Positions 1 to 64,000 of a DNA stretch of 64,000 nt are shown piece after piece (the first letter of the stretch is position 1; the number at the start of each line of letters is the position of its first letter). The position numbers and the translations under genes were made by a program. Source of the DNA: Rubellimicrobium thermophilum DSM 16684 (GTDB lineage Bacteria > Pseudomonadota > Alphaproteobacteria > Rhodobacterales > Rhodobacteraceae); NCBI RefSeq assembly GCF_000442315.1, contig NZ_KE557322.1, forward strand, positions 336,447 through 400,446, read 5' to 3'. Below the pieces are notes generated by a model. It saw only the letters and a program-made list of their open reading frames with translations, ran no database searches and was not told where the DNA came from.

Positions 1-491
1 TTGGTCAGCACCGTCTGGAAGGCCACGGCAGACCGATCGAGCAGCGCGAGGATCTCCGCATCCACGGGCTTGATGCCATGGCGGGCGTCGATCAGGACGA
101 AGGCGCGGCGCAGGCTCGGCCGGCCGGCCAGATAGGCCCGCAGGAGGCGCTGCCAGCGCTCCACGACGGCCTTCGGCGCTTCGGCAAAGCCATAGCCGGG
201 CAGATCCACGAGATAGTGCCGGTCCCCCAGGGCGAAATAGTTGATTTCCTGCGTGCGGCCGGGGGTACCGGAGGCGCGCGCCAATCCCTTGCGCCCTGTC
301 AGCGCATTGATGAGGCTGGACTTCCCGACATTGGAGCGGCCGGCAAAGCAGATCTCTGTCCGGTCGGGGGGCGGCAGGGCTTCCAGCGCCGTCACGCCCT
401 TGAGGAAGGTCACCGGGCCGGCGAAGAGACGCCGGCCGGTCTCTGCGGCCTCGGGGTCCGGATCGGGGGCAAGGGGAAAGGGCAGGGTCAC
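1..491 (-). CDS. engB: Ribosome biogenesis GTP-binding protein EngB (YihA/YsxC), C-terminus cut by window edge
   Basis: TRAFAC-class GTPase needed for late 50S subunit assembly. Visible in order: P-loop G1 GRSNVGKSS, a G2 threonine in TPGRTQ, and G3 DLPGYG. The sequence leaves the window inside the expected G4 (T-K-x-D), so about the last third is missing. The likely start is the GTG at 489-491 (V-T-L-P-F-P), which matches the usual short EngB N-terminus. No stop codon separates this gene from yidC upstream: both lie in one reading frame, so a YidC-EngB fusion is what the sequence literally encodes. A run of seven G (C on the coding strand) lies just upstream of the GTG. One base fewer there would end yidC at a TGA overlapping this GTG, the normal arrangement. 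The family call is certain; the fusion is not. Confidence 0.93.
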
Positions 492-2426
492 TTGCGTCTG
501 GGGGGGCGCCGGGGTGTTGGCCGCATCCGGCCTGTTGCGCCGCCAGCCGGCACGGATGTTCCCGAAGATGTCGGGCTTGGCGCCGTGGCTGCGCATGATC
601 AGATACTGCTGGACAAAGGTGATGAGGTTGTTCGCGATCCAGTAGAGCACCAGACCCGATGCGAAGGTGCCCAGCATGAACATGAAGATCCAGGGCATCC
701 AGGCAAAGATCATCCGCTGGGTCGGATCCGGGGGCACCGGGTTGAGCTTCTGCTGAAGCCACATCGAGATGCCGAGGCAGATGGGCAGCACGCCGATCGA
801 GAAGATGTGGAAGAAGCTGCCAACCTCTGGCGTGCCCCAGGGCAGCAGTCCGAAGAGGTTGAGGATCGAGGTCGGATCCGGTGCGGACAGATCGCGGATC
901 CAGAGGATCCAGGGGGCATGGCGCAGCTCGATGGTGACGAAGATCACCTTGTAGAGGGCAAAGAAGATCGGGATCTGCACGAGGATCGGCAGACAGCCCG
1001 AGGCCGGGTTCACCTTGTTGTCCCGGTAGAGCTTCATGATGCCCTGCTGGAGGGCCATGCGGTCATCGCCGACCTTCTCGCGCAGCGCCTCCATCTGGGG
1101 CTGGAGCTCGCGCATGCGCGCCATGGAGCTGTAGGATTTCCAGGCCAGCGGAAGGACCAGCGCCTTGATCACGAGGGTCAGCGCGATGATCGCCCAGCCC
1201 ATGTTCCCGATCATCTGATGGAGATGATGCAGGAGCCAGAACATCGGCTTGGTCAGGAACCAGAACCAGCCCCAGTCGATCGAATCGAGGAAGCGGTCGA
1301 TCCCCAGGACATTCTGGTAGTTGCGGATCGTCTCCCATTCCTTGGCACCGGCAAAGACCAGCGTGCGGTATTCCACCGCCGCACCGGGAGCGATGGTCTC
1401 GGCCGGGCGGCGCGCCAGCGTCTGGAGCGTGCCGGTCTGCGGAATGTAACGTGCGACCGAACGGAAGGCGCTGCCCGGCTCGGGGATCAGCGTGGTCATC
1501 CAGTACTTGTCGGTGAAGCCGATCCAGCCGTCCTGCGCGACCTCGATCACCTCCTGCCGCGAGCCGTCCTCGGCCGCAGGCAGATCGGGCAGATCGGGAT
1601 AGTCGATCTCCTGCAGCGTGCCATCCGACATGCGCACCACGCCTTCGTGCAGGATGAAGTTGGCGTAGGAGTCCTCTCGCCCCTCGCGGGCGATGAAGCC
1701 ATAGGGCGAGAGGGTGACGGCCTCGCCGGTCATGTTCTCCACCCGCTCGGTGATGGTGAACATGAATTCGTCATCCACCGAGATCACGCGCGTGAAGCGC
1801 AGGCCCCGGCCATTCTCCCAGGTCAGCGTCACCGGGCTGGACGGCGTGAGCGTGGCGACGATCTCGGCCCCTTGCAGGGGATCGCCGCCCAGGGCCGCCG
1901 GCGTGGGGGGAAGGGCGGCCCCCGCATCGGGATCGGCGGCCGCTCCGGCCTCGGGCGGGGGGGCGCCTTCGGCGAGCGTCCACACCGTGTCCGGGCCCGG
2001 CACGGCATCCGCAGCCAGGCCTTCGCCCGCGCTCCAGCCATGGACCACGTAATAGGGATAGGGAGAGCCCGCCGGCGTCAGCAGACGCACCAGTTCGGGA
2101 TTGTCGAGCGTGACGCGATAGCCCTTGAGCGCGAGATCATCGAGCCGCGCCCCCCGCAGGCTGAGCGACCCGGTCAGCGAGGGCGTGTCGATGGCGATGC
2201 GCGGCGCGGGCGTCAGGGTGCCCGAGACCTCCTCGGCCGTGACGGCACCGGGTTCGCCCGGTTCGGGTGCGGCCACGGCGGCAGCGGCCGTCTCGGAGGC
2301 GAGGGATCCCGGTTCGGGCGAGGGGGCCTGTTCGGGCGGCGGGAACAGCCAGAACCAGACGAGGATGACGAGGAAGCTCAGCCCCGTCGCAAGGATCAGG
2401 TTCTTGGTCTGATTCGGGTCGTTCAT
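488..2426 (-). CDS. yidC: Membrane protein insertase YidC (Oxa1 family)
   Basis: Inserts and folds inner-membrane proteins, alone or with SecYEG. The ATG at 2424-2426 gives an N-terminal membrane anchor ([19 protein letters not shown]). A large periplasmic beta-sandwich domain follows, with an Ala/Pro-rich linker. The conserved Oxa1 core begins near residue 380 ([19 protein letters not shown]) and includes the segment [20 protein letters not shown]. The C-tail reads [19 protein letters not shown], typical of alphaproteobacterial YidC. The frame does not stop here but runs on into EngB; the end given (488) is the TGA that would apply if the G7 run at the junction had six bases. It lies downstream of rpmH-rnpA-yidD-ttcA as in relatives, with an EAL-domain gene in between. 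Confidence 0.93.
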
Positions 2427-2774
2427 CGGAGATCCGTCCGGGCGCTTGGCTGGGCCGCGACAGGGCGCGCGGCGAGTCGAGTGCTTCAAGACCCGGCAGG
2501 CCGGACAGTCAAGCGGTTTTGCCGGTGGGCGCGGCAAGGACCGGCCGATCCGCGGGCGTCAGGCCTCACATCTTGTTGTGCGCCCTGTCCCGTTCGCCCT
2601 GGCACAGGCTCTCTGTCCGCACCGGTCCCGCACCGATCCCGGGGCGGCCCTTGTGTCAGGCGGGGTGTCAGGCGGGGTGTCAGGCGGCGGGCAGGGGGGC
2701 TGAGCCCATGCCCCGCTGCATGGCCCCGCATCCGGGCGAGGCCGCAGACCGCATCGGGGGCGCCTCAGGGGCCG
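2427..2774. other. Intergenic region upstream of yidC
   Basis: About 350 bases between the yidC start and the end of the EAL gene. Apart from the short tandem repeat at 2653-2687, I see no convincing gene, RNA or terminator. It should hold the yidC promoter or leader on the minus strand, but no clear -35/-10 pair stands out in this GC-rich stretch. Confidence 0.5.
2653..2687. repeat. 12-bp tandem repeat, three copies
   Basis: The unit GTGTCAGGCGGG occurs at 2653-2664 and 2665-2676 and, less its last base, at 2677-2687. It is noncoding and lies between the EAL gene and yidC. It is probably a slippage product. Confidence 0.8.
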
Positions 2775-4301
2775 TCAGACCACCCGGAGCCTTGTCCCGC
2801 CGTCGCGGCGCGCCTCCCAGGCCCGGAGCCAGCCGGCCGTCTCGCCGAAGGGCATGGGGCGGGCGATGCCGAACCCCTGCACATGACCGCAGCCGAGACG
2901 GGCGAGCACAGCCTGCTCGCCCGCGGTCTCTACCCCTTCGGCCAGCGTGTCGAGGCCCAGCCGGTCCGCCATCGTCAGGATCGCCGAGACCATCCGCGCC
3001 TGTTCGGGATCCTCGTCGATGCGGGTGACAAAACTGCGGTCGATCTTGATGCGCTCGATGGAAAAGCGCCGGATCGAGGTGATGGAGGCATGACCGGTGC
3101 CGAAGTCATCCAGATCGAGGCAGCAGCCGAGACGGGCCAGACTGGCCAGATTGCGGATCACCAGATCCTCGGACTGGGAGGCCACGACGGATTCGAGCAC
3201 CTCCACCACGAGCCGGTCAGGCGTCAGCCCGAAGCGGTCGAGCTCCCATCCGATTCGGTCCACGAGACGGGGATCGCACAGTTCGACCGAGGAGAAGTTG
3301 ACCCCCACACGCGGCACTGCAAGCCCCAACGCATCCCATTCCCGCAGCGCCGTCAGCGCATCGCGGATCATCTTCTGGCCCAGACGCGGCATGAGGCCGG
3401 CCTCTGCCACCGCAGGCAGGAATTCGGCCGGGGGAATCAACCCGCGCGAGGGATGCTGCCAGCGGGCCAGCGCCTCGAAGCCGGTGACCGCGCCGGTGGT
3501 GGTGCTGATCTGGGGCTGGAAATAGGCCTGGATCTCACCCCGCTCGAGCGCGGCGGCCACCTCCCCCGCAAGGGCGCCACGGCTGTTGATGCGGGCATGC
3601 ATCGCCTCGGAATAGGAGCGGATGGCCCCCGGCCCGTTGCGCTGAGCCTCGATCAGGGCGAGCATGGCTGCCTGAAGCAGTGTCTCGCCCGTGGGAGAGC
3701 GGAGCCGGGCCGGCAGGGCGAAGCCGACCGAGACGGTCAGATGGACGCTCATCCCGCCCAGGGCGATCGGCTCGGACAGGGCGCGCTGGAGACGGCCGGC
3801 AAGCTGGATCGCCCCCTCCAGATCAAGACGGCGGACCGGCGACAGCGCGACCGCGAACATGGGCCCCTCGAGCCGGGCGGCATGATCGGTTTCGCGCAGA
3901 TGATCGCGCAGACGTTGGGCCGTGACGGTGAGGATCCGTTCCACCGCGGCATGATCATGCCGTTCTTCCAGAAGGCGAAAGCGGTCGATCTCGATCACGA
4001 GGACGGCCGTGGATGGCCCATCCGGCCGTGCAGCGGCAAGGATGCGGTCCAGTGCGGAGACCAGGCCGTTTCGCGTGCCCAGACCGGTGAGCGCATCGCC
4101 CGGAGCCGGCGGCGCGCCGCGCGCCAGAGCCAGCCCGAGTGCCATGGCCGCCGGCACGGCGAGCGCCAGGGCCGCCTGCTCATCCCCCTCCTGCAGTGCA
4201 AGCGCCAGGGCGGCCGACAGGACCGCCAGGGCCAGAAGAACCCGCCCTGACGGGACCGCGAGGCCGCGCATGCGGCGGAACCGGGCTGTGTTGCGGATCA
4301 T
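2775..4301 (-). CDS. c-di-GMP phosphodiesterase (degenerate GGDEF + EAL), membrane-anchored
   Basis: Predicted to hydrolyse cyclic di-GMP. Two hydrophobic stretches near the N-terminus (LLALAVLSAALALAL and AALALAVPAAMALGLAL) anchor it in the membrane. A GGDEF-fold domain follows (from LTGLGTRNGL), but the active-site loop reads EGPMF instead of GGDEF, so cyclase activity is unlikely. The EAL domain keeps FEALARW, NFSSVEL, LDDFGTG, KIDRSF and AEGVET, the residues used for metal and substrate binding, so phosphodiesterase activity is plausible. The ATG at 4299-4301 (M-I-R-N) is preferred over a GTG 45 bases upstream because AAGGGG lies at good spacing before it. It sits between yidC and ttcA, an unusual place for a signalling gene. 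Confidence 0.88.
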   Translation of the reverse strand: MIRNTARFRRMRGLAVPSGRVLLALAVLSAALALALQEGDEQAALALAVPAAMALGLALARGAPPAPGDALTGLGTRNGLVSALDRILAAARPDGPSTAVLVIEIDRFRLLEERHDHAAVERILTVTAQRLRDHLRETDHAARLEGPMFAVALSPVRRLDLEGAIQLAGRLQRALSEPIALGGMSVHLTVSVGFALPARLRSPTGETLLQAAMLALIEAQRNGPGAIRSYSEAMHARINSRGALAGEVAAALERGEIQAYFQPQISTTTGAVTGFEALARWQHPSRGLIPPAEFLPAVAEAGLMPRLGQKMIRDALTALREWDALGLAVPRVGVNFSSVELCDPRLVDRIGWELDRFGLTPDRLVVEVLESVVASQSEDLVIRNLASLARLGCCLDLDDFGTGHASITSIRRFSIERIKIDRSFVTRIDEDPEQARMVSAILTMADRLGLDTLAEGVETAGEQAVLARLGCGHVQGFGIARPMPFGETAGWLRAWEARRDGGTRLRVV

Positions 4302-4373
4302 CGAGCGCCCCTTCGCTGCGGCCGGGGATCGGCCCGGCCCTTGCACGCTTAGGGCGAAAATCCAAACAGCACG

Positions 4374-5162
4374 TTAACGCGGAAGATGAATTTCCGTCGA
4401 ATTGTCCTGATCTGTCGCCGCCGGCCGCGGTGCCAGCGCCAGGAAATCCTGCAGCGCCGGATCGAGCAGATGCGAGGGCCGCACCGTCTGGAGCGCGCGG
4501 AACATGAGCGCCCGGCGACCGGGCGTGCGGCGCTCCCATTCGTCGAGCAGTGCCTTGACCTGCGCCCTCTGGAGCCCTTCCTGCGAGCCGCACAGGTCGC
4601 AGGGGATGATCGGATAGCCCATGGCGCGGGCGAATCGGTCGCAATCGGCCTCGGCGACATGGGCAAGGGGGCGCAGCACCAGCAGATCGCCCTCGTCATT
4701 CAGCAGCTTGGGCGGCATCGCGGCGAGGCGGGCCCCGAAGAACAGATTGAGGAAGAAGGTTTCCAGGATGTCGTCGCGATGATGGCCGAGAACGACGGCC
4801 TGGCACCCTTCCTCGCGCGCGATGCGATAGAGATGGCCCCGCCGCAGTCGCGAGCAGAGCGAACAGTAGGTCCGCCCCTGCGGGATCTTCGCGGTGACGA
4901 CGCTGTAGGTATCCTGATACTCGATCCGGTGGGGCACCCCCATGCGGGCGAGGAACTCGGGCAGGACGGTCGCGGGAAAGCCCGGCTGGCCCTGATCGAG
5001 ATTGCAGGCAAGCAGATCGACAGGCAGCAGGCCGCGCCATCTGAGCTCGTGCAGGATGGCGAGCAACGTGTAGCTGTCCTTGCCGCCCGACAGGCAGACA
5101 AGCCAGCGATGCCCCGGTGTCACCATGCCGTAGCGCTCGATCGCCTCGCGCACGTCCTGCAC
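4374..5162 (-). CDS. ttcA: tRNA 2-thiocytidine biosynthesis protein TtcA (5' end uncertain)
   Basis: ATP-dependent enzyme that thiolates C32 in tRNA using an Fe-S cluster. It shows the PP-loop SGGKDS (residues 25-30 of the stated frame) and the two cysteine pairs CSLC and CDLC. The stated start is a GTG that falls inside conserved sequence. The same frame continues upstream with the expected N-terminus ([19 protein letters not shown]) to about 5270, but contains no ATG, GTG or TTG there. An ATG at 5296-5298 lies in a neighbouring frame and would join this one if the run of nine G at 5258-5266 lost one base. Otherwise a CTG near 5288 is the only plausible full-length start. Confidence 0.9.
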
Positions 5163-5337
5163 GAGGCGCTTGCGCAGCTTGCGGAACTCCGTGGTGCGGG
5201 GGGCGCCGTGAAAGAGGGGATGGATATCGTCGGGGGCGTCGGTCGTGTCGCGCAGTCGGGGGGGGGCCTCCGGCGGCTCCTCTGTCAGATGGGCACATAG
5301 CCCCGGCCGGGCGGGAACGGAACCCCCGGGCCGGGAT

Positions 5338-5389
5338 CACTCCGGCACGTCACTCCGGCACGTCACTCCGGCACGTCACTCCGGCACGT
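5338..5389. repeat. 13-bp tandem repeat, four copies, at the 3' end of yidD
   Basis: The unit CACTCCGGCACGT occurs four times without interruption from 5338 to 5389. The yidD stop codon and last codons (D-V-P-E-stop) lie in the rightmost copy, and the other three form its 3' flank. Because 13 is not a multiple of three, read-through would change frame in each copy. Confidence 0.9.
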
Positions 5390-5597
5390 CGTCCACGCCC
5401 ATTCCGCCCCAGGGGTGACAGCGTGCCAGGCGGCGCAGAGCGAGCCAGCCCCCGCGAAGGGCGCCATGGCGCGACAGGGCCTCCAGCGCATAGGCCGAAC
5501 AGGTGGGGGTGTAGCGGCAATGATGGCCCACCCAGGGCGAGAGCAACAGCCGATAGGCCCGGACAGGCAGCGCGAGCATCCAAGCCGCGGGGGTCAT
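5376..5597 (-). CDS. yidD: Membrane protein insertion efficiency factor YidD
   Basis: A 73-aa peripheral membrane protein that aids YidC-dependent insertion. Typical features are an amphipathic N-terminus ([15 protein letters not shown]) and the conserved cysteine-rich core [15 protein letters not shown], then [17 protein letters not shown]. The ATG at 5595-5597 overlaps the rnpA stop (ATGA), so the two are translationally coupled. The C-terminal codons lie in a 13-bp tandem repeat. Confidence 0.95.
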
Positions 5598-6022
5598 CGT
5601 CCCCCCTCCGCGGCGGTTCCCGGGACGGCGCCGGCAGCGGCGCTGGCGGCGGTCTCTTCCGTTGCGGCCCCGGGCGGCGGGCGGTGGATGCGGGCGAGCG
5701 CGCGGCGCAGATCCTCGCGCAGGCGGTCGAAGGGAAGATCGGCCGTCGTGCCGGGACGGCCGACCAGGACATAGTCCCAACCGGGCCGCCCCTGTTCGAC
5801 CAGAACCTCGCGCGCGAGGGCGCGCAGCCGGCGCTTGGCGCGGTTGCGGGCCACCGCATGGCCGACCTTGCGCGAACAAGTGAAGCCGACGCGCGGCGGA
5901 CCGTCATCCCCCCGCGCGCGGGCCTGGAGCGAGAAGCCGGGCATGCCGGCGCGCAGGGCCTGCGAGGCGGCGACGAAATCCGCACGCCGCTTCAGGACGG
6001 CAATCGGCCCTGCCGTCCCCAC
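5594..6022 (-). CDS. rnpA: Ribonuclease P protein component
   Basis: Protein subunit of RNase P, which with its RNA matures tRNA 5' ends. The diagnostic RNR region is present: [27 protein letters not shown] (quoted as two adjoining motifs, GFTCSRKVG and [10 protein letters not shown]). The C-terminus after residue 115 is an Ala/Gly/Pro-rich extension, longer than usual. It follows rpmH by one base and overlaps yidD by four, the classic bacterial arrangement. Confidence 0.95.
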
Positions 6023-6023
6023 C

Positions 6024-6158
6024 TCAGGCGGAGAGAACCTTGCGGCCGCGGGCGCGGCGACGGCTCAGAACGGCACGGCCGCCCTTGGTCGCCATGCGCG
6101 CGCGAAAGCCGTGGCGGGCCTTGCGCACGCGGTTGGAAGGCTGGAAGGTGCGCTTCAT
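6024..6158 (-). CDS. rpmH: 50S ribosomal protein L34
   Basis: A 44-aa, highly basic ribosomal protein with the family sequence [18 protein letters not shown] followed by [11 protein letters not shown]. It is the first gene of the rpmH-rnpA-yidD operon. A good sigma-70-type promoter lies 62-90 bases upstream. Confidence 0.97.
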
Positions 6159-6219
6159 CGCGGAACACTCCGTCAGGGGCGCGCGAGGGCATCCCCCGGC
6201 GCTGTCATCCGAAGCCTGT

Positions 6220-6248
6220 CCCTTAGGCGAGCCGTCACGCCCTGTCAA
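6220..6248 (-). promoter_or_regulatory. Promoter for rpmH-rnpA-yidD
   Basis: On the minus strand a perfect TTGACA (plus-strand 6243-6248) is followed after 17 bases by TAAGGG (6220-6225). Spacing and position before rpmH fit a strong housekeeping promoter, although the -10 matches the consensus only partly. Confidence 0.6.
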
Positions 6249-6399
6249 CGCAAGGGGGGATGGGCTGCGGGCGGCCCCGGCGGGTCTGCGCGCCGCCTGG
6301 CGAAGCCCACAACGCATGCAGGGCAGACAAGCCGATACACAAGCGTGCGAGGCCGCCCTACATAGGGTCGGGGCCCTGACGGCCCCTTCGGGAGGCCCG

Positions 6400-7833
6400 A
6401 TGTTCCGCACGCTTTCGGGGCGGTTCCTGATCCTCACCGCGGCCTTCGCCCTTCTGGCGGAGGTGCTGATCGTCGTGCCCACGGTGGCGCGGTCGCGGCT
6501 CGACTATATCGAGGCGCGGCTCGAGGCGGCGCAGATCGCCTCGCTGGCCGCAGCGGCCGCCGATGCCCCGCTGGACGAGGCCCTGGAGGCAGAGCTGCTG
6601 CGCAATGCCGGCGTCTACAATGTCGCGCTGCGCCGGGATGCGATGCGGCAGCTGGCGCTGTCCTCGCCCATCCCCGAGCCGATCCATGCCACCTACGACC
6701 TGCGCGAAGCCGGCGCCTGGTCGCTGATCCGCGATGCGCTGGTCACCCTGGCCGATCCCGGGCGGCGGATCATCCGCATCATCGGACAACCCGTGCAGGA
6801 TGGGGGGGTGCTGATCGAGATCACCATGGAGCAGGGGCCGCTGCGCCGCGCGATGATCGAGGACGGGTTGCGTGTCCTTGGCCTTTCGGCGCTGCTGATC
6901 CTGCTGGTGGCGGCGCTTCTGGTGCTGGCGGTGCAGGTGCTGCTGGTGCGGCCCATCCGCGGCGTGGTGGATGCGATGCGCGCCTATGCCGCCGAGCCGG
7001 AGGATGCGCGCCGCATCCTCACGCCGACCGCCACCGTGATCGAGCTGCGCGAGGCGGAGGAGGCTCTGCGGTCGATGCAGCTCCAGCTCACCGGGGCGCT
7101 GCGGCAGAAGGAGCGGCTGGCCCAGCTGGGTGCGGCGGTCGCCAAGATCAGCCATGACCTGCGCAACATCCTGGCTTCGGCGCAGCTCTTCACCGACCGC
7201 CTGGAGGAGACCGACGACCCGCTGGCCCGGCGCCTTGCGCCCAAGATTGTGGCCGCGCTGAACCGGGCGATCTCGCTGTGCGAATCGACGCTGGCCTTCG
7301 GCCGGGTGGAGGAACCCCCCCCGCGCCTTGCCCGTGTCAACCTGGCCTCCATCGTGGCCGAGGTCATCGATGGCGAGCGCCTCGCCGCAGGAGATCAGGA
7401 CATCTCCTTCTCCGAGGACATCCCCAGGGGGCTGATGCTGCGCGCGGATGGAGAGCAGATCCATCGGGTGCTGCTCAATCTGGTGCGCAATGCCCGGCAG
7501 GCGATCGCGGCCACGGGCGAGGCAGGGGAGATCGGCCTGCGCGCCTGGGAGGACGACGAAGCCTGGTGGATCAGCATTGCCGATACGGGGCCCGGCCTGC
7601 CGCCCAAGGCGCGCGAGCATCTCTTCCAGCCCTTTCAGGGGCGGGCCAGCAAGGGGGGGACGGGGCTCGGCCTGGCCATCGCGGCCGAGCTGATACGCGG
7701 ACATGGCGGGCGGCTCGAGCTGCGCCGCAGCGACGAGACGGGCACGGAATTCGTCATCCGCCTGCCCAAGGAGGACAGCGCCCTGTCCCCCGTCGCCGAC
7801 CGTCCGCCCCTGCCGCCCGAGGCCGCGGAATAG
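6400..7833 (+). CDS. Membrane sensor histidine kinase
   Basis: Two-component sensor of 477 aa. It has a membrane segment at about residues 8-30, a periplasmic domain of some 120 residues, a second membrane segment ([21 protein letters not shown], about 160-182) and a HAMP-like linker. The phospho-acceptor box ISHDLRN follows (His near 251), then N-box [11 protein letters not shown]1 DTGPGLP and G2 GGTGLGLA. No response regulator lies beside it. The ATG at 6400 was chosen because the membrane segment begins directly after it; an in-frame open stretch upstream runs antisense to rpmH and is not coding. Confidence 0.9.
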
Positions 7834-7904
7834 GCGGCCATCGATCCGTCCGCCCCCTCTTGCCATCCGCGGCGGCTGCGGCTACATGGCGCCCACTCTG
7901 TCGC

Positions 7905-7981
7905 GCGCTGGTAGCTCAGTTGGATAGAGTACTTGACTACGAATCAAGGGGTCGGGGGTTCGAATCCTCCCCAGCGCGCCA
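7905..7981 (+). tRNA. tRNA-Arg(ACG)
   Basis: 77-nt cloverleaf. Acceptor GCGCTGG pairs with CCAGCGC, the anticodon stem is CTTGA/TCAAG around loop CTACGAA (anticodon ACG), the T-arm is GGGGG-TTCGAAT-CCTCC, and CCA is encoded. Confidence 0.97.
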
Positions 7982-8197
7982 GAATCTCTTCCTCCGAAGC
8001 AGGCCGATGCAGGGTCCGCCGCGGCGGACCGGGCCGGACGCATCCGATGTGTTGGCGGATGCTCCGGGGACTTGCCCGGAAGCCGCCCGGATTCATGGTA
8101 GCGCCACCTCCGTTGCAACTTCGCGCAGGCGGCGCTAAGCGGGGTCAGGGGACCAGACCGGCGGGGCAACCGCCGCGGCAACAGGGAGAGAACAGGG

Positions 8198-9301
8198 GTG
8201 AAGGAACCCGCCTCCGATGAGGCCTTTGTGGCCTTTGAGCGCGTCCAGAAAAGCTATGACGGCGTCACGCTTGTCGTGAAGGATCTCAACCTGTCGATCG
8301 CGAAGGGCGAGTTCCTGACGATGCTCGGCCCGTCCGGTTCCGGCAAGACGACCTGTCTCATGATGCTGGCCGGCTTCGAGACGGCGACGCATGGGCAGAT
8401 CCGTCTGGCAGGCCGGGACATCAACGACGTGCCCCCTCACAAGCGGGGCATCGGCATGGTGTTCCAGAATTATGCGCTGTTTCCCCACATGTCGGTGGCC
8501 GAGAACCTGGCCTTCCCCCTCGAGGTGCGGGGAATCGGCAAGGCCGAGCGCGAGGCCAAGATCGCCCGCGCCCTCGACATGGTGAAGATGGGCGCCTTCG
8601 CCGGCCGCCGTCCCGCCCAGCTTTCGGGCGGCCAGCAGCAGCGCATCGCCCTGGCCCGCGCCCTCGTCTTCGAGCCCGAGCTCGTGCTGATGGACGAGCC
8701 GCTCGGCGCGCTCGACAAGCAGTTGCGCGAGCACATGCAGTTCGAGATCAAGCATCTGGCGGACAATCTCGGCATCACGGTGGTCTATGTGACCCACGAC
8801 CAGACCGAGGCGCTGACCATGTCGGACCGCGTCGCGGTCTTCAATGACGGCGTCGTCCAGCAGCTCGCCCCGCCCGACGAGCTCTATGAGCGGCCCATGA
8901 ACAGCTTCGTCGCCCGCTTCATCGGCGAGAACAATGCCCTTGAGGGGACCGTCGAGCAGATCGCCGGGGGGCGCTGCACGGTGCGTCTGCCGGATGGGTC
9001 CGTGATCGATGCGGTGCCCGTCAACGTCTCGCGTCCGGGAGAGCGCACAAGGGTCTCCATCCGCCCCGAACGGGTGGAGTTTCGTCCCGAACGGCTGCAG
9101 GCGGATGCCCACACGCTCGAGGCCGAGGTGCTCGAATTCACCTATATGGGCGAAAGCTTCCGGGCCCGGCTGCGCGTCGCGGGGACGGACGAATTCGTGA
9201 TGAAATACCGCAACGCTGCCGATCAGCGCCGGCTTCGGCCGGGCGAGCGGCTGCGCATCGGCTGGCTGCCCGAGGATTGCCGCGCGCTCGATGCGGCGTG
9301 A
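8198..9301 (+). CDS. ABC transporter ATP-binding protein, PotA-like
   Basis: Nucleotide-binding subunit of an importer of the spermidine/putrescine type. Walker A GPSGSGKT (about residue 43), signature LSGGQQQR, Walker B LVLMDEP and switch histidine THD are all intact. A C-terminal TOBE-type domain follows. Translation starts at a GTG with a purine-rich GGGAGAGAACAGG before it. It is the first gene of a four-gene cassette (ATPase, binding protein, two permeases). The true substrate cannot be read from sequence. Confidence 0.93.
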
Positions 9302-9326
9302 AGAAACGACTACAGGGAGAACGACA

Positions 9327-10466
9327 ATGCGGATCGCGACTTGGATGGGATCGGCGGCACTGGCGCTGCTGCCGATGACGGGCGCTGCCCTCGCGCAGGA
9401 GGGCGAGACGCTGCCCCCTTGCGAGAACTGTGCCGACAGCATGGTGATCATGTCCTGGGGTGGGGCCTATCAGAACAGCCAGCTCAAGGCCTATGTGGAG
9501 CCCTATGTCGCCCAGACGGGCATCACCGTGACCTGGGACGAGTCCTCCAACGAGGCCGTGGCCAAGCTGCGCGCCGCGCAGGAGGCGGGCAACATGCCCT
9601 TCGACCTCGTGGATGTGGAAGGGCCCGACGCCCAGCGTGCCTGCGACGAGGGTCTGGCCGTCGAGATCGACCATGACGAGGCCCTGGCCCCCGCGCCCGA
9701 TGGCACCCCGGCCAGCGAGGATTTCGGCGAAGCCATCGTCAACGAGTGCTTCGTCCCGCAGATCGTCTTCTCCACGACCTTCGGCTATCGCACGGACGTG
9801 GCCGAGTGGAACGGCCAGACGCCCGACGACATCTGCGATGTCTTCGACCTCGAGACCTTCCCCGGCATGCGCTCTCTCCAGCGCAGCCCGAAGAAGAACC
9901 TCGAATGGGCGCTGGTCTGCGACGGCGTGCCCGCCGAAGAGGTCTATGACGTGCTCTCCACGCCGGAAGGCATCGACCGCGCCCTGGCCAAGCTCGACAC
10001 CATCCGCGACAGCGTGATCTGGTGGACCGCCGGGGCCGAGACGCCGCAGCTTCTGGCCGACAAGGAAGTGGTCATGGGCTCCACCTACAACGGGCGGCTG
10101 TTCTCGGTCATCGCCGAACAGGGCCAGCCGGTCGCGATGCTGTGGGACCATCAGGTCTTCGACTATGACGGCTGGATCGTGCCCGCCGGCCTGTCCGAGG
10201 AGCGGATGAACCGGGTGATGCATTTCCTGCGCTTCGCCACGGATACCCAGCGCCTGGCCGATCAGGCGAAATACATCGCCTACGGGCCGGCCCGGGCTTC
10301 CTCGCAGCCGCTGGTGAGCACGCATGTCGATCTCGGCATCGAGATGGCGCCTCACATGCCCACCAACCCGGAGAACATGACCCATTACATCGTCAACTCC
10401 ATCGACTGGTGGGCCGACAATCAGGACGAGGCCGAGGCCCGGTTCCAGAACTGGCTGGCCCAGTAA
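9327..10466 (+). CDS. ABC transporter periplasmic substrate-binding protein, PotD-like
   Basis: 379-aa binding protein. It has a Sec signal peptide (MRIATWMGSAALALLPMTGAALA, cleavage after ALA near 23; quoted only to mark the region 1-23), then a mature family-1-like fold starting VIMSWGGAYQ. The ATG at 9327 was chosen over an in-frame start 36 bases upstream because the signal peptide begins there. It should capture the ligand for the downstream permeases. Confidence 0.88.
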   Translation: MRIATWMGSAALALLPMTGAALAQEGETLPPCENCADSMVIMSWGGAYQNSQLKAYVEPYVAQTGITVTWDESSNEAVAKLRAAQEAGNMPFDLVDVEGPDAQRACDEGLAVEIDHDEALAPAPDGTPASEDFGEAIVNECFVPQIVFSTTFGYRTDVAEWNGQTPDDICDVFDLETFPGMRSLQRSPKKNLEWALVCDGVPAEEVYDVLSTPEGIDRALAKLDTIRDSVIWWTAGAETPQLLADKEVVMGSTYNGRLFSVIAEQGQPVAMLWDHQVFDYDGWIVPAGLSEERMNRVMHFLRFATDTQRLADQAKYIAYGPARASSQPLVSTHVDLGIEMAPHMPTNPENMTHYIVNSIDWWADNQDEAEARFQNWLAQ

Positions 10467-10482
10467 GGAAAAACCGGCAGGA

Positions 10483-12102
10483 ATGGACCAGGCGGGGGCG
10501 GCGCTGCGGCGGCGTCCCCGCGCGGCAGGGGGCAGGGACATGGCCGACATGACGGTGGACAGGCTGCCGGACGGGCGCGCCGCGCCGGAGGGGACGACGA
10601 TGCTGGCAGCCGATGGCACACCCCTGCGGGTGAGCCTCCAGCGCAGCCTGCGGCGCCAGAAAAGACGGGCCTTCCTTCTGGTGGCGCCGCTTCTGGCCTT
10701 CATCCTGGTGTTCTTCGCCCTGCCGATCGCGGACATGCTGTTCCGCTCGGTGGACAATCACATCGTCCCCGAGACGCTGCCCCGCACCGTGGAGGCGCTG
10801 GCCGAGGATCCCGATCCCGTCCCGGGCGAGCCGGTCTTTGTCGCCCTCTACGAGGATCTGGTCGTCGCCGAGGCCTACAAGCGGCACACCCAGCTCGGCA
10901 CGCGGCTCAACTATGAAATGGGGGGGGCCTCGTCGCTCCTGCGCGGGACGGGACGGGCGATCGGGCGCATCGGGACGGATGTCTATGCCGATCAGTTCGT
11001 GGCCGCCGATCCCGCCTTCGCCGATCCGGCCCGCTGGGCCGCCTGGATGGTCGATCCCGCCATCCGGGCCGCGCTGCCCGAGACGACGGATGCCTATGAC
11101 GCCTGGGCGCGCTTCACCATCGAGGCCGACAACGACGACCCGGCCGAGGAACAGCCGGGCGACATGGTCTATGCCGCGCTCTGGCGCGACCTCGCGGCCG
11201 GTGCGCAGCCGCCGGGCCTGCCGGCCGTCGATGTCTCGGGCTGGGAGACCCCCTCGATCCGCGAGCTGATGATCGAGGCCGAATCGGGCTGGGGCGATCC
11301 CGGGATCTGGTCCACGCTGCGCACCTTCTCTGCCCCCTATACGGCCGGGTATTATCTGGCAGCCCTCGATCTGCGGCTGAGCGAGGACGGCATCGCCCCC
11401 CGCCCGGCCAGCGAACGCATCTACAATGCCCTCTTCCTGCGCACCTTCGTGATGTCGCTTCTCATCACGGGGCTGTGCATCCTTCTGGGCTATCCGGTGG
11501 CCTTCCTGCTCTCCACGCTGCCCGCCCGGACCGCGAACCTGCTGATGATCCTTGTGCTGCTGCCCTTCTGGACCTCGCTGCTGGTGCGGACATCGGCCTG
11601 GAAGGTGCTGCTCCAGCAGCAGGGGGTGATCAATGACATCCTCGTCTGGGCGGGGCTGGTGGCCGACAATGCCCGCCTGGTGATGATCAACAACCAGACG
11701 GGCACCATCATCGCCATGACGCATATCCTGCTGCCCTTCATGATCCTGCCGATGTATTCGGTCATGAAGGGCATCCCGCCCGCCTACATGCGCGCGGCGC
11801 GCAGTCTGGGCGCGAATGACTGGACCGCCTTCTGGCGGGTCTATTTCCCGCAGTCCATTCCCGGCATCGGGGCAGGATCGATCCTCGTCTTCATCCTGGC
11901 CATCGGCTACTACATCACTCCCGAGCTCGTGGGCGGCACGCGGGGCGTCTTCATCTCCAACCGGATCGCCTACCACATCTCCTCGAGCCTCAACTGGGGA
12001 CTGGCCGCCGCGCTGGGGACGATCCTGCTCGTCGCGGTGCTGATCCTCTACTGGATCTATGACCGGCTCGTGGGCATCGACAACGTGAAGCTGGGAGGCT
12101 GA
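10483..12102 (+). CDS. ABC transporter permease, PotB-like, with large insertion
   Basis: Membrane subunit of the importer. The first membrane segment (AFLLVAPLLAFILVFFALPI) is at about residues 63-82. The remaining segments start only near residue 320 (RTFVMSLLITGLCILLGYPV), leaving some 230 residues between them, far more than in standard PotB. The EAA loop (RAARSLGANDWTAFWRVYFP) is intact. The start is uncertain: ATG 10483 or ATG 10540, the latter with a better ribosome-binding site (GGGGGCAGGGAC). It ends four bases before the second permease. Confidence 0.9.
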   Translation: MDQAGAALRRRPRAAGGRDMADMTVDRLPDGRAAPEGTTMLAADGTPLRVSLQRSLRRQKRRAFLLVAPLLAFILVFFALPIADMLFRSVDNHIVPETLPRTVEALAEDPDPVPGEPVFVALYEDLVVAEAYKRHTQLGTRLNYEMGGASSLLRGTGRAIGRIGTDVYADQFVAADPAFADPARWAAWMVDPAIRAALPETTDAYDAWARFTIEADNDDPAEEQPGDMVYAALWRDLAAGAQPPGLPAVDVSGWETPSIRELMIEAESGWGDPGIWSTLRTFSAPYTAGYYLAALDLRLSEDGIAPRPASERIYNALFLRTFVMSLLITGLCILLGYPVAFLLSTLPARTANLLMILVLLPFWTSLLVRTSAWKVLLQQQGVINDILVWAGLVADNARLVMINNQTGTIIAMTHILLPFMILPMYSVMKGIPPAYMRAARSLGANDWTAFWRVYFPQSIPGIGAGSILVFILAIGYYITPELVGGTRGVFISNRIAYHISSSLNWGLAAALGTILLVAVLILYWIYDRLVGIDNVKLGG

Positions 12103-12106
12103 GACC

Positions 12107-12958
12107 ATGGCCCTGCCACGCTATGCAACCCCCGCCCAGCGGGCCTGGCATTACGGCCTGCGGGTCATCGTCGGCCTCGTGCTGTTCTACCTTGTCGCGC
12201 CGATCATCGTCATCATCCCGCTCTCCTTCAACGCACGGGACTTCTTCACCTTCACGCCGGAGATGCTGGCGCTCGACCCGGCGGGCTACTCCCTCAAGCA
12301 CTACCGCGACTTCTTCACCAATATCGACTGGCAGCTGCCGCTCTGGAACTCGCTCAAGATCGCGCCGATGGCGACGCTGATCGCGGTGACGCTTGGCACG
12401 CTGGCCGCGGTGGGACTGTCGCAGGCCCACATGCCCTGGAAACGTGCGATCATGGCGATCCTGATCTCGCCGATGATCGTGCCGCTGATCATCTCGGCTG
12501 CCGGGATGTATTTCTTCTACAGCCGGATCGGGCTCCAGGGGACCTACTGGGGGGTGGTGCTGGCCCATGCGGCGCTGGGCGTGCCCTTCGTCATCATCAC
12601 GGTGACGGCGACGCTCGTCGGCTTCGACCGGTCGCTGACGCGGGCGGCGGCGTCGCTCGGCGCGGGGCCGGTGCGGACCTTCCTCAAGGTGCAGATGCCC
12701 CTCATCATGCCCGGCGTCGTGGCGGGGGGCCTGTTCGCCTTCATCACCTCCTTCGACGAGGTGGTGGTCGTCATGTTCATGGGCGCGGCCGGGCAGAAGA
12801 CCCTGCCCTGGCAGATGTTCACCGGCCTGCGCGAGCAGATCAGCCCCACCATCCTGGCCGCGGCGACGGTGCTGGTCACGGTGTCGATCCTGCTGCTCAT
12901 CGCGCTCGAGCTGCTGCGGCGCCGCAACGAGAGGCTGCGCGGCCTGTCGCCGTCCTGA
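12107..12958 (+). CDS. ABC transporter permease, PotC-like
   Basis: 283-aa second permease with six predicted membrane segments, beginning VIVGLVLFYLVAPIIVIIPL. The EAA motif is RAAASLGAGPVRTFLKVQMP, which docks onto the ATPase. It is the last gene of the importer operon; no clear terminator follows. Confidence 0.93.
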   Translation: MALPRYATPAQRAWHYGLRVIVGLVLFYLVAPIIVIIPLSFNARDFFTFTPEMLALDPAGYSLKHYRDFFTNIDWQLPLWNSLKIAPMATLIAVTLGTLAAVGLSQAHMPWKRAIMAILISPMIVPLIISAAGMYFFYSRIGLQGTYWGVVLAHAALGVPFVIITVTATLVGFDRSLTRAAASLGAGPVRTFLKVQMPLIMPGVVAGGLFAFITSFDEVVVVMFMGAAGQKTLPWQMFTGLREQISPTILAAATVLVTVSILLLIALELLRRRNERLRGLSPS

Positions 12959-13009
12959 TCGCCGCCCGTTGCGGCGGAGGCGCCTCCCGCCGGGCACGGA
13001 CGGGGCGGA

Positions 13010-13945
13010 TCAGCGCAGCAGCCAGAGCCAGAAGGTGCCGGTCAGGAGGCTGAGCGCGGTGCCCAGCAGGACGGCCGAGGCCGCGACACGCATGCCCCGG
13101 CCATACATCGCCGCAAAGAGATAGGCATTGACCCCCGGCGCCATCGCCGCCGTGACGACCGCCGATCGCAGCGGCCCGAGATCCAGACCGACCCATGTCC
13201 CGAGGCCGTAGGCCAGGGCAGGCTGGAGCAGCAGCGACAGCGCGACGATGAACAGGATCGTGGGCCCGTCACCCTCGGGCCGGTATCGCGTGAGCACCCC
13301 GCCCAGCCCGAACGGCGCCGCCGGAATGCCGGCGCGGGCGATGAAATCTACCGCCTCCCGGAGGGTTGCGGGCAGGGGCAGGCCGGTCACGTTGACGGCA
13401 AGGCCCAGCAGGATGCCGAGGACGAGAGGATTGCGCGCCATCGCGCCAGCGACCTGGCGGGGCACGGTCAGGACCGAGTGTCCTGCGCCGCCCGAGCGGA
13501 CGAATTCCATCACCGTGATACCAACAAGATAGCAGAAGGGCGAATGGAAGGCGATGATCGCCAGATTGGGGGCGATGGCGTCGGGGCCGAAGGCGCGCTC
13601 GGTGATCGGCAGGCCAAGCAGCAGCGAGTTGGAAAAGAAGGTCGCGAAACCGATGGCGACGGCATCCTCGGGCGGGCGGCCGAAGATCCGGCGCGCCCCC
13701 GCCATGCCGATCACGAAACAGGCGCCGGCGGCACTGTAGAAGGTGCCGATCAGGGCCGGATCGAAGGCCGTGCCGAGATCCATCCGCGCCAGCCCCCCGA
13801 ACAGCAGGCAGGGTAGGGCGATGCCCTGGGCAAAGCGCATCAGCCCGTCGATATGGGCGGCCTCCAGCAGGCCCGCGCGCGCGCTCGCATAGCCCGCGCC
13901 GATCACGAGAAAGACGGGCAGGATGACGGAGAGGAGCAGGCTCAT
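13010..13945 (-). CDS. AEC family (auxin efflux carrier-like) transporter
   Basis: 311-aa membrane protein with about ten hydrophobic segments in the inverted-repeat pattern of the AEC/bile-acid transporter fold. The N-terminus LSVILPVFLVIGAGYASARAGLL is typical (shown as one signature region, residues 4-26). The substrate is unknown. Its start overlaps the end of the MBL hydrolase gene (ATGA), placing it last in the minus-strand operon. Confidence 0.87.
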   Translation of the reverse strand: MSLLLSVILPVFLVIGAGYASARAGLLEAAHIDGLMRFAQGIALPCLLFGGLARMDLGTAFDPALIGTFYSAAGACFVIGMAGARRIFGRPPEDAVAIGFATFFSNSLLLGLPITERAFGPDAIAPNLAIIAFHSPFCYLVGITVMEFVRSGGAGHSVLTVPRQVAGAMARNPLVLGILLGLAVNVTGLPLPATLREAVDFIARAGIPAAPFGLGGVLTRYRPEGDGPTILFIVALSLLLQPALAYGLGTWVGLDLGPLRSAVVTAAMAPGVNAYLFAAMYGRGMRVAASAVLLGTALSLLTGTFWLWLLR

Positions 13946-14748
13946 GGCGCGAAGGGGATCGCCAGGCCGTCATGCGCCGGGATCACCCCCGGCGGCAGGC
14001 GGGCGGCCAGTTCGGCGTAATCCAGATCCACATGCATGTTGGTGATCACGGCATGCGGAACGCCGGATCGCGCGATCCATTCGAGCGCCAGATCAAGATG
14101 GGCGTGCGTCGGGTGCGGGGTGTAGCGCAGGGCGTCGATGACAAGGCAGTTCAGGCCCTCGAGCAGCGGCCAGACCGATTCGGGAATCGCCGAGACATCG
14201 GGCAGATAGGCCAGATCGCCGATGCGAAAGCCGAGAGCGGGGATCCTGCCGTGCTCGACGGCGAAGGGGATGAAGCAGAGCGGCCCGCCCTCTCCCTCCA
14301 CCGTCACGGGCCCCTCGATCAGCCGCAGGTCGCAGATCGGCGGATAGGCCGATCCGGGCGGGGTCTCGAAGGCATAGCCGAAACGGGCGCGCAATTCGCG
14401 CGCGGTGCGCTCGTCGGCCCAGACGGGCAGGCGCGAGCGCATGTTGTGGACGACAAGGCGCAGATCGTCGATGCCATGCACATGGTCGGCATGGGGATGG
14501 GTGTAGAGCACGGCATCGAGCAGCCCGACGCGGGCATCCAGAAGCTGAAGCCGCAGATCCGGCGAGGTGTCGATGAGCACGCGCGTCGCCCCCCGCGGGC
14601 CCCTGCGCATCGCCAGCGCCGAGCAGCGCCGCCGCCGGTTGCGCGGATCCGCCGGATCGCAGGCGCCCCAGTGCGGCTCTCCGTCCGGGCCGATCCGCGG
14701 CACGCCGCCCGAGGAACCGCAACCGAGGATCGTGAAGGTCGCGCTCAC
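13942..14748 (-). CDS. MBL-fold metal-dependent hydrolase, PhnP-like
   Basis: 268-aa metallo-beta-lactamase fold protein. The metal site THPHADHVHGIDD gives HxHxDH, and the N-terminus FTILGCGSSGGVPRIG is characteristic of the PhnP/phosphodiesterase-like branch. It is coupled by ATGA overlaps to tatD upstream and the AEC transporter downstream. The substrate is not evident. Confidence 0.9.
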   Translation of the reverse strand: MSATFTILGCGSSGGVPRIGPDGEPHWGACDPADPRNRRRRCSALAMRRGPRGATRVLIDTSPDLRLQLLDARVGLLDAVLYTHPHADHVHGIDDLRLVVHNMRSRLPVWADERTARELRARFGYAFETPPGSAYPPICDLRLIEGPVTVEGEGGPLCFIPFAVEHGRIPALGFRIGDLAYLPDVSAIPESVWPLLEGLNCLVIDALRYTPHPTHAHLDLALEWIARSGVPHAVITNMHVDLDYAELAARLPPGVIPAHDGLAIPFAP

Positions 14749-15551
14749 GGCCGGGCCTTCGCGAAGAGACGGTCGAAATTCGCCGTGGTGGCCTTGGCGA
14801 AGGCCTCGGGCGTCAGGCCCCAGAGCGGGGCCAGGGCCCGGGCCGTATGCGCGACATAGGCCGGTTCGTTGCGCTCCCGCACGGGGGGCGGCGCGAGATA
14901 GGGGGCATCCGTCTCGAGCAGGATGCGGTCGAGCGGCGCGGCGGCAAAGATGGCGCGCAGGGATTCGCTGCGGGGGAAGGCGGCAATGCCCGAGGCGGAG
15001 AGGTAGAAGCCCATCTCGATCGCGGCCCGGGCCAGCCTCTCGCCCGAGGAGAAGCAGTGCATGACGCAGGCAAAGGGTCTGCGGGCATGGGCTTCGGACA
15101 GAAGGCGCTCCACATCCGCGTCGGCCTCGCGGGCATGGACGATCAGCGGCAGGCCGGTTTCCTGCGCGGCCTCGATATGGATGCGGAAGGAGCGGCGCTG
15201 GGTCTCGGCCGAAGCCGGGCTGTAATGATAGTCGAGCCCGGATTCGCCGATGCCGACGCAGCGGGGATGGGCCGCGAGGGCGACCAGATCCTCCACGGTC
15301 GCCATCGGTTCCTCGGCGGCGCTCAGGGGATGGGTGCCGACGGCATGGAAGACACCCGCATGCGCCTCGGCGATGGCGCGCACGGGCGGTTCATGGCGCA
15401 GGCGGGTGCAGATGGTGACCATGCGCTCCACCCCGGCGGCGCGGGCCCGGGCCAGAACGGCATCGAGATCCGCCGCAAAGTCGGGGAAATCGAGGTGACA
15501 GTGGCTGTCCACCAGGGGTGCGAGGGGAGGGATCGTGTCGGCTTCGGTCAT
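14745..15551 (-). CDS. TatD family metal-dependent DNase
   Basis: TIM-barrel hydrolase of 268 aa. The metal-binding N-terminus DSHCHLD, VGIGESGLDYHY, PLIVHAR, VMHCFSSGE and ETDAPYLAP are all present, as expected for an active TatD-type 3'-5' nuclease. It follows holB in the operon, as in most proteobacteria. Confidence 0.94.
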   Translation of the reverse strand: MTEADTIPPLAPLVDSHCHLDFPDFAADLDAVLARARAAGVERMVTICTRLRHEPPVRAIAEAHAGVFHAVGTHPLSAAEEPMATVEDLVALAAHPRCVGIGESGLDYHYSPASAETQRRSFRIHIEAAQETGLPLIVHAREADADVERLLSEAHARRPFACVMHCFSSGERLARAAIEMGFYLSASGIAAFPRSESLRAIFAAAPLDRILLETDAPYLAPPPVRERNEPAYVAHTARALAPLWGLTPEAFAKATTANFDRLFAKARP

Positions 15552-15566
15552 GACTGGGCGGCGGTG

Positions 15567-16682
15567 TCAGGCTGCGGCGGCCTGTCGCGCCGTCTGCTCG
15601 ATGGACAGGAGCATATCGAGGATCAGCGCCGCAGGGTCAAGATTGACCGACCGGGCCTGACGGATCCGTGCCGACAGGTTGGCCTGACGCTCGGCCCAGA
15701 GGCGGGCGGCCCGGTCATGGGGAGAGAGGCGGGCGAACAGGGCGGCTTCGCCCGGCGCCGCCTCGGGGAGGGGGCCGCAGAGACCTGCCCGGGCCAGGCG
15801 GGTCAGCAGCAGATCGGCCAGGTCGATCGCCAGGGCGAAACGAGCGTCCTGCATCCGGCCGGCCAGCGATTCGGCCAGACGGATCGCGGCAGCCCGGTCG
15901 AGCCGCGGAAGCGGGGCGAGCAGCGACACGAGATCGGCATAGAGATCGAGCCCGCCTTCGTTCACGAGGCGGACGGCGCGGCCGGGCGAGCCCTGCGCCA
16001 GTTCCGTCAGCGCCAGGGGCCGGTCCGTCGCAAGGCCGATGGCGTCCATGGCGGCGGCCAGATCGGTCGGGGTCAGGGGCGACAGCCGCAGGACGCGGCA
16101 GCGCGACCGGATCGTCGTCAGCAGGCGGGCCGGCTGATGGCAGACCAGCAGCAGCGTGACAAGCGGCGGGGGCTCTTCCAGAAGCTTGAGGATGGCATTG
16201 GCGGCATTGGGGTTCAGATCGTCTGCGGCATCGATGATCACCACGCGCCGCCCGCCATCCGCGGCGGACAGGGCGAGGAAATCGCGCAGGGCCCGCGCGT
16301 CCTCCACGGTAATGACGGTGCGCAGGTTGCCCCGATCATCCGTCCCGCGGCGCAGGACGAACAGGCGCGGATGCGAGCCGGCCCGCACAAGCCGCATGTC
16401 CGCATCGCCGGGCGGCGGCTCCAGGGTCTGCGGAGGCGAGGCGCCGGGCCGCCAGCGGAGCAGGGCCCCCGCGATCCGGTAGGCCAGGGTGGCCTTGCCG
16501 ACCCCGTCCGGCCCCGTCAGGAGCCAGCCCGAATGCACGCGGCCGGCCCGCAGCGCGGCGAGGATGCCCTCCTCGGCGGCCTGCTGGCCGAACAGGGCCG
16601 GTGCTTCGCGCGGATGGGGGGCGCCCGGACGGCGGTCGGGCTCGGGACCGGAGTCCTGTTCGGGGGCGGACGGGCGTGCCAT
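15567..16682 (-). CDS. holB: DNA polymerase III delta' subunit
   Basis: Clamp-loader subunit. The AAA+ ATPase-like core begins LFGQQAAEEGILAAL and has a P-loop region GPDGVGKATLAYR, VVIIDAADDLNPNAANAILKLLEEPP and the sensor-like arginine region TIRSRCRVL. The N-terminal 25 residues are a disordered acidic/proline stretch. The start overlaps the tmk stop by one base, so it is coupled to thymidylate kinase. Confidence 0.93.
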   Translation of the reverse strand: MARPSAPEQDSGPEPDRRPGAPHPREAPALFGQQAAEEGILAALRAGRVHSGWLLTGPDGVGKATLAYRIAGALLRWRPGASPPQTLEPPPGDADMRLVRAGSHPRLFVLRRGTDDRGNLRTVITVEDARALRDFLALSAADGGRRVVIIDAADDLNPNAANAILKLLEEPPPLVTLLLVCHQPARLLTTIRSRCRVLRLSPLTPTDLAAAMDAIGLATDRPLALTELAQGSPGRAVRLVNEGGLDLYADLVSLLAPLPRLDRAAAIRLAESLAGRMQDARFALAIDLADLLLTRLARAGLCGPLPEAAPGEAALFARLSPHDRAARLWAERQANLSARIRQARSVNLDPAALILDMLLSIEQTARQAAAA

Positions 16683-17311
16683 CAGTCAGACAGCCGGGCC
16701 AGGACAAGGGCCGTGGCCTCTCGGGCGATCGCTTCGGGCGGGCGGTCGCCGTCGAGGATACGGATGCGGTCAGGGTCTTCGGCGGCGAGGGCGGCATAGC
16801 CGGTGCGCAGACGCTCCTGAAAGGCAAGGCCCATGTCCTCGAAGCGGTCCTCGCCAGAGCGGCGGGCCAGGCCGCGGGCCAGAGCGCGGCGCGGATCCAT
16901 GTCGATGACAAGGGTCAGATCCGGGTCCTGCCCGATCATGAGGGCATGAAGGCGGTCCACGGTGGCGCGCAGATCGGCCCGGGCGGCCCCCTGATAGACG
17001 CGGGTGGAATCGGCGAAGCGGTCGGTGATCACCACCGCGCCCCGCGCCAGGGCCGGGCGGATCGTGCGTTCCAGATGGTCGCGGCGGGCGGCGGTGAAGA
17101 GCAGGATCTCGGTTTCCGGCGACCAGCGGTCGGGTCCGCCGGTCAGGAGCAGGCGGCGGATCTCCTCGGCGCCGGGGCTGCCGCCCGGCTCCCGCGTGAG
17201 CACGACCTCGCGGCCGGTCGCCCGCAGGGCTTCGGTCAGGAGCCGCGCCTGGGTGGATTTGCCCGAGCCGTCGATCCCCTCGAAGCTGACGAACAGACCG
17301 TCACGCCCCAT
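16682..17311 (-). CDS. tmk: Thymidylate kinase
   Basis: Phosphorylates dTMP to dTDP. Walker A FEGIDGSGKST, the DR motif ITDRFADSTRVYQG, and the LID region ARRSGEDRFE are present. The ATG at 17309-17311 gives the standard N-terminus (GRDGLFVSFEG); an open stretch upstream overlaps the end of dacC and is disregarded. It overlaps dacC by 11 bases. Confidence 0.95.
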   Translation of the reverse strand: MGRDGLFVSFEGIDGSGKSTQARLLTEALRATGREVVLTREPGGSPGAEEIRRLLLTGGPDRWSPETEILLFTAARRDHLERTIRPALARGAVVITDRFADSTRVYQGAARADLRATVDRLHALMIGQDPDLTLVIDMDPRRALARGLARRSGEDRFEDMGLAFQERLRTGYAALAAEDPDRIRILDGDRPPEAIAREATALVLARLSD

Positions 17312-18524
17312 CGCCGCCTGCCGCTGCGGGATCGGTGCCGGTCTGCGGCGCGGCGGCGGGGGGGATGGCCAGGCCGGAGAGGGGGGCAAGTCCGGCCTTG
17401 CCCATCAGCACCCCCAGCGCGGTCTGCAGGCGTGGTCCGAAGCCCCCCGCCGGCACGGCCGTTTCGGCCACGAGCGGCAGGCGCATGTCCGGCAGCCCTT
17501 CGCGGCGCAGGACCAGCTGGGCAATCTCCTGCCCCTGCGCGATCGGCGCGGCGATCGGCCCCTGATAGGCGACGCTCGCTTCCACCCCGTTGCCAAGGGT
17601 GGGGACAAGGATGGCCAGGTCCTTCGGCAGGACAAGGCCCACGGTCGGCTGGGCGCCCATCCAGACCTCGGCTTCGGCGAGGCGGGTGCCGGCCTTGGCC
17701 ACCTCGCGCAGGGCGAACTGGCGGAAGGCCCAGTTGACGATGCGTTCGGCCTCGGTCCGGCGGGCCTGTTCGGAGGGCAGCCCCGTGATGACGAAGATCA
17801 CGCGACGATTGCCCTGCACGGCCGAGCCGACAAGCCCATAGCCCGCTTCGGAGGTATGGCCTGTCTTGAGCCCGTCGGCGCCGGGCACGAGGCCCAGGAT
17901 CGGGTTGCGGTTGTGCCGGTTGGCAGGCACGCGTTCGTCGAAGGCGAATTCCTCCTCGGCAAAGAGGGGATAGAATTCGGGAAAGTCCTCGATCAGATGC
18001 TCGGCCAGGCGCCCCAGGTCATGCATCGACATCACCTGCCCTTCGGCCGGCCAGCCGTTGGAATTGACGAAATGGGAATCGTTCAGGCCCAGTTCGCGGG
18101 CCTTGGCATTCATCAGCGTGGCAAAGCCCGCTTCCGTCCCGTCGGGGGACAGCGCCTCGGCGATCACCACGGTGGCGTCGTTGCCCGACAGCACCACGAT
18201 CCCGCGCAGCAGATCCTCCACCCTCGGACGGTCGAGCGTGTTGAGGAACATCGAGGATCCCCCATAGCTCATGGCATGTTCCGAGACGGGCAGACGGGTG
18301 TCGAGTGTCAGATGCCCGTTCCGGACCGCCTCGAAGGCCATGTAGAGCGTCATCAGCTTGGACATGGAGGCGGGGGGGAGCGGCACATGCGCGTTCTTCT
18401 CCAGAAGAACGGTGCCCGTGGTCTGGTCATAGACCCAGGCCGCGGTGGCTGCGGTCTCGAACTGTTGCGCGCGCAGCGGCAGCGCGAGGAGACAGAAGAG
18501 GATCGCGGCAAGCAGGCGGGTCAT
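17301..18524 (-). CDS. dacC: D-alanyl-D-alanine carboxypeptidase (PBP5/6 type)
   Basis: Low-molecular-weight penicillin-binding protein that trims peptidoglycan pentapeptides. It has a signal peptide (about residues 1-19), the SMSK catalytic tetrad (Ser53/Lys56), SGN near 112 and KTG near 219, then the C-terminal PBP5-like beta domain. The ATG at 18524 is chosen over a GTG two codons upstream because GGGAGG lies five bases before it. The C-terminal tail is Ala/Pro-rich with no clear amphipathic anchor. Confidence 0.92.
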   Translation of the reverse strand: MTRLLAAILFCLLALPLRAQQFETAATAAWVYDQTTGTVLLEKNAHVPLPPASMSKLMTLYMAFEAVRNGHLTLDTRLPVSEHAMSYGGSSMFLNTLDRPRVEDLLRGIVVLSGNDATVVIAEALSPDGTEAGFATLMNAKARELGLNDSHFVNSNGWPAEGQVMSMHDLGRLAEHLIEDFPEFYPLFAEEEFAFDERVPANRHNRNPILGLVPGADGLKTGHTSEAGYGLVGSAVQGNRRVIFVITGLPSEQARRTEAERIVNWAFRQFALREVAKAGTRLAEAEVWMGAQPTVGLVLPKDLAILVPTLGNGVEASVAYQGPIAAPIAQGQEIAQLVLRREGLPDMRLPLVAETAVPAGGFGPRLQTALGVLMGKAGLAPLSGLAIPPAAAPQTGTDPAAAGGDGA

Positions 18525-18547
18525 CGGCACCTCCCGGTCTCTGGGGA

Positions 18548-19459
18548 TCAGTTCCGCACGGCATAGGCGTCGGCAAAGCCTTCTGCCTTCACACGGTCGA
18601 GGAATTGCTGGCGTTCGCTCTCGGTTCCGGCGGGGCCGACGAGCACGCGCCAGAAGGCCTGGCCCTGTGTCTGGCTGGCGACGACGCGCGCCGGCAGCCC
18701 CTTTGCCGTCATCTCCCGGGCCAGGCTCTGGGCATTGGCCTCCACGCTGAAGATGCCGAGCTGGATGAAGGGCCGTTCGAGCGGCGATGTCGCCAGGGCC
18801 GGGGCGGCGACCGGCGCGGCGGGCGAACCGCCGAGGATGGCGGATGTCGCCGCCGCAACGGCGGCTGCGGCGGCCGGATCGCCGTTGGGGGCCGTCCCCG
18901 GTGCCGCCACGACGGCCCCGTCCGGCAGCGCCGTCGTCGTCACCGCATTCCCTGCCGGTGCGGCGGCAGCGGCCGGCCCGTCATCGGGGACGGCCACGGG
19001 CGATGTCGCCTCGGTCGGGGTCGGTGCGGTGGCCTCCTGCCGGCGCAGGGCGGTGATGTTGAGCATCGCCGGGGCGCCGGCCAGCATCCCCAGAGCCTCG
19101 GCCGCATCCGAGGAGACCTGGATCTCCGGGCCCGGATTGAGCCGCTCGCGGCGGAAGAGGGCGCCGATGACGAAATTCCCGTTGTCCTGGTTGCGCACGA
19201 TCACCCGTTCGGGGTCGCGCACATCGGGATGGGCCACCCAGACCCCGCCGAGCGAGGGCCGCCCGTCCCAGAGCCCCTGGGCCGTCACATGGAAGACTTC
19301 CGGGGCTTCGATATCGGTCTCGACAAGCTGTGTGGTCTGCGTGGCGGCCCCGCCGCGGCCCGCCGTTCCATCTGTCGCGCCGGCGCAGGCGCCCAGAAGC
19401 ACCAGCAGCGCAAGGGCCGGCACCCCGCGCCTCCATGTCGATCCGGACAGCCCGCCCAT
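18548..19459 (-). CDS. SPOR domain-containing lipoprotein
   Basis: 303-aa predicted lipoprotein. A hydrophobic leader ends in the lipobox LLGAC. A conserved domain with DGRPSLGGVWVAHP follows, then a long Ala/Pro-rich linker and a C-terminal SPOR repeat (RPFIQLGIFSVEANAQSLA, RVLVGP), which binds glycan strands lacking stem peptides at the septum. It is the first gene of the dacC-tmk-holB operon, consistent with a cell-wall role. Confidence 0.88.
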   Translation of the reverse strand: MGGLSGSTWRRGVPALALLVLLGACAGATDGTAGRGGAATQTTQLVETDIEAPEVFHVTAQGLWDGRPSLGGVWVAHPDVRDPERVIVRNQDNGNFVIGALFRRERLNPGPEIQVSSDAAEALGMLAGAPAMLNITALRRQEATAPTPTEATSPVAVPDDGPAAAAAPAGNAVTTTALPDGAVVAAPGTAPNGDPAAAAAVAAATSAILGGSPAAPVAAPALATSPLERPFIQLGIFSVEANAQSLAREMTAKGLPARVVASQTQGQAFWRVLVGPAGTESERQQFLDRVKAEGFADAYAVRN

Positions 19460-19719
19460 CCATCCTTCATGGCCTGCCCCTCAGTTCGTGTCGGCCCCTC
19501 TGCCGCGTGGAACCGTTGACCGGTCCCCTTCGATGATCCTTCCCGACAGGGCCGGGCAGAAGGCCATCCCTGCACCCCCCCGGCCCGCTGCTGCGGGACC
19601 ATAGCGATGGGGCGGCAGGATGAAAAGGCAAGGCGGGCGATCGGGGACGGTCGCCCACGCCGGCGTGATGCGCCGGCCGGCTTCCCTCCGCGCAGCAGCT
19701 GTCCTATCGAGAGCATGCC

Positions 19720-19809
19720 GGAGGAGTGGCAGAGCGGTCGATTGCTGCGGTCTTGAAAACCGCCGGGGGCGAAAGCCTCCCGTGGGTTCGAATCCCACCT
19801 CCTCCGCCA
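19720..19809 (+). tRNA. tRNA-Ser(TGA)
   Basis: 90-nt class II tRNA. Acceptor GGAGGAG/CTCCTCC, anticodon loop CTTGAAA (TGA), long variable arm, T-arm GTGGG-TTCGAAT-CCCAC, and encoded CCA. It is the last core gene before the accessory island. Confidence 0.97.
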
Positions 19810-19835
19810 CTTGCCCTCGCGAAAGCGTTCTCCCG

Positions 19836-19857
19836 ATCCGGCTCCGGCCGGATTTTT
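19836..19857 (+). terminator. Rho-independent terminator of tRNA-Ser
   Basis: A perfect 7-bp stem ATCCGGC/GCCGGAT closes a TCCG loop and is followed directly by a T-run. Confidence 0.85.
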
Positions 19858-19973
19858 CCGTTGTTTTCGAGGGTTATGCGGGCGGGGCTGAGCACTGCCC
19901 CTGCTGACAGGTGGCCCGAAAGCGGTCTCTCAGGGCCGATATTCTCCCGACCTCATGACTGCGCCATTTTGGT

Positions 19974-20011
19974 GAATTTCTCATAAGCCCCTGTAGATAT
20001 GTGAGAAATTC
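19974..20011. repeat. AT-rich inverted repeat at the island edge
   Basis: GAATTTCTCA (19974-19983) and TGAGAAATTC (20002-20011) form a perfect 10-bp inverted repeat with an 18-base spacer. The local composition is much more AT-rich than the flanks, marking the transition from the tRNA-Ser locus into the island. It could be a terminator for the minus-strand genes or part of a boundary; no second copy was found in the window. Confidence 0.55.
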
Positions 20012-20075
20012 AAGTCTTTGAAATTGCTTGGATTGGAGTCGCGTTTGGGGCTGCCGCGACCGGGTTCGGAAGTTC

Positions 20076-20792
20076 TCAGGCCATGGCCCGTTCCAGTCTC
20101 TGCTTCCGGCGCTCCCAGTCGGGCATCACCTTGTCGAGGAGATCGAAGAAGGCTGCCCCGTGATGGGGTTCGGCCACGTGGCAGAGTTCGTGGGTGATCA
20201 CGTAGTCGATAGCATCGACCGGCGCCTGCACGAGGCGGCGGTTCAGCAGCAGGCGTCCGGCCGGTGACATGGATCCCCATCGCTGCCGGGTCTGGCGCAC
20301 GATGAGACCCTTCGGACGGAATGCCTCGGGATCCGGGAACAGACCGAGACAGAGTTCGATCCGTTCCGGAAACTTGATGTGAGCCCGATCGCGATACCAT
20401 GCCTCGACCAGTTCGCGTGTCACCTCTGGCCTCGTTGGCCGGTGAGTCTGCACGACGATGAAGCCGCGGATCAGCTTCACGCTTTCCTGGACATGCGGGA
20501 CGACCTTCAGCCGGTACTGGCGCCCCAGGTAAAGATGCGTTTCTCCGGCGACGAACCGGCGCTCCGGCGTCCGCGGTAGGAACTGGGAAAAATACCTCTG
20601 CTGCCGCGTCACCCAAGCGGCGCGCTTCCGCAACTTGGCTTCGATCGCGTCGAGCGTTGCATCCTCCGGGGCCGCGATCACCACCGACGCATCCGGCTCG
20701 ACGGCGATCTCCAGTGTCTTCCTCGGGCGGCGGACGATTTCGTATTGGATCTCCCGCTCTCCGTACTGCAGGCGATGCAATTCCCGCGTCAT
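20076..20792 (-). CDS. YgjP/M48-type zinc metallopeptidase associated with HsdR
   Basis: 238 aa. Zinc motif HELCH (within VITHELCHVAEPHHGAAF) with the downstream histidine and the family signature RQRWGSMSP identify the DUF45/YgjP-like family. Its start overlaps the hsdR stop by four bases. Such peptidase genes recur beside Type I restriction genes; the role is not established and could be turnover of the restriction complex (inference). Confidence 0.88.
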   Translation of the reverse strand: MTRELHRLQYGEREIQYEIVRRPRKTLEIAVEPDASVVIAAPEDATLDAIEAKLRKRAAWVTRQQRYFSQFLPRTPERRFVAGETHLYLGRQYRLKVVPHVQESVKLIRGFIVVQTHRPTRPEVTRELVEAWYRDRAHIKFPERIELCLGLFPDPEAFRPKGLIVRQTRQRWGSMSPAGRLLLNRRLVQAPVDAIDYVITHELCHVAEPHHGAAFFDLLDKVMPDWERRKQRLERAMA

Positions 20793-23700
20793 GCTGCGAA
20801 CCGGGCCCGGGCAAGGTCCATGATCTTCAGTTCGAGATCGTCGAGCACCTCCACAGGGAGGTCGATGCCCTTCTCGTCGCGAAGGACGTCAAAGAAGTAG
20901 TCATCGATGGCATTGCGCAGATTGTTCTGAGCCACCTCGTTCGACCAGATGTCCACGATCAGGTGGGACTTGATGATGTCGATGATCTGTTGAGCGATCG
21001 CTGCGGCATCGTCGCCGGCTACCAGCTCATCGCCTTCGGTCTTCAGCTGACCGTCCAGGATCCCGAAGAACGCCTGCGCATCCTCATCGCCCCGGATGCT
21101 TTCCGGAACATCGCGGCCGCGATCCTTGCGTGCAACTTTGCTCGCGAGGTCCACGACGCTGTTCAGGTATTCGCGCTCGGACAGCCGCTTCTCGCGGTAG
21201 GCGCGGATGGTCTCTTCCAGCAGCTCGGAGAACTGTTTGTAGAACGTCGGGTCCTCATCCATCTTCTCGGTGATCGCCCGCCGGGTCGCGCTGGCGATGC
21301 GATCGGCCCTCGAGGCCTCGGAGACCCCCGTCTCTTCGACGACGGCCTTCAGCGCGTCGGGATCGTTGATGTTTACCACCTCGATGATGGTCTCCGCCGG
21401 CATTGCCACGACGTGGTCATCAAGGAGCTTCTGAATCTTCGGCTCGAATTCGCGGACATCGACCGCCTCCTGGTAGCGGAGCTGGACCGAGCGCTTGAGT
21501 TCGGAGAACTGCTTCCAGTCGCGTTTCAGGGCATCGATCTTGGCTTCGTCGAAGACATCGAACAGCTTGTCGGATGAGAGCGAGATGTGCAGGCAGCGGC
21601 TGAATGCCTTGAGGCGCGCATAGAACTCGTGGCGCAGCGCCTCGTCAGCGAGGTGCTGCTCGAACTGCTCCATGTCCTTCTTGTTGCGGACCGGTTTGAA
21701 GAGGTCCCAGAGCTGATCGTGCAGCTGGGGCAGCTTGCGGATCTCCTCCCGGACATCGTGCACCGTCCCTGCGAGGTCCGCGGCCTCGTAACCTTCGAAG
21801 GCGCTATAGGTCGTCAGGGCGCTGTCCAATTCGCCCAGAAGCCCCTCGTAATCGACGATGAAACCGAACTGCTTTTCCGTGCCGCCGTCCTCGTAGAGAC
21901 GGTTCACGCGCGCAATCGCCTGGAGGAGATTGTGTTCCTTCAGGGACTTGCAGACGTAGAGCACCGTGTTCCGGGGGGCGTCGAAGCCGGTGAGAAGCTT
22001 GGAGACGACGATCAGGATCTCAGGATCGCCGGAGCCCTTGAATGCATCGATGATCTGGCGGTTGTACTCCTCCTCGGTCTTGTACTTTGCCATCATCTGC
22101 GACCAGAAGCGGCGCACGAGGTCCTTGGATTCCTGGTCGACCTCCTCGTTGCCTTCGTTCTCGTCCGGAGGCGAGATGACGATCGCACTCGAGACGTGGC
22201 CGATCTCGTCGAGAACTTCCTTGAAGCGGACGGCTGCGGCCTTCGAGGGGGCAACAAGCTGCGCCTTGAAGCCGGTCCCCTGCCAGTGCTGGCGATAGTG
22301 CTCGGAGATGTCGAAGGCCTTGGCTCGGATGGCCTGGTCGGTCTTGGCCAGAGCGTCCATCCGGGAGAACTTCCGCTTCAGATCACGCTTCTGGTCCTCG
22401 GTGAGCCCTTCGCTGATCTTCTCGAACCAGCGGTCGATCACGGTGCCCGAGACCTGCTGCTCCACAAGTCGTCCCTCGTAGAGCAGCGGCACGACGGCGC
22501 CGTCGGCGACCGCCTCGTCGATGGCGTAGCGGTGGATCAGCCGCCCGAAGGTCGAAAGCGTGTTCTTCTCCTTCTTCAGCAGGGGCGTGCCTGTGAAGCC
22601 GAGGTAGCAGGCCTTGGGCAGGAGGCGCCGCATCTTGGCGGCGAATTGGCTGTGGCCGCCATAGCGCCCTGTCTGCGTCCTGTGACTCTCGTCGACCAGT
22701 ACGAAGATGTTCGGGTCGTCGTCCGCCAGCTTGCTGTTCCTCAGCGCCGTGTCGAACTTGTTGATGATCGTGGTGATCAGCGGAGCCTTGTTCTGGACCA
22801 GCTCCAGAAGGTGAGCCCCGCTCGTCGCACGGACCGGCTCTAGGTCGCAGGACTTGAAGGTGTCCTTGATCTGCTTGTCGAGATCGTCGCGGTCCGTGAC
22901 GATGATGATCCGCGGGTTCTCGATGCTGCGCTCGAGAGCGAGCGAGCGCCCAAGCATCACCATCGTCAATGATTTGCCCGAACCCTGCGTATGCCAGATC
23001 ACGCCGCCCTTCCTGGCGCCGTTCAGGTCGTGCTGCTTGACCGTTTCGACCGCGCGCCGGATCCCGAAGAACTGCTGATGGCGCGCGACCTTGCGGACGC
23101 CGCCGTCGAACACGGTGAAGCGGCGGATGAGATCGAGCAACCGCTCGGGGCGGCACAGCGCGTACACCGTCCGGTCCTGAACCGTGACCGCACGCTCGCC
23201 CTCAGCGGCCAGTGCGTCGAAATAGGCGCGCGCGCCCGCGAAATCACCGGAGAAGATGGCGTCCTTCTCCGCCGCGGTGAGCACGCGGTTGGCAAAGGGC
23301 GCGATGGCCTCGTCGGTGTCTTCCTCGTCGCGCCAGGTCTGCCAGAACTTCCGCGGCGTGCCCACGGTCGCATAACGCGCCTCGTTCCGGTTCATCACCA
23401 TCAGAAGCTGCGCGAAGTGGAAGAGCTGCGGGATGTTGTCCTCGTTCTGGTAGCCGATCAGCTGGCTGTCCGCCTTGTTGAGGCTCTCGGTCGGCCGCTT
23501 GTTCTCGATCACCAGAACGGGGATGCCGTTCACGAACGCGACGATGTCGCAGCGCTTGGTCTGGCTCGACGCAGTCCTCTCGACCGAGAACTCTGCGGTG
23601 ACGTGGAAGACATTGTTCTCCGGCCGCTCCCAATCGATGTAGCGGAACGAATAGCTCTTCGAGTCGCCGTCGATGGCCTTGGTGATCGTCGTGCCGAGGA

Positions 23701-24004
23701 CGAGCGTGTCGTAGATGTCCTGGTTGGTGCCGCGCAGGCCCTTCAGCCGGTCTGGCGTGGGCTTGAGCCGCCGCATCGCCTCGTGCGCGTCCTCGAGGTC
23801 GAAGGCGTACTCGCGGCCGCGATGCGTGAAGCGGTTGATGCGCATGAGCTGCTCGGCGAGCACGTCATCCAACACCACGTTCCGCAGCCGCCCGCTGCGC
23901 AGGCGAAGCGCCTCCTCCTGCGAGAGCGGGATGAACCCGAGCGCCACCAGCAGCTGCAGCGCCGGGACCTGGGACTGATGTTTCTCGGCGGCGTTGAAGG
24001 TCAT
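20789..24004 (-). CDS. hsdR: Type I restriction enzyme R subunit
   Basis: 1071-aa motor and nuclease subunit. An N-terminal PD-(D/E)xK nuclease motif (CDIVAF...VLVIENKRP, about residue 165) is followed by SF2 translocase motifs: Walker A HTQGSGKS (about 344), DESH box (about 436) and FTGTPLL. A helical C-terminal domain contacts the methylase. All catalytic motifs are intact, so restriction activity is plausible. It is separated from hsdS by the DUF3800 pair and a 175-base gap that may hold its own promoter. Confidence 0.96.
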   Translation of the reverse strand: MTFNAAEKHQSQVPALQLLVALGFIPLSQEEALRLRSGRLRNVVLDDVLAEQLMRINRFTHRGREYAFDLEDAHEAMRRLKPTPDRLKGLRGTNQDIYDTLVLGTTITKAIDGDSKSYSFRYIDWERPENNVFHVTAEFSVERTASSQTKRCDIVAFVNGIPVLVIENKRPTESLNKADSQLIGYQNEDNIPQLFHFAQLLMVMNRNEARYATVGTPRKFWQTWRDEEDTDEAIAPFANRVLTAAEKDAIFSGDFAGARAYFDALAAEGERAVTVQDRTVYALCRPERLLDLIRRFTVFDGGVRKVARHQQFFGIRRAVETVKQHDLNGARKGGVIWHTQGSGKSLTMVMLGRSLALERSIENPRIIIVTDRDDLDKQIKDTFKSCDLEPVRATSGAHLLELVQNKAPLITTIINKFDTALRNSKLADDDPNIFVLVDESHRTQTGRYGGHSQFAAKMRRLLPKACYLGFTGTPLLKKEKNTLSTFGRLIHRYAIDEAVADGAVVPLLYEGRLVEQQVSGTVIDRWFEKISEGLTEDQKRDLKRKFSRMDALAKTDQAIRAKAFDISEHYRQHWQGTGFKAQLVAPSKAAAVRFKEVLDEIGHVSSAIVISPPDENEGNEEVDQESKDLVRRFWSQMMAKYKTEEEYNRQIIDAFKGSGDPEILIVVSKLLTGFDAPRNTVLYVCKSLKEHNLLQAIARVNRLYEDGGTEKQFGFIVDYEGLLGELDSALTTYSAFEGYEAADLAGTVHDVREEIRKLPQLHDQLWDLFKPVRNKKDMEQFEQHLADEALRHEFYARLKAFSRCLHISLSSDKLFDVFDEAKIDALKRDWKQFSELKRSVQLRYQEAVDVREFEPKIQKLLDDHVVAMPAETIIEVVNINDPDALKAVVEETGVSEASRADRIASATRRAITEKMDEDPTFYKQFSELLEETIRAYREKRLSEREYLNSVVDLASKVARKDRGRDVPESIRGDEDAQAFFGILDGQLKTEGDELVAGDDAAAIAQQIIDIIKSHLIVDIWSNEVAQNNLRNAIDDYFFDVLRDEKGIDLPVEVLDDLELKIMDLARARFAA

Positions 24005-24138
24005 GGCGAGCCTCCCGGATAGCCCGGGCGTAGGCGAGACCGGTTCGGGCCGTTAGGGAAAACTTGACATCCCGAGGGTAGCGTGCACATATCTCGCTTG
24101 AGTTCACTGCCTATCGGCCGTGAATCTGTCGAGGCCTT

Positions 24139-24170
24139 GGACGCTGAGCCAGCATAGCGAATCAGCGTCC
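24139..24170. terminator. Hairpin after the DUF3800 pair
   Basis: GGACGCTGA (24139-24147) and TCAGCGTCC (24162-24170) make a perfect 9-bp stem with a 14-base loop, nine bases past the stop of the 153-aa gene on the minus strand. No T-run follows, so it may be an attenuator or RNA-stabilising structure rather than an intrinsic terminator. Confidence 0.5.
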
Positions 24171-24178
24171 CACTACCT

Positions 24179-24640
24179 TCATCGCAGTGCATTGAGACAG
24201 TCCTCCAGCGTCCAGAACGGGGCGTTGGCCAGTTTGGTCTGTGTCCTGGCGTCAGCCGGATAGCAGGTCACGAACTGAGCGCGCAGTTGCCCGTCGTTCC
24301 CCAATCGCAGTGCGATGATCACGAGAAAACCGTCGATGAATACGGTCACGCGCCGCGTTGGGTCGTGCCGTTGCTCCTTCTTCAACCACCCTTGCAGCCG
24401 CCGCGCATGCGGATCGGCAAGTGCAGGTGCGATCCAGTCCATGCGCATCGCGCGCTCAAGGGAAAACACATCGTTTTCTCCACGCCGCCCTGAACTTTCG
24501 AAGAAGGCGTGGTCGAACTCCTGCTTTCGGAAGAAGACGCGGATACCGTCGTGCGTGACGATCCCGCCGCGGCAGAGCGTCTGCTCGTAATGGGCACGGT
24601 AGGCGACCTGGTCGGCCAGCTTCAGCAGCGGGATCGTCAC
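24179..24640 (-). CDS. Hypothetical protein, partner of DUF3800 protein
   Basis: 153 aa, not recognised. It is rich in aromatic and charged residues, with no membrane segment or signal peptide. Segments such as HDPTRRVTVFIDGFLVIIAL suggest a mixed alpha/beta fold. Its start overlaps the end of the DUF3800 gene (ATGA), so the two are co-translated and probably work together. The pair is lodged between hsdS and hsdR. Confidence 0.8.
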   Translation of the reverse strand: MTIPLLKLADQVAYRAHYEQTLCRGGIVTHDGIRVFFRKQEFDHAFFESSGRRGENDVFSLERAMRMDWIAPALADPHARRLQGWLKKEQRHDPTRRVTVFIDGFLVIIALRLGNDGQLRAQFVTCYPADARTQTKLANAPFWTLEDCLNALR

Positions 24641-25353
24641 CAGCCACCTCCCAGCCGGATCTTGAAGATGTTGAACTTCTCTTCCGACTTATGGGTAGGG
24701 CCGAGGCGGGGACGGTTCAGCCGCCGTTCCAGGTGGGCGATGACACCTTCCTTCGCCGCACCAAGATCGGTCCGCTCATTGATCCGGGCGGAGACCGCCC
24801 CGAGAAGCACATCGCAGAGTTGCAGTAGGACGACTTCGGGCGAAGGCAGCGACTGCACATCCCGGATGATCGAGGTGCGATTGGCGTTGTTCAGGACGCG
24901 CCGGAGCGTGTGAAGGCGTGTGCGGTCGCGGTTGCGCTTCAGGTCACAGAAGACCGTGTATTCATTCTGGTCCAGTATCCAGTGGTGCAGGACCTGATAG
25001 TAGAACTTGTAGAAGCCGAGTTCGGCGTCTCCATTGTGCAGGTCAAGGTTCATGGCCTGGCGGTCCACCGCAATGCAGCGGAACCGGAGATCGAGACCGA
25101 AGCTCATGAACAGATCCACGAGATCGGTGTAGAAGGCCACCTTCGACGGCGAGACCTTCCGCCACTTCATCTCTCCATGAACATCGTGGCGCCGGCGCAG
25201 ATCGGAGATCCGCGCCTTGACGTCCTCGCGCAGGTCGGCGGGCAGCCACAGGCTGCCGATCATCAGGTATCGGCCCTGTGGCTTTCCGGAGGTGAACAGA
25301 TCCGGCAGCGTCTCGTCGCAGTAGACCTCGAACTTCAAGGGCTGACCCTCCAT
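24637..25353 (-). CDS. DUF3800 domain protein (predicted RNase H-like fold)
   Basis: 238 aa. Conserved acidic positions of DUF3800 are visible in order: YCDE near residue 11, HGEMKW near 60, FCDLKRN near 142 and LLQLCDVLLGA near 178. DUF3800 proteins have been suggested to share an RNase H-like nuclease fold; that is a family-level prediction. It overlaps the end of hsdS by 19 bases and the next gene by four, so it is part of the restriction-modification transcript. Confidence 0.83.
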   Translation of the reverse strand: MEGQPLKFEVYCDETLPDLFTSGKPQGRYLMIGSLWLPADLREDVKARISDLRRRHDVHGEMKWRKVSPSKVAFYTDLVDLFMSFGLDLRFRCIAVDRQAMNLDLHNGDAELGFYKFYYQVLHHWILDQNEYTVFCDLKRNRDRTRLHTLRRVLNNANRTSIIRDVQSLPSPEVVLLQLCDVLLGAVSARINERTDLGAAKEGVIAHLERRLNRPRLGPTHKSEEKFNIFKIRLGGGW

Positions 25354-26585
25354 TCGCCCGTCAGTAGCTTCTGCATCAACCCGCGTTTCTGGCGGGTCAG
25401 GGCTTCGACCTCGTCATCAATCAAGGCCAATTCCTGTTTTGCGGCCGTCAGGGCCCGCGCGATTTTCCGTTGCTCGTCGATCGGCGGTATCGGCACACGG
25501 CAGCTGTAGAAATCTTCGGAATAGAGGTTGAGCAGACCGTCATTCCGGACGCCCGAGTTGATCAGGCGCGAGAGCTGGTGGTTCAGCGCGCCGGCGGAAA
25601 AGAGATGCTCATAGAACTCGGGATCGAGACCCGGCTTCAGGGCGAAGCAGAAGTAGACGAAGGGAACCAGTGCAGTCGGCCGGTCGAGGCGGAAGACACA
25701 GCCGTAGGGGGCGGTCTTGGAGTTGCCCTTGTTGTAGGCAAACTCGCCCTCGTGCAGCAGGGTGTAGCGTTCGACGCTCTGGCCCGCCATGTCGCGTGCG
25801 AACTTGTCGGACTGCATGAGGAAGCCGGACTTCGCCGAGATCGTCATGACGGGATGGTTGTCGCCTGCGCTCGTCCGCCGGATCGGAGAGGCAACCGCAG
25901 ACAGTGGCTTGAGTGGCCACCGATCAGGGAACACCCCGCCGCGCCCCATGATCTGCTGCGTCAGGCCCGTGAAACGATCCTTCTTTGCCGCGCGGAGGGC
26001 GGTGAGCTTTTTGAGCGCCTCGTCCCAGGTCCGCAGGATCTCGGCGATCTTGCGCTGTTCGGAAAGTGGGGGGAGCGCCACCATGAAGTCCCGGACGGCG
26101 TGGATCGAAAACTCGAGGCGCGTCGAGCCCACTACGAGGTTGTCTATACGTCTCTGGGTCTGTGGTGCTTGGATTTGCAGTGAGAGGAACTGCGCGTCGC
26201 AGCAAGGCTTTGGGCGAATCCGCGCGATCTCGCGTGCGATGTTCCCTTCGAAGCCGTCAGGTACGACACCAACCTCGCCGATCGTGCCCTTGACCGACAG
26301 CAGGACATCGCCGCCTTGGACGCGGCTGCCCTTGTATTGGCCTTCGATCTTTGGCGACGCACGATGGAGTACGACGTCTCCGATGCGCCGAATGTGCTTG
26401 ATCGGCACGATGGGAACTCCACCCGGCATGTCTGGCCCGATCTGCACGACACCGTAGCGAATTGGCGCACTGGGCTCGGTGATCTGCTCCAAGCTCACGA
26501 CGTCCCAGCCCGTCGGGAGGAGGCCGATCTTGGTTTCTTTGTATCCCCCTCGCTCGGGCGAGCATTCTTCTGCTGCCTTAAGCAT
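25335..26585 (-). CDS. hsdS: Type I restriction enzyme specificity subunit (two target-recognition domains)
   Basis: 416 aa. Two target-recognition domains, each closed by a conserved helical region: LPPLSEQRKIAEILRTWDEAL (shown as its region near 190) and IPPIDEQRKIARALTAAKQ near 375. The near-repeat of the two helices is the hallmark of a full HsdS that reads a bipartite site. The start overlaps the hsdM stop by eight bases. Confidence 0.94.
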   Translation of the reverse strand: MLKAAEECSPERGGYKETKIGLLPTGWDVVSLEQITEPSAPIRYGVVQIGPDMPGGVPIVPIKHIRRIGDVVLHRASPKIEGQYKGSRVQGGDVLLSVKGTIGEVGVVPDGFEGNIAREIARIRPKPCCDAQFLSLQIQAPQTQRRIDNLVVGSTRLEFSIHAVRDFMVALPPLSEQRKIAEILRTWDEALKKLTALRAAKKDRFTGLTQQIMGRGGVFPDRWPLKPLSAVASPIRRTSAGDNHPVMTISAKSGFLMQSDKFARDMAGQSVERYTLLHEGEFAYNKGNSKTAPYGCVFRLDRPTALVPFVYFCFALKPGLDPEFYEHLFSAGALNHQLSRLINSGVRNDGLLNLYSEDFYSCRVPIPPIDEQRKIARALTAAKQELALIDDEVEALTRQKRGLMQKLLTGEWRVSP

Positions 26586-28095
26586 CGACGCCCAGCTCCT
26601 TCAGATACCCGGCCATCTTTGCCCGCACCTCGGCCAGCTCGGCCTCGATCCGCAGGATGTCCTTCTGCACGGCGGCGACGTCGATCTCTTCCTCGGGCTC
26701 GAAGGTGTCGACGTAGCGGGGGATGTTGAGGTTGTAGCCGTTTTCGGCGATCTCTTCCGGGCTTGCCCGGTGCGAATAGCGCACGACCTCGGCGCGGCTG
26801 CGGTAGGTCTCCAGCACCTTGGCGACATGCGCCTCGTCCATCACGTTCTGGGTCTTGCCGGGGCTGAACTCGCGGCTCGCGTCGATGAACAGCACGTCGC
26901 GCCGATCCGCGTTCGCGCCGCCTTCCTCGCGCGAGCGGTCGAAGATCAGGATGGCGACCGGGATCCCCGTGGTGGTGAACAGGCCCGCAGGCAGGCCGAT
27001 GACGGCATCGAGCAGGTTTTCCTCGATGAGCTTCTGCCGGATGCGTCCCTCGGCGCCGCCCCGGAACAGCACGCCATGCGGCACGATCACCGCCACCCGG
27101 CCGGACTGGCGCCTGGCGATCTCGATCATGTGGGTGATGAAGGCATAATCGCCCTTGGACCGGGGCGGCACGCCGCGCCAGAAGCGGCCCCAGGGGTCGG
27201 TTGCGGCATTCTCGGCCCCCCATTTGTCTAGGCTGAAGGGCGGGTTGGCCAGCACCACGTCGAAGCGCATCAGGTGGTCGCCTTCGACCAGCGCCGGGCT
27301 GTTGAGCGTGTCGCACCATTCGATGCGGGCGGCGTCCCTGGCGTGCAGGAACATGTTCATGCGGGCCAGCGCCCAGGTCGCCCCGTTCACCTCCTGCCCG
27401 TAGAGGGCGAAGTTCTCGGATCCCACCTCCTGCGCGGCCTGGATCAGCAGAGAGCCGGAGCCGCAGGCGGGGTCGCAGATCGTGTTGCCGGGCTGCGGCG
27501 CCGCCAGTTTGGCGAGCAGGCGCGAGACGGCCGCGGGCGTGTAGAACTCACCCGCCTTCTTCCCGGCGTCGGAGGCAAAGCGCGAGATCAGATAGATGTA
27601 GCACTCGCCGATGATGTCCTCGGTCACCCGCGACGGTGCCAGGTCGAGCGCAGGCTTGGCGAAGTCCTCGAGAAGGTTCTTCAGGCGGCGGTTGCGATCC
27701 TTCGGGCGGCCGAGATTGGCCTCGGAGTTGAAGTCGATGTTGCGGAAGACGCCCTCGAGCTTGGCGCGGTTCGCGTCCTCGATCTTCTCCAGCGCGATGT
27801 TGATCAGCTCGCCGATGTTGGCCTCGTTTCGCTGGGCGTAGAGGTCGTAGAAGCTGGCGCCCTCGGGCAGGATGAAACGTTCGCGCTCGAGGCGGCGGCG
27901 AATGCGGGCTTCGTCGTCGCCATACTGCTTGCGGTAGGTCTCGAGATGGTCGTTCCAGAGGTCCGAAATGTACTTCAGGAACAACATCACGAGGATGTAG
28001 TCCTTGTATTGAGCAGGATCGACGGCGCCCCGGAAGGTGTCGCAGGCAGCCCAAGCTGCGTTATTGACCTCGCTTTGAGTGATTTTGTCGTTCAT
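26578..28095 (-). CDS. hsdM: Type I restriction enzyme M subunit (N6-adenine methyltransferase)
   Basis: 505 aa. N-terminal HsdM domain, SAM-binding motif I DPACGSGSLLIQA and catalytic NPPF (VLANPPFSLDKWG). The ATG at 28093-28095 (M-N-D-K-I-T) is the family start; an open stretch upstream covers the next gene in another frame and is not coding. It overlaps the preceding half-HsdS stop by one base. Confidence 0.95.
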   Translation of the reverse strand: MNDKITQSEVNNAAWAACDTFRGAVDPAQYKDYILVMLFLKYISDLWNDHLETYRKQYGDDEARIRRRLERERFILPEGASFYDLYAQRNEANIGELINIALEKIEDANRAKLEGVFRNIDFNSEANLGRPKDRNRRLKNLLEDFAKPALDLAPSRVTEDIIGECYIYLISRFASDAGKKAGEFYTPAAVSRLLAKLAAPQPGNTICDPACGSGSLLIQAAQEVGSENFALYGQEVNGATWALARMNMFLHARDAARIEWCDTLNSPALVEGDHLMRFDVVLANPPFSLDKWGAENAATDPWGRFWRGVPPRSKGDYAFITHMIEIARRQSGRVAVIVPHGVLFRGGAEGRIRQKLIEENLLDAVIGLPAGLFTTTGIPVAILIFDRSREEGGANADRRDVLFIDASREFSPGKTQNVMDEAHVAKVLETYRSRAEVVRYSHRASPEEIAENGYNLNIPRYVDTFEPEEEIDVAAVQKDILRIEAELAEVRAKMAGYLKELGVDA

Positions 28096-28685
28096 CAGGC
28101 AATTTCCTTCTGGTCGGCAGCATTTGCAGCTTCGCCGAGAATGGCGCTTACGAGTTGTCCCCGGAGTGCGGCGAGGCGACGGAGCAGTTGGCCCTCCTGC
28201 CGTGAGAGGGCGTCGAGTTCGACGATACGTCTCTGCGTCTGCAGGTCGGGCACGGCAATCTCGAGGTTCTCGAGGACCGCCATCGGGATCATCCTGAGGC
28301 TTGTGCCCTGCGCTTCGGCGCCAAGCCTGCGCTGCGCGTCGGGCTGGTTGATGGCCCACGCCAAGTATTCGGGGTGAACTCGATCCCTGTCGGGACGAAT
28401 GATCACCAACGGGACGATGACCACGACGGGCTCCGGCAGCGGATCCGGAATGGCCGCCGCGGCGTTCGGCTCCCCGCGCGAGCGAAAGACGACCTCGCCG
28501 CCACGGACGAAGTATCGGTCGGAGAGCTTGTCGAGGTCGTACCTCTGGAAGTCCGGGCCTGGCGCTTCGCCGATTGTTCCGACGTCACGCAGCTGCAAGG
28601 CCGGCACACCACCCTCCGACAGCGGATCGAGCCTTCCGCGCGCCGTGTAGCCGGAGTGAATGTCAGAAAGCTCCGCGAGTCGCAT
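28095..28685 (-). CDS. Half-length Type I specificity subunit (single target-recognition domain)
   Basis: 196 aa, starting MRLAELSDIHSGYTARG, with one target-recognition domain and one conserved helical tail (VPDLQTQRRIVELDALSRQE). This is half the length of a normal HsdS, but it has an intact start and end and belongs to a recurring short HsdS family, so it looks functional rather than truncated. It is the first gene of the restriction-modification operon, directly before hsdM. It may act as a homodimer or compete with the full HsdS, giving two methylation specificities (inference). Confidence 0.88.
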   Translation of the reverse strand: MRLAELSDIHSGYTARGRLDPLSEGGVPALQLRDVGTIGEAPGPDFQRYDLDKLSDRYFVRGGEVVFRSRGEPNAAAAIPDPLPEPVVVIVPLVIIRPDRDRVHPEYLAWAINQPDAQRRLGAEAQGTSLRMIPMAVLENLEIAVPDLQTQRRIVELDALSRQEGQLLRRLAALRGQLVSAILGEAANAADQKEIA

Positions 28686-28694
28686 GAATGAATT

Positions 28695-28716
28695 CTCTGT
28701 AAGACGATTTACAGAG
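28695..28716. promoter_or_regulatory. Operator-like inverted repeat before the restriction operon
   Basis: CTCTGTAA (28695-28702) and TTACAGAG (28709-28716) form a perfect 8-bp inverted repeat with a 6-base spacer, ending ten bases from the half-HsdS start and lying just downstream of the -10 element. A further TACAGAG occurs at 28769-28775. The placement suits repressor binding at the transcription start. Confidence 0.5.
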
Positions 28717-28744
28717 GTCTAGGCGAGCCCGTCCCTCGAGTCAA
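28716..28744 (-). promoter_or_regulatory. Promoter of the restriction-modification operon
   Basis: On the minus strand TTGACT (plus 28739-28744) and TAGACC (28716-28721) are separated by 17 bases, 31 bases before the half-hsdS start. Confidence 0.5.
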
Positions 28745-28767
28745 TCCTCCGAAGTGCAGTTTTCGAC

Positions 28768-29154
28768 CTACAGAGAAAAATGCAGCGCCTGATGCTGCCA
28801 TGTGAGCGGGAACGGCTCCAGCACCTGCGCCAGAGTCACCTCCGGCCCCTGCTTCCCGTCCAGGATCGCCTCAACAATGTCAGGCGCGAGCAGCGTGAGC
28901 CGCAGGACGCGGGTCATGTAGGAAGGCGCGATGCCCTCCCGTTCGGCCAGTTCGGCGATGGTAGCGAACTCACCCGACTCCAGCATCCGTTTCCAGCGGA
29001 ACGCGCGCGCCAGCGCCTTGACCAGCGTGTTGTCGGTCCGTGGCGAGTGCGCCGCGCCTTCTGGCAACTGCATCTCTTTCCGTCCGCCCCGCTTCACGAT
29101 GCGGAACGGGACGTGGAGAGTCATGGTCTCCGGAATCGGAGCCCCGCGGGTCAT
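28768..29154 (-). CDS. ParB-like HTH protein of the integration module
   Basis: 128 aa. The central segment IAELAEREGIAPSYMTRVLR resembles the ParB/KorB helix-turn-helix followed by the LAPDIVEAILDG helix. There is no nuclease domain. The ATG at 29152-29154 overlaps the recombinase stop (ATGA). Genes of this kind accompany large serine recombinases in alphaproteobacterial elements, perhaps as directionality or regulatory factors (inference). Confidence 0.75.
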   Translation of the reverse strand: MTRGAPIPETMTLHVPFRIVKRGGRKEMQLPEGAAHSPRTDNTLVKALARAFRWKRMLESGEFATIAELAEREGIAPSYMTRVLRLTLLAPDIVEAILDGKQGPEVTLAQVLEPFPLTWQHQALHFSL

Positions 29155-30476
29155 GCGGCAGCCTCGATGCCACCGGCCAGCATCTCGCGGGCGAGGCCGC
29201 CGAGCCCGTCGACACGCAGGGCGACGTTGAGCCCATCGGTGCCGATGTCGACGCGCTCGACCAGAAGTGCCACGATGCGTGCCTGCTCGGCAGGGAAGAG
29301 CTCGTCCCACAGCGGGTCAAGTTGTTGGAGGGCCGCGCGGGCGTCGGCCTCGGTGATGTCGTCGGCATGGGCGCGTGCCGCCTTCCATGTCCCCGCCACA
29401 ATCTCGGGCTGGCGGAACACGGCACGAAGCTGGTCGATGACGGCAGCCTCGATCTCGCCTGCCGGAATGCGGCCGATGGGGCACGACCCGGCGCCATGCT
29501 TCAAAACCGTCTGGCTGACATAGTAGCGGTAGAGCTTGCCGCCTTTCCGGGTGTGGCTGGGCGAGAACGCCGCGCCATCGGGGCCGTAAAGCAGCCCTTT
29601 CAATAATGCCGGCGTCTCGGCGCGGGTGCGGGCGGCACGTTTGCGCGGGCTTTCTTTCAGGATCGCATGGACGCGGTCCCATGTCTCGCGGTCGATGATT
29701 GCTTTGTGCTCGCCGGGGTAGCTCTGCCCCTTGTGGACCGCCTCGCCGACATAGGCGCGGTTGTTCAGCATTCGGTAGAGATACTTCTTGTCGATCCGGT
29801 TGCCCTTGGGCGTGCGGATGCCGCGCTTGGCGACCTCGCGCGCCAGTTCCGTGCCCGAGCCGATCTCGAGGAAGCGGGTAAAGATCCAGCGGACATGCCC
29901 GGCGCGTTCCTCGTCGACCACGAGCTTGCGGTTCTCGACGCGGTAGCCGTAGGGCGGCACCCCGCCCATCCACATGCCCTTCTTGCGAGAGGCCGCGACC
30001 TTGTCGCGGATGCGCTCGGCCGTCACCTCGCGCTCGAACTGGGCGAAAGAGAGCAGGATGTTCAGCGTCAGCCGCCCCATCGACGTGGTCGTGTTGAAGC
30101 TTTGCGTCACCGAGACGAACGTCACGCCGTTCCGGTCGAACACCTCGACAAGCTTGGCGAAGTCGGCCAGCGAGCGGCTGAGGCGGTCGATCTTGTACAC
30201 GACCACCACGTCCACCAGACCGTCGTCGATGTCGGCCATCAGCCGTTTCAGTCCGGGGCGCTCCAACGTGCCGCCGGAGATCCCCCCGTCGTCGTACTGA
30301 TCGCGGACCAGCACCCAGCCCTCGGACCGCTGGCTGGCGATGTACGCCTCGCAGGCCTCCCGCTGGGCGTGGAGCGAGTTGAATTCCTGCTCCAGCCCTT
30401 CCTCGGAGGATTTCCGGGTGTAGACCGCACAGCGTAGCTTGCGGACGAACTTCGATTTCTCCGGCGGCTTGGTCAT
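29151..30476 (-). CDS. Large serine recombinase (site-specific integrase)
   Basis: 441 aa. N-terminal resolvase domain with the catalytic serine in VYTRKSSEEGLEQEF, conserved IDRLSRSLADF, then a recombinase domain (GGVPPYGYRV, GIRTPKGNRIDKKYLYRML), a zinc-ribbon-like region and a C-terminal helical tail. It is the likely integrase of the prophage to its right. The ATG at 30474-30476 is used; the open stretch upstream lies within the DUF2924 gene. Confidence 0.94.
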   Translation of the reverse strand: MTKPPEKSKFVRKLRCAVYTRKSSEEGLEQEFNSLHAQREACEAYIASQRSEGWVLVRDQYDDGGISGGTLERPGLKRLMADIDDGLVDVVVVYKIDRLSRSLADFAKLVEVFDRNGVTFVSVTQSFNTTTSMGRLTLNILLSFAQFEREVTAERIRDKVAASRKKGMWMGGVPPYGYRVENRKLVVDEERAGHVRWIFTRFLEIGSGTELAREVAKRGIRTPKGNRIDKKYLYRMLNNRAYVGEAVHKGQSYPGEHKAIIDRETWDRVHAILKESPRKRAARTRAETPALLKGLLYGPDGAAFSPSHTRKGGKLYRYYVSQTVLKHGAGSCPIGRIPAGEIEAAVIDQLRAVFRQPEIVAGTWKAARAHADDITEADARAALQQLDPLWDELFPAEQARIVALLVERVDIGTDGLNVALRVDGLGGLAREMLAGGIEAAA

Positions 30477-30925
30477 GTCCGCGCCCTCCGGCTGCGCAAG
30501 CCGAAGAAGACCCACCCGTTCCAGCGCGTGCCGGTGATGGCCCGCGCGATGGCCGAGAGCGACTTGTAGGGCCGACCCTGCCATTCGAAGCCGTCCGCGG
30601 TGACGGTGACGACGTGCTCGACGCCCTGCCACTCGCGGATCAGCCGCGTGCCGGTGATGGGCATGGTGTCGGCGCGGATGCGGCTTTTCTTCCGGTCGCC
30701 ACCGTCCAGTTCCTCGCCCAGCCGTTCCAGCCGCCGGATGGTTTCCGGCTTCAGCCCGCCAAGGCTGAGTTCCTGGATGCGGTAGGCCAGGCGGGATTCA
30801 AGGTAGCGCCGGTTGAACGGCGGCGGTTCGCTGTCGAACAACTCGCGCCACTGCTTCTTCAGGTCGGGCGTCGGCGTAGTCTTCAGCGCGGCCAGGCGCG
30901 CGGGGATGAGGTCGTGAGTCGTCAT
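30473..30925 (-). CDS. DUF2924 family protein
   Basis: 150 aa. It has the DUF2924 pattern: N-terminal LKKQWRELF, RYLESRLAYRIQELSLGGL, then GTRLIREWQGVEHVVTV and YKSLSAIARAITGTRWNGWVFFGL (both in the C-terminal half). It is co-translated with the recombinase (ATGA overlap) and nearly always linked to one. Function unknown; DNA binding near att sites is possible. Confidence 0.88.
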   Translation of the reverse strand: MTTHDLIPARLAALKTTPTPDLKKQWRELFDSEPPPFNRRYLESRLAYRIQELSLGGLKPETIRRLERLGEELDGGDRKKSRIRADTMPITGTRLIREWQGVEHVVTVTADGFEWQGRPYKSLSAIARAITGTRWNGWVFFGLRSRRART

Positions 30926-31125
30926 GCGGTCTCCGTTGGGTTCGGGGTTGCATGACGGCATCGGTCGCTGGACAAGTGTAGGCAACGTTCTCCGGTGTCT
31001 TCAGATACTTCGCCCTCATCACGCATCCGCAACCGAAAAAGCCCGAGCGCCAGCAGGCCGCACAGCTCAGTGCGGCGTTCGGCGGGCGTCATCAAGTCGG
31101 GCGGCAGCGGATTGGGGCGTTTCAT
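30922..31125 (-). CDS. Small hypothetical protein of the integration module
   Basis: 67 aa, starting MKRPNPLPPDLMTPAERR, followed by a helical ELCGLLALGLFRLRMR segment. It overlaps the DUF2924 start by four bases, making it the first gene of the recombinase operon. Not recognised beyond its recurrent position beside DUF2924. Confidence 0.72.
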   Translation of the reverse strand: MKRPNPLPPDLMTPAERRTELCGLLALGLFRLRMRDEGEVSEDTGERCLHLSSDRCRHATPNPTETA

Positions 31126-31316
31126 GTCTCGGTGGCTATGCTCGGTGGTGTCGTTACCGATCAAAAGCCACCCAGCCGTCCGAGGTGGGACATCTCAGCG
31201 GAACGGGATGCGGAAATGCGAACAGGGAGAGAACATCAGGGCTTGCCGATCACGGATTTGTCCATGATTATCGCAGGTTGAATCAATCGAGAGCAGTAGT
31301 TCATTGAGGTGAGTTC

Positions 31317-33566
31317 ATGGCGCGCAAAGCATCCCCGATCGGTCCGCATGTTCTGGCGCTGATCGAGGATGCGCGCGTCGACCTCGCCCGAGCTGCCCTT
31401 GCCGTGCGCGAGGGCGACAATGAGCCGGAATTCAAGCTGCCCGAGGACGTTCCCGACCTCGCCGACGAAGAAGCGGTCGAGGCGTTTCGGCAAGCACTAG
31501 TCGAGACGCTGTCGGATTTCGACCGCGATGACCTGCGACCTGCGGAGCAGCGATCACGAAGGATCCGGGCCCTCGCCGAGAAAAAGGGCGTCACCTCGCT
31601 CACCACCATTGTCGAGCAACAACTCGATGTGACACGGTCGCAGGAGTTTCACCGGCAGCCAGATGAGCTCTGCAGAAGCATCTGGGCATATCTCCATGAA
31701 CGCGAAGCCTTCGAGGATGCGGAGAGCTTTCACTTCGCCCGACAGTTCCGCGACCACGGCAAGCTCTACGACGCCTTCGAGGTCGAACTGGAGAACCAGG
31801 TAGCCCTCGACGCGGCGGCCATCGACGAAAAGGCGCTGGCGTCCAAGATAAAGGGCATGCTCGAGCTGAAGCCCGAGATATCCTGCACGGTCAAGGCGCT
31901 CGATCTGCCTGCCACCGATACGCACCCTGCGTCCATCATGCTGATCGTCCGGCATGGTGGCCCGCTTTCGAGCGTCTACGATCACCGGCAAGACGGACGG
32001 CGGGGAACCATCTACTACCGCCCGCCGAACGAGGCGACGCTGATCTACACGCCCTCGATGCGGCAGATCGAGGTTTGCGCGGACAGCCCCGTGGTGCGCC
32101 AGACGGTTAGCGACTCCTTCGCCGAAGTTGCGCTCGGTCACGACATCTCCCAGAAGCCGCTGACCTGGAAGCGCTATAATCTCTCGCGCTTCCGCTCTTC
32201 GCTTCTCCTGCAGCCCCCTGAGATCGAAGGGTATGCGTTCGAGTTCGCGCGCGTCATCGAAGCCGAGATCCGGCTGGGAACCTGGCGCCGCAAGCTTCAG
32301 CTCAAGGTGACAGTCGACGATGACATCCAGGAGGTTGCCGACCGATATCTCGGGGCGCGGAACATCTTTCGGCGCGCCGAAGCGTTCAGCCGGATCACCA
32401 TCGCGGTGGCCTACAACTTGATCGGCGATGAGAAGCAGCGGACGCTCAATATCACGATTGCGGGCACGAAGAGCTGCAACCTGCAGAGCAAGCCCGATCC
32501 GGAGGAACGCAGCCTCGGCTTCGCGCTGCTCAAGGAATGGGGAATCCTGAGCGCGTTCAGGCAAATCGCGCATGATGACCTTCGCGCGATATTCCCCCAG
32601 CTTGTTCAACTCCACGACCGTATCGAGGACGAGGTCAGCGGAAGTTTTCTGCTGGAACTCGGGCTTGACCCGAAGCGTCTGATCGAAGGCGGCCTGCTCG
32701 AGCGCCGCGACCGTCAGGATGTGGTTCTCATCGAGGACGACGACGTCGACGGGGAAGGCGCCGTCAAGCCGTCGGCGACCGAGGGCATGGTCCAGGCTGT
32801 CGGCCCTTTCGGCGAAGACGTCGGCAAGCGCCCCGCGTCGGATGTCGAGATGTTCGCTGTCAACGCTCAGTGGCTTCACGAGACGCTCATGCGCCTGATG
32901 AAGCCGCTGCTGAGCAAGCGGGCGGCCCAGATCCTGGACCCGGACCTGACCCTTGTCGGCGCGATCCAGATCGATGAGGCAGATGTGCCCGTCTATTTCG
33001 CCCGGCGGCTCAATGATCCGAAAGCGGCGCAGAGACTGGATCTGATGTTGCGCGCGCGGGACACCGCTGGGGTGGGCATCATCTTCGCCGCGAGCGAGGA
33101 GATGCCGTCACATCTTGGGCCCAACATCGTCATGCCGCTGCTGTCCCATCTCGCGTCGGCGGGCGAGGAAATGCTGTTCGCGCGCGACGGAATAGAACTC
33201 GCGTACCGAGACGGTCTTTCACTCGCACGCGGGGGCGTGTCGCCGCGGGTGGTTCGGACAGGCAAGCAGTCCGGCACGCTGTTCATTCCTGGCAGGGAGC
33301 CGCTTCACCTCGCTGGGAACGATCAACTTACAATCTTCGAGCGCCTGGTGGTCGCAGCCGCGAAAGGCAGTCCCGACGTTCAGGTAAAGGCGCTGATGGA
33401 AGGCTTCGAGTCCAGAAGCCCCCAGCAGGCGTTCCGGAAGGAGACCTGGGACAGCATCCGGGACGTCTATATCGGCAAGGGTGCGAAGAACGGATATTGG
33501 CGACTGCTACTCACTGAGCAGCCAACCGAAGCCGTGGCCGAGCCAACCGAGGAAGCGACCGTCTAA
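31317..33566 (+). CDS. Unrecognised 749-aa protein
   Basis: Large soluble protein with no signal peptide or membrane segment and no motif I can assign with confidence (no Walker A, no obvious nuclease or protease signature). An acidic segment lies near residue 475 (EDDDVDGEG). The C-terminal part (DLTLVGAIQIDEADVPVYFARRL) looks like an alpha/beta domain. A strong ribosome-binding site GAGGTGA lies five bases before the ATG. It is transcribed divergently from the recombinase operon and alone, between integration and replication modules, a position where phages and islands often keep defence or superinfection genes (inference only). Confidence 0.85.
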   Translation: MARKASPIGPHVLALIEDARVDLARAALAVREGDNEPEFKLPEDVPDLADEEAVEAFRQALVETLSDFDRDDLRPAEQRSRRIRALAEKKGVTSLTTIVEQQLDVTRSQEFHRQPDELCRSIWAYLHEREAFEDAESFHFARQFRDHGKLYDAFEVELENQVALDAAAIDEKALASKIKGMLELKPEISCTVKALDLPATDTHPASIMLIVRHGGPLSSVYDHRQDGRRGTIYYRPPNEATLIYTPSMRQIEVCADSPVVRQTVSDSFAEVALGHDISQKPLTWKRYNLSRFRSSLLLQPPEIEGYAFEFARVIEAEIRLGTWRRKLQLKVTVDDDIQEVADRYLGARNIFRRAEAFSRITIAVAYNLIGDEKQRTLNITIAGTKSCNLQSKPDPEERSLGFALLKEWGILSAFRQIAHDDLRAIFPQLVQLHDRIEDEVSGSFLLELGLDPKRLIEGGLLERRDRQDVVLIEDDDVDGEGAVKPSATEGMVQAVGPFGEDVGKRPASDVEMFAVNAQWLHETLMRLMKPLLSKRAAQILDPDLTLVGAIQIDEADVPVYFARRLNDPKAAQRLDLMLRARDTAGVGIIFAASEEMPSHLGPNIVMPLLSHLASAGEEMLFARDGIELAYRDGLSLARGGVSPRVVRTGKQSGTLFIPGREPLHLAGNDQLTIFERLVVAAAKGSPDVQVKALMEGFESRSPQQAFRKETWDSIRDVYIGKGAKNGYWRLLLTEQPTEAVAEPTEEATV

Positions 33567-33609
33567 CAGCGGTCTAACATGCGGCGGGAGACGGTCTAAC
33601 AAACCGCTG
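33561..33609. repeat. Three GTCTAACA repeats with flanking inverted repeat
   Basis: GTCTAACA occurs at 33561-33568, 33572-33579 and 33594-33601. CAGCGGT (33567-33573) is inverted as ACCGCTG (33603-33609). The cluster straddles the stop of the 749-aa gene and precedes the Com-like gene, so it may be a terminator or an operator. Confidence 0.6.
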
Positions 33610-33644
33610 ATTACTGGAAGGGCTCCACATAGAGGAGCACTTCC

Positions 33645-33890
33645 ATGCCGACTCCCTTCCCCCCGCGCCAGGCAGCCCAGACGAGCTGGTCCGGCGCCGC
33701 GAAGACCAAGCCCACCACCCACAACTCGGAATGGCGCTGCACGCGCTGTGACAAGCTGCTCGGCGTCTGCCGGGACGGCCGCATGCACCTGCGCTTCGCG
33801 CGGGGGCACGAGTATCTCGTGGGCTTCCCGATTCAGGCCACCTGCCGCGGCTGCGGCACGCTGAACCACGCGACCGCACCCGCGCGCTGA
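33645..33890 (+). CDS. Com-like zinc-ribbon protein
   Basis: 81 aa. Two cysteine pairs (WRCTRCDKLLG and ATCRGCGTLN) flank a short basic region, as in the phage Mu Com translational activator family, which binds mRNA or DNA through a zinc ribbon. First gene of the early phage operon on the plus strand. Confidence 0.75.
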   Translation: MPTPFPPRQAAQTSWSGAAKTKPTTHNSEWRCTRCDKLLGVCRDGRMHLRFARGHEYLVGFPIQATCRGCGTLNHATAPAR

Positions 33891-33960
33891 CGCGCGCATT
33901 CACCAACCCCCTGAAATCGCAGAGACGCGCGACGTCCTGACCTGGCCACGAGAAGGCGCC

Positions 33961-33987
33961 GGACGCCTGGCCGCAAGGCAGGCGTCC
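33961..33987. other. Stem-loop before the sigma-like gene
   Basis: GGACGCCTG (33961-33969) and CAGGCGTCC (33979-33987) form a perfect 9-bp stem with a 9-base loop, about 37 bases before the next start codon. There is no T-run, so it is more likely a leader RNA structure than a terminator. Confidence 0.6.
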
Positions 33988-34024
33988 AATGTCCTTCGCG
34001 TGGCACGAGATCCGTGATCACCTC

Positions 34025-34711
34025 ATGCATTCATCCTCCAACCTTCACTTCCAGCGCAGTTTCGACGCCGTCCGGCGTGAACAGGCCGCCCTTGCAGCGT
34101 TCCGGGATCCGGCGGCCCTGCTGGACGGGCTGCACCGCACCCCCGGCGATCAGGGCCAGAAGAACCTGATCCTCGCCGCTCTCGTCAGGGCAGCGCAGGG
34201 CGACGGGCCCACGTCCGACAGCGCCCTGACAATGCTGTTGCTGGCGCTCTGGCCCGGCCTCGACGCCATCCGGCGCCGGTCGCTCTGGCGCAGGCTCGGC
34301 ACCGCTGACGAGGTCGCGTCCGACGTGCTGGCGCGCACTACTGAGGCGATCCGCGGCCTCGACCTCGGGCGCGTCAACTGGATCGCGGCCACGGTGCTCC
34401 GCAACGTAGAGCGCGACATGGTCCGCGTGCGCCAGCGCGACACGGCGCGCGAACATCTAGCCAGCGGCGCCGACCCCGACGAGGTGGCGGACAGCGGCGA
34501 CAGCGGAATCGGCGCGGATGGGTACGCCCGGCTGAACGGCGCCGTGCGGAAGCTGCTCGGCGACGACGCCGTGCTGGTGATCCGCGTGGCGATCGAGGGT
34601 TTTTCCCAAGCCGAGGCGGGAGCTGAACTGGGGCTGACCGAGGCCGCCGCCCGCAAGCGGTACCAGCGCGCGATGCGCCGGCTGCACGACGCCCTCGAGG
34701 AAATCCCCTGA
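34025..34711 (+). CDS. Sigma-70-like / HTH phage regulator
   Basis: 228 aa from the ATG at 34025. The C-terminal segment (SQAEAGAELGLTEAAARKRY then QRAMRRLHDAL) is a sigma region-4-like helix-turn-helix. The middle (EVASDVLARTTEAIRGLD) resembles a region-2-like helical part. It might control early phage transcription, but sigma activity cannot be claimed from sequence. An in-frame start 36 bases upstream is possible. Confidence 0.7.
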   Translation: MHSSSNLHFQRSFDAVRREQAALAAFRDPAALLDGLHRTPGDQGQKNLILAALVRAAQGDGPTSDSALTMLLLALWPGLDAIRRRSLWRRLGTADEVASDVLARTTEAIRGLDLGRVNWIAATVLRNVERDMVRVRQRDTAREHLASGADPDEVADSGDSGIGADGYARLNGAVRKLLGDDAVLVIRVAIEGFSQAEAGAELGLTEAAARKRYQRAMRRLHDALEEIP

Positions 34712-34716
34712 GCCGA

Positions 34717-34795
34717 TGTCCCGATCCGGTCCCGCCGGTGGCTTTTCCCATCCGAGCGCCCCGAGCGCCTTCCCTCCAACCGAAAGCAGACACGC
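34717..34795 (+). repeat. Leader repeat, copy 1
   Basis: Intergenic leader with the core TGTCCCGATCCGGTC, a CCGG-N5-CCGG mini-hairpin, GGTGGCTTTT and then CCTCCAACCGAAAG before the start codon of the next gene. The same order of elements recurs at 36219-36301. Confidence 0.7.
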
Positions 34796-34990
34796 ATGAA
34801 CCGCACTGCCGATCTGTCGCTCGAGGATTTCAGGCGTCTTCCGGGGCTCTATCGCCGCTGGGAGCTGACCGAGGTCTGCGAGCCCAACCGCAACTATCAG
34901 ATCGAGGACGCCGGCGCCCATGCCGACGGGACGCCGCTCTTGGCGATCTACGTCGCCGAGCCCGCGCCCGACGTCCGCGAGGCCGCGTGA
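34796..34990 (+). CDS. Small hypothetical phage protein
   Basis: 64 aa, acidic, beginning MNRTADLSLEDFRRLPGLYR. No recognised domain. It follows the first leader repeat and its stop overlaps the next ATG region (TGATG). Confidence 0.65.
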   Translation: MNRTADLSLEDFRRLPGLYRRWELTEVCEPNRNYQIEDAGAHADGTPLLAIYVAEPAPDVREAA

Positions 34991-35028
34991 TGCGCCTTCT
35001 CGATCACCTCATCCCACGGAGAACCGCC

Positions 35029-35325
35029 ATGCCGTACCAGCCGGACGACATCACCCGTCTTCGCAAGGCGAGCTACGCGCTCGAAGACCTCCCCGAAACC
35101 ATCGCCTTCCCGCAGCGCGCGGGTGACGAGCCGCGCGAGCCGCTGCCGGTCGTCGAGGCGACCGTCGACGAGATCGCCTTCGCGATCGTGGAGGCTGAGC
35201 GCGAGAGCACGACCGCCTACCGCCGCGCCGATGCGCTGAAGCGGCTCTACAAGCTCGCCCGCGAGGCGGGGTGCATCGGCGCCGATTGCGCCGCCACGGC
35301 GGTGATGAAGAAGGAGGGCCAGTGA
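35029..35325 (+). CDS. Small hypothetical phage protein
   Basis: 98 aa from the ATG at 35029, which has GGAG nearby; an in-frame ATG at 34990 is the alternative. Helical and acidic (VDEIAFAIVEAERESTTAYR). Not recognised. Coupled to the ATPase gene downstream by a TGATG overlap. Confidence 0.7.
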   Translation: MPYQPDDITRLRKASYALEDLPETIAFPQRAGDEPREPLPVVEATVDEIAFAIVEAERESTTAYRRADALKRLYKLAREAGCIGADCAATAVMKKEGQ

Positions 35326-36200
35326 TGGCCCTTCCCATCATCGGCGCCGACGAACGGCTCGCACAGCGCAAGGGCATCAAGGGCGTCATCTTCGGCCGGT
35401 CCGGCATCGGCAAGACCAGCCTGCTCTGGACGCTGAACGCCTCGACCACGCTCTTCCTCGATCTCGAGGCCGGGGATCTGGCGGTCGAGGGGCTGGAGAT
35501 CGACACGCTCCGGCCCCGCACCTGGAAGGAATGCCGCGATTTCGCGGTGTTCATCGGCGGGCCGAACCCGGCGCTGCGCGAGGACCAGCCCTACAGTCAG
35601 GCGCATTTCGACGAGGTCTGCGGGCGCTACGGCGATCCGGCGGTGATCGGGAGATACGAGACCGTCTTCATCGACAGCATCACCGTGGCTGGGCGGCTCT
35701 GCTTCCAATGGTGCCGCGGCCAGCCCGAGGCGTTCTCCGAGAAGACCGGCAAGCCCGACATCCGCGGCGCCTACGGGCTGCATGGCCGCGAGATGATCGC
35801 GTGGCTGACCCACCTGCAGCACACGCGCGGCAAGCATGTCTGGTTCGTGGGCATCCTCGACGAGCGGCTCGACGACTTCAATCGGAAGGTCTTCCAGCCG
35901 CAGATCGACGGCTCGAAGACCGGGCTCGAGCTGCCCGGGATCGTGGATCAGGTCATCACCATGGCCGATATCCCGGACCCCGGCGGCCAGCCGCAGCGTG
36001 CCTTCGTCTGCCAGACGCTGAACCCTTGGGGCTTTCCGGCAAAGGACCGCTCGGGCCGCCTCGACAGGGTCGAGGCCCCGCATCTCGGCCGGCTGATGGA
36101 GAAGATCCAGCGCCCCGCGGCGCCTGCCTCCGAACGCCTGACTTGGCCGCCCGTGACCCCGGCCGATCCCGCCCCCGCTGAGGAGCCCGGCCATGGCTGA
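35325..36200 (+). CDS. Phage P-loop ATPase (Sak4-like recombination protein)
   Basis: 291 aa. Walker A GRSGIGKTS near residue 20 and Walker B TVFIDSIT near 110 on a RecA-type core. Followed by an ssDNA-binding-like protein, a helicase and an exonuclease, which matches phage recombination modules where a Sak4-type ATPase anneals DNA. The Sak4 label rests on motif and context rather than a full match. Confidence 0.8.
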   Translation: MALPIIGADERLAQRKGIKGVIFGRSGIGKTSLLWTLNASTTLFLDLEAGDLAVEGLEIDTLRPRTWKECRDFAVFIGGPNPALREDQPYSQAHFDEVCGRYGDPAVIGRYETVFIDSITVAGRLCFQWCRGQPEAFSEKTGKPDIRGAYGLHGREMIAWLTHLQHTRGKHVWFVGILDERLDDFNRKVFQPQIDGSKTGLELPGIVDQVITMADIPDPGGQPQRAFVCQTLNPWGFPAKDRSGRLDRVEAPHLGRLMEKIQRPAAPASERLTWPPVTPADPAPAEEPGHG

Positions 36201-36218
36201 GCGCCTCTCGCCATGCCC

Positions 36219-36301
36219 GGTGTCCCGATCCGGTCGCCGGGGTGGCTTTCCCCTTCTGACGCCGCTGCGCGTCCCATCCTCCAACTGAAAGGAGCCGCGC
36301 A
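36219..36301 (+). repeat. Leader repeat, copy 2
   Basis: Second copy of the leader at 34717-34795: TGTCCCGATCCGGTC, CCGG-N3-CCGG, GGTGGCTTT, CCTCCAACTGAAAGGAG and then the ATG of the ssDNA-binding-like gene. Confidence 0.7.
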
Positions 36302-36925
36302 ATGTCCGGACCCTGGAACGACTTCAACTCCGCGCAATCCAACACCAAAGTGATCCCGAAAGGCACCCTCGCCAAGGTGCGCCTGACGCTCCGCCCGGGC
36401 GGTTTCGACGACGCCTCGCAGGGCTGGACCGGTGGCTGGGCGCGCCGCGCCGCCACGGGCGCTGTCTATCTCGACGCCGAATACACGGTGCTCGAGGGGC
36501 CCTATGCCCGGCGCAAGGTCTGGTCGCTGATCGGCCTCTACAGCCCGAAGGGCCCGGACTGGGCGAACATGGGGCGTGGCCTGATACGCGGCATCCTCAA
36601 CTCGGCGCGCGGCGTGTCCGACAAGGACAACTCGCCCGAGGCGCAGGCCCGCCGCCGCATCAACGGGTTCGGCGATCTCGACGGCGTCGAGTTCATCGCC
36701 CGTATCGACATCGGCACCGACACCAACGGCGAGGACAAGAACGAGATCCGCGCCGCGGTCACCCCCGATCATCGCGATTACGCCGCGCTGATGGGCGCGG
36801 TCGCGCCGCAGTTCACCGCCGCCCCGGCGCAGGGCCACGCCCCGCAGCAGCCCAACACGACCACTCAGCCCAGCCCGCCCGCGTCCGCCCCCGGCGCCGC
36901 CGGTCGGCCGAGCTGGGCGCAGTAA
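36302..36925 (+). CDS. Phage ssDNA-binding-like protein
   Basis: 207 aa. The N-terminal two thirds are beta-rich (GTLAKVRLTLRPGG, YLDAEYTVLEGPYARRKVW) and the tail is a disordered Pro/Gln/Ala stretch, the usual layout of phage DUF669/SSB-like proteins. Gene order ATPase-SSB-helicase supports a replication/recombination role. Moderately sure. Confidence 0.65.
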   Translation: MSGPWNDFNSAQSNTKVIPKGTLAKVRLTLRPGGFDDASQGWTGGWARRAATGAVYLDAEYTVLEGPYARRKVWSLIGLYSPKGPDWANMGRGLIRGILNSARGVSDKDNSPEAQARRRINGFGDLDGVEFIARIDIGTDTNGEDKNEIRAAVTPDHRDYAALMGAVAPQFTAAPAQGHAPQQPNTTTQPSPPASAPGAAGRPSWAQ

Positions 36926-36939
36926 GGGGGGGATCGGCC

Positions 36940-38628
36940 ATGCGCCTGCGCCCCCGCCAGAAGACCTTCGTCGAGCGCAGCGTGGCTGCGCTCGCTTCCC
37001 GCGGCAACACGCTGGGCGTGGCGCCCACCGGTGCGGGCAAGACCATCATGCTCTCGGCGGTCACCGGCGAGATGATCGGCGACGGCGCGAAGGCCTGCGT
37101 GCTCGCCCACCGTGACGAGCTGACGGCGCAGAACCGCGCCAAGTTCCAGCGCGTGGTGCCGGGCGTCGCCACCTCGGTCATCGACTCGACGGAGAAGTCC
37201 TGGAACGGCCAGGTCGCCTTCGCGATGGTGCCGACGCTGGCGCGGGCCTCGAACCTCGCTGACATGCCGCGCCTCGACCTGCTGGTCGTCGACGAGGCGC
37301 ATCACGCCGTCGCCGACAGCTACCGCCGCATCATCGACCGGGTGCGCGAGGCCAATCCCGACGCCCGGATCTTCGGGGTCACGGCGACGCCGAACCGGGG
37401 CGACAGGAAGGGCCTGCGCGAGGTCTTCGACAATGTCGCCGATCAGGTGCGGCTGGGCGAGCTGATCGCCTCGGGCCATCTCGTGCCGCCGCACACCTTT
37501 GTCATCGATGTCGGTGTCCAGGACGAGCTGCGTTCTGTCCGCAAGACCATGTCGGATTTCGACATGGCGGAAGTGGCGGGCATCATGGACCGCGCCCCCG
37601 TCACCGACGAGGTGATCCGCCACTGGAAGGAGAAGGCAGGCGACCGCCAGACCGTGGTGTTCTGCTCCACCGTCGCGCACGCCGAGCATGTCACCGACGC
37701 CTTCAGGGCAGCTGGCGTTCCCGCCGCGCTGATCCACGGCGATCTGGCGGCCGAGACCCGCAAGGCGATCCTCGCCGACTACGCGGCGGGCGGCATCCGC
37801 GTCGTGGTCAACGTGGCGGTGCTGACCGAGGGCTGGGACCACCCGCCTACCTCCTGCGTCGTGCTGCTGCGGCCCAGTTCCTACAAGTCCACGATGATCC
37901 AGATGGTCGGGCGCGGCCTGCGCACCGTCGATCCCGAGGAACACCCCGGCATCGTGAAGACCGACTGCATTGTCCTCGACTTCGGCACCTCGAGCCTCAT
38001 CCACGGCACATTGGAGCAGGATGTCGATCTGGACGGCAAGACCGAGGCTGGAGAAGCCCCAACGAAATCCTGCCCCGGCTGCGGCGCCGATATTCCGCTG
38101 GCCGCCACCGAATGCCCGCTCTGCGGCGAGGTTTTCCCGCGGGAGGACGAAGAGGCCGGTGAAGGCGGCGGTGCCGCGCCGCTCTCGGGCTTCATGATGA
38201 CGGAGATCGACCTGCTGAAGCGGTCCAGCTTCGCGTGGGTCGACCTCTACGGCACGGACGACGCGCTGATAGCCACGGGCTTCGCAGCCTGGGGCGGCAT
38301 CTTCTGGCTGGACGGGGTCTGGTATGCCATCGGCGGGGCGAAGGGCGAGCGCCCCCACCTGTTGGGCGTCGGCGAGCGCACCGTCTGCCTCGCGCAGGCT
38401 GATGACTGGCTGAACACGCACGAGACCGACGAAAGCGCCTTCAAGACCCGCTCCTGGCTGCGCCAGCCGCCGACCGAAAAGCAGCTGCAATACCTGCCGG
38501 CCGAGTGCCGCTATGACTTCGGCCTGACGCGGTACCGCGCCTCCGCGCTGATGACCTTCGGCTTCAACAAGCGGGCCATCCGCCAGCTGATCGACGCAGC
38601 CGCCCGGCCCGAACGGAGGGCGGCATGA
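36940..38628 (+). CDS. DEAD/DEAH-box (SF2) helicase with zinc ribbon
   Basis: 562 aa. Walker A APTGAGKTIML, DEAH box VVDEAHH, motif III GVTATPNRGD and motif VI QMVGRGLRT. A four-cysteine zinc ribbon (CPGCGADIP and CPLCGEVF) follows the helicase core near residue 385, then a C-terminal domain of unknown function. It probably unwinds DNA during phage replication. Confidence 0.92.
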   Translation: MRLRPRQKTFVERSVAALASRGNTLGVAPTGAGKTIMLSAVTGEMIGDGAKACVLAHRDELTAQNRAKFQRVVPGVATSVIDSTEKSWNGQVAFAMVPTLARASNLADMPRLDLLVVDEAHHAVADSYRRIIDRVREANPDARIFGVTATPNRGDRKGLREVFDNVADQVRLGELIASGHLVPPHTFVIDVGVQDELRSVRKTMSDFDMAEVAGIMDRAPVTDEVIRHWKEKAGDRQTVVFCSTVAHAEHVTDAFRAAGVPAALIHGDLAAETRKAILADYAAGGIRVVVNVAVLTEGWDHPPTSCVVLLRPSSYKSTMIQMVGRGLRTVDPEEHPGIVKTDCIVLDFGTSSLIHGTLEQDVDLDGKTEAGEAPTKSCPGCGADIPLAATECPLCGEVFPREDEEAGEGGGAAPLSGFMMTEIDLLKRSSFAWVDLYGTDDALIATGFAAWGGIFWLDGVWYAIGGAKGERPHLLGVGERTVCLAQADDWLNTHETDESAFKTRSWLRQPPTEKQLQYLPAECRYDFGLTRYRASALMTFGFNKRAIRQLIDAAARPERRAA

Positions 38629-38631
38629 CCC

Positions 38632-39042
38632 ATGGCACCCTCAACCCCCATCACGGCCGAAGACCGGCGGCGACTCTGGCATCCGCGTGGGACGCTTTGT
38701 TCTGTCTGCCGGCAACCCACCCGTGGTTTTGGCTGGTTCGATCCGCACCGGTCGAAGCGGCCCCGGCCATCGGTCTGGTTCTGCTCGATGCCCTGCCAGT
38801 CCTTCTGGACGCGCTTGGCGCGGGAGCGTTTCACCATGGTTGACCTGACCGAGGAAGAGCGCGCCGCGATCACCGCCACCATGAAGCGCGTGGCGCTGCT
38901 GATGGAGGAGATCGGCTGGGCCACCCCGCTTTCCGATCTGACCGAGGCGCAGGTGCGCGCGCTGATCGAGGAAGCCGTCGAGGGCTTCCGCGAGGCCATG
39001 TCCGACATCGCCCGGGCGCAGACGCCGGAGGTTCCGTTTTGA
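38632..39042 (+). CDS. DUF6511-type zinc-binding protein
   Basis: 136 aa. Cysteine pairs CSVC and CSMPC frame a small zinc-finger-like unit, followed by an acidic helical tail (LTEEERAAITATMKRVALL). Recurrent in alphaproteobacterial phage early operons; function unknown. The stop overlaps the exonuclease start (ATGA). Confidence 0.72.
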   Translation: MAPSTPITAEDRRRLWHPRGTLCSVCRQPTRGFGWFDPHRSKRPRPSVWFCSMPCQSFWTRLARERFTMVDLTEEERAAITATMKRVALLMEEIGWATPLSDLTEAQVRALIEEAVEGFREAMSDIARAQTPEVPF

Positions 39043-39809
39043 CCCTCGATTACAATCACCGGCCGAGTTTCGCAGAGCGGGTCAACGCCGCGGTCGATCG
39101 GGCGCTGACCGCCGATCAGGCGATGCGGCCGCCCCGCGACTATCTCGGCGGCTCGCGCCTCGGCCATGCCTGCGAGCGGGCGCTGCAGTTCGAGTTCACG
39201 GCGACGCCGAAGGACGAGGGCCAGGACTTCAGCGGCCAGTCGCTGCGCATCTTCGCCATCGGTCACGCGCTCGAGGATCTGGCCGTCGCCTGGCTGCGCG
39301 GCGCGGGCTTCGACCTCTACACCCGCAAGGGCAACCGGCCAGATGGCGGCCAGTTCGGCTTCTCCGTCGCGGGCGGACGCATCCGCGGTCATGTCGACGG
39401 CATCGTCGCGGCCGGGCCCGAAGGCTTCGGTCTGGCCGTTCCCGCACTGTGGGAATGCAAGACGATGAACGCCAAGAACTGGCGCGCCTGCGTCAAGGAC
39501 GGTGTGACCAAATCGAAGCCGGTCTATGCCGCCCAGATCGCGGTCTACCAGGCCTACATGGAGGGGACGGTCCCCGGCATCTCGGCCGCGCCCGCCGTGT
39601 TCACCGCGATCAACAAGGACACGGCCGAGATGCACCATGAACTGGTGCCTTTCGACGCCGATCTCGCGCAGCGCATGTCCGACCGGGGCGTGCGGATCCT
39701 GAAGGCGACCGATGCGGGCGAGCTTCTGCCGCGCGTCGCCACCACGCCCGACTTCTTCGAATGCCGCTTCTGCCCGTGGTCCGCGCGCTGCTGGAGGCTG
39801 CCGGCATGA
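39039..39809 (+). CDS. PD-(D/E)xK exonuclease with probable Fe-S cluster (Cas4/RecB-like)
   Basis: 256 aa. The nuclease core shows GHVDGI and WECKT (D...ExK). One cysteine near residue 47 (GHACERAL) and three at the C-terminus (FECRFCPWSARC) match the four-cysteine 4Fe-4S arrangement of Cas4/AddB-type exonucleases. It pairs with the upstream annealing module. No Cas genes or CRISPR are nearby, so it is a phage recombination nuclease. Confidence 0.87.
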   Translation: MTLDYNHRPSFAERVNAAVDRALTADQAMRPPRDYLGGSRLGHACERALQFEFTATPKDEGQDFSGQSLRIFAIGHALEDLAVAWLRGAGFDLYTRKGNRPDGGQFGFSVAGGRIRGHVDGIVAAGPEGFGLAVPALWECKTMNAKNWRACVKDGVTKSKPVYAAQIAVYQAYMEGTVPGISAAPAVFTAINKDTAEMHHELVPFDADLAQRMSDRGVRILKATDAGELLPRVATTPDFFECRFCPWSARCWRLPA

Positions 39810-42127
39810 GCGATGACGGCATCCTGCATTTCAACCCGTGGATGGACTTCAACGACGGGCCGCCGTCCGAGAACCCCTTCGGCTGCGACCCCGACCCCGA
39901 GCAGATCGTCCTCTTTCTCGACACGGTGTTCAGCTGGTGCGAGGGGCTGATCCCGCTGCGCGGCTTCGTCGACAAGGGTCAGGGCCGGGACGGCAAGCCC
40001 CACAACATCTGGATCCCGGCCGACGAGACCGCGACCGAGAAGCTCGCGACCTTCGCCGCGTGGGCGAACCGCGAGGGCGCCGCCGTCTATGTCATCCCCG
40101 GCACGGTCGCCGAGCAGGGGCAGGCCCGCGCCGCCGATGTGCTGCAGATGCAGGCCATCGTCGTCGATCTCGATGCGGGCGACATCCCGGCCAAGCTGGA
40201 CCATGTCACCCGCCACCTCGGCGCGCCCACGCTCATCATCGAAAGCGGCGGGCGCACGCCGGAGGGCGCCGCGAAGCTCCATGTCTGGTGGCAACTGACC
40301 GAACCCGCCGAGGGCGAGGATCTGGCCACCCTCTGCCGCTTGCGCGGCGAGATTGCCCTGAAGGTCGGCGGCGACACGCATTTTCGGTCGGCGCACCAGC
40401 CGATCCGGGTGCCTGGCACCGTCTATCACAAGCACGGTCATCAACGCCTCGTGCAGATCCGCGAACATCGCGACGTCGAGGTGGACCTTACGGATTTCGC
40501 TGAACGGGTCGCCGAGATGCCGCCGCTGCCCGGCGTGGGCTTCGCCAGCGATCATGCCGCGCCATCCGCAAAGCCCGGCATCGACGCGGTGCTCACCACG
40601 CCGGTGCGCGAAGGCGCGGTTGACGACTGGTCCCGGTTCCAGGGGGCCAGCGCCGCGATCGGCCACTACGTCCGCCTTGTACACGAGGGACGCCTTGACC
40701 CGTTCGCGGGCTGGGAAGCGATCTGCGGCTACAACGCCGCCATGCTGCGCCCGTCCTGGCCGCTTGATCGGCTGATGGCCGAGTCCGAACGCCTCTGGGC
40801 GCTGCATGTAAAGCGCAACGGTCCGCCGCTCCTGCGCGCAGCCCACGTCGATGCCCCGGCCAGCCCGCTGCCGACCTTCAGCCTCGGCGCGCTGCTCGAC
40901 GACACGAGCCCCATGCCCGAGGACATCATCGGCCCCCGCGTGCTGACGCCGGGCGGTCTCCTGGTGCTGGGCGGTGCGCCCAAGGTCGGCAAGAGCGACT
41001 TCCTGATCTCCTGGCTCGTACACATGGCCGCTGGCGAGCCGTTCCTCGGCTTCACGCCGCCCCGGCCGCTGCGCGTGTTCTATCTGCAGGCCGAGATCCA
41101 GTATCACTACCTGCGCGAGCGCATGCAGCAGATCGCGCTGCCCGCCGCCGTGATCGCCGCCGCGCGCGACACCTTCGTGGCCACCCCGAAACTGAAGCTG
41201 CTGCTCGACGCGGAGGGCGTCGCTCGTGTGGCCGAGGCGATCCGGGCCGCATTCCCCGACGAGCCGCCCGACATCATCGTCATCGACCCGATCCGGAACC
41301 TTTTCGATGGCGGACCCGAGGGCGGCGGCGAGAACGACAACACCGCCATGATGTTCTTCCTGAAGGACCGCGTGGAGCTCCTGCGCGAGGCGGTCAATCC
41401 GGACGCGGGCGTCATCCTCGCCCACCACACCCGCAAGGCCAGCAAGCACCAGGTCAAGGACGACCCATTCCTCGCGCTCTCCGGCGCCAGCGCGCTGCGC
41501 GGCTTCTACACCTCGGGGCTGCTCATGCACCGGCCCGACGAGGACAGCACCGTCCGCAAGCTGGAGATCGAACTGAGGAACGGCCCCGCGCTGCCAGGGA
41601 AGCTGATCGACAAGGTGAAGGGCGAATGGGTCGAGTTGAACCCGCTGAACGAGCGCCTGGTGCGCAAGGAGGTCGGCGCCAAACTCGATGCCGAGCGGCT
41701 GCGCAAGCACGACGTCATTCTCGGCATGCTGCTGGATGAGGCGGCGAGCGAGCGCCTCTACACCGCCATGCAGTTCGCCGAGACCTTCGAGAACCGGGGC
41801 GGTCTGGGCAGCAAGCACACGATCCGCGAGCGCCTCAGCGTGCTGGCGACCAAGGGGTTCGTGAAGTTCCTGCGCGACCCCTCGGGGTTCGGCTTCCCCG
41901 TCACCAGGTCGCGGTTCGGCTACCTCTGCGTCGAGGGCATGCAGTTCGGCGCGCCTGTCGAGGAGGTCGATCCGGACACCGGCGAGGTCACCACAACCGC
42001 CCGTCCGGTCCTGCCCAGCCACTTCAAGTGCCCCCAATCCGGGCTCTGCCTGCAGGTCGAAAACCCCGCCGTCTGGGTCTATCCGGAGGGGCTGGAGGAC
42101 GACCTCACTCATATGAGTGAGGCCTGA
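39806..42127 (+). CDS. Phage primase-helicase (RepA/AAA-type)
   Basis: 773 aa. The N-terminal half has a Prim-Pol-like primase region (IVVDLDAGD, KLHVWWQLTEP, PIRVPGTVYHKHG). The C-terminal half is a RecA-like ATPase with Walker A GGAPKVGKSD and Walker B IIVIDPIRNLF, then AHHTRKASK. A winged-helix-like tail follows. The ATG at 39806 overlaps the exonuclease stop (ATGA). The last codons lie within the 10-bp repeat array. Likely the phage replication initiator. Confidence 0.87.
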   Translation: MSDDGILHFNPWMDFNDGPPSENPFGCDPDPEQIVLFLDTVFSWCEGLIPLRGFVDKGQGRDGKPHNIWIPADETATEKLATFAAWANREGAAVYVIPGTVAEQGQARAADVLQMQAIVVDLDAGDIPAKLDHVTRHLGAPTLIIESGGRTPEGAAKLHVWWQLTEPAEGEDLATLCRLRGEIALKVGGDTHFRSAHQPIRVPGTVYHKHGHQRLVQIREHRDVEVDLTDFAERVAEMPPLPGVGFASDHAAPSAKPGIDAVLTTPVREGAVDDWSRFQGASAAIGHYVRLVHEGRLDPFAGWEAICGYNAAMLRPSWPLDRLMAESERLWALHVKRNGPPLLRAAHVDAPASPLPTFSLGALLDDTSPMPEDIIGPRVLTPGGLLVLGGAPKVGKSDFLISWLVHMAAGEPFLGFTPPRPLRVFYLQAEIQYHYLRERMQQIALPAAVIAAARDTFVATPKLKLLLDAEGVARVAEAIRAAFPDEPPDIIVIDPIRNLFDGGPEGGGENDNTAMMFFLKDRVELLREAVNPDAGVILAHHTRKASKHQVKDDPFLALSGASALRGFYTSGLLMHRPDEDSTVRKLEIELRNGPALPGKLIDKVKGEWVELNPLNERLVRKEVGAKLDAERLRKHDVILGMLLDEAASERLYTAMQFAETFENRGGLGSKHTIRERLSVLATKGFVKFLRDPSGFGFPVTRSRFGYLCVEGMQFGAPVEEVDPDTGEVTTTARPVLPSHFKCPQSGLCLQVENPAVWVYPEGLEDDLTHMSEA

Positions 42128-42204
42128 CTCATATGACAGCGCCAACTGTGCACTCAATGAAATCAACGGGTTACGGGAAAATAAGAGTCAGGTCCCTGAC
42201 TCAT
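42103..42204. repeat. Iteron-like array of CCTSACTCAT
   Basis: The 10-mer CCT(C/G)ACTCAT occurs at 42103-42112 (+), 42113-42122 (-), 42123-42132 (+), 42183-42192 (-, one mismatch) and 42195-42204 (+). The first three abut without a gap in alternating orientation, so 42103-42122 is a perfect 20-bp palindrome. The array starts inside the end of the primase-helicase gene and runs into the AT-richer gap before the resolvase gene. Confidence 0.85.
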
Positions 42205-42467
42205 GCCCGAAGACTTCATGAAGTCTTATTCCGCAATGATTTCAGCCACTTGTCCTCCCCGGAACAGTTAGGTGTCAAACCCCCATACTACGTATGGGAG
42301 GGCCACCCCACAGGGTTGGCCACTCCTCCCATACGTCCGGGCCAGCCGCGCGCGCCGCCGTGACGGCCTGTTGTGCTTCCCGATCCGACGACGGCGGCCC
42401 CGTACCGCCAAGCACCAGACCGCCGTCGTCTTCCACCACCACAGGCCACCGGCAAAGGAAACCCATC
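42205..42467. other. Palindrome-rich noncoding region (candidate origin or operator)
   Basis: AGACTTCATGAAGTCT at 42211-42226 is a perfect 16-bp palindrome. CCCATAC (42282-42288) is inverted as GTATGGG (42292-42298). CGTATGGGAGG (42291-42301) is inverted as CCTCCCATACG (42325-42335), giving an 11-bp stem. A short open frame here (76 codons from 42133) has no coding character. The resolvase ribosome-binding site AAGGAAA closes the region. Confidence 0.65.
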
Positions 42468-43007
42468 ATGGCTCAGCCGACTCTGATCCCGAATTGCGAC
42501 GGCGCAAGGCTTGAATCGCTGCCGCTCGACACCCCCCGCAACCGCTGCATCCTCGCGCTCGACCTCGGCACCTCGACCGGCTGGGCGATCCGCGGCCATG
42601 ACGGTCTGATCACCAGCGGCACCGTCTCGTTGCGTCCCGGCCGCTTCGACGGTGGCGGCATGCGCTACCTGCGCTTCACCAACTGGCTGACCGAGATCGA
42701 CCGGCTGTCGGGGCCCGTCGCCGCGATCTGGTTCGAAGAGGTCCGCCGCCACGCGGGCACCGACGCGAGCCACATCTACGGCGGGCTCATGGCCACGCTG
42801 ACCGCATGGGCCGAGCTGCGCGGCGTTCCCTACGAGGGCGTTCCGGTCGGCACGATCAAGCGTCACGCCGCGGGCAAGGGCAACGCCGACAAGGCCGCCA
42901 TGGTCGCCGCCGTCCGCGCCCGCGGCTTCAGCCCCGCCGATGACAATGAGGCCGACGCCATTGCGCTCCTGCTCTGGGCGATCGAGACGAATGGGGGTGT
43001 CGCATGA
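42468..43007 (+). CDS. Phage RuvC-like Holliday junction resolvase
   Basis: 179 aa. RNase H-fold signature: ILALDLGTSTGWAI (first Asp), IWFEEVRRH (Glu) and DNEADAIALLLWA (C-terminal Asp pair). Preceded by AAGGAAA at good spacing. Probably resolves branched phage DNA before packaging. Confidence 0.85.
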   Translation: MAQPTLIPNCDGARLESLPLDTPRNRCILALDLGTSTGWAIRGHDGLITSGTVSLRPGRFDGGGMRYLRFTNWLTEIDRLSGPVAAIWFEEVRRHAGTDASHIYGGLMATLTAWAELRGVPYEGVPVGTIKRHAAGKGNADKAAMVAAVRARGFSPADDNEADAIALLLWAIETNGGVA

Positions 43008-43204
43008 GATGGCATCCCCATGGCTACGGCGGCCGGCGCCGGGATCCCGAACAGGTCAAGCGCGAGGGCTGGCGGGAACAGGGCGTCCTCGCGGTCTCGG
43101 CCGATGACGACCGCCTCACCTGGCCCGAGCGGGAACTGGTCCGCCAGCTGGGCGAGAAGCTCTACGGCCCGCGCCCTTCCGAGAGGGAGGCGCGTCATGG
43201 CTGA
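43004..43204 (+). CDS. Small hypothetical phage protein
   Basis: 66 aa, highly charged (MRWHPHGYGGRRRDPEQVKR). Start overlaps the resolvase stop (ATGA) and its end overlaps the next ATG. No recognised domain. Confidence 0.68.
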   Translation: MRWHPHGYGGRRRDPEQVKREGWREQGVLAVSADDDRLTWPERELVRQLGEKLYGPRPSEREARHG

Positions 43205-43577
43205 TCGTGAATGGACCGCCGACTGCGTCGCCGATCATTTCGAGGAGGCGTTCCGCACCCTGCGCAAGCTGCCGCCGGTGAAGGCGCAGGGCTACTTCAA
43301 CACCTGGCCCGACATCGTGCGGACCAGCCGCGAGATCGCGGCGATGGAGCCGCAGCCGATGCGCGTGTGGCCCTCGGCCGCCGCGATCACCCGGCTCGAG
43401 CAGACCTCAGACTGGGTGCTCTGGATCAGCGTGGAGGAGCGCAAGCTGGTCTGGTCGCGCGCAGCCCGTGTGCCGTGGAAGCAGATCAGCGGGGAGCTGG
43501 GCTGCGACCGCACCACCGCGTGGCGTCGCTGGCAACTGGCGCTGACCAAGATAGCTGCGCGGCTGAATGCGCAGTGA
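43197..43577 (+). CDS. DUF6362-type phage protein
   Basis: 126 aa. Features ADHFEEAFRTLRKLPPVKAQG and a C-terminal helix-turn-helix-like stretch (VPWKQISGELGCDRTTAWRR). Both are typical of a family common in Rhodobacterales phages; DNA binding is likely, role unknown. Confidence 0.75.
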   Translation: MADREWTADCVADHFEEAFRTLRKLPPVKAQGYFNTWPDIVRTSREIAAMEPQPMRVWPSAAAITRLEQTSDWVLWISVEERKLVWSRAARVPWKQISGELGCDRTTAWRRWQLALTKIAARLNAQ

Positions 43578-43996
43578 CTCCAATGTGTTGCAACACTTTT
43601 TCCTTCGACATCTGCAACATGATCGTGCTATCCAAAGGACAAGATGGGGGAGAGTGCGCCGAAGGGTTCACTCTCCCCTTTGCTTTTGGGCGGATGCGGC
43701 TGGATTTCGGGTTGGCTTCCGGGGTCCAGCCGGGGTCCACCGCGAGGGAGTTTCCGGTTCCTTCCGGGCCGAAATCGTATGCTGGCGGGCGAAGCGCGGG
43801 ACATCGCCAGCGACAGGGCCGGGTTTTTGGGAAGCCACCCTGAAGCCGGAGCCACGCGCACCCCGCGCAAACACCAATGAACGCTGGCCTTCCGACCGGA
43901 CACCGCTGGTAGCCGCTGGACCCCGCTTGGAGTCCGGCGCGGCATCCGGAGTCCGGAAGCCACCGGCATCCACCCGACCGAGGAACCTTGCCCACC
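43578..43996. other. Noncoding region before the methyltransferase genes
   Basis: About 420 bases. The first 60 are relatively AT-rich; then comes the hairpin at 43646-43684, then a GC-rich, repetitive stretch with many CCGG and GAAGCCACC words (for example near 43840 and 43960). Open frames here in several phases look like random GC-rich readings. A promoter for the methyltransferases is expected, but I cannot point to one. Confidence 0.45.
43646..43684 (+). terminator. Rho-independent terminator-like hairpin
   Basis: GGGGAGAGTG (43647-43656) pairs perfectly with CACTCTCCCC (43669-43678) across a 12-base loop and is followed by TTTGCTTTT. It would end the early operon after the DUF6362-type gene. 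Confidence 0.75.
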
Positions 43997-45337
43997 ATGA
44001 CGCTGAGCTTCGCCCCGGACGCGATCGAGACGTGGCCGCTGGCCAAGCTCCAGCCCTACGCGAAGAACGCGAAGGCGCACGGGCCGGACCAGGTCGCGAA
44101 GATCGCCGCCAGCATGGCCGAGTTCGGCTGGACGGTGCCCTGTCTCGTGGCCGAGGACGGTGAACTGATCGCGGGGCACGGGCGCGTGCTGGCCGCGACG
44201 CAGCTCGGGCTGACCGAAGCGCCGGTCATCGTGCTCGGGCACCTGACCGAAGCACAGCGCCGGGCCTACCGGATCGCGGACAACAAGCTGACCGAACTCG
44301 GCACCTGGGACGAGGCGCTGCTGTCGGCCGAACTGAACGACCTGCTGGCCGAGGATTTCGACCTGTCGCTGGTCGGCTTCTCCGACGGCGAGTTGGACAA
44401 GCTGCTGGCCTACGTCGCGGAAGACGACGGTGAAGAAGGTGGCTCCGGGGGCTCCGTGCCGCCGGTGACCATCCCCGAACCGCCCCGCAATCCGGCGTCG
44501 CGCACCGGCGATCTGTGGATCCTCGGTGACCACCGCCTCCTCTGCGGCGACAGCACCAGCGCTGCCGATGTGCGCCGCCTGATGAATGGCGAGCGTGCGA
44601 TCCTGTTCGCGACCGATCCGCCGTATCTCGTCGACTACGACGGCTCCAACCACCCGACGCGAAACAAGGACTGGTCGGCATCCTACGGCACCACTTGGGA
44701 CGACAGTTCGCAGGGGGCGGAACTCTACGACGGCTTCATTGCCGCCGCCGTGGCGGAAGCCATCACTGACGATGCTGCCTGGTACTGCTGGCACGCCTCG
44801 CGCCGCCAGGCGATGCTGGAGGCCTGCTGGGAAAAGGCAGGTGCCTTCGTCCACCAGCAGATCATCTGGGTGAAGGACCGCGGGGTTCTGACCCGGTCGC
44901 ATTACCTCTGGAAGCACGAGCCCTGCTTCATGGGCTGGCGCCGCCCGAACCGTCCTCCGAAAGTGGCCGAGGAAACGCTGCCGTCCACATGGGCGCTGCC
45001 CAGCTTTGCCAAAGACGACCGGCCCGACCACCCGACGCCGAAACCGCTCGACGCCTTCGGCATCCCGATGCGCCAGCATGTGGCGCGCGGCGGGCTTTGC
45101 TACGAGCCGTTCTCGGGTTCAGGGTCGCAGATCATGGCGGGCGAGGCCAACGGCCGCCGCGTTTTCGCGTTGGAAATCAGCCCGGCCTATGTCGATGTCG
45201 CCGTGGAACGCTGGCAGGCCGAGACCGGTCGTGACGCGATCCTAGAGGGTGATAGCCGGACCTTTGCGCAGGTACGAACCGAGCGGCTGGGGGATGCCCC
45301 GGCCGCGTCTGAAACCGAACCCGAAATCGCCGCGTGA
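43997..45337 (+). CDS. ParB-domain DNA methyltransferase (N6-adenine/N4-cytosine type)
   Basis: 446 aa. The N-terminal ParB-like domain (LQPYAKNAKAHGPDQVAKIA, GELIAGHGRVLAA) is fused to a beta-class methyltransferase with DPPYLVDY (catalytic) and FSGSGS (SAM-binding) near the C-terminus. Phages use such enzymes to mark their DNA against host restriction, relevant here because a Type I system lies next door. A TTG at 43988 with closer GAGGA is an alternative start. Confidence 0.92.
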   Translation: MTLSFAPDAIETWPLAKLQPYAKNAKAHGPDQVAKIAASMAEFGWTVPCLVAEDGELIAGHGRVLAATQLGLTEAPVIVLGHLTEAQRRAYRIADNKLTELGTWDEALLSAELNDLLAEDFDLSLVGFSDGELDKLLAYVAEDDGEEGGSGGSVPPVTIPEPPRNPASRTGDLWILGDHRLLCGDSTSAADVRRLMNGERAILFATDPPYLVDYDGSNHPTRNKDWSASYGTTWDDSSQGAELYDGFIAAAVAEAITDDAAWYCWHASRRQAMLEACWEKAGAFVHQQIIWVKDRGVLTRSHYLWKHEPCFMGWRRPNRPPKVAEETLPSTWALPSFAKDDRPDHPTPKPLDAFGIPMRQHVARGGLCYEPFSGSGSQIMAGEANGRRVFALEISPAYVDVAVERWQAETGRDAILEGDSRTFAQVRTERLGDAPAASETEPEIAA

Positions 45338-45338
45338 C

Positions 45339-46520
45339 ATGCATGACCTGGCTTTACCTTCCTCCGGAGACGCTTCCGGGGCCGGAGACGCATGCCTCTT
45401 CGGCCTCTCCCTCTGCTCCGGCGCGGGCGGTCTCGACCTCGGGCTCGCCATCGCCATCCCCGGATATCGTGCTGTGGGCCATGTCGAACGGGAAACCTAC
45501 GCCGCAGCCACTCTCGTGGCGCGGATGGAAGACGCGTCCCTGGATCAGGCTGTTGTCTGGGACGATGTTGGAACCTTCGACGGCCGCCCGTGGCGCGGCG
45601 CGGTGGACATCGTCACTGCAGGCTATCCGTGCCAGCCTTTCTCCGTCGCGGGCAAACGCCGGGGCGCGGACGACCCGCGCCACCTCTGGCCGCATGTCGC
45701 CCGGATCGTCGGCGAGATCGAGCCGCCCTTCGTCTTCCTCGAGAACGTCGCCCATCATCTCCGCCTCGGCTTCCCCGAAGTCGCCAGCGGACTGGTCGGC
45801 ATGGGCTACCGCCTTGCGGCAGGCCTCTTCACGGCGGCGGAAGTCGGCGCGCCTCACAAGCGCGAACGTCTCTTCATCCTCGGCATTCGCGAGGGGGACG
45901 AGCTGGCCGACCCCGCGCGCCTGCTCTGGCACCCGATCGAGTGGCGGGAACCGGACGGAACTGCTGCGCCTCTGGCCGACGCCGAGGGCCAGCGCCAACG
46001 AGAACCGGCAAACGAAGCCGACGCCTTCGCAGGAAGCAGGCCAGCACGGCATGAACCTGGCGACCACGGCCGCGCTCTGGCCGACGCCGCAGACCGACAG
46101 CTTTCGCAGCAGGGGTGGCGCGCGGAAGGACGAGAAGGGTCTGGACCAGCTGGCGAGGGACTGGCCGACGCCGATGGCGAACGACGGCTGCAAGCCGAGT
46201 GCCGGCAATCGGAAGACAGCCGAACTGACCCATGCCAGTCAGATGTGGATGACGCCGACGGCACGCGATCACAAGGACGGGGCGACGAGCCTTGCGAACA
46301 CGCCTGTGAACGGCCTGCTTGGCCGCCAGGTCCTGGTGACGCCGATGGCTGGGCGCGATACCTCCGAGCCGCGCCGGACCTTGAACCCGCTGTTCGTCGA
46401 GGCGCTGATGGGCTGGCCCATCGGGTGGACCGGCTTCGGCTCTGTGGTAACGGAGTGGTCCCGCTGGTCGCGGCGCATGCGCTCCGAACTCTCGCAGCTG
46501 AACTGCTGGCCGATGGATGA
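45339..46520 (+). CDS. DNA cytosine-5 methyltransferase, with two-frame C-terminal half
   Basis: 393 aa in this frame. Motif I LFGLSLCSGAGGLDLGL, catalytic PCQP (AGYPCQPFSVAGKRRG), ENV, and motif VIII-like APHKRERLFILG are clear up to about residue 185. After that this frame is Ala/Asp/Arg-rich with repeated LADA units, ending with a motif-X-like GNGVVPLVAAHA. From 45901 the +1 frame is also fully open and encodes repeated WPTP units with a different plausible C-terminus. It starts one base after the adenine methyltransferase stop. Confidence 0.88.
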   Translation: MHDLALPSSGDASGAGDACLFGLSLCSGAGGLDLGLAIAIPGYRAVGHVERETYAAATLVARMEDASLDQAVVWDDVGTFDGRPWRGAVDIVTAGYPCQPFSVAGKRRGADDPRHLWPHVARIVGEIEPPFVFLENVAHHLRLGFPEVASGLVGMGYRLAAGLFTAAEVGAPHKRERLFILGIREGDELADPARLLWHPIEWREPDGTAAPLADAEGQRQREPANEADAFAGSRPARHEPGDHGRALADAADRQLSQQGWRAEGREGSGPAGEGLADADGERRLQAECRQSEDSRTDPCQSDVDDADGTRSQGRGDEPCEHACERPAWPPGPGDADGWARYLRAAPDLEPAVRRGADGLAHRVDRLRLCGNGVVPLVAAHALRTLAAELLADG

Positions 46521-46533
46521 GGGGGCGCGATGA
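45901..46533 (+). other. Alternative +1 frame of the cytosine methyltransferase (WPTP-repeat domain)
   Basis: Open +1 frame beginning directly after FILG. It contains SWPTPR, LWPTPRA, LWPTPQT, DWPTPMA, MWMTPTARDHKDG and then LNPLFVEALMGWPIGWTGFG, a pattern I know from the target-recognition and C-terminal part of many phage cytosine methyltransferases. Its stop (46531-46533) overlaps the ATG of the next gene as ATGA, the coupling used throughout this operon. The G5 run at 45893-45897, just before the switch, is a possible slip site. Confidence 0.6.
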
Positions 46534-46754
46534 AACAAAGCCGGGCCATGTCGCTGGTCGAGGCCATCGCCAACGTGGCGGTGGGCTACGGCGTCGCCGT
46601 CGTGACGCAGATCCTGATCTTCCCGGTATTCGGGCTGCACACGACGCTGGCGCAGAATCTCAAGATGGGCGCGGTGTTCACGGTGGTGAGCATCGCGCGC
46701 TCCTTCGCCCTGCGGCGGCTGTTCGAGGCGATCCGGGTGCGCGGAGCACGATGA
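46530..46754 (+). CDS. DUF7220-type small membrane protein
   Basis: 74 aa with two hydrophobic segments (AIANVAVGYGVAVVTQILIF and a second around VFTVVSIARSFAL). Recurrent in phages after methyltransferase genes; function unknown. Confidence 0.78.
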   Translation: MKQSRAMSLVEAIANVAVGYGVAVVTQILIFPVFGLHTTLAQNLKMGAVFTVVSIARSFALRRLFEAIRVRGAR

Positions 46755-46808
46755 GATACCGCCGCCCCATGTGGGACGGCGGCGTTGGGACCGTCGTTGT
46801 GTGCGGTG

Positions 46809-47396
46809 TCAGTCGCTCGGCAGGCTGTAGACCCGACCGCGGCCCTCGACCTTCTCCGAGGTGACTTCGAGCCCGAGCTTCTTCTTGAGCGCGCCGGCGA
46901 AGGCGCCTCGGACCGTGTGCGGCTGCCATCCGGTTTCGGTGACGATCTCCTCGATGGTCGCGCCGCCGTCGGCGCGGAGCATCTCGATCAGCTTCGCCTG
47001 CTTCGTGCCCGTGCGCGGTGTGCGCGCCTTGGGCGCAGCGTCGGCCTCGGCGGGAGCGCCCTTCGGGGCCTCCGAACTCGGCGCCTCTTCGGCGCCTGTG
47101 GGCGCGCTGTCGCCGCTCTCCGGCTCGACGCCGATGGCGGCAAGGCCCGCGTCCGTGATGCGCAGGAGGATGGCGTTGCCGTCCTCGTCGTTGCGCCAGA
47201 TCCGGTTGAGGGCGGCGTCGGCGCGGATGCGGCTGTCGGTCGTGGTCTCTGCGATCAGCCCGCGGGAGAGCAGCGCGCCCACCACCTTGGCGGCAGCGCC
47301 GCCGCGGAGGGAGCCGGGCAGCGGCAGGACGTTGCGGTCCTCGTGCTGCGCCGCGGCGCCGAGGATCAGGGCCTGAATGTCGGAAAGCTTGGTCAT
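46809..47396 (-). CDS. DUF3489-type regulatory protein
   Basis: 195 aa. Both ends look like winged-helix modules: N-terminal LSDIQALILGAAAQ and C-terminal KQAKLIEMLRADGGATIEEI with WQPHTVRGAFAGALKKKLG. A Pro/Ala/Glu linker joins them. The C-terminal part matches DUF3489. Encoded against the phage operon, as regulators often are. Confidence 0.8.
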   Translation of the reverse strand: MTKLSDIQALILGAAAQHEDRNVLPLPGSLRGGAAAKVVGALLSRGLIAETTTDSRIRADAALNRIWRNDEDGNAILLRITDAGLAAIGVEPESGDSAPTGAEEAPSSEAPKGAPAEADAAPKARTPRTGTKQAKLIEMLRADGGATIEEIVTETGWQPHTVRGAFAGALKKKLGLEVTSEKVEGRGRVYSLPSD

Positions 47397-47491
47397 GGGG
47401 TCGTCTCCGGCTTCGGCCCGCGCGGGATGCGGGGGCTTCTACGACCCCAGGCCGCGCCTCGGCGCGGCGGGAGTTCCGGCAGTGCCGGATG

Positions 47492-47716
47492 TCAGCGGGC
47501 GTGTTCGCCTTCCTTGAAGGCGCTGTCGGTGATCTCGCGCAGCTTGGCGCGGTAGTGGTTCAGGGTGCCGACATGGCCCCAGTCGATCTCGTCGGGGTGG
47601 GTGTCGAAATGGTCGGCGCTGAGGGCGGCGAGCCGCTCCAGCATCGCGTCGATCTCGAACTTGGCGGCGACGAAGGCGTCGAGGGCTTCTGAATTGTCGA
47701 CGGTGCGGCGGGGCAT
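47492..47716 (-). CDS. Small hypothetical phage protein
   Basis: 74 aa from the ATG at 47714-47716 (MPRRTVDNSEALDAFVAAK). Acidic, helical (EIDAMLERLAALSADHF). Unrecognised; part of a three-gene antisense group. Confidence 0.7.
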   Translation of the reverse strand: MPRRTVDNSEALDAFVAAKFEIDAMLERLAALSADHFDTHPDEIDWGHVGTLNHYRAKLREITDSAFKEGEHAR

Positions 47717-47745
47717 GGCGGGCCTCCTTCTCGGAGTGGTGGGGA

Positions 47746-47970
47746 TCAGGCGTCTTCGAGCGCGCTCTCGAGCTCGCTCGGCTCGCCCTCGAGCAGGCAG
47801 GCGGCCTCGAGGATCGCGTCGAGGAGGAGGCGCTGCGCTTCGGCCTCTTCCTCGCTCTGCAGCCAGCCTTCGCTGATCCGGGCGAGGTCCTGGATCTCCA
47901 GGGTGTCGCGGCGGATCAGGGCATGTGCGGCGGCGCGGATGAGGTCGGTGAGGGTGGCAGGGGCGGTCAT
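47746..47970 (-). CDS. Small hypothetical phage protein
   Basis: 74 aa from the ATG at 47968-47970 (MTAPATLTDLIRAAAHALI). Acidic C-terminus (LLEGEPSELESALEDA). Unrecognised. First gene of the antisense trio with the 47492 and 46809 genes. Confidence 0.68.
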   Translation of the reverse strand: MTAPATLTDLIRAAAHALIRRDTLEIQDLARISEGWLQSEEEAEAQRLLLDAILEAACLLEGEPSELESALEDA

Positions 47971-48083
47971 GGTCGGGGCTCCCGAGGTGAGTTGCATCGT
48001 CCTTGTGGAACCCGTGTTCGCTCTGTCCGCGCCACCCATCAAGCGAATAAGCATCTGACCAGGAACGATTTTCGGAGCCGCCG

Positions 48084-48593
48084 ATGCAGGGCATGAGCGA
48101 GCGGCAATACGCCGCGCATGCGGGGCTCTCGCGCGGGGCGATCCAGAAGGCGAAGGCGGCGGGGCGCCTCGTGCTCTTGCCAGACGGCTCCATCGACGCG
48201 GCCGCCAGCGACGCGCGGCGGGCGGAGACGACCGACCCGTCCAAGACCCGCAAGCCGTCCGGCCCGAAGCTGAAGCCCGTGCCCGAGGCGGCCGTCGCCG
48301 CTGTGGGGGAGACGCTCCGCGAGCAGGGCCTGGCGGCGCCCGCGGTCGGCGGCGGCACCACGTTCCTGCAGGCCAAGACCGCCAACGAGGTGATGAAGGC
48401 GCAGGAGCGGCGCATCCGGCTGCAGAAGCTGAAGGGCGAGCTGGTGGACCGGGCGCGGGCCGAGACGCTGATGTTCCGGCTCGCGCGCGAGGAGCGCGAT
48501 GCCTGGATCACCTGGCCCGCGCGCGTCGCTGCGCTGATGGCGGCGGAGCTGACGGCGGCGCTGGGGGCGGGGCGCAAGTGGAGGCGGCGCTGA
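48084..48593 (+). CDS. Terminase small subunit-like protein (apparent frameshift near 3' end)
   Basis: 169 aa. N-terminal HTH (SERQYAAHAGLSRGAIQKAK) recognises phage DNA; the central helix KAQERRIRLQKLKGELVDR and WPARVAALMAAELTAALG are typical of Nu1-like small terminases. The family tail (QKVLEAHVRAQLDSLAE) is encoded just downstream, 48578-48670, but in another frame. One extra G in the GGGGGCGGGG stretch (48562-48571) would restore it. As read, the protein ends prematurely with a basic tail. Confidence 0.8.
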   Translation: MQGMSERQYAAHAGLSRGAIQKAKAAGRLVLLPDGSIDAAASDARRAETTDPSKTRKPSGPKLKPVPEAAVAAVGETLREQGLAAPAVGGGTTFLQAKTANEVMKAQERRIRLQKLKGELVDRARAETLMFRLAREERDAWITWPARVAALMAAELTAALGAGRKWRRR

Positions 48594-48614
48594 TGCAGAA
48601 GGTTCTGGAAGCCC

Positions 48615-50609
48615 ATGTCCGCGCCCAGCTCGACAGCCTCGCCGAGGTCCGCACCGGGCTTGCCGGATGACCTGATCGACTTTGACGGCGCGACCGATCT
48701 CCTACGCGCCTGGTCGCGTGGGATCCGCCCCGACCCGGACCTGACGGTCTCGGAATGGGCCGACCGGCATCGCTGGCTCTCGTCACGTGCTTCGGCCGAG
48801 CCAGGGCGGTACCGCACCGCGCGCACGCCTTACATGCGCGAGATCATGGATAGGCTCAGCCCCGGCGATCCCACGCAGCGAGTGGTGTTCATGAAGGCCG
48901 CGCAGGTGGGCGCCACGGAAGCGGGGAACTGCTTCATCGGGTTTGTCATGCACCATGCGCCCGGTCCGATGCTGGCGGTCCAGCCGACGGTGGAGCTCGC
49001 CAAGCGCAACTCGCGGCAGCGGATCGACCCGCTGATCGAGGAAAGCCCGGAGCTGCGCGAGCGGGTGAAGCCTGCCCGGTCCCGCGACGCGGGCAATACC
49101 ATGCTGTCGAAGGAGTTCGCCGGCGGCATCCTGATCATGACCGGGGCCAACTCGGCGGTCGGGCTGCGGTCCACCCCGGCGCGCTACATCTTCCTCGACG
49201 AGGTCGACGCCTATCCGGCCTCGGCCGACGAGGAAGGCGATCCCGTCACGCTGGCCGAAGCGCGCTCGCTGACCTTCGCGCACCGGCGCAAGGTGTTCCT
49301 GGTCTCGACGCCGACGATCCGGGGGCTGAGCCGGATCGAGCGCGAGTTCGAGGCCTCCGACCAGCGGCGCTACTTCGTGCCCTGTCCCCATTGCGGGCAC
49401 AGGCAATGGCTGAAGTTCGAGCGGCTGCGCTGGGAGAAGGGCCGGCCGGAGACGGCGGCCTATCACTGCGAAAGCTGCGAGGCGCCCATCGCCGAGCACC
49501 AGAAGACCGCGATGCTGGCGGCGGGGGAGTGGCGCCCCACCGCCACGGCCACCGACCCGCTGACGGTGGGCTACCACCTTTCGGCGCTCTACTCGCCGGT
49601 GGGGTGGCTCAGTTGGGCGCGGATCGCGCGGGCGCATGAGGCGGCACGGCGCAGCGACGAAGCCATGCGGGCGTTCCGGAACACCATCCTCGGCGAGACC
49701 TGGATGGAAACCGGCGAGGCGCCCGACTGGCAGCGGCTGGCCGACCGCCGCGAGGCATGGGCGCCAGGCACCGTCCCCGCGGGTGGGCTGTTCCTGACCG
49801 CCGGGGCGGACGTGCAGAAGGACCGGATCGAGGTCGATGTCTGGGCCTGGGGCCGCGGGCTCGAAAGCTGGCTGGTCGATCACATCGTCATCGAGGGCGG
49901 GCCGGGCGACCCCGCCTGCTGGCAGAAGCTCACCGAGCTGCTGGGGCGCACATGGGCACACGCGAACGGCCAGCACCTGACCATCGCGCGGCTCGCCATC
50001 GACACGGGTTTCGAGACCAGCGCGGTCTATGGCTGGGCCCGGGCCGTCGGCTTCGCGCAGGTGGCGCCGGTCAAGGGCGTCGAGGGCTTCAACCGCGCGA
50101 GCCCGGTGACGGGCCCGACCTATGTGGACGCGACCGTGGCGGGCAAACGCTTGCGCCGCGGCGCCCGGCTCTGGACGGTCGCCACCGCGACATTCAAGGC
50201 CGAGAGCTATCGCTTCCTGCGCCAGGAGCGCCCGACCGCGGAGGAGATCGCGGCCGGTGCATCGTTCCCGGCCGGAACGGTGCATCTGCCGGACTGGGCG
50301 GACGGCGAGTGGCTCAAGCAGCTCACCGCCGAGCAGCTGGTGACGGTGAAGACCCGGCGCGGCTTCACGAAGCTCGAATGGCAGAAGCTGCGCGAGCGCA
50401 ACGAGGCGCTGGACTGCCGGGTCTATGCGCGCGCCGCCGCCTGGATCGCCGGCGCCGACCGCTGGCCCGAGGCGCGATGGGCCGATCTCGAGGCGCAGCT
50501 GGGGGTAACGGCGGGCGAGAAGCCCGAGGGAGCCACGCCGACCACGGCGCCGACCGCTCCGCGCATTGCATCTCGCCGGCGCATGGTGCGCTCGAGCTAC
50601 ATGAGGTGA
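48615..50609 (+). CDS. Terminase large subunit (GpA family)
   Basis: 664 aa. DNA-packaging ATPase and nuclease. YMREIMDRLSPGDPTQRVVFMKAAQVGATEAG is the adenine/Walker A-like region (near residues 75-105), YIFLDEVDAYP is Walker B, and CPHCGHRQWL with CESC forms the zinc-binding insert of GpA-type terminases. A TTG at 48660 is an alternative start, since the first 15 residues overlap the small-terminase tail. Confidence 0.95.
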   Translation: MSAPSSTASPRSAPGLPDDLIDFDGATDLLRAWSRGIRPDPDLTVSEWADRHRWLSSRASAEPGRYRTARTPYMREIMDRLSPGDPTQRVVFMKAAQVGATEAGNCFIGFVMHHAPGPMLAVQPTVELAKRNSRQRIDPLIEESPELRERVKPARSRDAGNTMLSKEFAGGILIMTGANSAVGLRSTPARYIFLDEVDAYPASADEEGDPVTLAEARSLTFAHRRKVFLVSTPTIRGLSRIEREFEASDQRRYFVPCPHCGHRQWLKFERLRWEKGRPETAAYHCESCEAPIAEHQKTAMLAAGEWRPTATATDPLTVGYHLSALYSPVGWLSWARIARAHEAARRSDEAMRAFRNTILGETWMETGEAPDWQRLADRREAWAPGTVPAGGLFLTAGADVQKDRIEVDVWAWGRGLESWLVDHIVIEGGPGDPACWQKLTELLGRTWAHANGQHLTIARLAIDTGFETSAVYGWARAVGFAQVAPVKGVEGFNRASPVTGPTYVDATVAGKRLRRGARLWTVATATFKAESYRFLRQERPTAEEIAAGASFPAGTVHLPDWADGEWLKQLTAEQLVTVKTRRGFTKLEWQKLRERNEALDCRVYARAAAWIAGADRWPEARWADLEAQLGVTAGEKPEGATPTTAPTAPRIASRRRMVRSSYMR

Positions 50610-50613
50610 TCCG

Positions 50614-50829
50614 ATGGCCACGGCCGCAGACCTCCGCGCCCGCCGCGAGGCGCTTCTGGCGCAGCGCTCCTCGGGCGTGGCCCGCGTGAGCTACGACGGC
50701 AAGACCGTGGAGTACCGTAGCCTGGCCGAGATCGACCGGGCGATCGAGGCGCTGGAGCGGGAGATCGCGGCGGCCGAGGGGCGGCGGATCGTGCGGCAGG
50801 TCCGTGTGACGACCGGCAAGGGGCTCTGA
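50614..50829 (+). CDS. Head-tail joining protein (gpW-like)
   Basis: 71 aa. ATAADLRARREALLAQRSSG and VSYDGKTVEYRSLAEIDRAI match the lambda gpW family, which plugs the portal after DNA packaging. It lies between terminase and portal genes, as expected. Confidence 0.88.
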   Translation: MATAADLRARREALLAQRSSGVARVSYDGKTVEYRSLAEIDRAIEALEREIAAAEGRRIVRQVRVTTGKGL

Positions 50830-50950
50830 TCGATGGGGCTGTTCGACAGGTTCCGCCGCCGGGCGACCGGCGGCCCCCGCGTCCTCCGGGCTTACGCGGC
50901 TCCCCCGGAGCCACGGTCCCTCCGGACTGCGCGCCCGCCTCGAGGGGGCC

Positions 50951-53446
50951 ATGGCGCGACGCCGGCTGCGGGGCTGGAACCCGCCCTTGGAGAACATCAA
51001 CGCGCTGGTGGCCTCGGGCGGGCCGCGACTGCTGGCGCGGGCGCGCGAGCTCGTGGTCACCAACGGCTATGCGGCGAACGCCTGCGAGGCCTTCGCCGCG
51101 AACCTCGTCGGCGACGGGATCAAGCCCTCGTCGCTGATCGAGGATGCGGCCCTGCGGGATCGCGTCCAGCGGCTCTGGCTGGCCTGGACCGACGAGGCGG
51201 ATGCGGACGGGCTGACCGACTTCTACGGCCTGCAGGCCATGGTGGCGCGGGAGATGTTCGTGGCCGGCGAGTGCTTCGTCCGGCTGCGGCCCCGCCGGGC
51301 CGAGGACGAGCTGACGGTCCCACTGCAGATGCAGCTCCTGCAATCGGAGATGCTGCCCTTCGAGAAGACCGGCACCGCGGCGAACGGGAACCGGCTGCGC
51401 TGCGGGATCGAGTTCGACGCGATCGGCCGGCGCGTGGCCTATCACTTCCGCCGCCGCCATCCGGGCGACAGCACCGATCAGGGCGCGGTCATCCCCGAGA
51501 CGGTACGGGTGCCGGCCGGGGACGTGCTGCACATCTATCGCCCCATCGATGCGGGCCAGATCCGCGGCCTGCCGCATGTGGCGCCGGCCATGGTGCGGCT
51601 GTTCCTGCTCGACCAGTACGACGACGCCGAGCTCGACCGAAAGAAGACCGCAGCGATGTTCGCGGGCTTCATCACCAAGACCGCGCCCGAAGAGCCCCTG
51701 ATGGGAGAGGCCGAGGCGGATCTGGACGGCGCGACCATTGCGAGCCTCGAGCCCGGCACGATGCAGGTGCTGCTGCCGGGCGAGGACGTGAAGTTCTCGT
51801 CGCCGGCCGATGTCGGCGGCGGCTACGAGGCGTTCCAGTACCGGACGCTGCTCGCCGTCTCGGCCTCGCTGGGGCTGCCCTACCACCTCGTCACCGGCGA
51901 CGTCCGGCAGGCGAACTATTCCAGCCTGCGGGCCGAGCTCGTGGAGTTCCGCCGCCGCGTGCAGCAGCTCCAGCACGGGGTGCTGGCGCATCAGCTCTGC
52001 CGTCCGATCTGGGCGCGCTGGATGGAGACGGCGGTGCTGGCGGGTGCGCTCGACCTGCCGGGGTATGCGGCAGCGCCAGGGCGGTTCCGCGCGGTGCAGT
52101 GGATCCCGCCGCGCTGGGACTGGGTCGATCCGCTGAAGGACATCCAGGCGCAGGTGCTGGCGATGGAGGCGGGCATCACCTCGCGGCGCAAGGTGGTCGA
52201 GGCGACCGGATACGACGTCGAGGAGGTCGACCGCGAGAACGCCGCTGATGCCGCGCGCGCGACGGCTCTCGGCCTGCGCTACCGCACCAGCCCCGGCGAG
52301 ACGCAGGGCGCCCGCGCGACGCCGGCGACCCGGGCGAGCCCGGTGATGGCGCCGGCAACGACACGGACGACGGCGCCGACGCGACCGGTCCGGCCACCGA
52401 ACAGGAGTGACGACATGGCAAGCTGGTATGCGATCCGCGCCCGCGACGGCGGCGCGGAAGTGGCGATCCATGACGAGATCGGGGCGCAGGGCGTCTCGGC
52501 GAAGGGCTTCCTCGCGGAACTCGGCGCGATCCCGGACGGGGCGCCGATCCTTGTGCGGATCAACAGCCCCGGCGGATCGGTCTTCGACGCGGTCGCGATC
52601 CACAACGCCCTGAAGCGCCACGCAGGCACCGTCACCGTCTGGATCGACGGGATCGCCGCCTCGGCCGCCTCCTATGTGGCGATGGCCGGCGACGAGATCG
52701 TCATGCCCGAGAACGCCTTCCTGATGATCCACGATCCGGCGGGGCTGGTCATGGGCACGGCCGCCGACATGCGGGCGATGGCCGAGACGCTCGACAAGAT
52801 CGCCGCCACCATGGTCCGCGGCTATGCTGCCCGCGCGGGCCGCCCCGAGGACGAAATCGCCGCGCTGATGGCGGCCGAGACCTGGTTCGACGCCGGGGAG
52901 GCGCTGGCCGCGGGCCTCGCCACGCGGATCGCCGAGCCCGTGCGCATCGCCGCCCGCTTCGACATCGCCCGCTTCCGCAACGCGCCCCCGGCGCTGGTCG
53001 AGGCGGTCGCGGCCGGTGCGGACCCCGTCGAAACCGTTCCGGACGGGAACGGTTCGGAGGGGCCCGCGGCCGAGGGCGGAGCGGTGGACGAGGATGCCGG
53101 TGCCGCCGATCCGGCGCCGCAGCCGGGCAGCGCCGGCGCGGGTGTCTCGGAAGGCAACAGCCTTCCGGCCACGAATGATGCAGCCCCCGACGCCGATGTC
53201 ATCCGCGCCGAGGCCATGGCCCATGCCCGCGCCGTGGTCGATCTCTGCTGCCTCGCCGGTCTGCCGCAGATGGCGTCCCGCTTCCTCGCCGAGGGCGCAA
53301 GCCTAGAGGAGGTCCGTGCAGCCCTACTGGCCGCCCGCGCCGAGGCCGAGCCCGAGATCGCGCCCCATCACCCGCAGCCCGGCCGCTCCTCGGCCGCGCG
53401 CCCCTGGGGCGAGATCGTCGCCCGCACCTTCAAGCTGAAAGGATAA
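50951..53446 (+). CDS. Phage portal protein, open frame continuing into ClpP-like protease
   Basis: 831 aa as read. Residues 1 to about 440 are a lambda gpB-type portal (RRLRGWNPPLENINALVASG, LHIYRPIDAGQIRGLPHVAP, LGLPYHLVTGDV). From residue 489 the S49/S14-type head protease follows without a stop. A more natural portal N-terminus (MGLFDRFRRR) starts at 50833 in another frame directly after gpW, and a natural acidic portal C-terminus (GNDTDDGADATG, stop at 52408-52410) is also in that other frame. The fused frame may therefore reflect two compensating single-base changes rather than a real fusion. Confidence 0.82.
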   Translation: MARRRLRGWNPPLENINALVASGGPRLLARARELVVTNGYAANACEAFAANLVGDGIKPSSLIEDAALRDRVQRLWLAWTDEADADGLTDFYGLQAMVAREMFVAGECFVRLRPRRAEDELTVPLQMQLLQSEMLPFEKTGTAANGNRLRCGIEFDAIGRRVAYHFRRRHPGDSTDQGAVIPETVRVPAGDVLHIYRPIDAGQIRGLPHVAPAMVRLFLLDQYDDAELDRKKTAAMFAGFITKTAPEEPLMGEAEADLDGATIASLEPGTMQVLLPGEDVKFSSPADVGGGYEAFQYRTLLAVSASLGLPYHLVTGDVRQANYSSLRAELVEFRRRVQQLQHGVLAHQLCRPIWARWMETAVLAGALDLPGYAAAPGRFRAVQWIPPRWDWVDPLKDIQAQVLAMEAGITSRRKVVEATGYDVEEVDRENAADAARATALGLRYRTSPGETQGARATPATRASPVMAPATTRTTAPTRPVRPPNRSDDMASWYAIRARDGGAEVAIHDEIGAQGVSAKGFLAELGAIPDGAPILVRINSPGGSVFDAVAIHNALKRHAGTVTVWIDGIAASAASYVAMAGDEIVMPENAFLMIHDPAGLVMGTAADMRAMAETLDKIAATMVRGYAARAGRPEDEIAALMAAETWFDAGEALAAGLATRIAEPVRIAARFDIARFRNAPPALVEAVAAGADPVETVPDGNGSEGPAAEGGAVDEDAGAADPAPQPGSAGAGVSEGNSLPATNDAAPDADVIRAEAMAHARAVVDLCCLAGLPQMASRFLAEGASLEEVRAALLAARAEAEPEIAPHHPQPGRSSAARPWGEIVARTFKLKG
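52415..53446 (+). CDS. Head maturation protease (ClpP-like) with scaffold-like tail
   Basis: The ATG at 52415 has a strong ribosome-binding site (AGGAGTGA), so this protease can be made on its own, in the same frame as the portal ORF. Motifs: VRINSPGGSVFDAVAIHNAL, the catalytic serine in GIAASAASYVAMAG, and MIHDPAG with the histidine. About 344 aa; the C-terminal third (acidic, Gly/Ala-rich then helical) may act as an internal scaffold, as in lambda gpC/Nu3. Confidence 0.85.
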   Translation: MASWYAIRARDGGAEVAIHDEIGAQGVSAKGFLAELGAIPDGAPILVRINSPGGSVFDAVAIHNALKRHAGTVTVWIDGIAASAASYVAMAGDEIVMPENAFLMIHDPAGLVMGTAADMRAMAETLDKIAATMVRGYAARAGRPEDEIAALMAAETWFDAGEALAAGLATRIAEPVRIAARFDIARFRNAPPALVEAVAAGADPVETVPDGNGSEGPAAEGGAVDEDAGAADPAPQPGSAGAGVSEGNSLPATNDAAPDADVIRAEAMAHARAVVDLCCLAGLPQMASRFLAEGASLEEVRAALLAARAEAEPEIAPHHPQPGRSSAARPWGEIVARTFKLKG

Positions 53447-53450
53447 GCGC

Positions 53451-53822
53451 ATGACCACCCTCGTCGAAGGCCCCCATCCGGGCGGCTTCCTCGTCTGGGA
53501 AGTCCTCCGCGACTACACCCGCGAGACCGTCACCCTTGCCTCCGGGGCAGGCAAGCTCGCCCCCGGCACGGTGCTCGGGAAGATCACCACGGGCGGAAAA
53601 TACACCGTGCTGACGCCGGGGGCCTCCAACGGCAGCCAGAACGCCGCTGGTATTCTCTGGGGTCAGGCCGATGCCACCGATGCCGATGCGCCGGGGGTCG
53701 TGCTCGTCCGCGGCCCGGCCATCGTCAACCGCCACGAGATCCTTTGGCCCGACGGCATCACCGAACCCCAGACCGCCACCGCCATCGCCGCGCTCGCGGC
53801 GCTCGGCATCCTCCTGCGCTGA
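53451..53822 (+). CDS. Head decoration protein (lambda gpD-like)
   Basis: 123 aa. FLVWEVLRDYTRETVTLASG, LAPGTVLGKITTGGKY and VVLVRGPAIVNRHEILWPDG match the HDPD family of capsid-stabilising proteins. Placed between protease and capsid genes. Confidence 0.9.
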   Translation: MTTLVEGPHPGGFLVWEVLRDYTRETVTLASGAGKLAPGTVLGKITTGGKYTVLTPGASNGSQNAAGILWGQADATDADAPGVVLVRGPAIVNRHEILWPDGITEPQTATAIAALAALGILLR

Positions 53823-53846
53823 GCGCGCCCGGGAAAGGACATCCTC

Positions 53847-54860
53847 ATGGCCACCATGGACATCTTCGAAGGCGATGCCTTCAGCATCGTCGAGCTCACG
53901 CGCGCGCTCGAGAACATCCCCTACAAGCCCGCGCTGCTCTCGGGCTCGGCCCTCTTCAGCCCGCGCGGCGTGCGCTCCCGCACCGTCGTGATCGAGAGCC
54001 GCGACGGCACGCTGTCGCTCATTCCGTTCTCCGAGCGCGGCTCGGCCTACGAACAGCAGGTGCCCGAGCGACGCGAGATGCGCGCCTTCGTCTGCCGCCA
54101 GTTCAAGAAGCAGGACGTGCTCTGGGCCTCCGAGATCCAGTCCGTCCGCGACTTCGGCTCGGAGAGCGCCACCCAGCAGGTGCAGACCGAGGTCGCGTAT
54201 CGGCTGCGCAAGCTCCGCCAGGACGCCGAGACGACCTTCGAGTACCACCTCCTGAACGGCATCCAGGGGCTGGTGAAGGACCCGAAGGACCACGCCACGG
54301 TGGTGAACTACTTCACCGAGTTCGGCATCTCTCCGGCGGCCGAGATCGACTTTGACCTCGACAACGCAAGCCCGGCCTCGGGGGCGCTCCGCAAGCGCTG
54401 CCAGGCGCTGATCGAGAGCGTCGAGGACTCGATGGGCGGGCTCTCGGCCGGCGCCGTGCAGATCCGCGCCGAATGCGGCTCGGCCTTCTTCGCCGATCTT
54501 GTGGCCCACAAGGAGGTGCGCGAGACCTATCTCAACACCGCCGCCGCGGCCGACCTGCGCGGGCGCGTCGCCGACGAGGTCAGCTTCGGTGGCATCACCT
54601 TCCGCCGCTACCGGGGTGGGGCGGGCTTCGGCGTGCCGACCGACAAGGCCTTCTTCTATCCCGAGGGTGTCGAGGGGCTCTTCGAGATCTGTTACGCGCC
54701 TGCCGACACCTTCGAGACGGTCAACACGCTGGGGCTGCCGCTCTACGCCCGCACCATCCCCGACCGCGACCGCGACGAATGGGTGCGCCTCGAGATCGAG
54801 AGCAATCCCCTCCCCATCTGCACCCGCCCGCAGGTGCTGCGCAGCGCGCGGCGGACGTGA
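53847..54860 (+). CDS. Major capsid protein (lambda gpE-like)
   Basis: 337 aa, HK97-fold capsid of the gpE family: MDIFEGDAFSIVELTRALEN, YKPALLSGSALF, FVCRQFKKQDVLWASEIQ, and the C-terminal KAFFYPEGVEGLFEICYAP. GAAAGGA lies before the start. Overlaps the next gene (TGATG). Confidence 0.94.
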   Translation: MATMDIFEGDAFSIVELTRALENIPYKPALLSGSALFSPRGVRSRTVVIESRDGTLSLIPFSERGSAYEQQVPERREMRAFVCRQFKKQDVLWASEIQSVRDFGSESATQQVQTEVAYRLRKLRQDAETTFEYHLLNGIQGLVKDPKDHATVVNYFTEFGISPAAEIDFDLDNASPASGALRKRCQALIESVEDSMGGLSAGAVQIRAECGSAFFADLVAHKEVRETYLNTAAAADLRGRVADEVSFGGITFRRYRGGAGFGVPTDKAFFYPEGVEGLFEICYAPADTFETVNTLGLPLYARTIPDRDRDEWVRLEIESNPLPICTRPQVLRSARRT

Positions 54861-55171
54861 TGACTGCCGTCTCCGCGGCGCTGGATGCGCTCTTCGCGGA
54901 CGCCAATATCGCCCGCGACGCGGTCTACATCGCCGAGGGCGGCAGTCCTCGGCTTGTCCGCGTGGTCGCGCGCCGCGCGGATGATGTCGCCAGCTTCGGC
55001 GAGGCCAGGCTCTGGTCCGAGACCGCGCGGATCGACCTGCGCGTGGCCGAGGTTCCCGAGCCGAGGCCGGGGGACCGGATCGAACTCGACGGCGAGGCCT
55101 TCCTCGTCCAGGGCGAGCCCGTGCGCGACCGCGAGCGGCTGGTCTGGACCGTCGACTTGCGCCCCGCGTGA
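54860..55171 (+). CDS. Head-tail attachment protein (gpFII-like position)
   Basis: 103 aa, beta-rich (VRVVARRADDVASFGEARLW, GDRIELDGEAFLVQGEPVRD). Size and position after the capsid gene fit a lambda gpFII-type head-tail joining protein; sequence support alone is modest. Confidence 0.7.
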   Translation: MTAVSAALDALFADANIARDAVYIAEGGSPRLVRVVARRADDVASFGEARLWSETARIDLRVAEVPEPRPGDRIELDGEAFLVQGEPVRDRERLVWTVDLRPA

Positions 55172-55809
55172 CCCCGATGAAACTGAAGCTCGACATCGCA
55201 CCGGACATCGTCGCGATGATGGCGGCCGAAGTCGCGGCGGGCGAGCGTGCCGTCTCGGCCGCCATCCGCGAGGCCGGGGGCGGGCTGAAGTCGGCCTGGC
55301 GCGGGCAGATCACCGGCGCGGGTCTGGGTCAGCGGCTGGCCAACACCATCCGGGCGGAGCAGTTCCCCAAGGGCAAGCCCAGCCTCAGCGCCGCCGCCCT
55401 CGTCTGGTCCAAGGCGCCGGTGATCGTCGGCGCGCACGACACCGGCCCGCTGATCCGCTCGAAGAACGGGTTCTGGCTGGCGATCCCCACACCAGCAGCG
55501 GGCAAATCCACGCGCGGCGGTCGGATGACGCCAGGCGAATGGGAACGCCGTACCGGTCTGCGCCTGCGGTTCATCTACCGCCGCCGTGGCCCGAGCTTGC
55601 TGGTGGCCGAGGGGCGGCTGAACACGAAGGGCCGTGCAGTGGCGTCACGGTCGAAGACTGGCCGGGGCCTCGTGACTGCCCCGATCTTCCTGCTGGTTCC
55701 GCAGGTGAAGCTGCCAAAACGGCTGGATCTGGCGCGGGATGCGGAGCGGGCGCATGACTCGCTGCCGGGGCTCATCGTGGCGAACTGGGTGGAAGGGCGA
55801 ACCGGATGA
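55168..55809 (+). CDS. DUF6441-type phage tail/neck protein
   Basis: 213 aa (GTG 55168 or ATG 55177). KLDIAPDIVAMMAAEVAAGE, GLGQRLANTIRAEQFP and RRTGLRLRFIYRRRGPSLLV are the family signature. Probably a minor tail or neck protein (gpZ-like position). Confidence 0.75.
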   Translation: MTPMKLKLDIAPDIVAMMAAEVAAGERAVSAAIREAGGGLKSAWRGQITGAGLGQRLANTIRAEQFPKGKPSLSAAALVWSKAPVIVGAHDTGPLIRSKNGFWLAIPTPAAGKSTRGGRMTPGEWERRTGLRLRFIYRRRGPSLLVAEGRLNTKGRAVASRSKTGRGLVTAPIFLLVPQVKLPKRLDLARDAERAHDSLPGLIVANWVEGRTG

Positions 55810-56184
55810 TCACGCGCGCGCGGCGGCACGCCCATCGTCGCGCGCCGCTCGACGGCGGCGGCGCGGCTCCTCGGTCTCCCCCAGCCCCTCGATGGCCACC
55901 GGCGCCTTGCCGGGAAACTCGACCATCAGCTTGAGCGAGCCGCCCATCGCGCGGACATAGCTCGACAGGGTCGAAAGGAGCAGATCGCTCTGGCGCTCGT
56001 ATTTCGCGACGGTCGCCTGCTGGATGCCGAGGGTTTCGGCCAGCTGGACCTGCGTCAGATCCTTGGCTTTCCGCAGTTCCTGTAGGGTCAGGTATTCGGT
56101 GTGGAGGCGGTCGGCCTCGGCCTCGATGCCCGCGCGACGGGCTGCATCGAGCGTGGCCAGCTTGTCCTTCAGGGTCCGTGCCAT
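55810..56184 (-). CDS. HigA/XRE-family antitoxin
   Basis: 124 aa. Xre HTH: LTLQELRKAKDLTQVQLAET then LGIQQATVAKYERQSD. An ATG at 56193 is an alternative start that would overlap the toxin stop. Encoded after the toxin, the HigBA order, and antisense to the tail genes. Expected to bind the toxin and repress its own promoter. The 3' part is Arg-rich. Confidence 0.85.
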   Translation of the reverse strand: MARTLKDKLATLDAARRAGIEAEADRLHTEYLTLQELRKAKDLTQVQLAETLGIQQATVAKYERQSDLLLSTLSSYVRAMGGSLKLMVEFPGKAPVAIEGLGETEEPRRRRRAARDDGRAAARA

Positions 56185-56189
56185 TGTCC

Positions 56190-56543
56190 TCATCCTTTCC
56201 GTTTGGCCAGATGGCGGTCGAACCGCTCATCGGCCCGCGCGATCAGCTGCTTGTAGAAGCGCTTCTCGCTCACGCCCGACTTGTCCCCGCCGCCGAGCAG
56301 GATCGCCTGCCGGTCGGGATCGAATGCGAAGGCGATGCGCCATACGCCATCGGCGGCGTTGCAGCGCAGTTCCTTCATGTTCGCATGCTTCGACCCGGTC
56401 AGGGTGTCGGCATGCGGTCGTCCGAGTGTCGGCCCCTCGCGTTCCAGAAGAAGCGCTCGGGCCAGGATCGCGTCCTGAACCTCCGGTGGGAGTGCGTCGA
56501 ACTCCGGTTCGAACTCCTCGGCAAACGCAACGGTCCAAGGCAT
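56190..56543 (-). CDS. RelE/HigB-family toxin (phage Gp49-like)
   Basis: 117 aa. FAEEFEPEFDALPPEVQDAI, the basic LTGSKHANMKELRCN core and VWRIAFAFDPDRQAILLGGG match the Gp49/HigB-like mRNA interferase family. It is the upstream member of a toxin-antitoxin pair inserted between two structural genes and is probably an addiction or phage-defence moron. Confidence 0.87.
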   Translation of the reverse strand: MPWTVAFAEEFEPEFDALPPEVQDAILARALLLEREGPTLGRPHADTLTGSKHANMKELRCNAADGVWRIAFAFDPDRQAILLGGGDKSGVSEKRFYKQLIARADERFDRHLAKRKG

Positions 56544-56613
56544 GCGATCCTCATGTCTTGGAAGCTATATAGCCTCCAGGCATTAATTTCGCAAGAACGG
56601 CCCGAGTACAGCG

Positions 56614-57033
56614 ATGCCCACCCCACGCGAAACCATCCTCACCGCGCTGCACGCGCGGCTTTCGGCGTTGCCCGCCACCGCCCTGCGCGGCGAGGTTCTG
56701 CCCGAGCGGGTGCCGGCGGCGGGGCTCGTGATCCTGCGCGATGGCGAACCGGGGGAGCCGGAGGTGACGCTCTCGCCGCTCGAATACCATTGGCGGCACC
56801 GGGCGGAGATCGAAGCGGTCGTGCAGGGCGCCGACCGTGACGCCGTCTTCGACACGCTCTGCGCCAGCGTGGGCGCGGCGCTCGCTGCCGACCGCACGCT
56901 GGGCGGGCTCTGCGACTGGGTCGAGGCGGAGGCACCACGGCCGGTCGATCTGCCGGTCGAGGGCGCGGCCTGCCTGAAGGCCGCCGTGATCCCGGTGGTG
57001 CTGCACTATTCCACGGCCGACCCGCTGGCCTGA
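56614..57033 (+). CDS. Phage tail terminator/completion protein
   Basis: 139 aa. ILTALHARLSALPATALRGE, a short beta-rich middle and LEYHWRHRAEIEAVVQGADR resemble the minor tail protein U/tail terminator family (often mislabelled acyl-CoA transferase). Its place before the tail tube gene supports this. Confidence 0.75.
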   Translation: MPTPRETILTALHARLSALPATALRGEVLPERVPAAGLVILRDGEPGEPEVTLSPLEYHWRHRAEIEAVVQGADRDAVFDTLCASVGAALAADRTLGGLCDWVEAEAPRPVDLPVEGAACLKAAVIPVVLHYSTADPLA

Positions 57034-57056
57034 CCTCACTCACACAGGAGAACACC

Positions 57057-57998
57057 ATGGCACGAGCCCAGGGGGCGCGGGCGCTGATGGCGCTTGCGTT
57101 CGAGACGACCTATGGAACGCCGCCCGCCAGCGGCTTCACCCGCATGCCCTTCGCCAGCACCTCGCTCGGCGCGGAGCAGCCGCTGCTGAACTCGGAGCTT
57201 CTGGGTTACGGCCGCGATCCGCTGGCACCGATCAAGGACGCGGTGACGGCCGATGGCGATGTCGTCGTGCCGCTCGACGCCGAGGCCTTCGGCTTCTGGC
57301 TGAAGGCCGCGTTCGGGACACCCACGACCAGTGGCGCGGAGGCCCCGTACAGCCACGAGTTCCAGTCGGGGTCCTGGACGCTGCCCAGCATGTCGATCGA
57401 GACCGGCATGCCCGAGGTGCCCCGCTATGCGATGTACTCGGGCTGCGTGCTCGACCAGCTCAGCTGGCAGATGCAGCGCTCCGGGCTCCTGACCGCCACG
57501 GCGCGGCTGGTGGCGCAGGGCGAGACGGTCGGCACGACCACCAGCGCCGGGACGCCCGCCGCGCTGGAACTGAAGCGGTTCGGTCATTTCAACGGGGCAA
57601 TCACCCGCAACGGCACGGCGCTCGGCAACGTGGTCTCCGCCGAGATCACCTATGCCAACAACCTCGACCGGATCGAGACGATCCGGGCGGACGGCCGCAT
57701 CGACGGCGCGGACCCATCCATCGCGGCGCTCACCGGCCGGATCGAGGTCCGCTTCGCCGACCAGACGCTGGTGACACAGGCGATCAACGGCGAGGCCTGC
57801 GAGATGGAATTCGGCTACGCGCTGCCCTCGGGCGAGAGCTTCACCTTCACGGTGCACGCCGTCTACCTGCCGCGCCCCCGGATCGAGATTTCCGGGCCAC
57901 AGGGCGTTCAGGCCACTATCGACTGGCAGGCGGCGCGCGACAGCTTGGTCGGCCGGATGTGCACGGCAACCCTGATCAACGACATCGAGGTGTATTGA
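57057..57998 (+). CDS. Phage tail tube protein
   Basis: 313 aa. FETTYGTPPASGFTRMPF at the N-terminus, GYGRDPLAPIKDAVTADGDV, and NNLDRIETIRADGRIDGADP are typical of the major tail protein in lambda-like alphaproteobacterial phages. ACAGGAGAAC precedes the ATG. Confidence 0.85.
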   Translation: MARAQGARALMALAFETTYGTPPASGFTRMPFASTSLGAEQPLLNSELLGYGRDPLAPIKDAVTADGDVVVPLDAEAFGFWLKAAFGTPTTSGAEAPYSHEFQSGSWTLPSMSIETGMPEVPRYAMYSGCVLDQLSWQMQRSGLLTATARLVAQGETVGTTTSAGTPAALELKRFGHFNGAITRNGTALGNVVSAEITYANNLDRIETIRADGRIDGADPSIAALTGRIEVRFADQTLVTQAINGEACEMEFGYALPSGESFTFTVHAVYLPRPRIEISGPQGVQATIDWQAARDSLVGRMCTATLINDIEVY

Positions 57999-58000
57999 GG

Positions 58001-58456
58001 ATGCTGACGCTCGACCTGACGAACGCGCCACGCTGGCATGAGCTCGCTCCCGGCGTCCGGGTGCAACTGCGTCCGCTGACCACGGCCCTGATGGTGGCGA
58101 CGCGCAGTGATCCCGCCGTCGAGACGGTGCCCGAGGAGGCCTCGGACGAGGAACGCGCGGTCGCCTTCGCCAAGGCGCTGGCGCGGCGGGCGGTGCTCGC
58201 CTGGGAGGGCATCGGCGACGCCGACGGCAAACCCAACGACCCGAGCCCCGAGGCCATCGACGCGCTGCTCGACGTCTGGCCGATCTTCGAGGCTTTCCAG
58301 CTGACCTACGTCTCCAAGGGTCTGCTGCTGGAACAGGAAAAAAACGCCTCCGCGCTCTCGCCGAATGGTCCTTCGGCGGGGGCGAGCGCTACTGCCAAGC
58401 CTGCGCACCCTACGAGGGCCGCGAGCAAGCCTGCCCGGACTGCCCGGCGCGGCTGA
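58001..58456 (+). CDS. Tail assembly chaperone, G form
   Basis: 151 aa. LTLDLTNAPRWHELAPGVRV and IDALLDVWPIFEAFQLTYVS identify the tail-chaperone position between tube and tape measure. After residue 115 the unshifted product has a low-complexity Ser/Ala/Pro/Lys tail. A perfect slippery heptamer lies at 58339-58345. Confidence 0.83.
   Translation: MLTLDLTNAPRWHELAPGVRVQLRPLTTALMVATRSDPAVETVPEEASDEERAVAFAKALARRAVLAWEGIGDADGKPNDPSPEAIDALLDVWPIFEAFQLTYVSKGLLLEQEKNASALSPNGPSAGASATAKPAHPTRAASKPARTARRG
58339..58345 (+). promoter_or_regulatory. -1 ribosomal frameshift slippery site A AAA AAC
   Basis: The zero-frame codons GAA-AAA-AAC contain the heptamer A-AAA-AAC in the exact X-XXY-YYZ phase. Shifting -1 enters a frame open to 58698. 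GC-rich sequence downstream can fold. Confidence 0.8.
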
Positions 58457-58698
58457 ACCGTCCGGAAACGCCGGAGGGTTGGCAGGTCTGGGACCTGGTC
58501 GGCCGCCTCGGCGGCCAACTGCGCGTCCTGCCCGGCGCTGTGATCGGCTGGGACATGTCGGCAGCGCTGGCGCTTGGTGACGCGCTTGGCGTGCCGCCGC
58601 TCGCCATGGCCGAACTGCTGCCCGTCATCGAAGCGGTGATGGTCCGGAAGCTGAACGAGGAGCTGAGCGCGAATGGCGGTGCGGGGGTCAGGCCTTGA
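58340..58698 (+). other. T extension of the tail chaperone (GT product by frameshift)
   Basis: In the -1 frame after the slippery site the reading continues KKRLRALAEWSFGGGERYCQ, a CxxC...CxxC zinc-ribbon pair (YCQAC and CPDC), then TPEGWQVWDLVGRLGGQL and a helical tail, ending at TGA 58696-58698. It has no start codon of its own at the front, and coding quality is high, as expected for the lambda GT-type extension. Confidence 0.75.
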
Positions 58699-59068
58699 TC
58701 TTCTCGATCAGCGTGACGCCGGGCAGTCCCTCGAAATGTGCGTCGCAGGTCAGGAGCGTCGCACCCTGCGTGCGGGCAGTTGCGAAGATGATCGCGTCGG
58801 CAGTCGCGAGCTTGTGCTCCCGGCACGACTCCGCCGCCGCCAGCGCGATCTCGGTGTCGAGCGGCACCACATGGCAGACCTGCGTGAAGGCGATGACCTG
58901 ATCCGCCTTGTCCTCGCCGACTTCGCGCGTCAACCATTTTGCCAGCTCGAGCTGGACCATGGTCGGTACGAGCCACTCGGCCTGTTCGGGCAGATGTTCG
59001 GACAGCTTCTCGCCGGTCGGCGAGCCGATGAGCCACTCGATCCACGCCGACGTGTCGATGAGGATCAT
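58688..59068 (-). CDS. VapC-family PIN-domain toxin
   Basis: 126 aa. PIN acidic residues: MILIDTSAWIEWL, PTMVQLELAKWL, HKLATADAIIFATA and LLTCDAHFEGLPG. Ribonuclease toxin; start overlaps the antitoxin stop by one base. Antisense to the tail genes and overlapping the 3' end of the T extension by 11 bases. Confidence 0.9.
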   Translation of the reverse strand: MILIDTSAWIEWLIGSPTGEKLSEHLPEQAEWLVPTMVQLELAKWLTREVGEDKADQVIAFTQVCHVVPLDTEIALAAAESCREHKLATADAIIFATARTQGATLLTCDAHFEGLPGVTLIEKIKA

Positions 59069-59286
59069 CAGAACCGATCCGTCCGGTCGCGATAATCGGT
59101 GGCGGACGCGCCGCGCGCGAGCCCCTTCAGCGCCTCCCGCTTGGGCACTGGCACAAGCAGGACGCCCGTGCCCTTCGGGATGAAGGCAAAGGTCAGCCCG
59201 GCCTCCCAGTGCTGGGCGGCCCGGATCGCCTTGGGAATCGAGATCTGGAACTTTGAGGACAGGGTCGCGGTCTCGGTCATGGTCAT
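59068..59286 (-). CDS. VapB/AbrB-type antitoxin
   Basis: 72 aa (ATG 59286 or 59280). SpoVT/AbrB fold: TATLSSKFQISIPKAIRAAQ, then GLTFAFIPKGTGVLLVPVP, with a charged C-terminal tail that should wrap the toxin. First gene of the pair, in the standard order. Confidence 0.88.
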   Translation of the reverse strand: MTMTETATLSSKFQISIPKAIRAAQHWEAGLTFAFIPKGTGVLLVPVPKREALKGLARGASATDYRDRTDRF

Positions 59287-59350
59287 ACCTACACTTGATC
59301 GATGGCATAAACGTAAGACGCCTATACGGCGAAGGCAAGGAGTCTGACCG

Positions 59351-61321
59351 ATGGCCGAGAAACGCGTCAGCGTCCGCCTCGCGGCCGTGGGCGGGCGACA
59401 GGTGCGGGCCGAGCTGGAAGGTGTCGGCGAAGCCGGATCGCGCGGCTTTGGACGGCTGAGCCGGGAGATGGAAGCGGCGAACGCACGGCTCGCGGCCTTC
59501 TCGCGGCGGGTGCGGGTTGCGGCGGCCGCCGCCGTGGCAGCTGCCGCCGCCGCGGGCGTGGCGATGATCCGCTCCGGGCTGCAGACCGTCGATGCGCAGG
59601 CCAAGCTGGCGCAGTCCCTCGGCACCACCGTCGCCTCGATCCAGACGCTGGAGCGTGCGGGCGAACTGGCGGGCGTGTCGATGTCCGGCATCGAGCAGGC
59701 CACCAAGGATCTGACGCGCCGTCTGAGCCAGGCGGCCGCCGGGACCGGCCCCGTCGCCGATGCGCTGGACCGGCTGGGCCTTTCCGCCACCGACCTGATC
59801 GCTCTGCCGCTGGACCAGCGCGTGGGTGCGATCAACGCCGCCATCGAGAACTTCGTGCCCGCTGCCGAGCGCGCGGCGGTGGCGGGGCAGCTCTTCGGCG
59901 AGGAAGGCTCCATCGCCATGTCGCGGATCGACACGGCGACGCTGCGCCAGGCGACGGAGGACGTGCTCGCCTTCGGCGTTGTCGTGTCGGAGCAGGACGC
60001 CGACCAGATCGAGCGCACGAACGATGCCATCTCTCGGCTCGGCCTCATCTGGCGTGGGCTATCGAACCAGCTGGCGGTCGCTGCAGCCCCCGCGCTGGAA
60101 GCGGTCGCCAACGCCATGGCGGCGGTCGCCAGCCGCACCGGGCCGCTCGGCATCGCGATCCGCGGTCTCTTCGACAACATCGGCCGCCTGACGACCTACG
60201 CTGCCACCTTCGCGGCCTTCCTCGCGGGCCGCTGGGTCGCCGGCATGGCCGCCGCGGCGCTCTCGGTCCGTGGCCTCGCCAATGCGCTCGTCGTCCTGCG
60301 CGGCGCGCTGATCCGCACCGGCATCGGGGCGCTGATCGTCGGCGCGGGCGAACTCGTCTACCAGTTCACCCGCCTCGTCTCCGGCGCGGGCGGTTTCGGC
60401 GAGGCGATGTCGCTCCTGAAGGACCTCGCGGTCGAGGTCTGGGAACGCATCAGGATGGGCGCCGCAGCGGCGGGCGCGGCCGCCACGGCGATGTTCTTCG
60501 ACCTGAAGGCCGATGCGGCGTCGGGCATGCAGAGCGCCATCGAGAGTGTTGTCGGATTCGGGAACACGGCGGCGAATACGTTCGAAGGCGCCTACGAGGC
60601 GATCAAGGCGATCTGGGGCCTGCTGCCCGCCGCCATCGGCGATCTCGCGTTCCAGGCGGCGAACAGCCTCGTCGACGGTGTCGAGGCTATGCTGAACGGT
60701 GTGGTCTCGCGCATCAACGGCTTCATCGGCGGCATCAACCAGGGGCTGGAAGCGCTCGGCTCCGAGCGCCGTATCTCGCTGGTGCCCGACCTCGACCTCG
60801 GCGAGATCGAGAACCGCTTCGAGGGCGCGGCCAGTGCCGCCACCACGGCAGCGCAGGCGGCCTTCGATCGGGCCTTCGAGGACAACCCGTTGACCGCGCC
60901 CGATCTCGGGCTCACAGACGCAGCCGCCCGCGCACTCGAGTCCGCGAACCTGTATCGCGGGGCCGCGCGAGATCTGGCCGAGGGAGCCCGTGCACCCCTC
61001 GAAAGCTGGCAGGCCCTACGCGATGCCGTGCGCGGCACCGACGAGGCCAGTGCCGATGCGCTGACCGAGGCCACCGGCGCAGCCCAACGGTTGGAGACGG
61101 CGCTCGGCGATGCCGGACGCGCCGCGACGGGTGCAGGCGCGGCGGCCGGAGCTGCTGCTGCGGTAGCGGAGCCCGCGACCGAGGCCGCCGTCACCGGGTG
61201 GCAGGCGGTCACGGCGGCGCTGTCGGAGTACGCCAGCAAGGCCCGCGACATCGGTGGCGACATCGGCCAGAGCCTCGTCGGCGCTTCCAGTCGGCCGAGA
61301 ACGCGGTGGGCCAGTTCGTGA
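59351..61321 (+). CDS. Phage tail tape measure protein, N-terminal part (frameshifted)
   Basis: 656 aa as read. Sets tail length. SVRLAAVGGRQVRAELEGVG, a hydrophobic Ala-rich segment, coiled-coil GIEQATKDLTRRLSQAAAGT, and several membrane-like helices (near residue 290 and 330) are usual. The frame ends with RPRTRWASS, but the natural continuation (FQSAENAVGQF) is in the -1 frame from 61285. One missing T in GCTTCC would explain it. Confidence 0.88.
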   Translation: MAEKRVSVRLAAVGGRQVRAELEGVGEAGSRGFGRLSREMEAANARLAAFSRRVRVAAAAAVAAAAAAGVAMIRSGLQTVDAQAKLAQSLGTTVASIQTLERAGELAGVSMSGIEQATKDLTRRLSQAAAGTGPVADALDRLGLSATDLIALPLDQRVGAINAAIENFVPAAERAAVAGQLFGEEGSIAMSRIDTATLRQATEDVLAFGVVVSEQDADQIERTNDAISRLGLIWRGLSNQLAVAAAPALEAVANAMAAVASRTGPLGIAIRGLFDNIGRLTTYAATFAAFLAGRWVAGMAAAALSVRGLANALVVLRGALIRTGIGALIVGAGELVYQFTRLVSGAGGFGEAMSLLKDLAVEVWERIRMGAAAAGAAATAMFFDLKADAASGMQSAIESVVGFGNTAANTFEGAYEAIKAIWGLLPAAIGDLAFQAANSLVDGVEAMLNGVVSRINGFIGGINQGLEALGSERRISLVPDLDLGEIENRFEGAASAATTAAQAAFDRAFEDNPLTAPDLGLTDAAARALESANLYRGAARDLAEGARAPLESWQALRDAVRGTDEASADALTEATGAAQRLETALGDAGRAATGAGAAAGAAAAVAEPATEAAVTGWQAVTAALSEYASKARDIGGDIGQSLVGASSRPRTRWASS

Positions 61322-61767
61322 AGACCGGCAAGCTGAACTTCCGCGACCTCGTCACCTCGCTGCTGGCCGATCTCGCCCAGCTCGCGGCGCGACGGTTCAT
61401 CCTCGGGCCGATCGCCAATGCGCTCTCCGGCGTGTTCTCCGGGGCGGGCGGCATCTTCGCCAACGTCCTGCATGCGGGCGGGATGGTCGGATCGGCCGGA
61501 CCTTCGCGGATGGTCCCGGCCATGGCCTTCGCCGCCGCGCCCCGGATGCATTCCGGCGGGATGGCCGGGCTTCGGCATGATGAGGTGCCCGCAATCCTGC
61601 AGCGCGGCGAGCGGGTGCTGTCGCGGCGCGAGGCGCAGAGCTACGGCGCGGGCGGCGGCGTCAACGTCACGATCATGGCCCGCGACGCCGAAAGCTTTCG
61701 GCAGTCCCGCACGCAGGTCGCGGCGGATATCGCCCGCGCCGTGTCGCTCGGGCGGAGGGGCATGTGA
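61285..61767 (+). pseudogene. Tape measure protein, C-terminal part in shifted frame
   Basis: 160 codons: FQSAENAVGQFVKTGKLNFR, LLADLAQLAARRFILGPIAN, then GGMAGLRHDEVPAILQRGER and VNVTIMARDAESF. This is the conserved C-terminus of the tape measure family and directly continues the preceding gene. It has no ribosome-binding site or good start of its own. Real only if a frameshift or a sequencing correction joins it. Confidence 0.8.
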
Positions 61768-62393
61768 TGGCGTTTCACGAGGTCCGTTTTCCCGACAACA
61801 TCAGCCGCGGCGCGCGGGGCGGCCCGGAGCGGCGCACCCAGATCGTCGAGCTCGCCTCGGGCGACGAGGAACGCAACGCCAGCTGGGCCAACTCGCGCCG
61901 CCGCTACGATGTCGCTTACGGCATCCGCCGCGCCGACGATCTGGCGACGGTCGTCGCATTCTTCGAGGCGCGCAACGGTCGGCTGCACGGCTTCCGCTTC
62001 AAGGACTGGGCCGACCACAAGTCCTGCCTGCCCTCGCGCACGCCGTCGCCCACCGACCAGGCGATCGGCACCGGGGATGGCACGACCACCGCCTTCCAGC
62101 TGGTCAAGCGCTATACCTCGGGCGCGCAATCCTGGTCGCGCGCCATTGCCAAACCAGTGACCGGAACCGTGCGCATCGCGCTGTCGGGCGTCGAGCAGCC
62201 CTCCGGCTGGTCCGTCGACACGACAACCGGCGTCGTCACCTTCAGCGGCGCGCCGGGCGCTGGCGTTGCGATTGCCGCGGGCTTCGAGTTCGACGTGCCC
62301 GTCCGTTTCGACACCGACGTGCTCGACGTGACGCTCGACCTCGAACGTCTCGGCTCGATCACCTCCATCCCGCTTCTGGAACTGCGCCGATGA
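61767..62393 (+). CDS. DUF2460 phage tail protein (GTA gp12-like)
   Basis: 208 aa. FHEVRFPDNISRGARGGPER, RRYDVAYGIRRADDLATVVA, FRFKDWADHKSC and DLERLGSITSIPLLELR are the DUF2460 signature. Distal tail component homologous to gene transfer agent tail genes. ATG 61767 overlaps the tape measure stop (TGATG). Confidence 0.92.
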   Translation: MAFHEVRFPDNISRGARGGPERRTQIVELASGDEERNASWANSRRRYDVAYGIRRADDLATVVAFFEARNGRLHGFRFKDWADHKSCLPSRTPSPTDQAIGTGDGTTTAFQLVKRYTSGAQSWSRAIAKPVTGTVRIALSGVEQPSGWSVDTTTGVVTFSGAPGAGVAIAAGFEFDVPVRFDTDVLDVTLDLERLGSITSIPLLELRR

Positions 62394-62740
62394 ACGATGA
62401 ATCCCGCTTCATAGCTGCGGTTCTGAAAGAACTCGCCACGTCCACCGCAGTGATCCTCGCCGCCTGGGGCGCGCTCGGCGGCGCCACGAACGCGCTGACC
62501 ACGAAGATGCGGCTGCGCGATGCGCTCCGGCACATCCTGCTCGGCGGGCTGATCGCAGCCGGGATGGGCAGCCTCTCCATGGCCGTGATCACCGCCTGGC
62601 TCAGCCTTCCGCCCGAGGCGATCCCTGCGGGAGGCGCTGCCGGGTCGGCCGCCTATCTCGTGGGCGTCTTCGGGCCGGCCTTCATCGAGATGCTGCTCGT
62701 CCGACTGCGCCGCGCCAACGAAGGCAGCGGCGATGAATGA
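62390..62740 (+). CDS. Holin-like membrane protein
   Basis: 116 aa with three hydrophobic segments (STAVILAAWGALGGATNAL, ILLGGLIAAGMGSLSMAVIT, AAGSAAYLVGVFGPAFIEML). Position one small gene before the endolysin supports a holin; no sequence signature decides it. Confidence 0.7.
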   Translation: MNDESRFIAAVLKELATSTAVILAAWGALGGATNALTTKMRLRDALRHILLGGLIAAGMGSLSMAVITAWLSLPPEAIPAGGAAGSAAYLVGVFGPAFIEMLLVRLRRANEGSGDE

Positions 62741-62864
62741 CCTTCTCCGCCTCGCACGCTCCCTCCGCTGCGACCCCGCCGACTCCCGGCAGGCCTTCGT
62801 CCATCGCCTACGCATCGGCCTCGCCGTCGCGGCGCTGATCCTGATCCTCTCGCTTCTCCGGTAA
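62733..62864 (+). CDS. Small single-span membrane protein
   Basis: 43 aa: MNDLLRLARSLRCDPADSRQ then a membrane helix IGLAVAALILILSLL at the C-terminus. Overlaps the holin-like gene by eight bases and ends four bases before the endolysin start. Could be a holin partner or antiholin (inference). Confidence 0.6.
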   Translation: MNDLLRLARSLRCDPADSRQAFVHRLRIGLAVAALILILSLLR

Positions 62865-62868
62865 TCCC

Positions 62869-63531
62869 ATGCACATGACCGACCGGGGCCTGTTGGCCCT
62901 CGTCCGGCACGAAGGACTCGTGCCCGGACCCTATCTCGATGTGAAACAGGTCTGGACCTTCGGCATCGGCCACACGGCCGCGGCCGGGCCACCCGACCCC
63001 GCCACGATGCCGCGCGGCATGCCCGCCGATCTCGACGCCGGGATCCGCGAGGCGTTCCGGGTCTTCCGCGCCGACCTCGCACAATATGAGGCTGCCGTCC
63101 TGCGCGCCGTGAAGGTGCCATTGGCGCCGCACGAGTTCGATGCGCTGGTCAGCTTTCACTACAACACCGGCGGCATCGCGAAGGCCGCGCTGACCCGACA
63201 TCTCAATGTCGGCAATCGCGTCGCAGCCGCCGACGCGTTTCTGAACTGGCGGCGTCCTGCCTCGATCATTCCGCGCCGGGAGGCAGAGCGCGACCTGTTC
63301 CGCCACGGCCGTTATCCCGGAGGCACAATCCCGGTCTGGTCCGTGGATCGCACGGGCCGCGTGGACTTCTCGCGGCCGATCCGTCGCCTGACCGAGGATG
63401 AGGCTCTGGCCTTGGCTCGCGGGCCGTCGCCGCTGCCGAGGCCACCGGTCCTCGATCCTGCGCCCCAAGCGCCGACCGGCTGGCTCGTTCGGCTGTCCGC
63501 CTTCTTCTCCATGCTGATCCGGAGGGCCTGA
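62869..63531 (+). CDS. Phage endolysin (GH24 T4-type lysozyme)
   Basis: 220 aa. Catalytic triad in the canonical E-8aa-D-5aa-T spacing: E15, D24, T30 in HEGLVPGPYLDVKQVWTFGI. Also HEFDALVSFHYNTGG and RREAERDLFRHG. A C-terminal extension of about 60 residues ends in a hydrophobic patch (WLVRLSAFFSMLI). No signal peptide, so export should depend on the holin. Confidence 0.92.
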   Translation: MHMTDRGLLALVRHEGLVPGPYLDVKQVWTFGIGHTAAAGPPDPATMPRGMPADLDAGIREAFRVFRADLAQYEAAVLRAVKVPLAPHEFDALVSFHYNTGGIAKAALTRHLNVGNRVAAADAFLNWRRPASIIPRREAERDLFRHGRYPGGTIPVWSVDRTGRVDFSRPIRRLTEDEALALARGPSPLPRPPVLDPAPQAPTGWLVRLSAFFSMLIRRA

Positions 63532-63534
63532 CCC

Positions 63535-63765
63535 ATGCGCTACGTTCGTCCCAACTCGATGACCTGGTGGGCGGGACTGCTCGCCATGCTCACCGGCATC
63601 GCCTCCCTCGCACTGCCCGCGACCGGGCCGCTCGGGGAACTGTCCCGCCTCGTCGCGCTGCTCGCCGGCAGCGGCGACGCCTCGCCGGCCGGGCTGATGT
63701 TCCTCGGCTTGGGCCTGATCGGCCTGCGCGACCGGATCGAGCGCGGGTTCCGCGGCGATGCTTGA
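63535..63765 (+). CDS. Small membrane protein of the lysis region
   Basis: 76 aa with two hydrophobic segments (WWAGLLAMLTGIASLALPAT and LMFLGLGLIGL). Starts four bases after the endolysin stop. A second holin is possible; not recognised. Confidence 0.7.
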   Translation: MRYVRPNSMTWWAGLLAMLTGIASLALPATGPLGELSRLVALLAGSGDASPAGLMFLGLGLIGLRDRIERGFRGDA

Positions 63766-63865
63766 GTTCCTCGCCGGTCTGGTCGTGGGCGGCTTCCTCG
63801 GCGTCTTCGTCGCAGCCCTGTGCGTCGCCGCCGCGGGGGGAGCGGGACGATGGCTGATCTCCTGA
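63758..63865 (+). CDS. Very small membrane protein
   Basis: 35 aa: MLEFLAGLVVGGFLGVFVAA followed by LCVAAAGGAGRW. A single Gly-rich membrane helix. Overlaps both neighbours, in line with operon coupling. Unrecognised. Confidence 0.55.
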   Translation: MLEFLAGLVVGGFLGVFVAALCVAAAGGAGRWLIS

Positions 63866-64000
63866 TCTGGCTGGTCGCGGCCTTGGGCGCGGTCGGGGGC
63901 GTCGTCCTCGCCCGGGTCTGGGGGCGTGTGGAAGGCAAACGCGCGGGCAAACGGGAGGCGGAACGCGATGCGATGGACGACACGGTGGAGAAGGTCGAAC
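63850..64000 (+). CDS. Membrane-anchored small protein, cut by window edge
   Basis: At least 50 aa: N-terminal membrane helix (LLIWLVAALGAVGGVVLARV) and then a charged helical region (KRAGKREAERDAMDD). The layout resembles an i-spanin (Rz-like), but the rest lies outside the window. Confidence 0.6.
   Translation, partial: MADLLIWLVAALGAVGGVVLARVWGRVEGKRAGKREAERDAMDDTVEKVE

Follow-up and report, generated by a model that had tools for sequence, protein, structure and literature searches.

The yidC and engB genes of Rubellimicrobium thermophilum DSM 16684 are joined in a single reading frame in the current assembly. From sequence comparison, this join is best explained by a one-base sequencing or assembly indel at or near a run of seven C in an ordinary Rubellimicrobium yidC-engB operon, a reading to which we give a probability of roughly 0.93. 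The assembled sequence would hold one base too many, within or beside the C run ahead of the junction, and the true end of yidC would most likely be a TGA that overlaps the GTG start of engB. YidC and EngB would be made as separate proteins, the latter probably through coupled re-initiation at the overlap. The original prediction had left three readings side by side, namely a real fusion, a slippage-controlled switch between fused and separate proteins, and a one-base error. Only the last of these is supported, by the overlap seen in genus mates and by four other indels nearby.

The window, meaning the whole stretch of 64,000 nucleotides that was analysed (C5:336447-400446), belongs to a genome of 3.16 Mb in 10 contigs that is 88.85% complete. 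On its minus strand, the yidC ATG at 2426 and the GTG at 491 lie 1935 bases (645 codons) apart in the same frame, which also holds the EngB P-loop and runs free of stops from 2426 to the window edge. The shared phase of these three points, with no stop between them, was correctly called from the sequence in the original prediction. At the contig level the open reading frame closes beyond the window and encodes 861 aa (94.4 kDa), of which 645 aa (71.0 kDa) precede the GTG and 216 aa (23.4 kDa) follow from it. The computed masses of YidC and of the joined product are slightly above the approximately 65 and 85-90 kDa first estimated. Pfam places YidC_periplas, 60KD_IMP and MMR_HSR1 in this one frame, and no other YidC family match occurs in the genome. 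The EngB part shares 70-80% identity with EngB of the genus mates. Ahead of the junction, the predicted homopolymer is present as seven C on the minus strand, corresponding to G7 at 500-506 (+). The neighbouring frame, read without any edit, ends in ...RPPRRK* with a TGA at 490-488 that overlaps the GTG at 491, again as predicted. The features concerned are listed in Table 1.

Table 1. Features of the yidC-engB junction in the window, and conserved genes with one-base indels on the same contig (positions prefixed L173 or L174 are those of the respective locus).
Feature	Position	Strand or place	Evidence
yidC, membrane insertase	491..2426	-	Pfam YidC_periplas and 60KD_IMP; assembled frame continues into engB without a stop
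Junction stretch with seven C, likely site of the extra base	498..509	-	frame relation to four genus mates shifts between ~560 and 491
AAG-TGA, conserved yidC end of genus mates	488..493	-	here one base off the yidC frame
engB, 50S-assembly GTPase, GTG start at 491, runs past the window edge	3..491	-	Pfam MMR_HSR1; 216 aa on the contig
ABC-transporter permease gene, two indels	L173:14291-15510	own contig, left of window	both from G001, G006 and G007; the first from G005 as well
Cobalamin adenosyltransferase gene, one indel	L174:11126-11673	own contig, left of window	G001 only
recO, one indel	L174:8998-9752	own contig, left of window	G001 only

Comparison with seven genus mates, among them R. 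roseum (G007), R. arenae (G001) and R. mesophilum (G006), shows what the junction normally looks like. In six of the seven, yidC ends in AAG-TGA and is overlapped by an engB start of the form GTGATG. In the seventh, R. mesophilum (locus L006), the genes are separate, with 900 bases from the yidC stop to the region of the EngB P-loop. The check on sister genomes that had been proposed for a GTGA overlap came out in favour of that overlap in six of the seven. The overlapping pair of R. roseum, R. arenae and four more mates has its gene order in common with the window and resembles it in the AAG-TGA end of yidC, in the engB GTG lying over the stop and in the basic tail of yidC. However, the stop is in frame in the mates, whereas the AAGTGA found at the same position in the window is displaced from the yidC frame by one base, and the window has lost the ATG found directly after the GTG in the mates. 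The yidC tails of the seven mates read PPRKGK, PPKGK, APKGK, SPKGK, APRKGK (in two) and TPAGK, and the tail given by the neighbouring frame of the window, PPRRK*, is comparable to PPRKGK*. In four mates (G001, G004, G005 and G007), part of yidC is also free of stops in the frame of engB, and between ~560 and 491 there is a change in which frame of the window matches theirs. The displaced but conserved AAG-TGA, the similar basic tail and the separate genes of the relatives examined all argue for an error.

A wider search gave the same picture. The loci examined numbered 110 (L002-L111, with the window's own as L002), although three of them (L040, L044 and L046) duplicate L003, L008 and L006, which are genus mates, and further repeats may be among them. 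Both genes were present in 108, and L016 and L097 had no engB within the stretch compared. A continuous yidC-engB frame like that of the window was sought and found in none of the 107 other loci with both genes. One candidate for a fused locus, L069, was ruled out by a TGA 27 codons past the YW motif. Searching 295 genomes of the family with a 248-aa junction protein returned some match in every one. At least five matches spanned the full query; among the matches listed, that of the window was stop-free and four had one TGA, and there was no stop-free full-length match other than the window's own. In a separate search of 61 genomes, the three matches listed from outside the family that extended from the middle of YidC as far as the query's end (G045, G054 and G060) each contained one stop.

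Further evidence for an error comes from other one-base frameshifts elsewhere on this contig. Predicted genes of the window and of 100 kb of its contig were compared with genus-mate stretches in both directions. Outside the prophage, one or more mates covered 48,046 nt of this combined block. Hits that were antisense or fell at gene boundaries were disregarded, as they are no frameshifts within genes. Within 32 kb on the contig, four one-base indels were identified, affecting three conserved genes and all lying outside the prophage; two further rows from G005 in the prophage part (window near 48551-48578 and at 61285) were left out of this count. The alignments of all four lesions show the gain or loss of a single base, and the Pfam pieces of the broken genes sit in different frames. 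BPD_transp_1 is split into three pieces (19.9, 26.6 and 25.0 bits, two of them below the cut-off of 26.4), Cob_adeno_trans into two (67.4 and 134.2 bits), while RecO_N and RecO_C lie apart (68.8 and 72.1 bits). The recO and adenosyltransferase indels are each supported by one mate in addition to Pfam. Inner stop codons were absent from the best alignments of 24 comparisons (12 residues excluded at each alignment end), and indels without nonsense codons fit sequencing error better than gene decay. With four such indels in conserved genes nearby, an error is a simpler explanation of the junction than a real insertion, and we infer that the extra base is not a true mutation of the strain.

In the reverse control, 12 comparisons covered a summed 173,130 aligned nt, a figure that does not equal unique sequence because the stretches overlap. 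The yidC-engB join of the window was flagged in four of these comparisons (G001, G004, G005 and G007). Three further frameshift candidates emerged, all in R. mesophilum, one of them inside its own engB (window residue 686), and the other mates yielded none. Lesions of this type are thus not confined to the present genome. Judging from these alignments, the assembly analysed here is prone to one-base indels. PMC9262707 concerns indel frameshift errors in long-read assemblies, and the errors described there resemble those seen here in being one-base indels that split genes or run them together in a few-contig genome. They differ from the present set in that some of the four indels lie in short runs, without a long homopolymer.

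If the seventh C were real, a recent one-base insertion would truly join yidC and engB into a single YidC-EngB protein of 861 aa. The frame is open from 2426 through to the engB stop, both domains are intact within it, and EngB would sit on the cytoplasmic C-terminal side of YidC. Such a protein would tether a GTPase of large-subunit assembly to the membrane insertase, and would link ribosome assembly with membrane insertion. However, the genes are separate in all seven genus mates, none of the 107 other loci and no other stop-free full-length match among those listed provides a parallel, the conserved AAG-TGA is still present in the window, and the four other one-base indels occur in conserved genes close by. 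A search of the literature, judged by titles, found nothing on a YidC-EngB fusion. The fusion put forward in the original prediction is not borne out by these comparisons and we consider it very unlikely.

The run of seven C does precede the stop/start overlap of the neighbouring frame, which speaks for a polymerase or ribosome slippage on it that would yield YidC and EngB both joined and apart. However, the yidC stop is not preceded by a long C run in any of the seven genus mates, so a slippage element is not conserved and the proposed switch is unsupported. Runs of this kind also occur in other, ordinary genes: the window holds 11 G/C runs of at least seven bases, nine of them inside predicted genes, and seven of those nine (7-8 bases long) carry no frameshift flagged by comparison with the mates, the other two being the junction and a run at ttcA. 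Runs of such length are thus not regularly wrong in this sequence, which counts against the one-base error, as do the indels in short runs and the frameshift candidates in R. mesophilum. By eye, there is no GGAG-like site in the 30 bases upstream of the GTG at 491, so separate initiation of EngB would have little chance if the seven C were taken as they stand. A slippage switch is accordingly hard to credit at all, and a one-base error in an otherwise normal operon remains the preferred reading. Joins and splits in the present assembly, including those at yidC-engB, portal-protease and recO, should not be taken as biology without read support.

Several further observations were made in and around the window. 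A prophage-like region occupies 42462-62740 (+), with related copies on the genome's own contig C7 and on contig C21 of G005. Within it, an open reading frame at 50927-53437 (+) combines a portal protein and a Clp-type protease in one frame according to Pfam, whereas two overlapping open reading frames are found instead in the genome's second copy, on contig C7, and in the G005 copy. The window and the contig C7 copy differ by one base near this junction, and the join is a further hint of an indel error, not proof of one. At 61285 (+), two adjoining genes of the window correspond to one continuous open reading frame in the prophage region of G005.

Two predicted genes outside this region stand out by their distribution. 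That at 39770-42106 (+), of 779 aa, has no match in any of the seven genus mates. The other, at 20798-24010 (-), encodes 1071 aa with 93% protein identity to a gene of G005. The remaining six mates gave weak matches in two cases and none in four, and the gene may have been acquired horizontally, since it is close in G005 and weak or absent elsewhere.

At the N-terminal end of ttcA, which lies on the minus strand, there is a G9 run at 5258-5266 (+). The conserved N-terminus is not preceded by any in-frame ATG, GTG or TTG; the nearest ATG is in a different frame, and the G9 run lies between it and that N-terminus. The start region is only suggestive of another indel. Directly upstream of ttcA, a perfect 13-bp tandem repeat extends over 4.2 copies at 5337-5390 (+).
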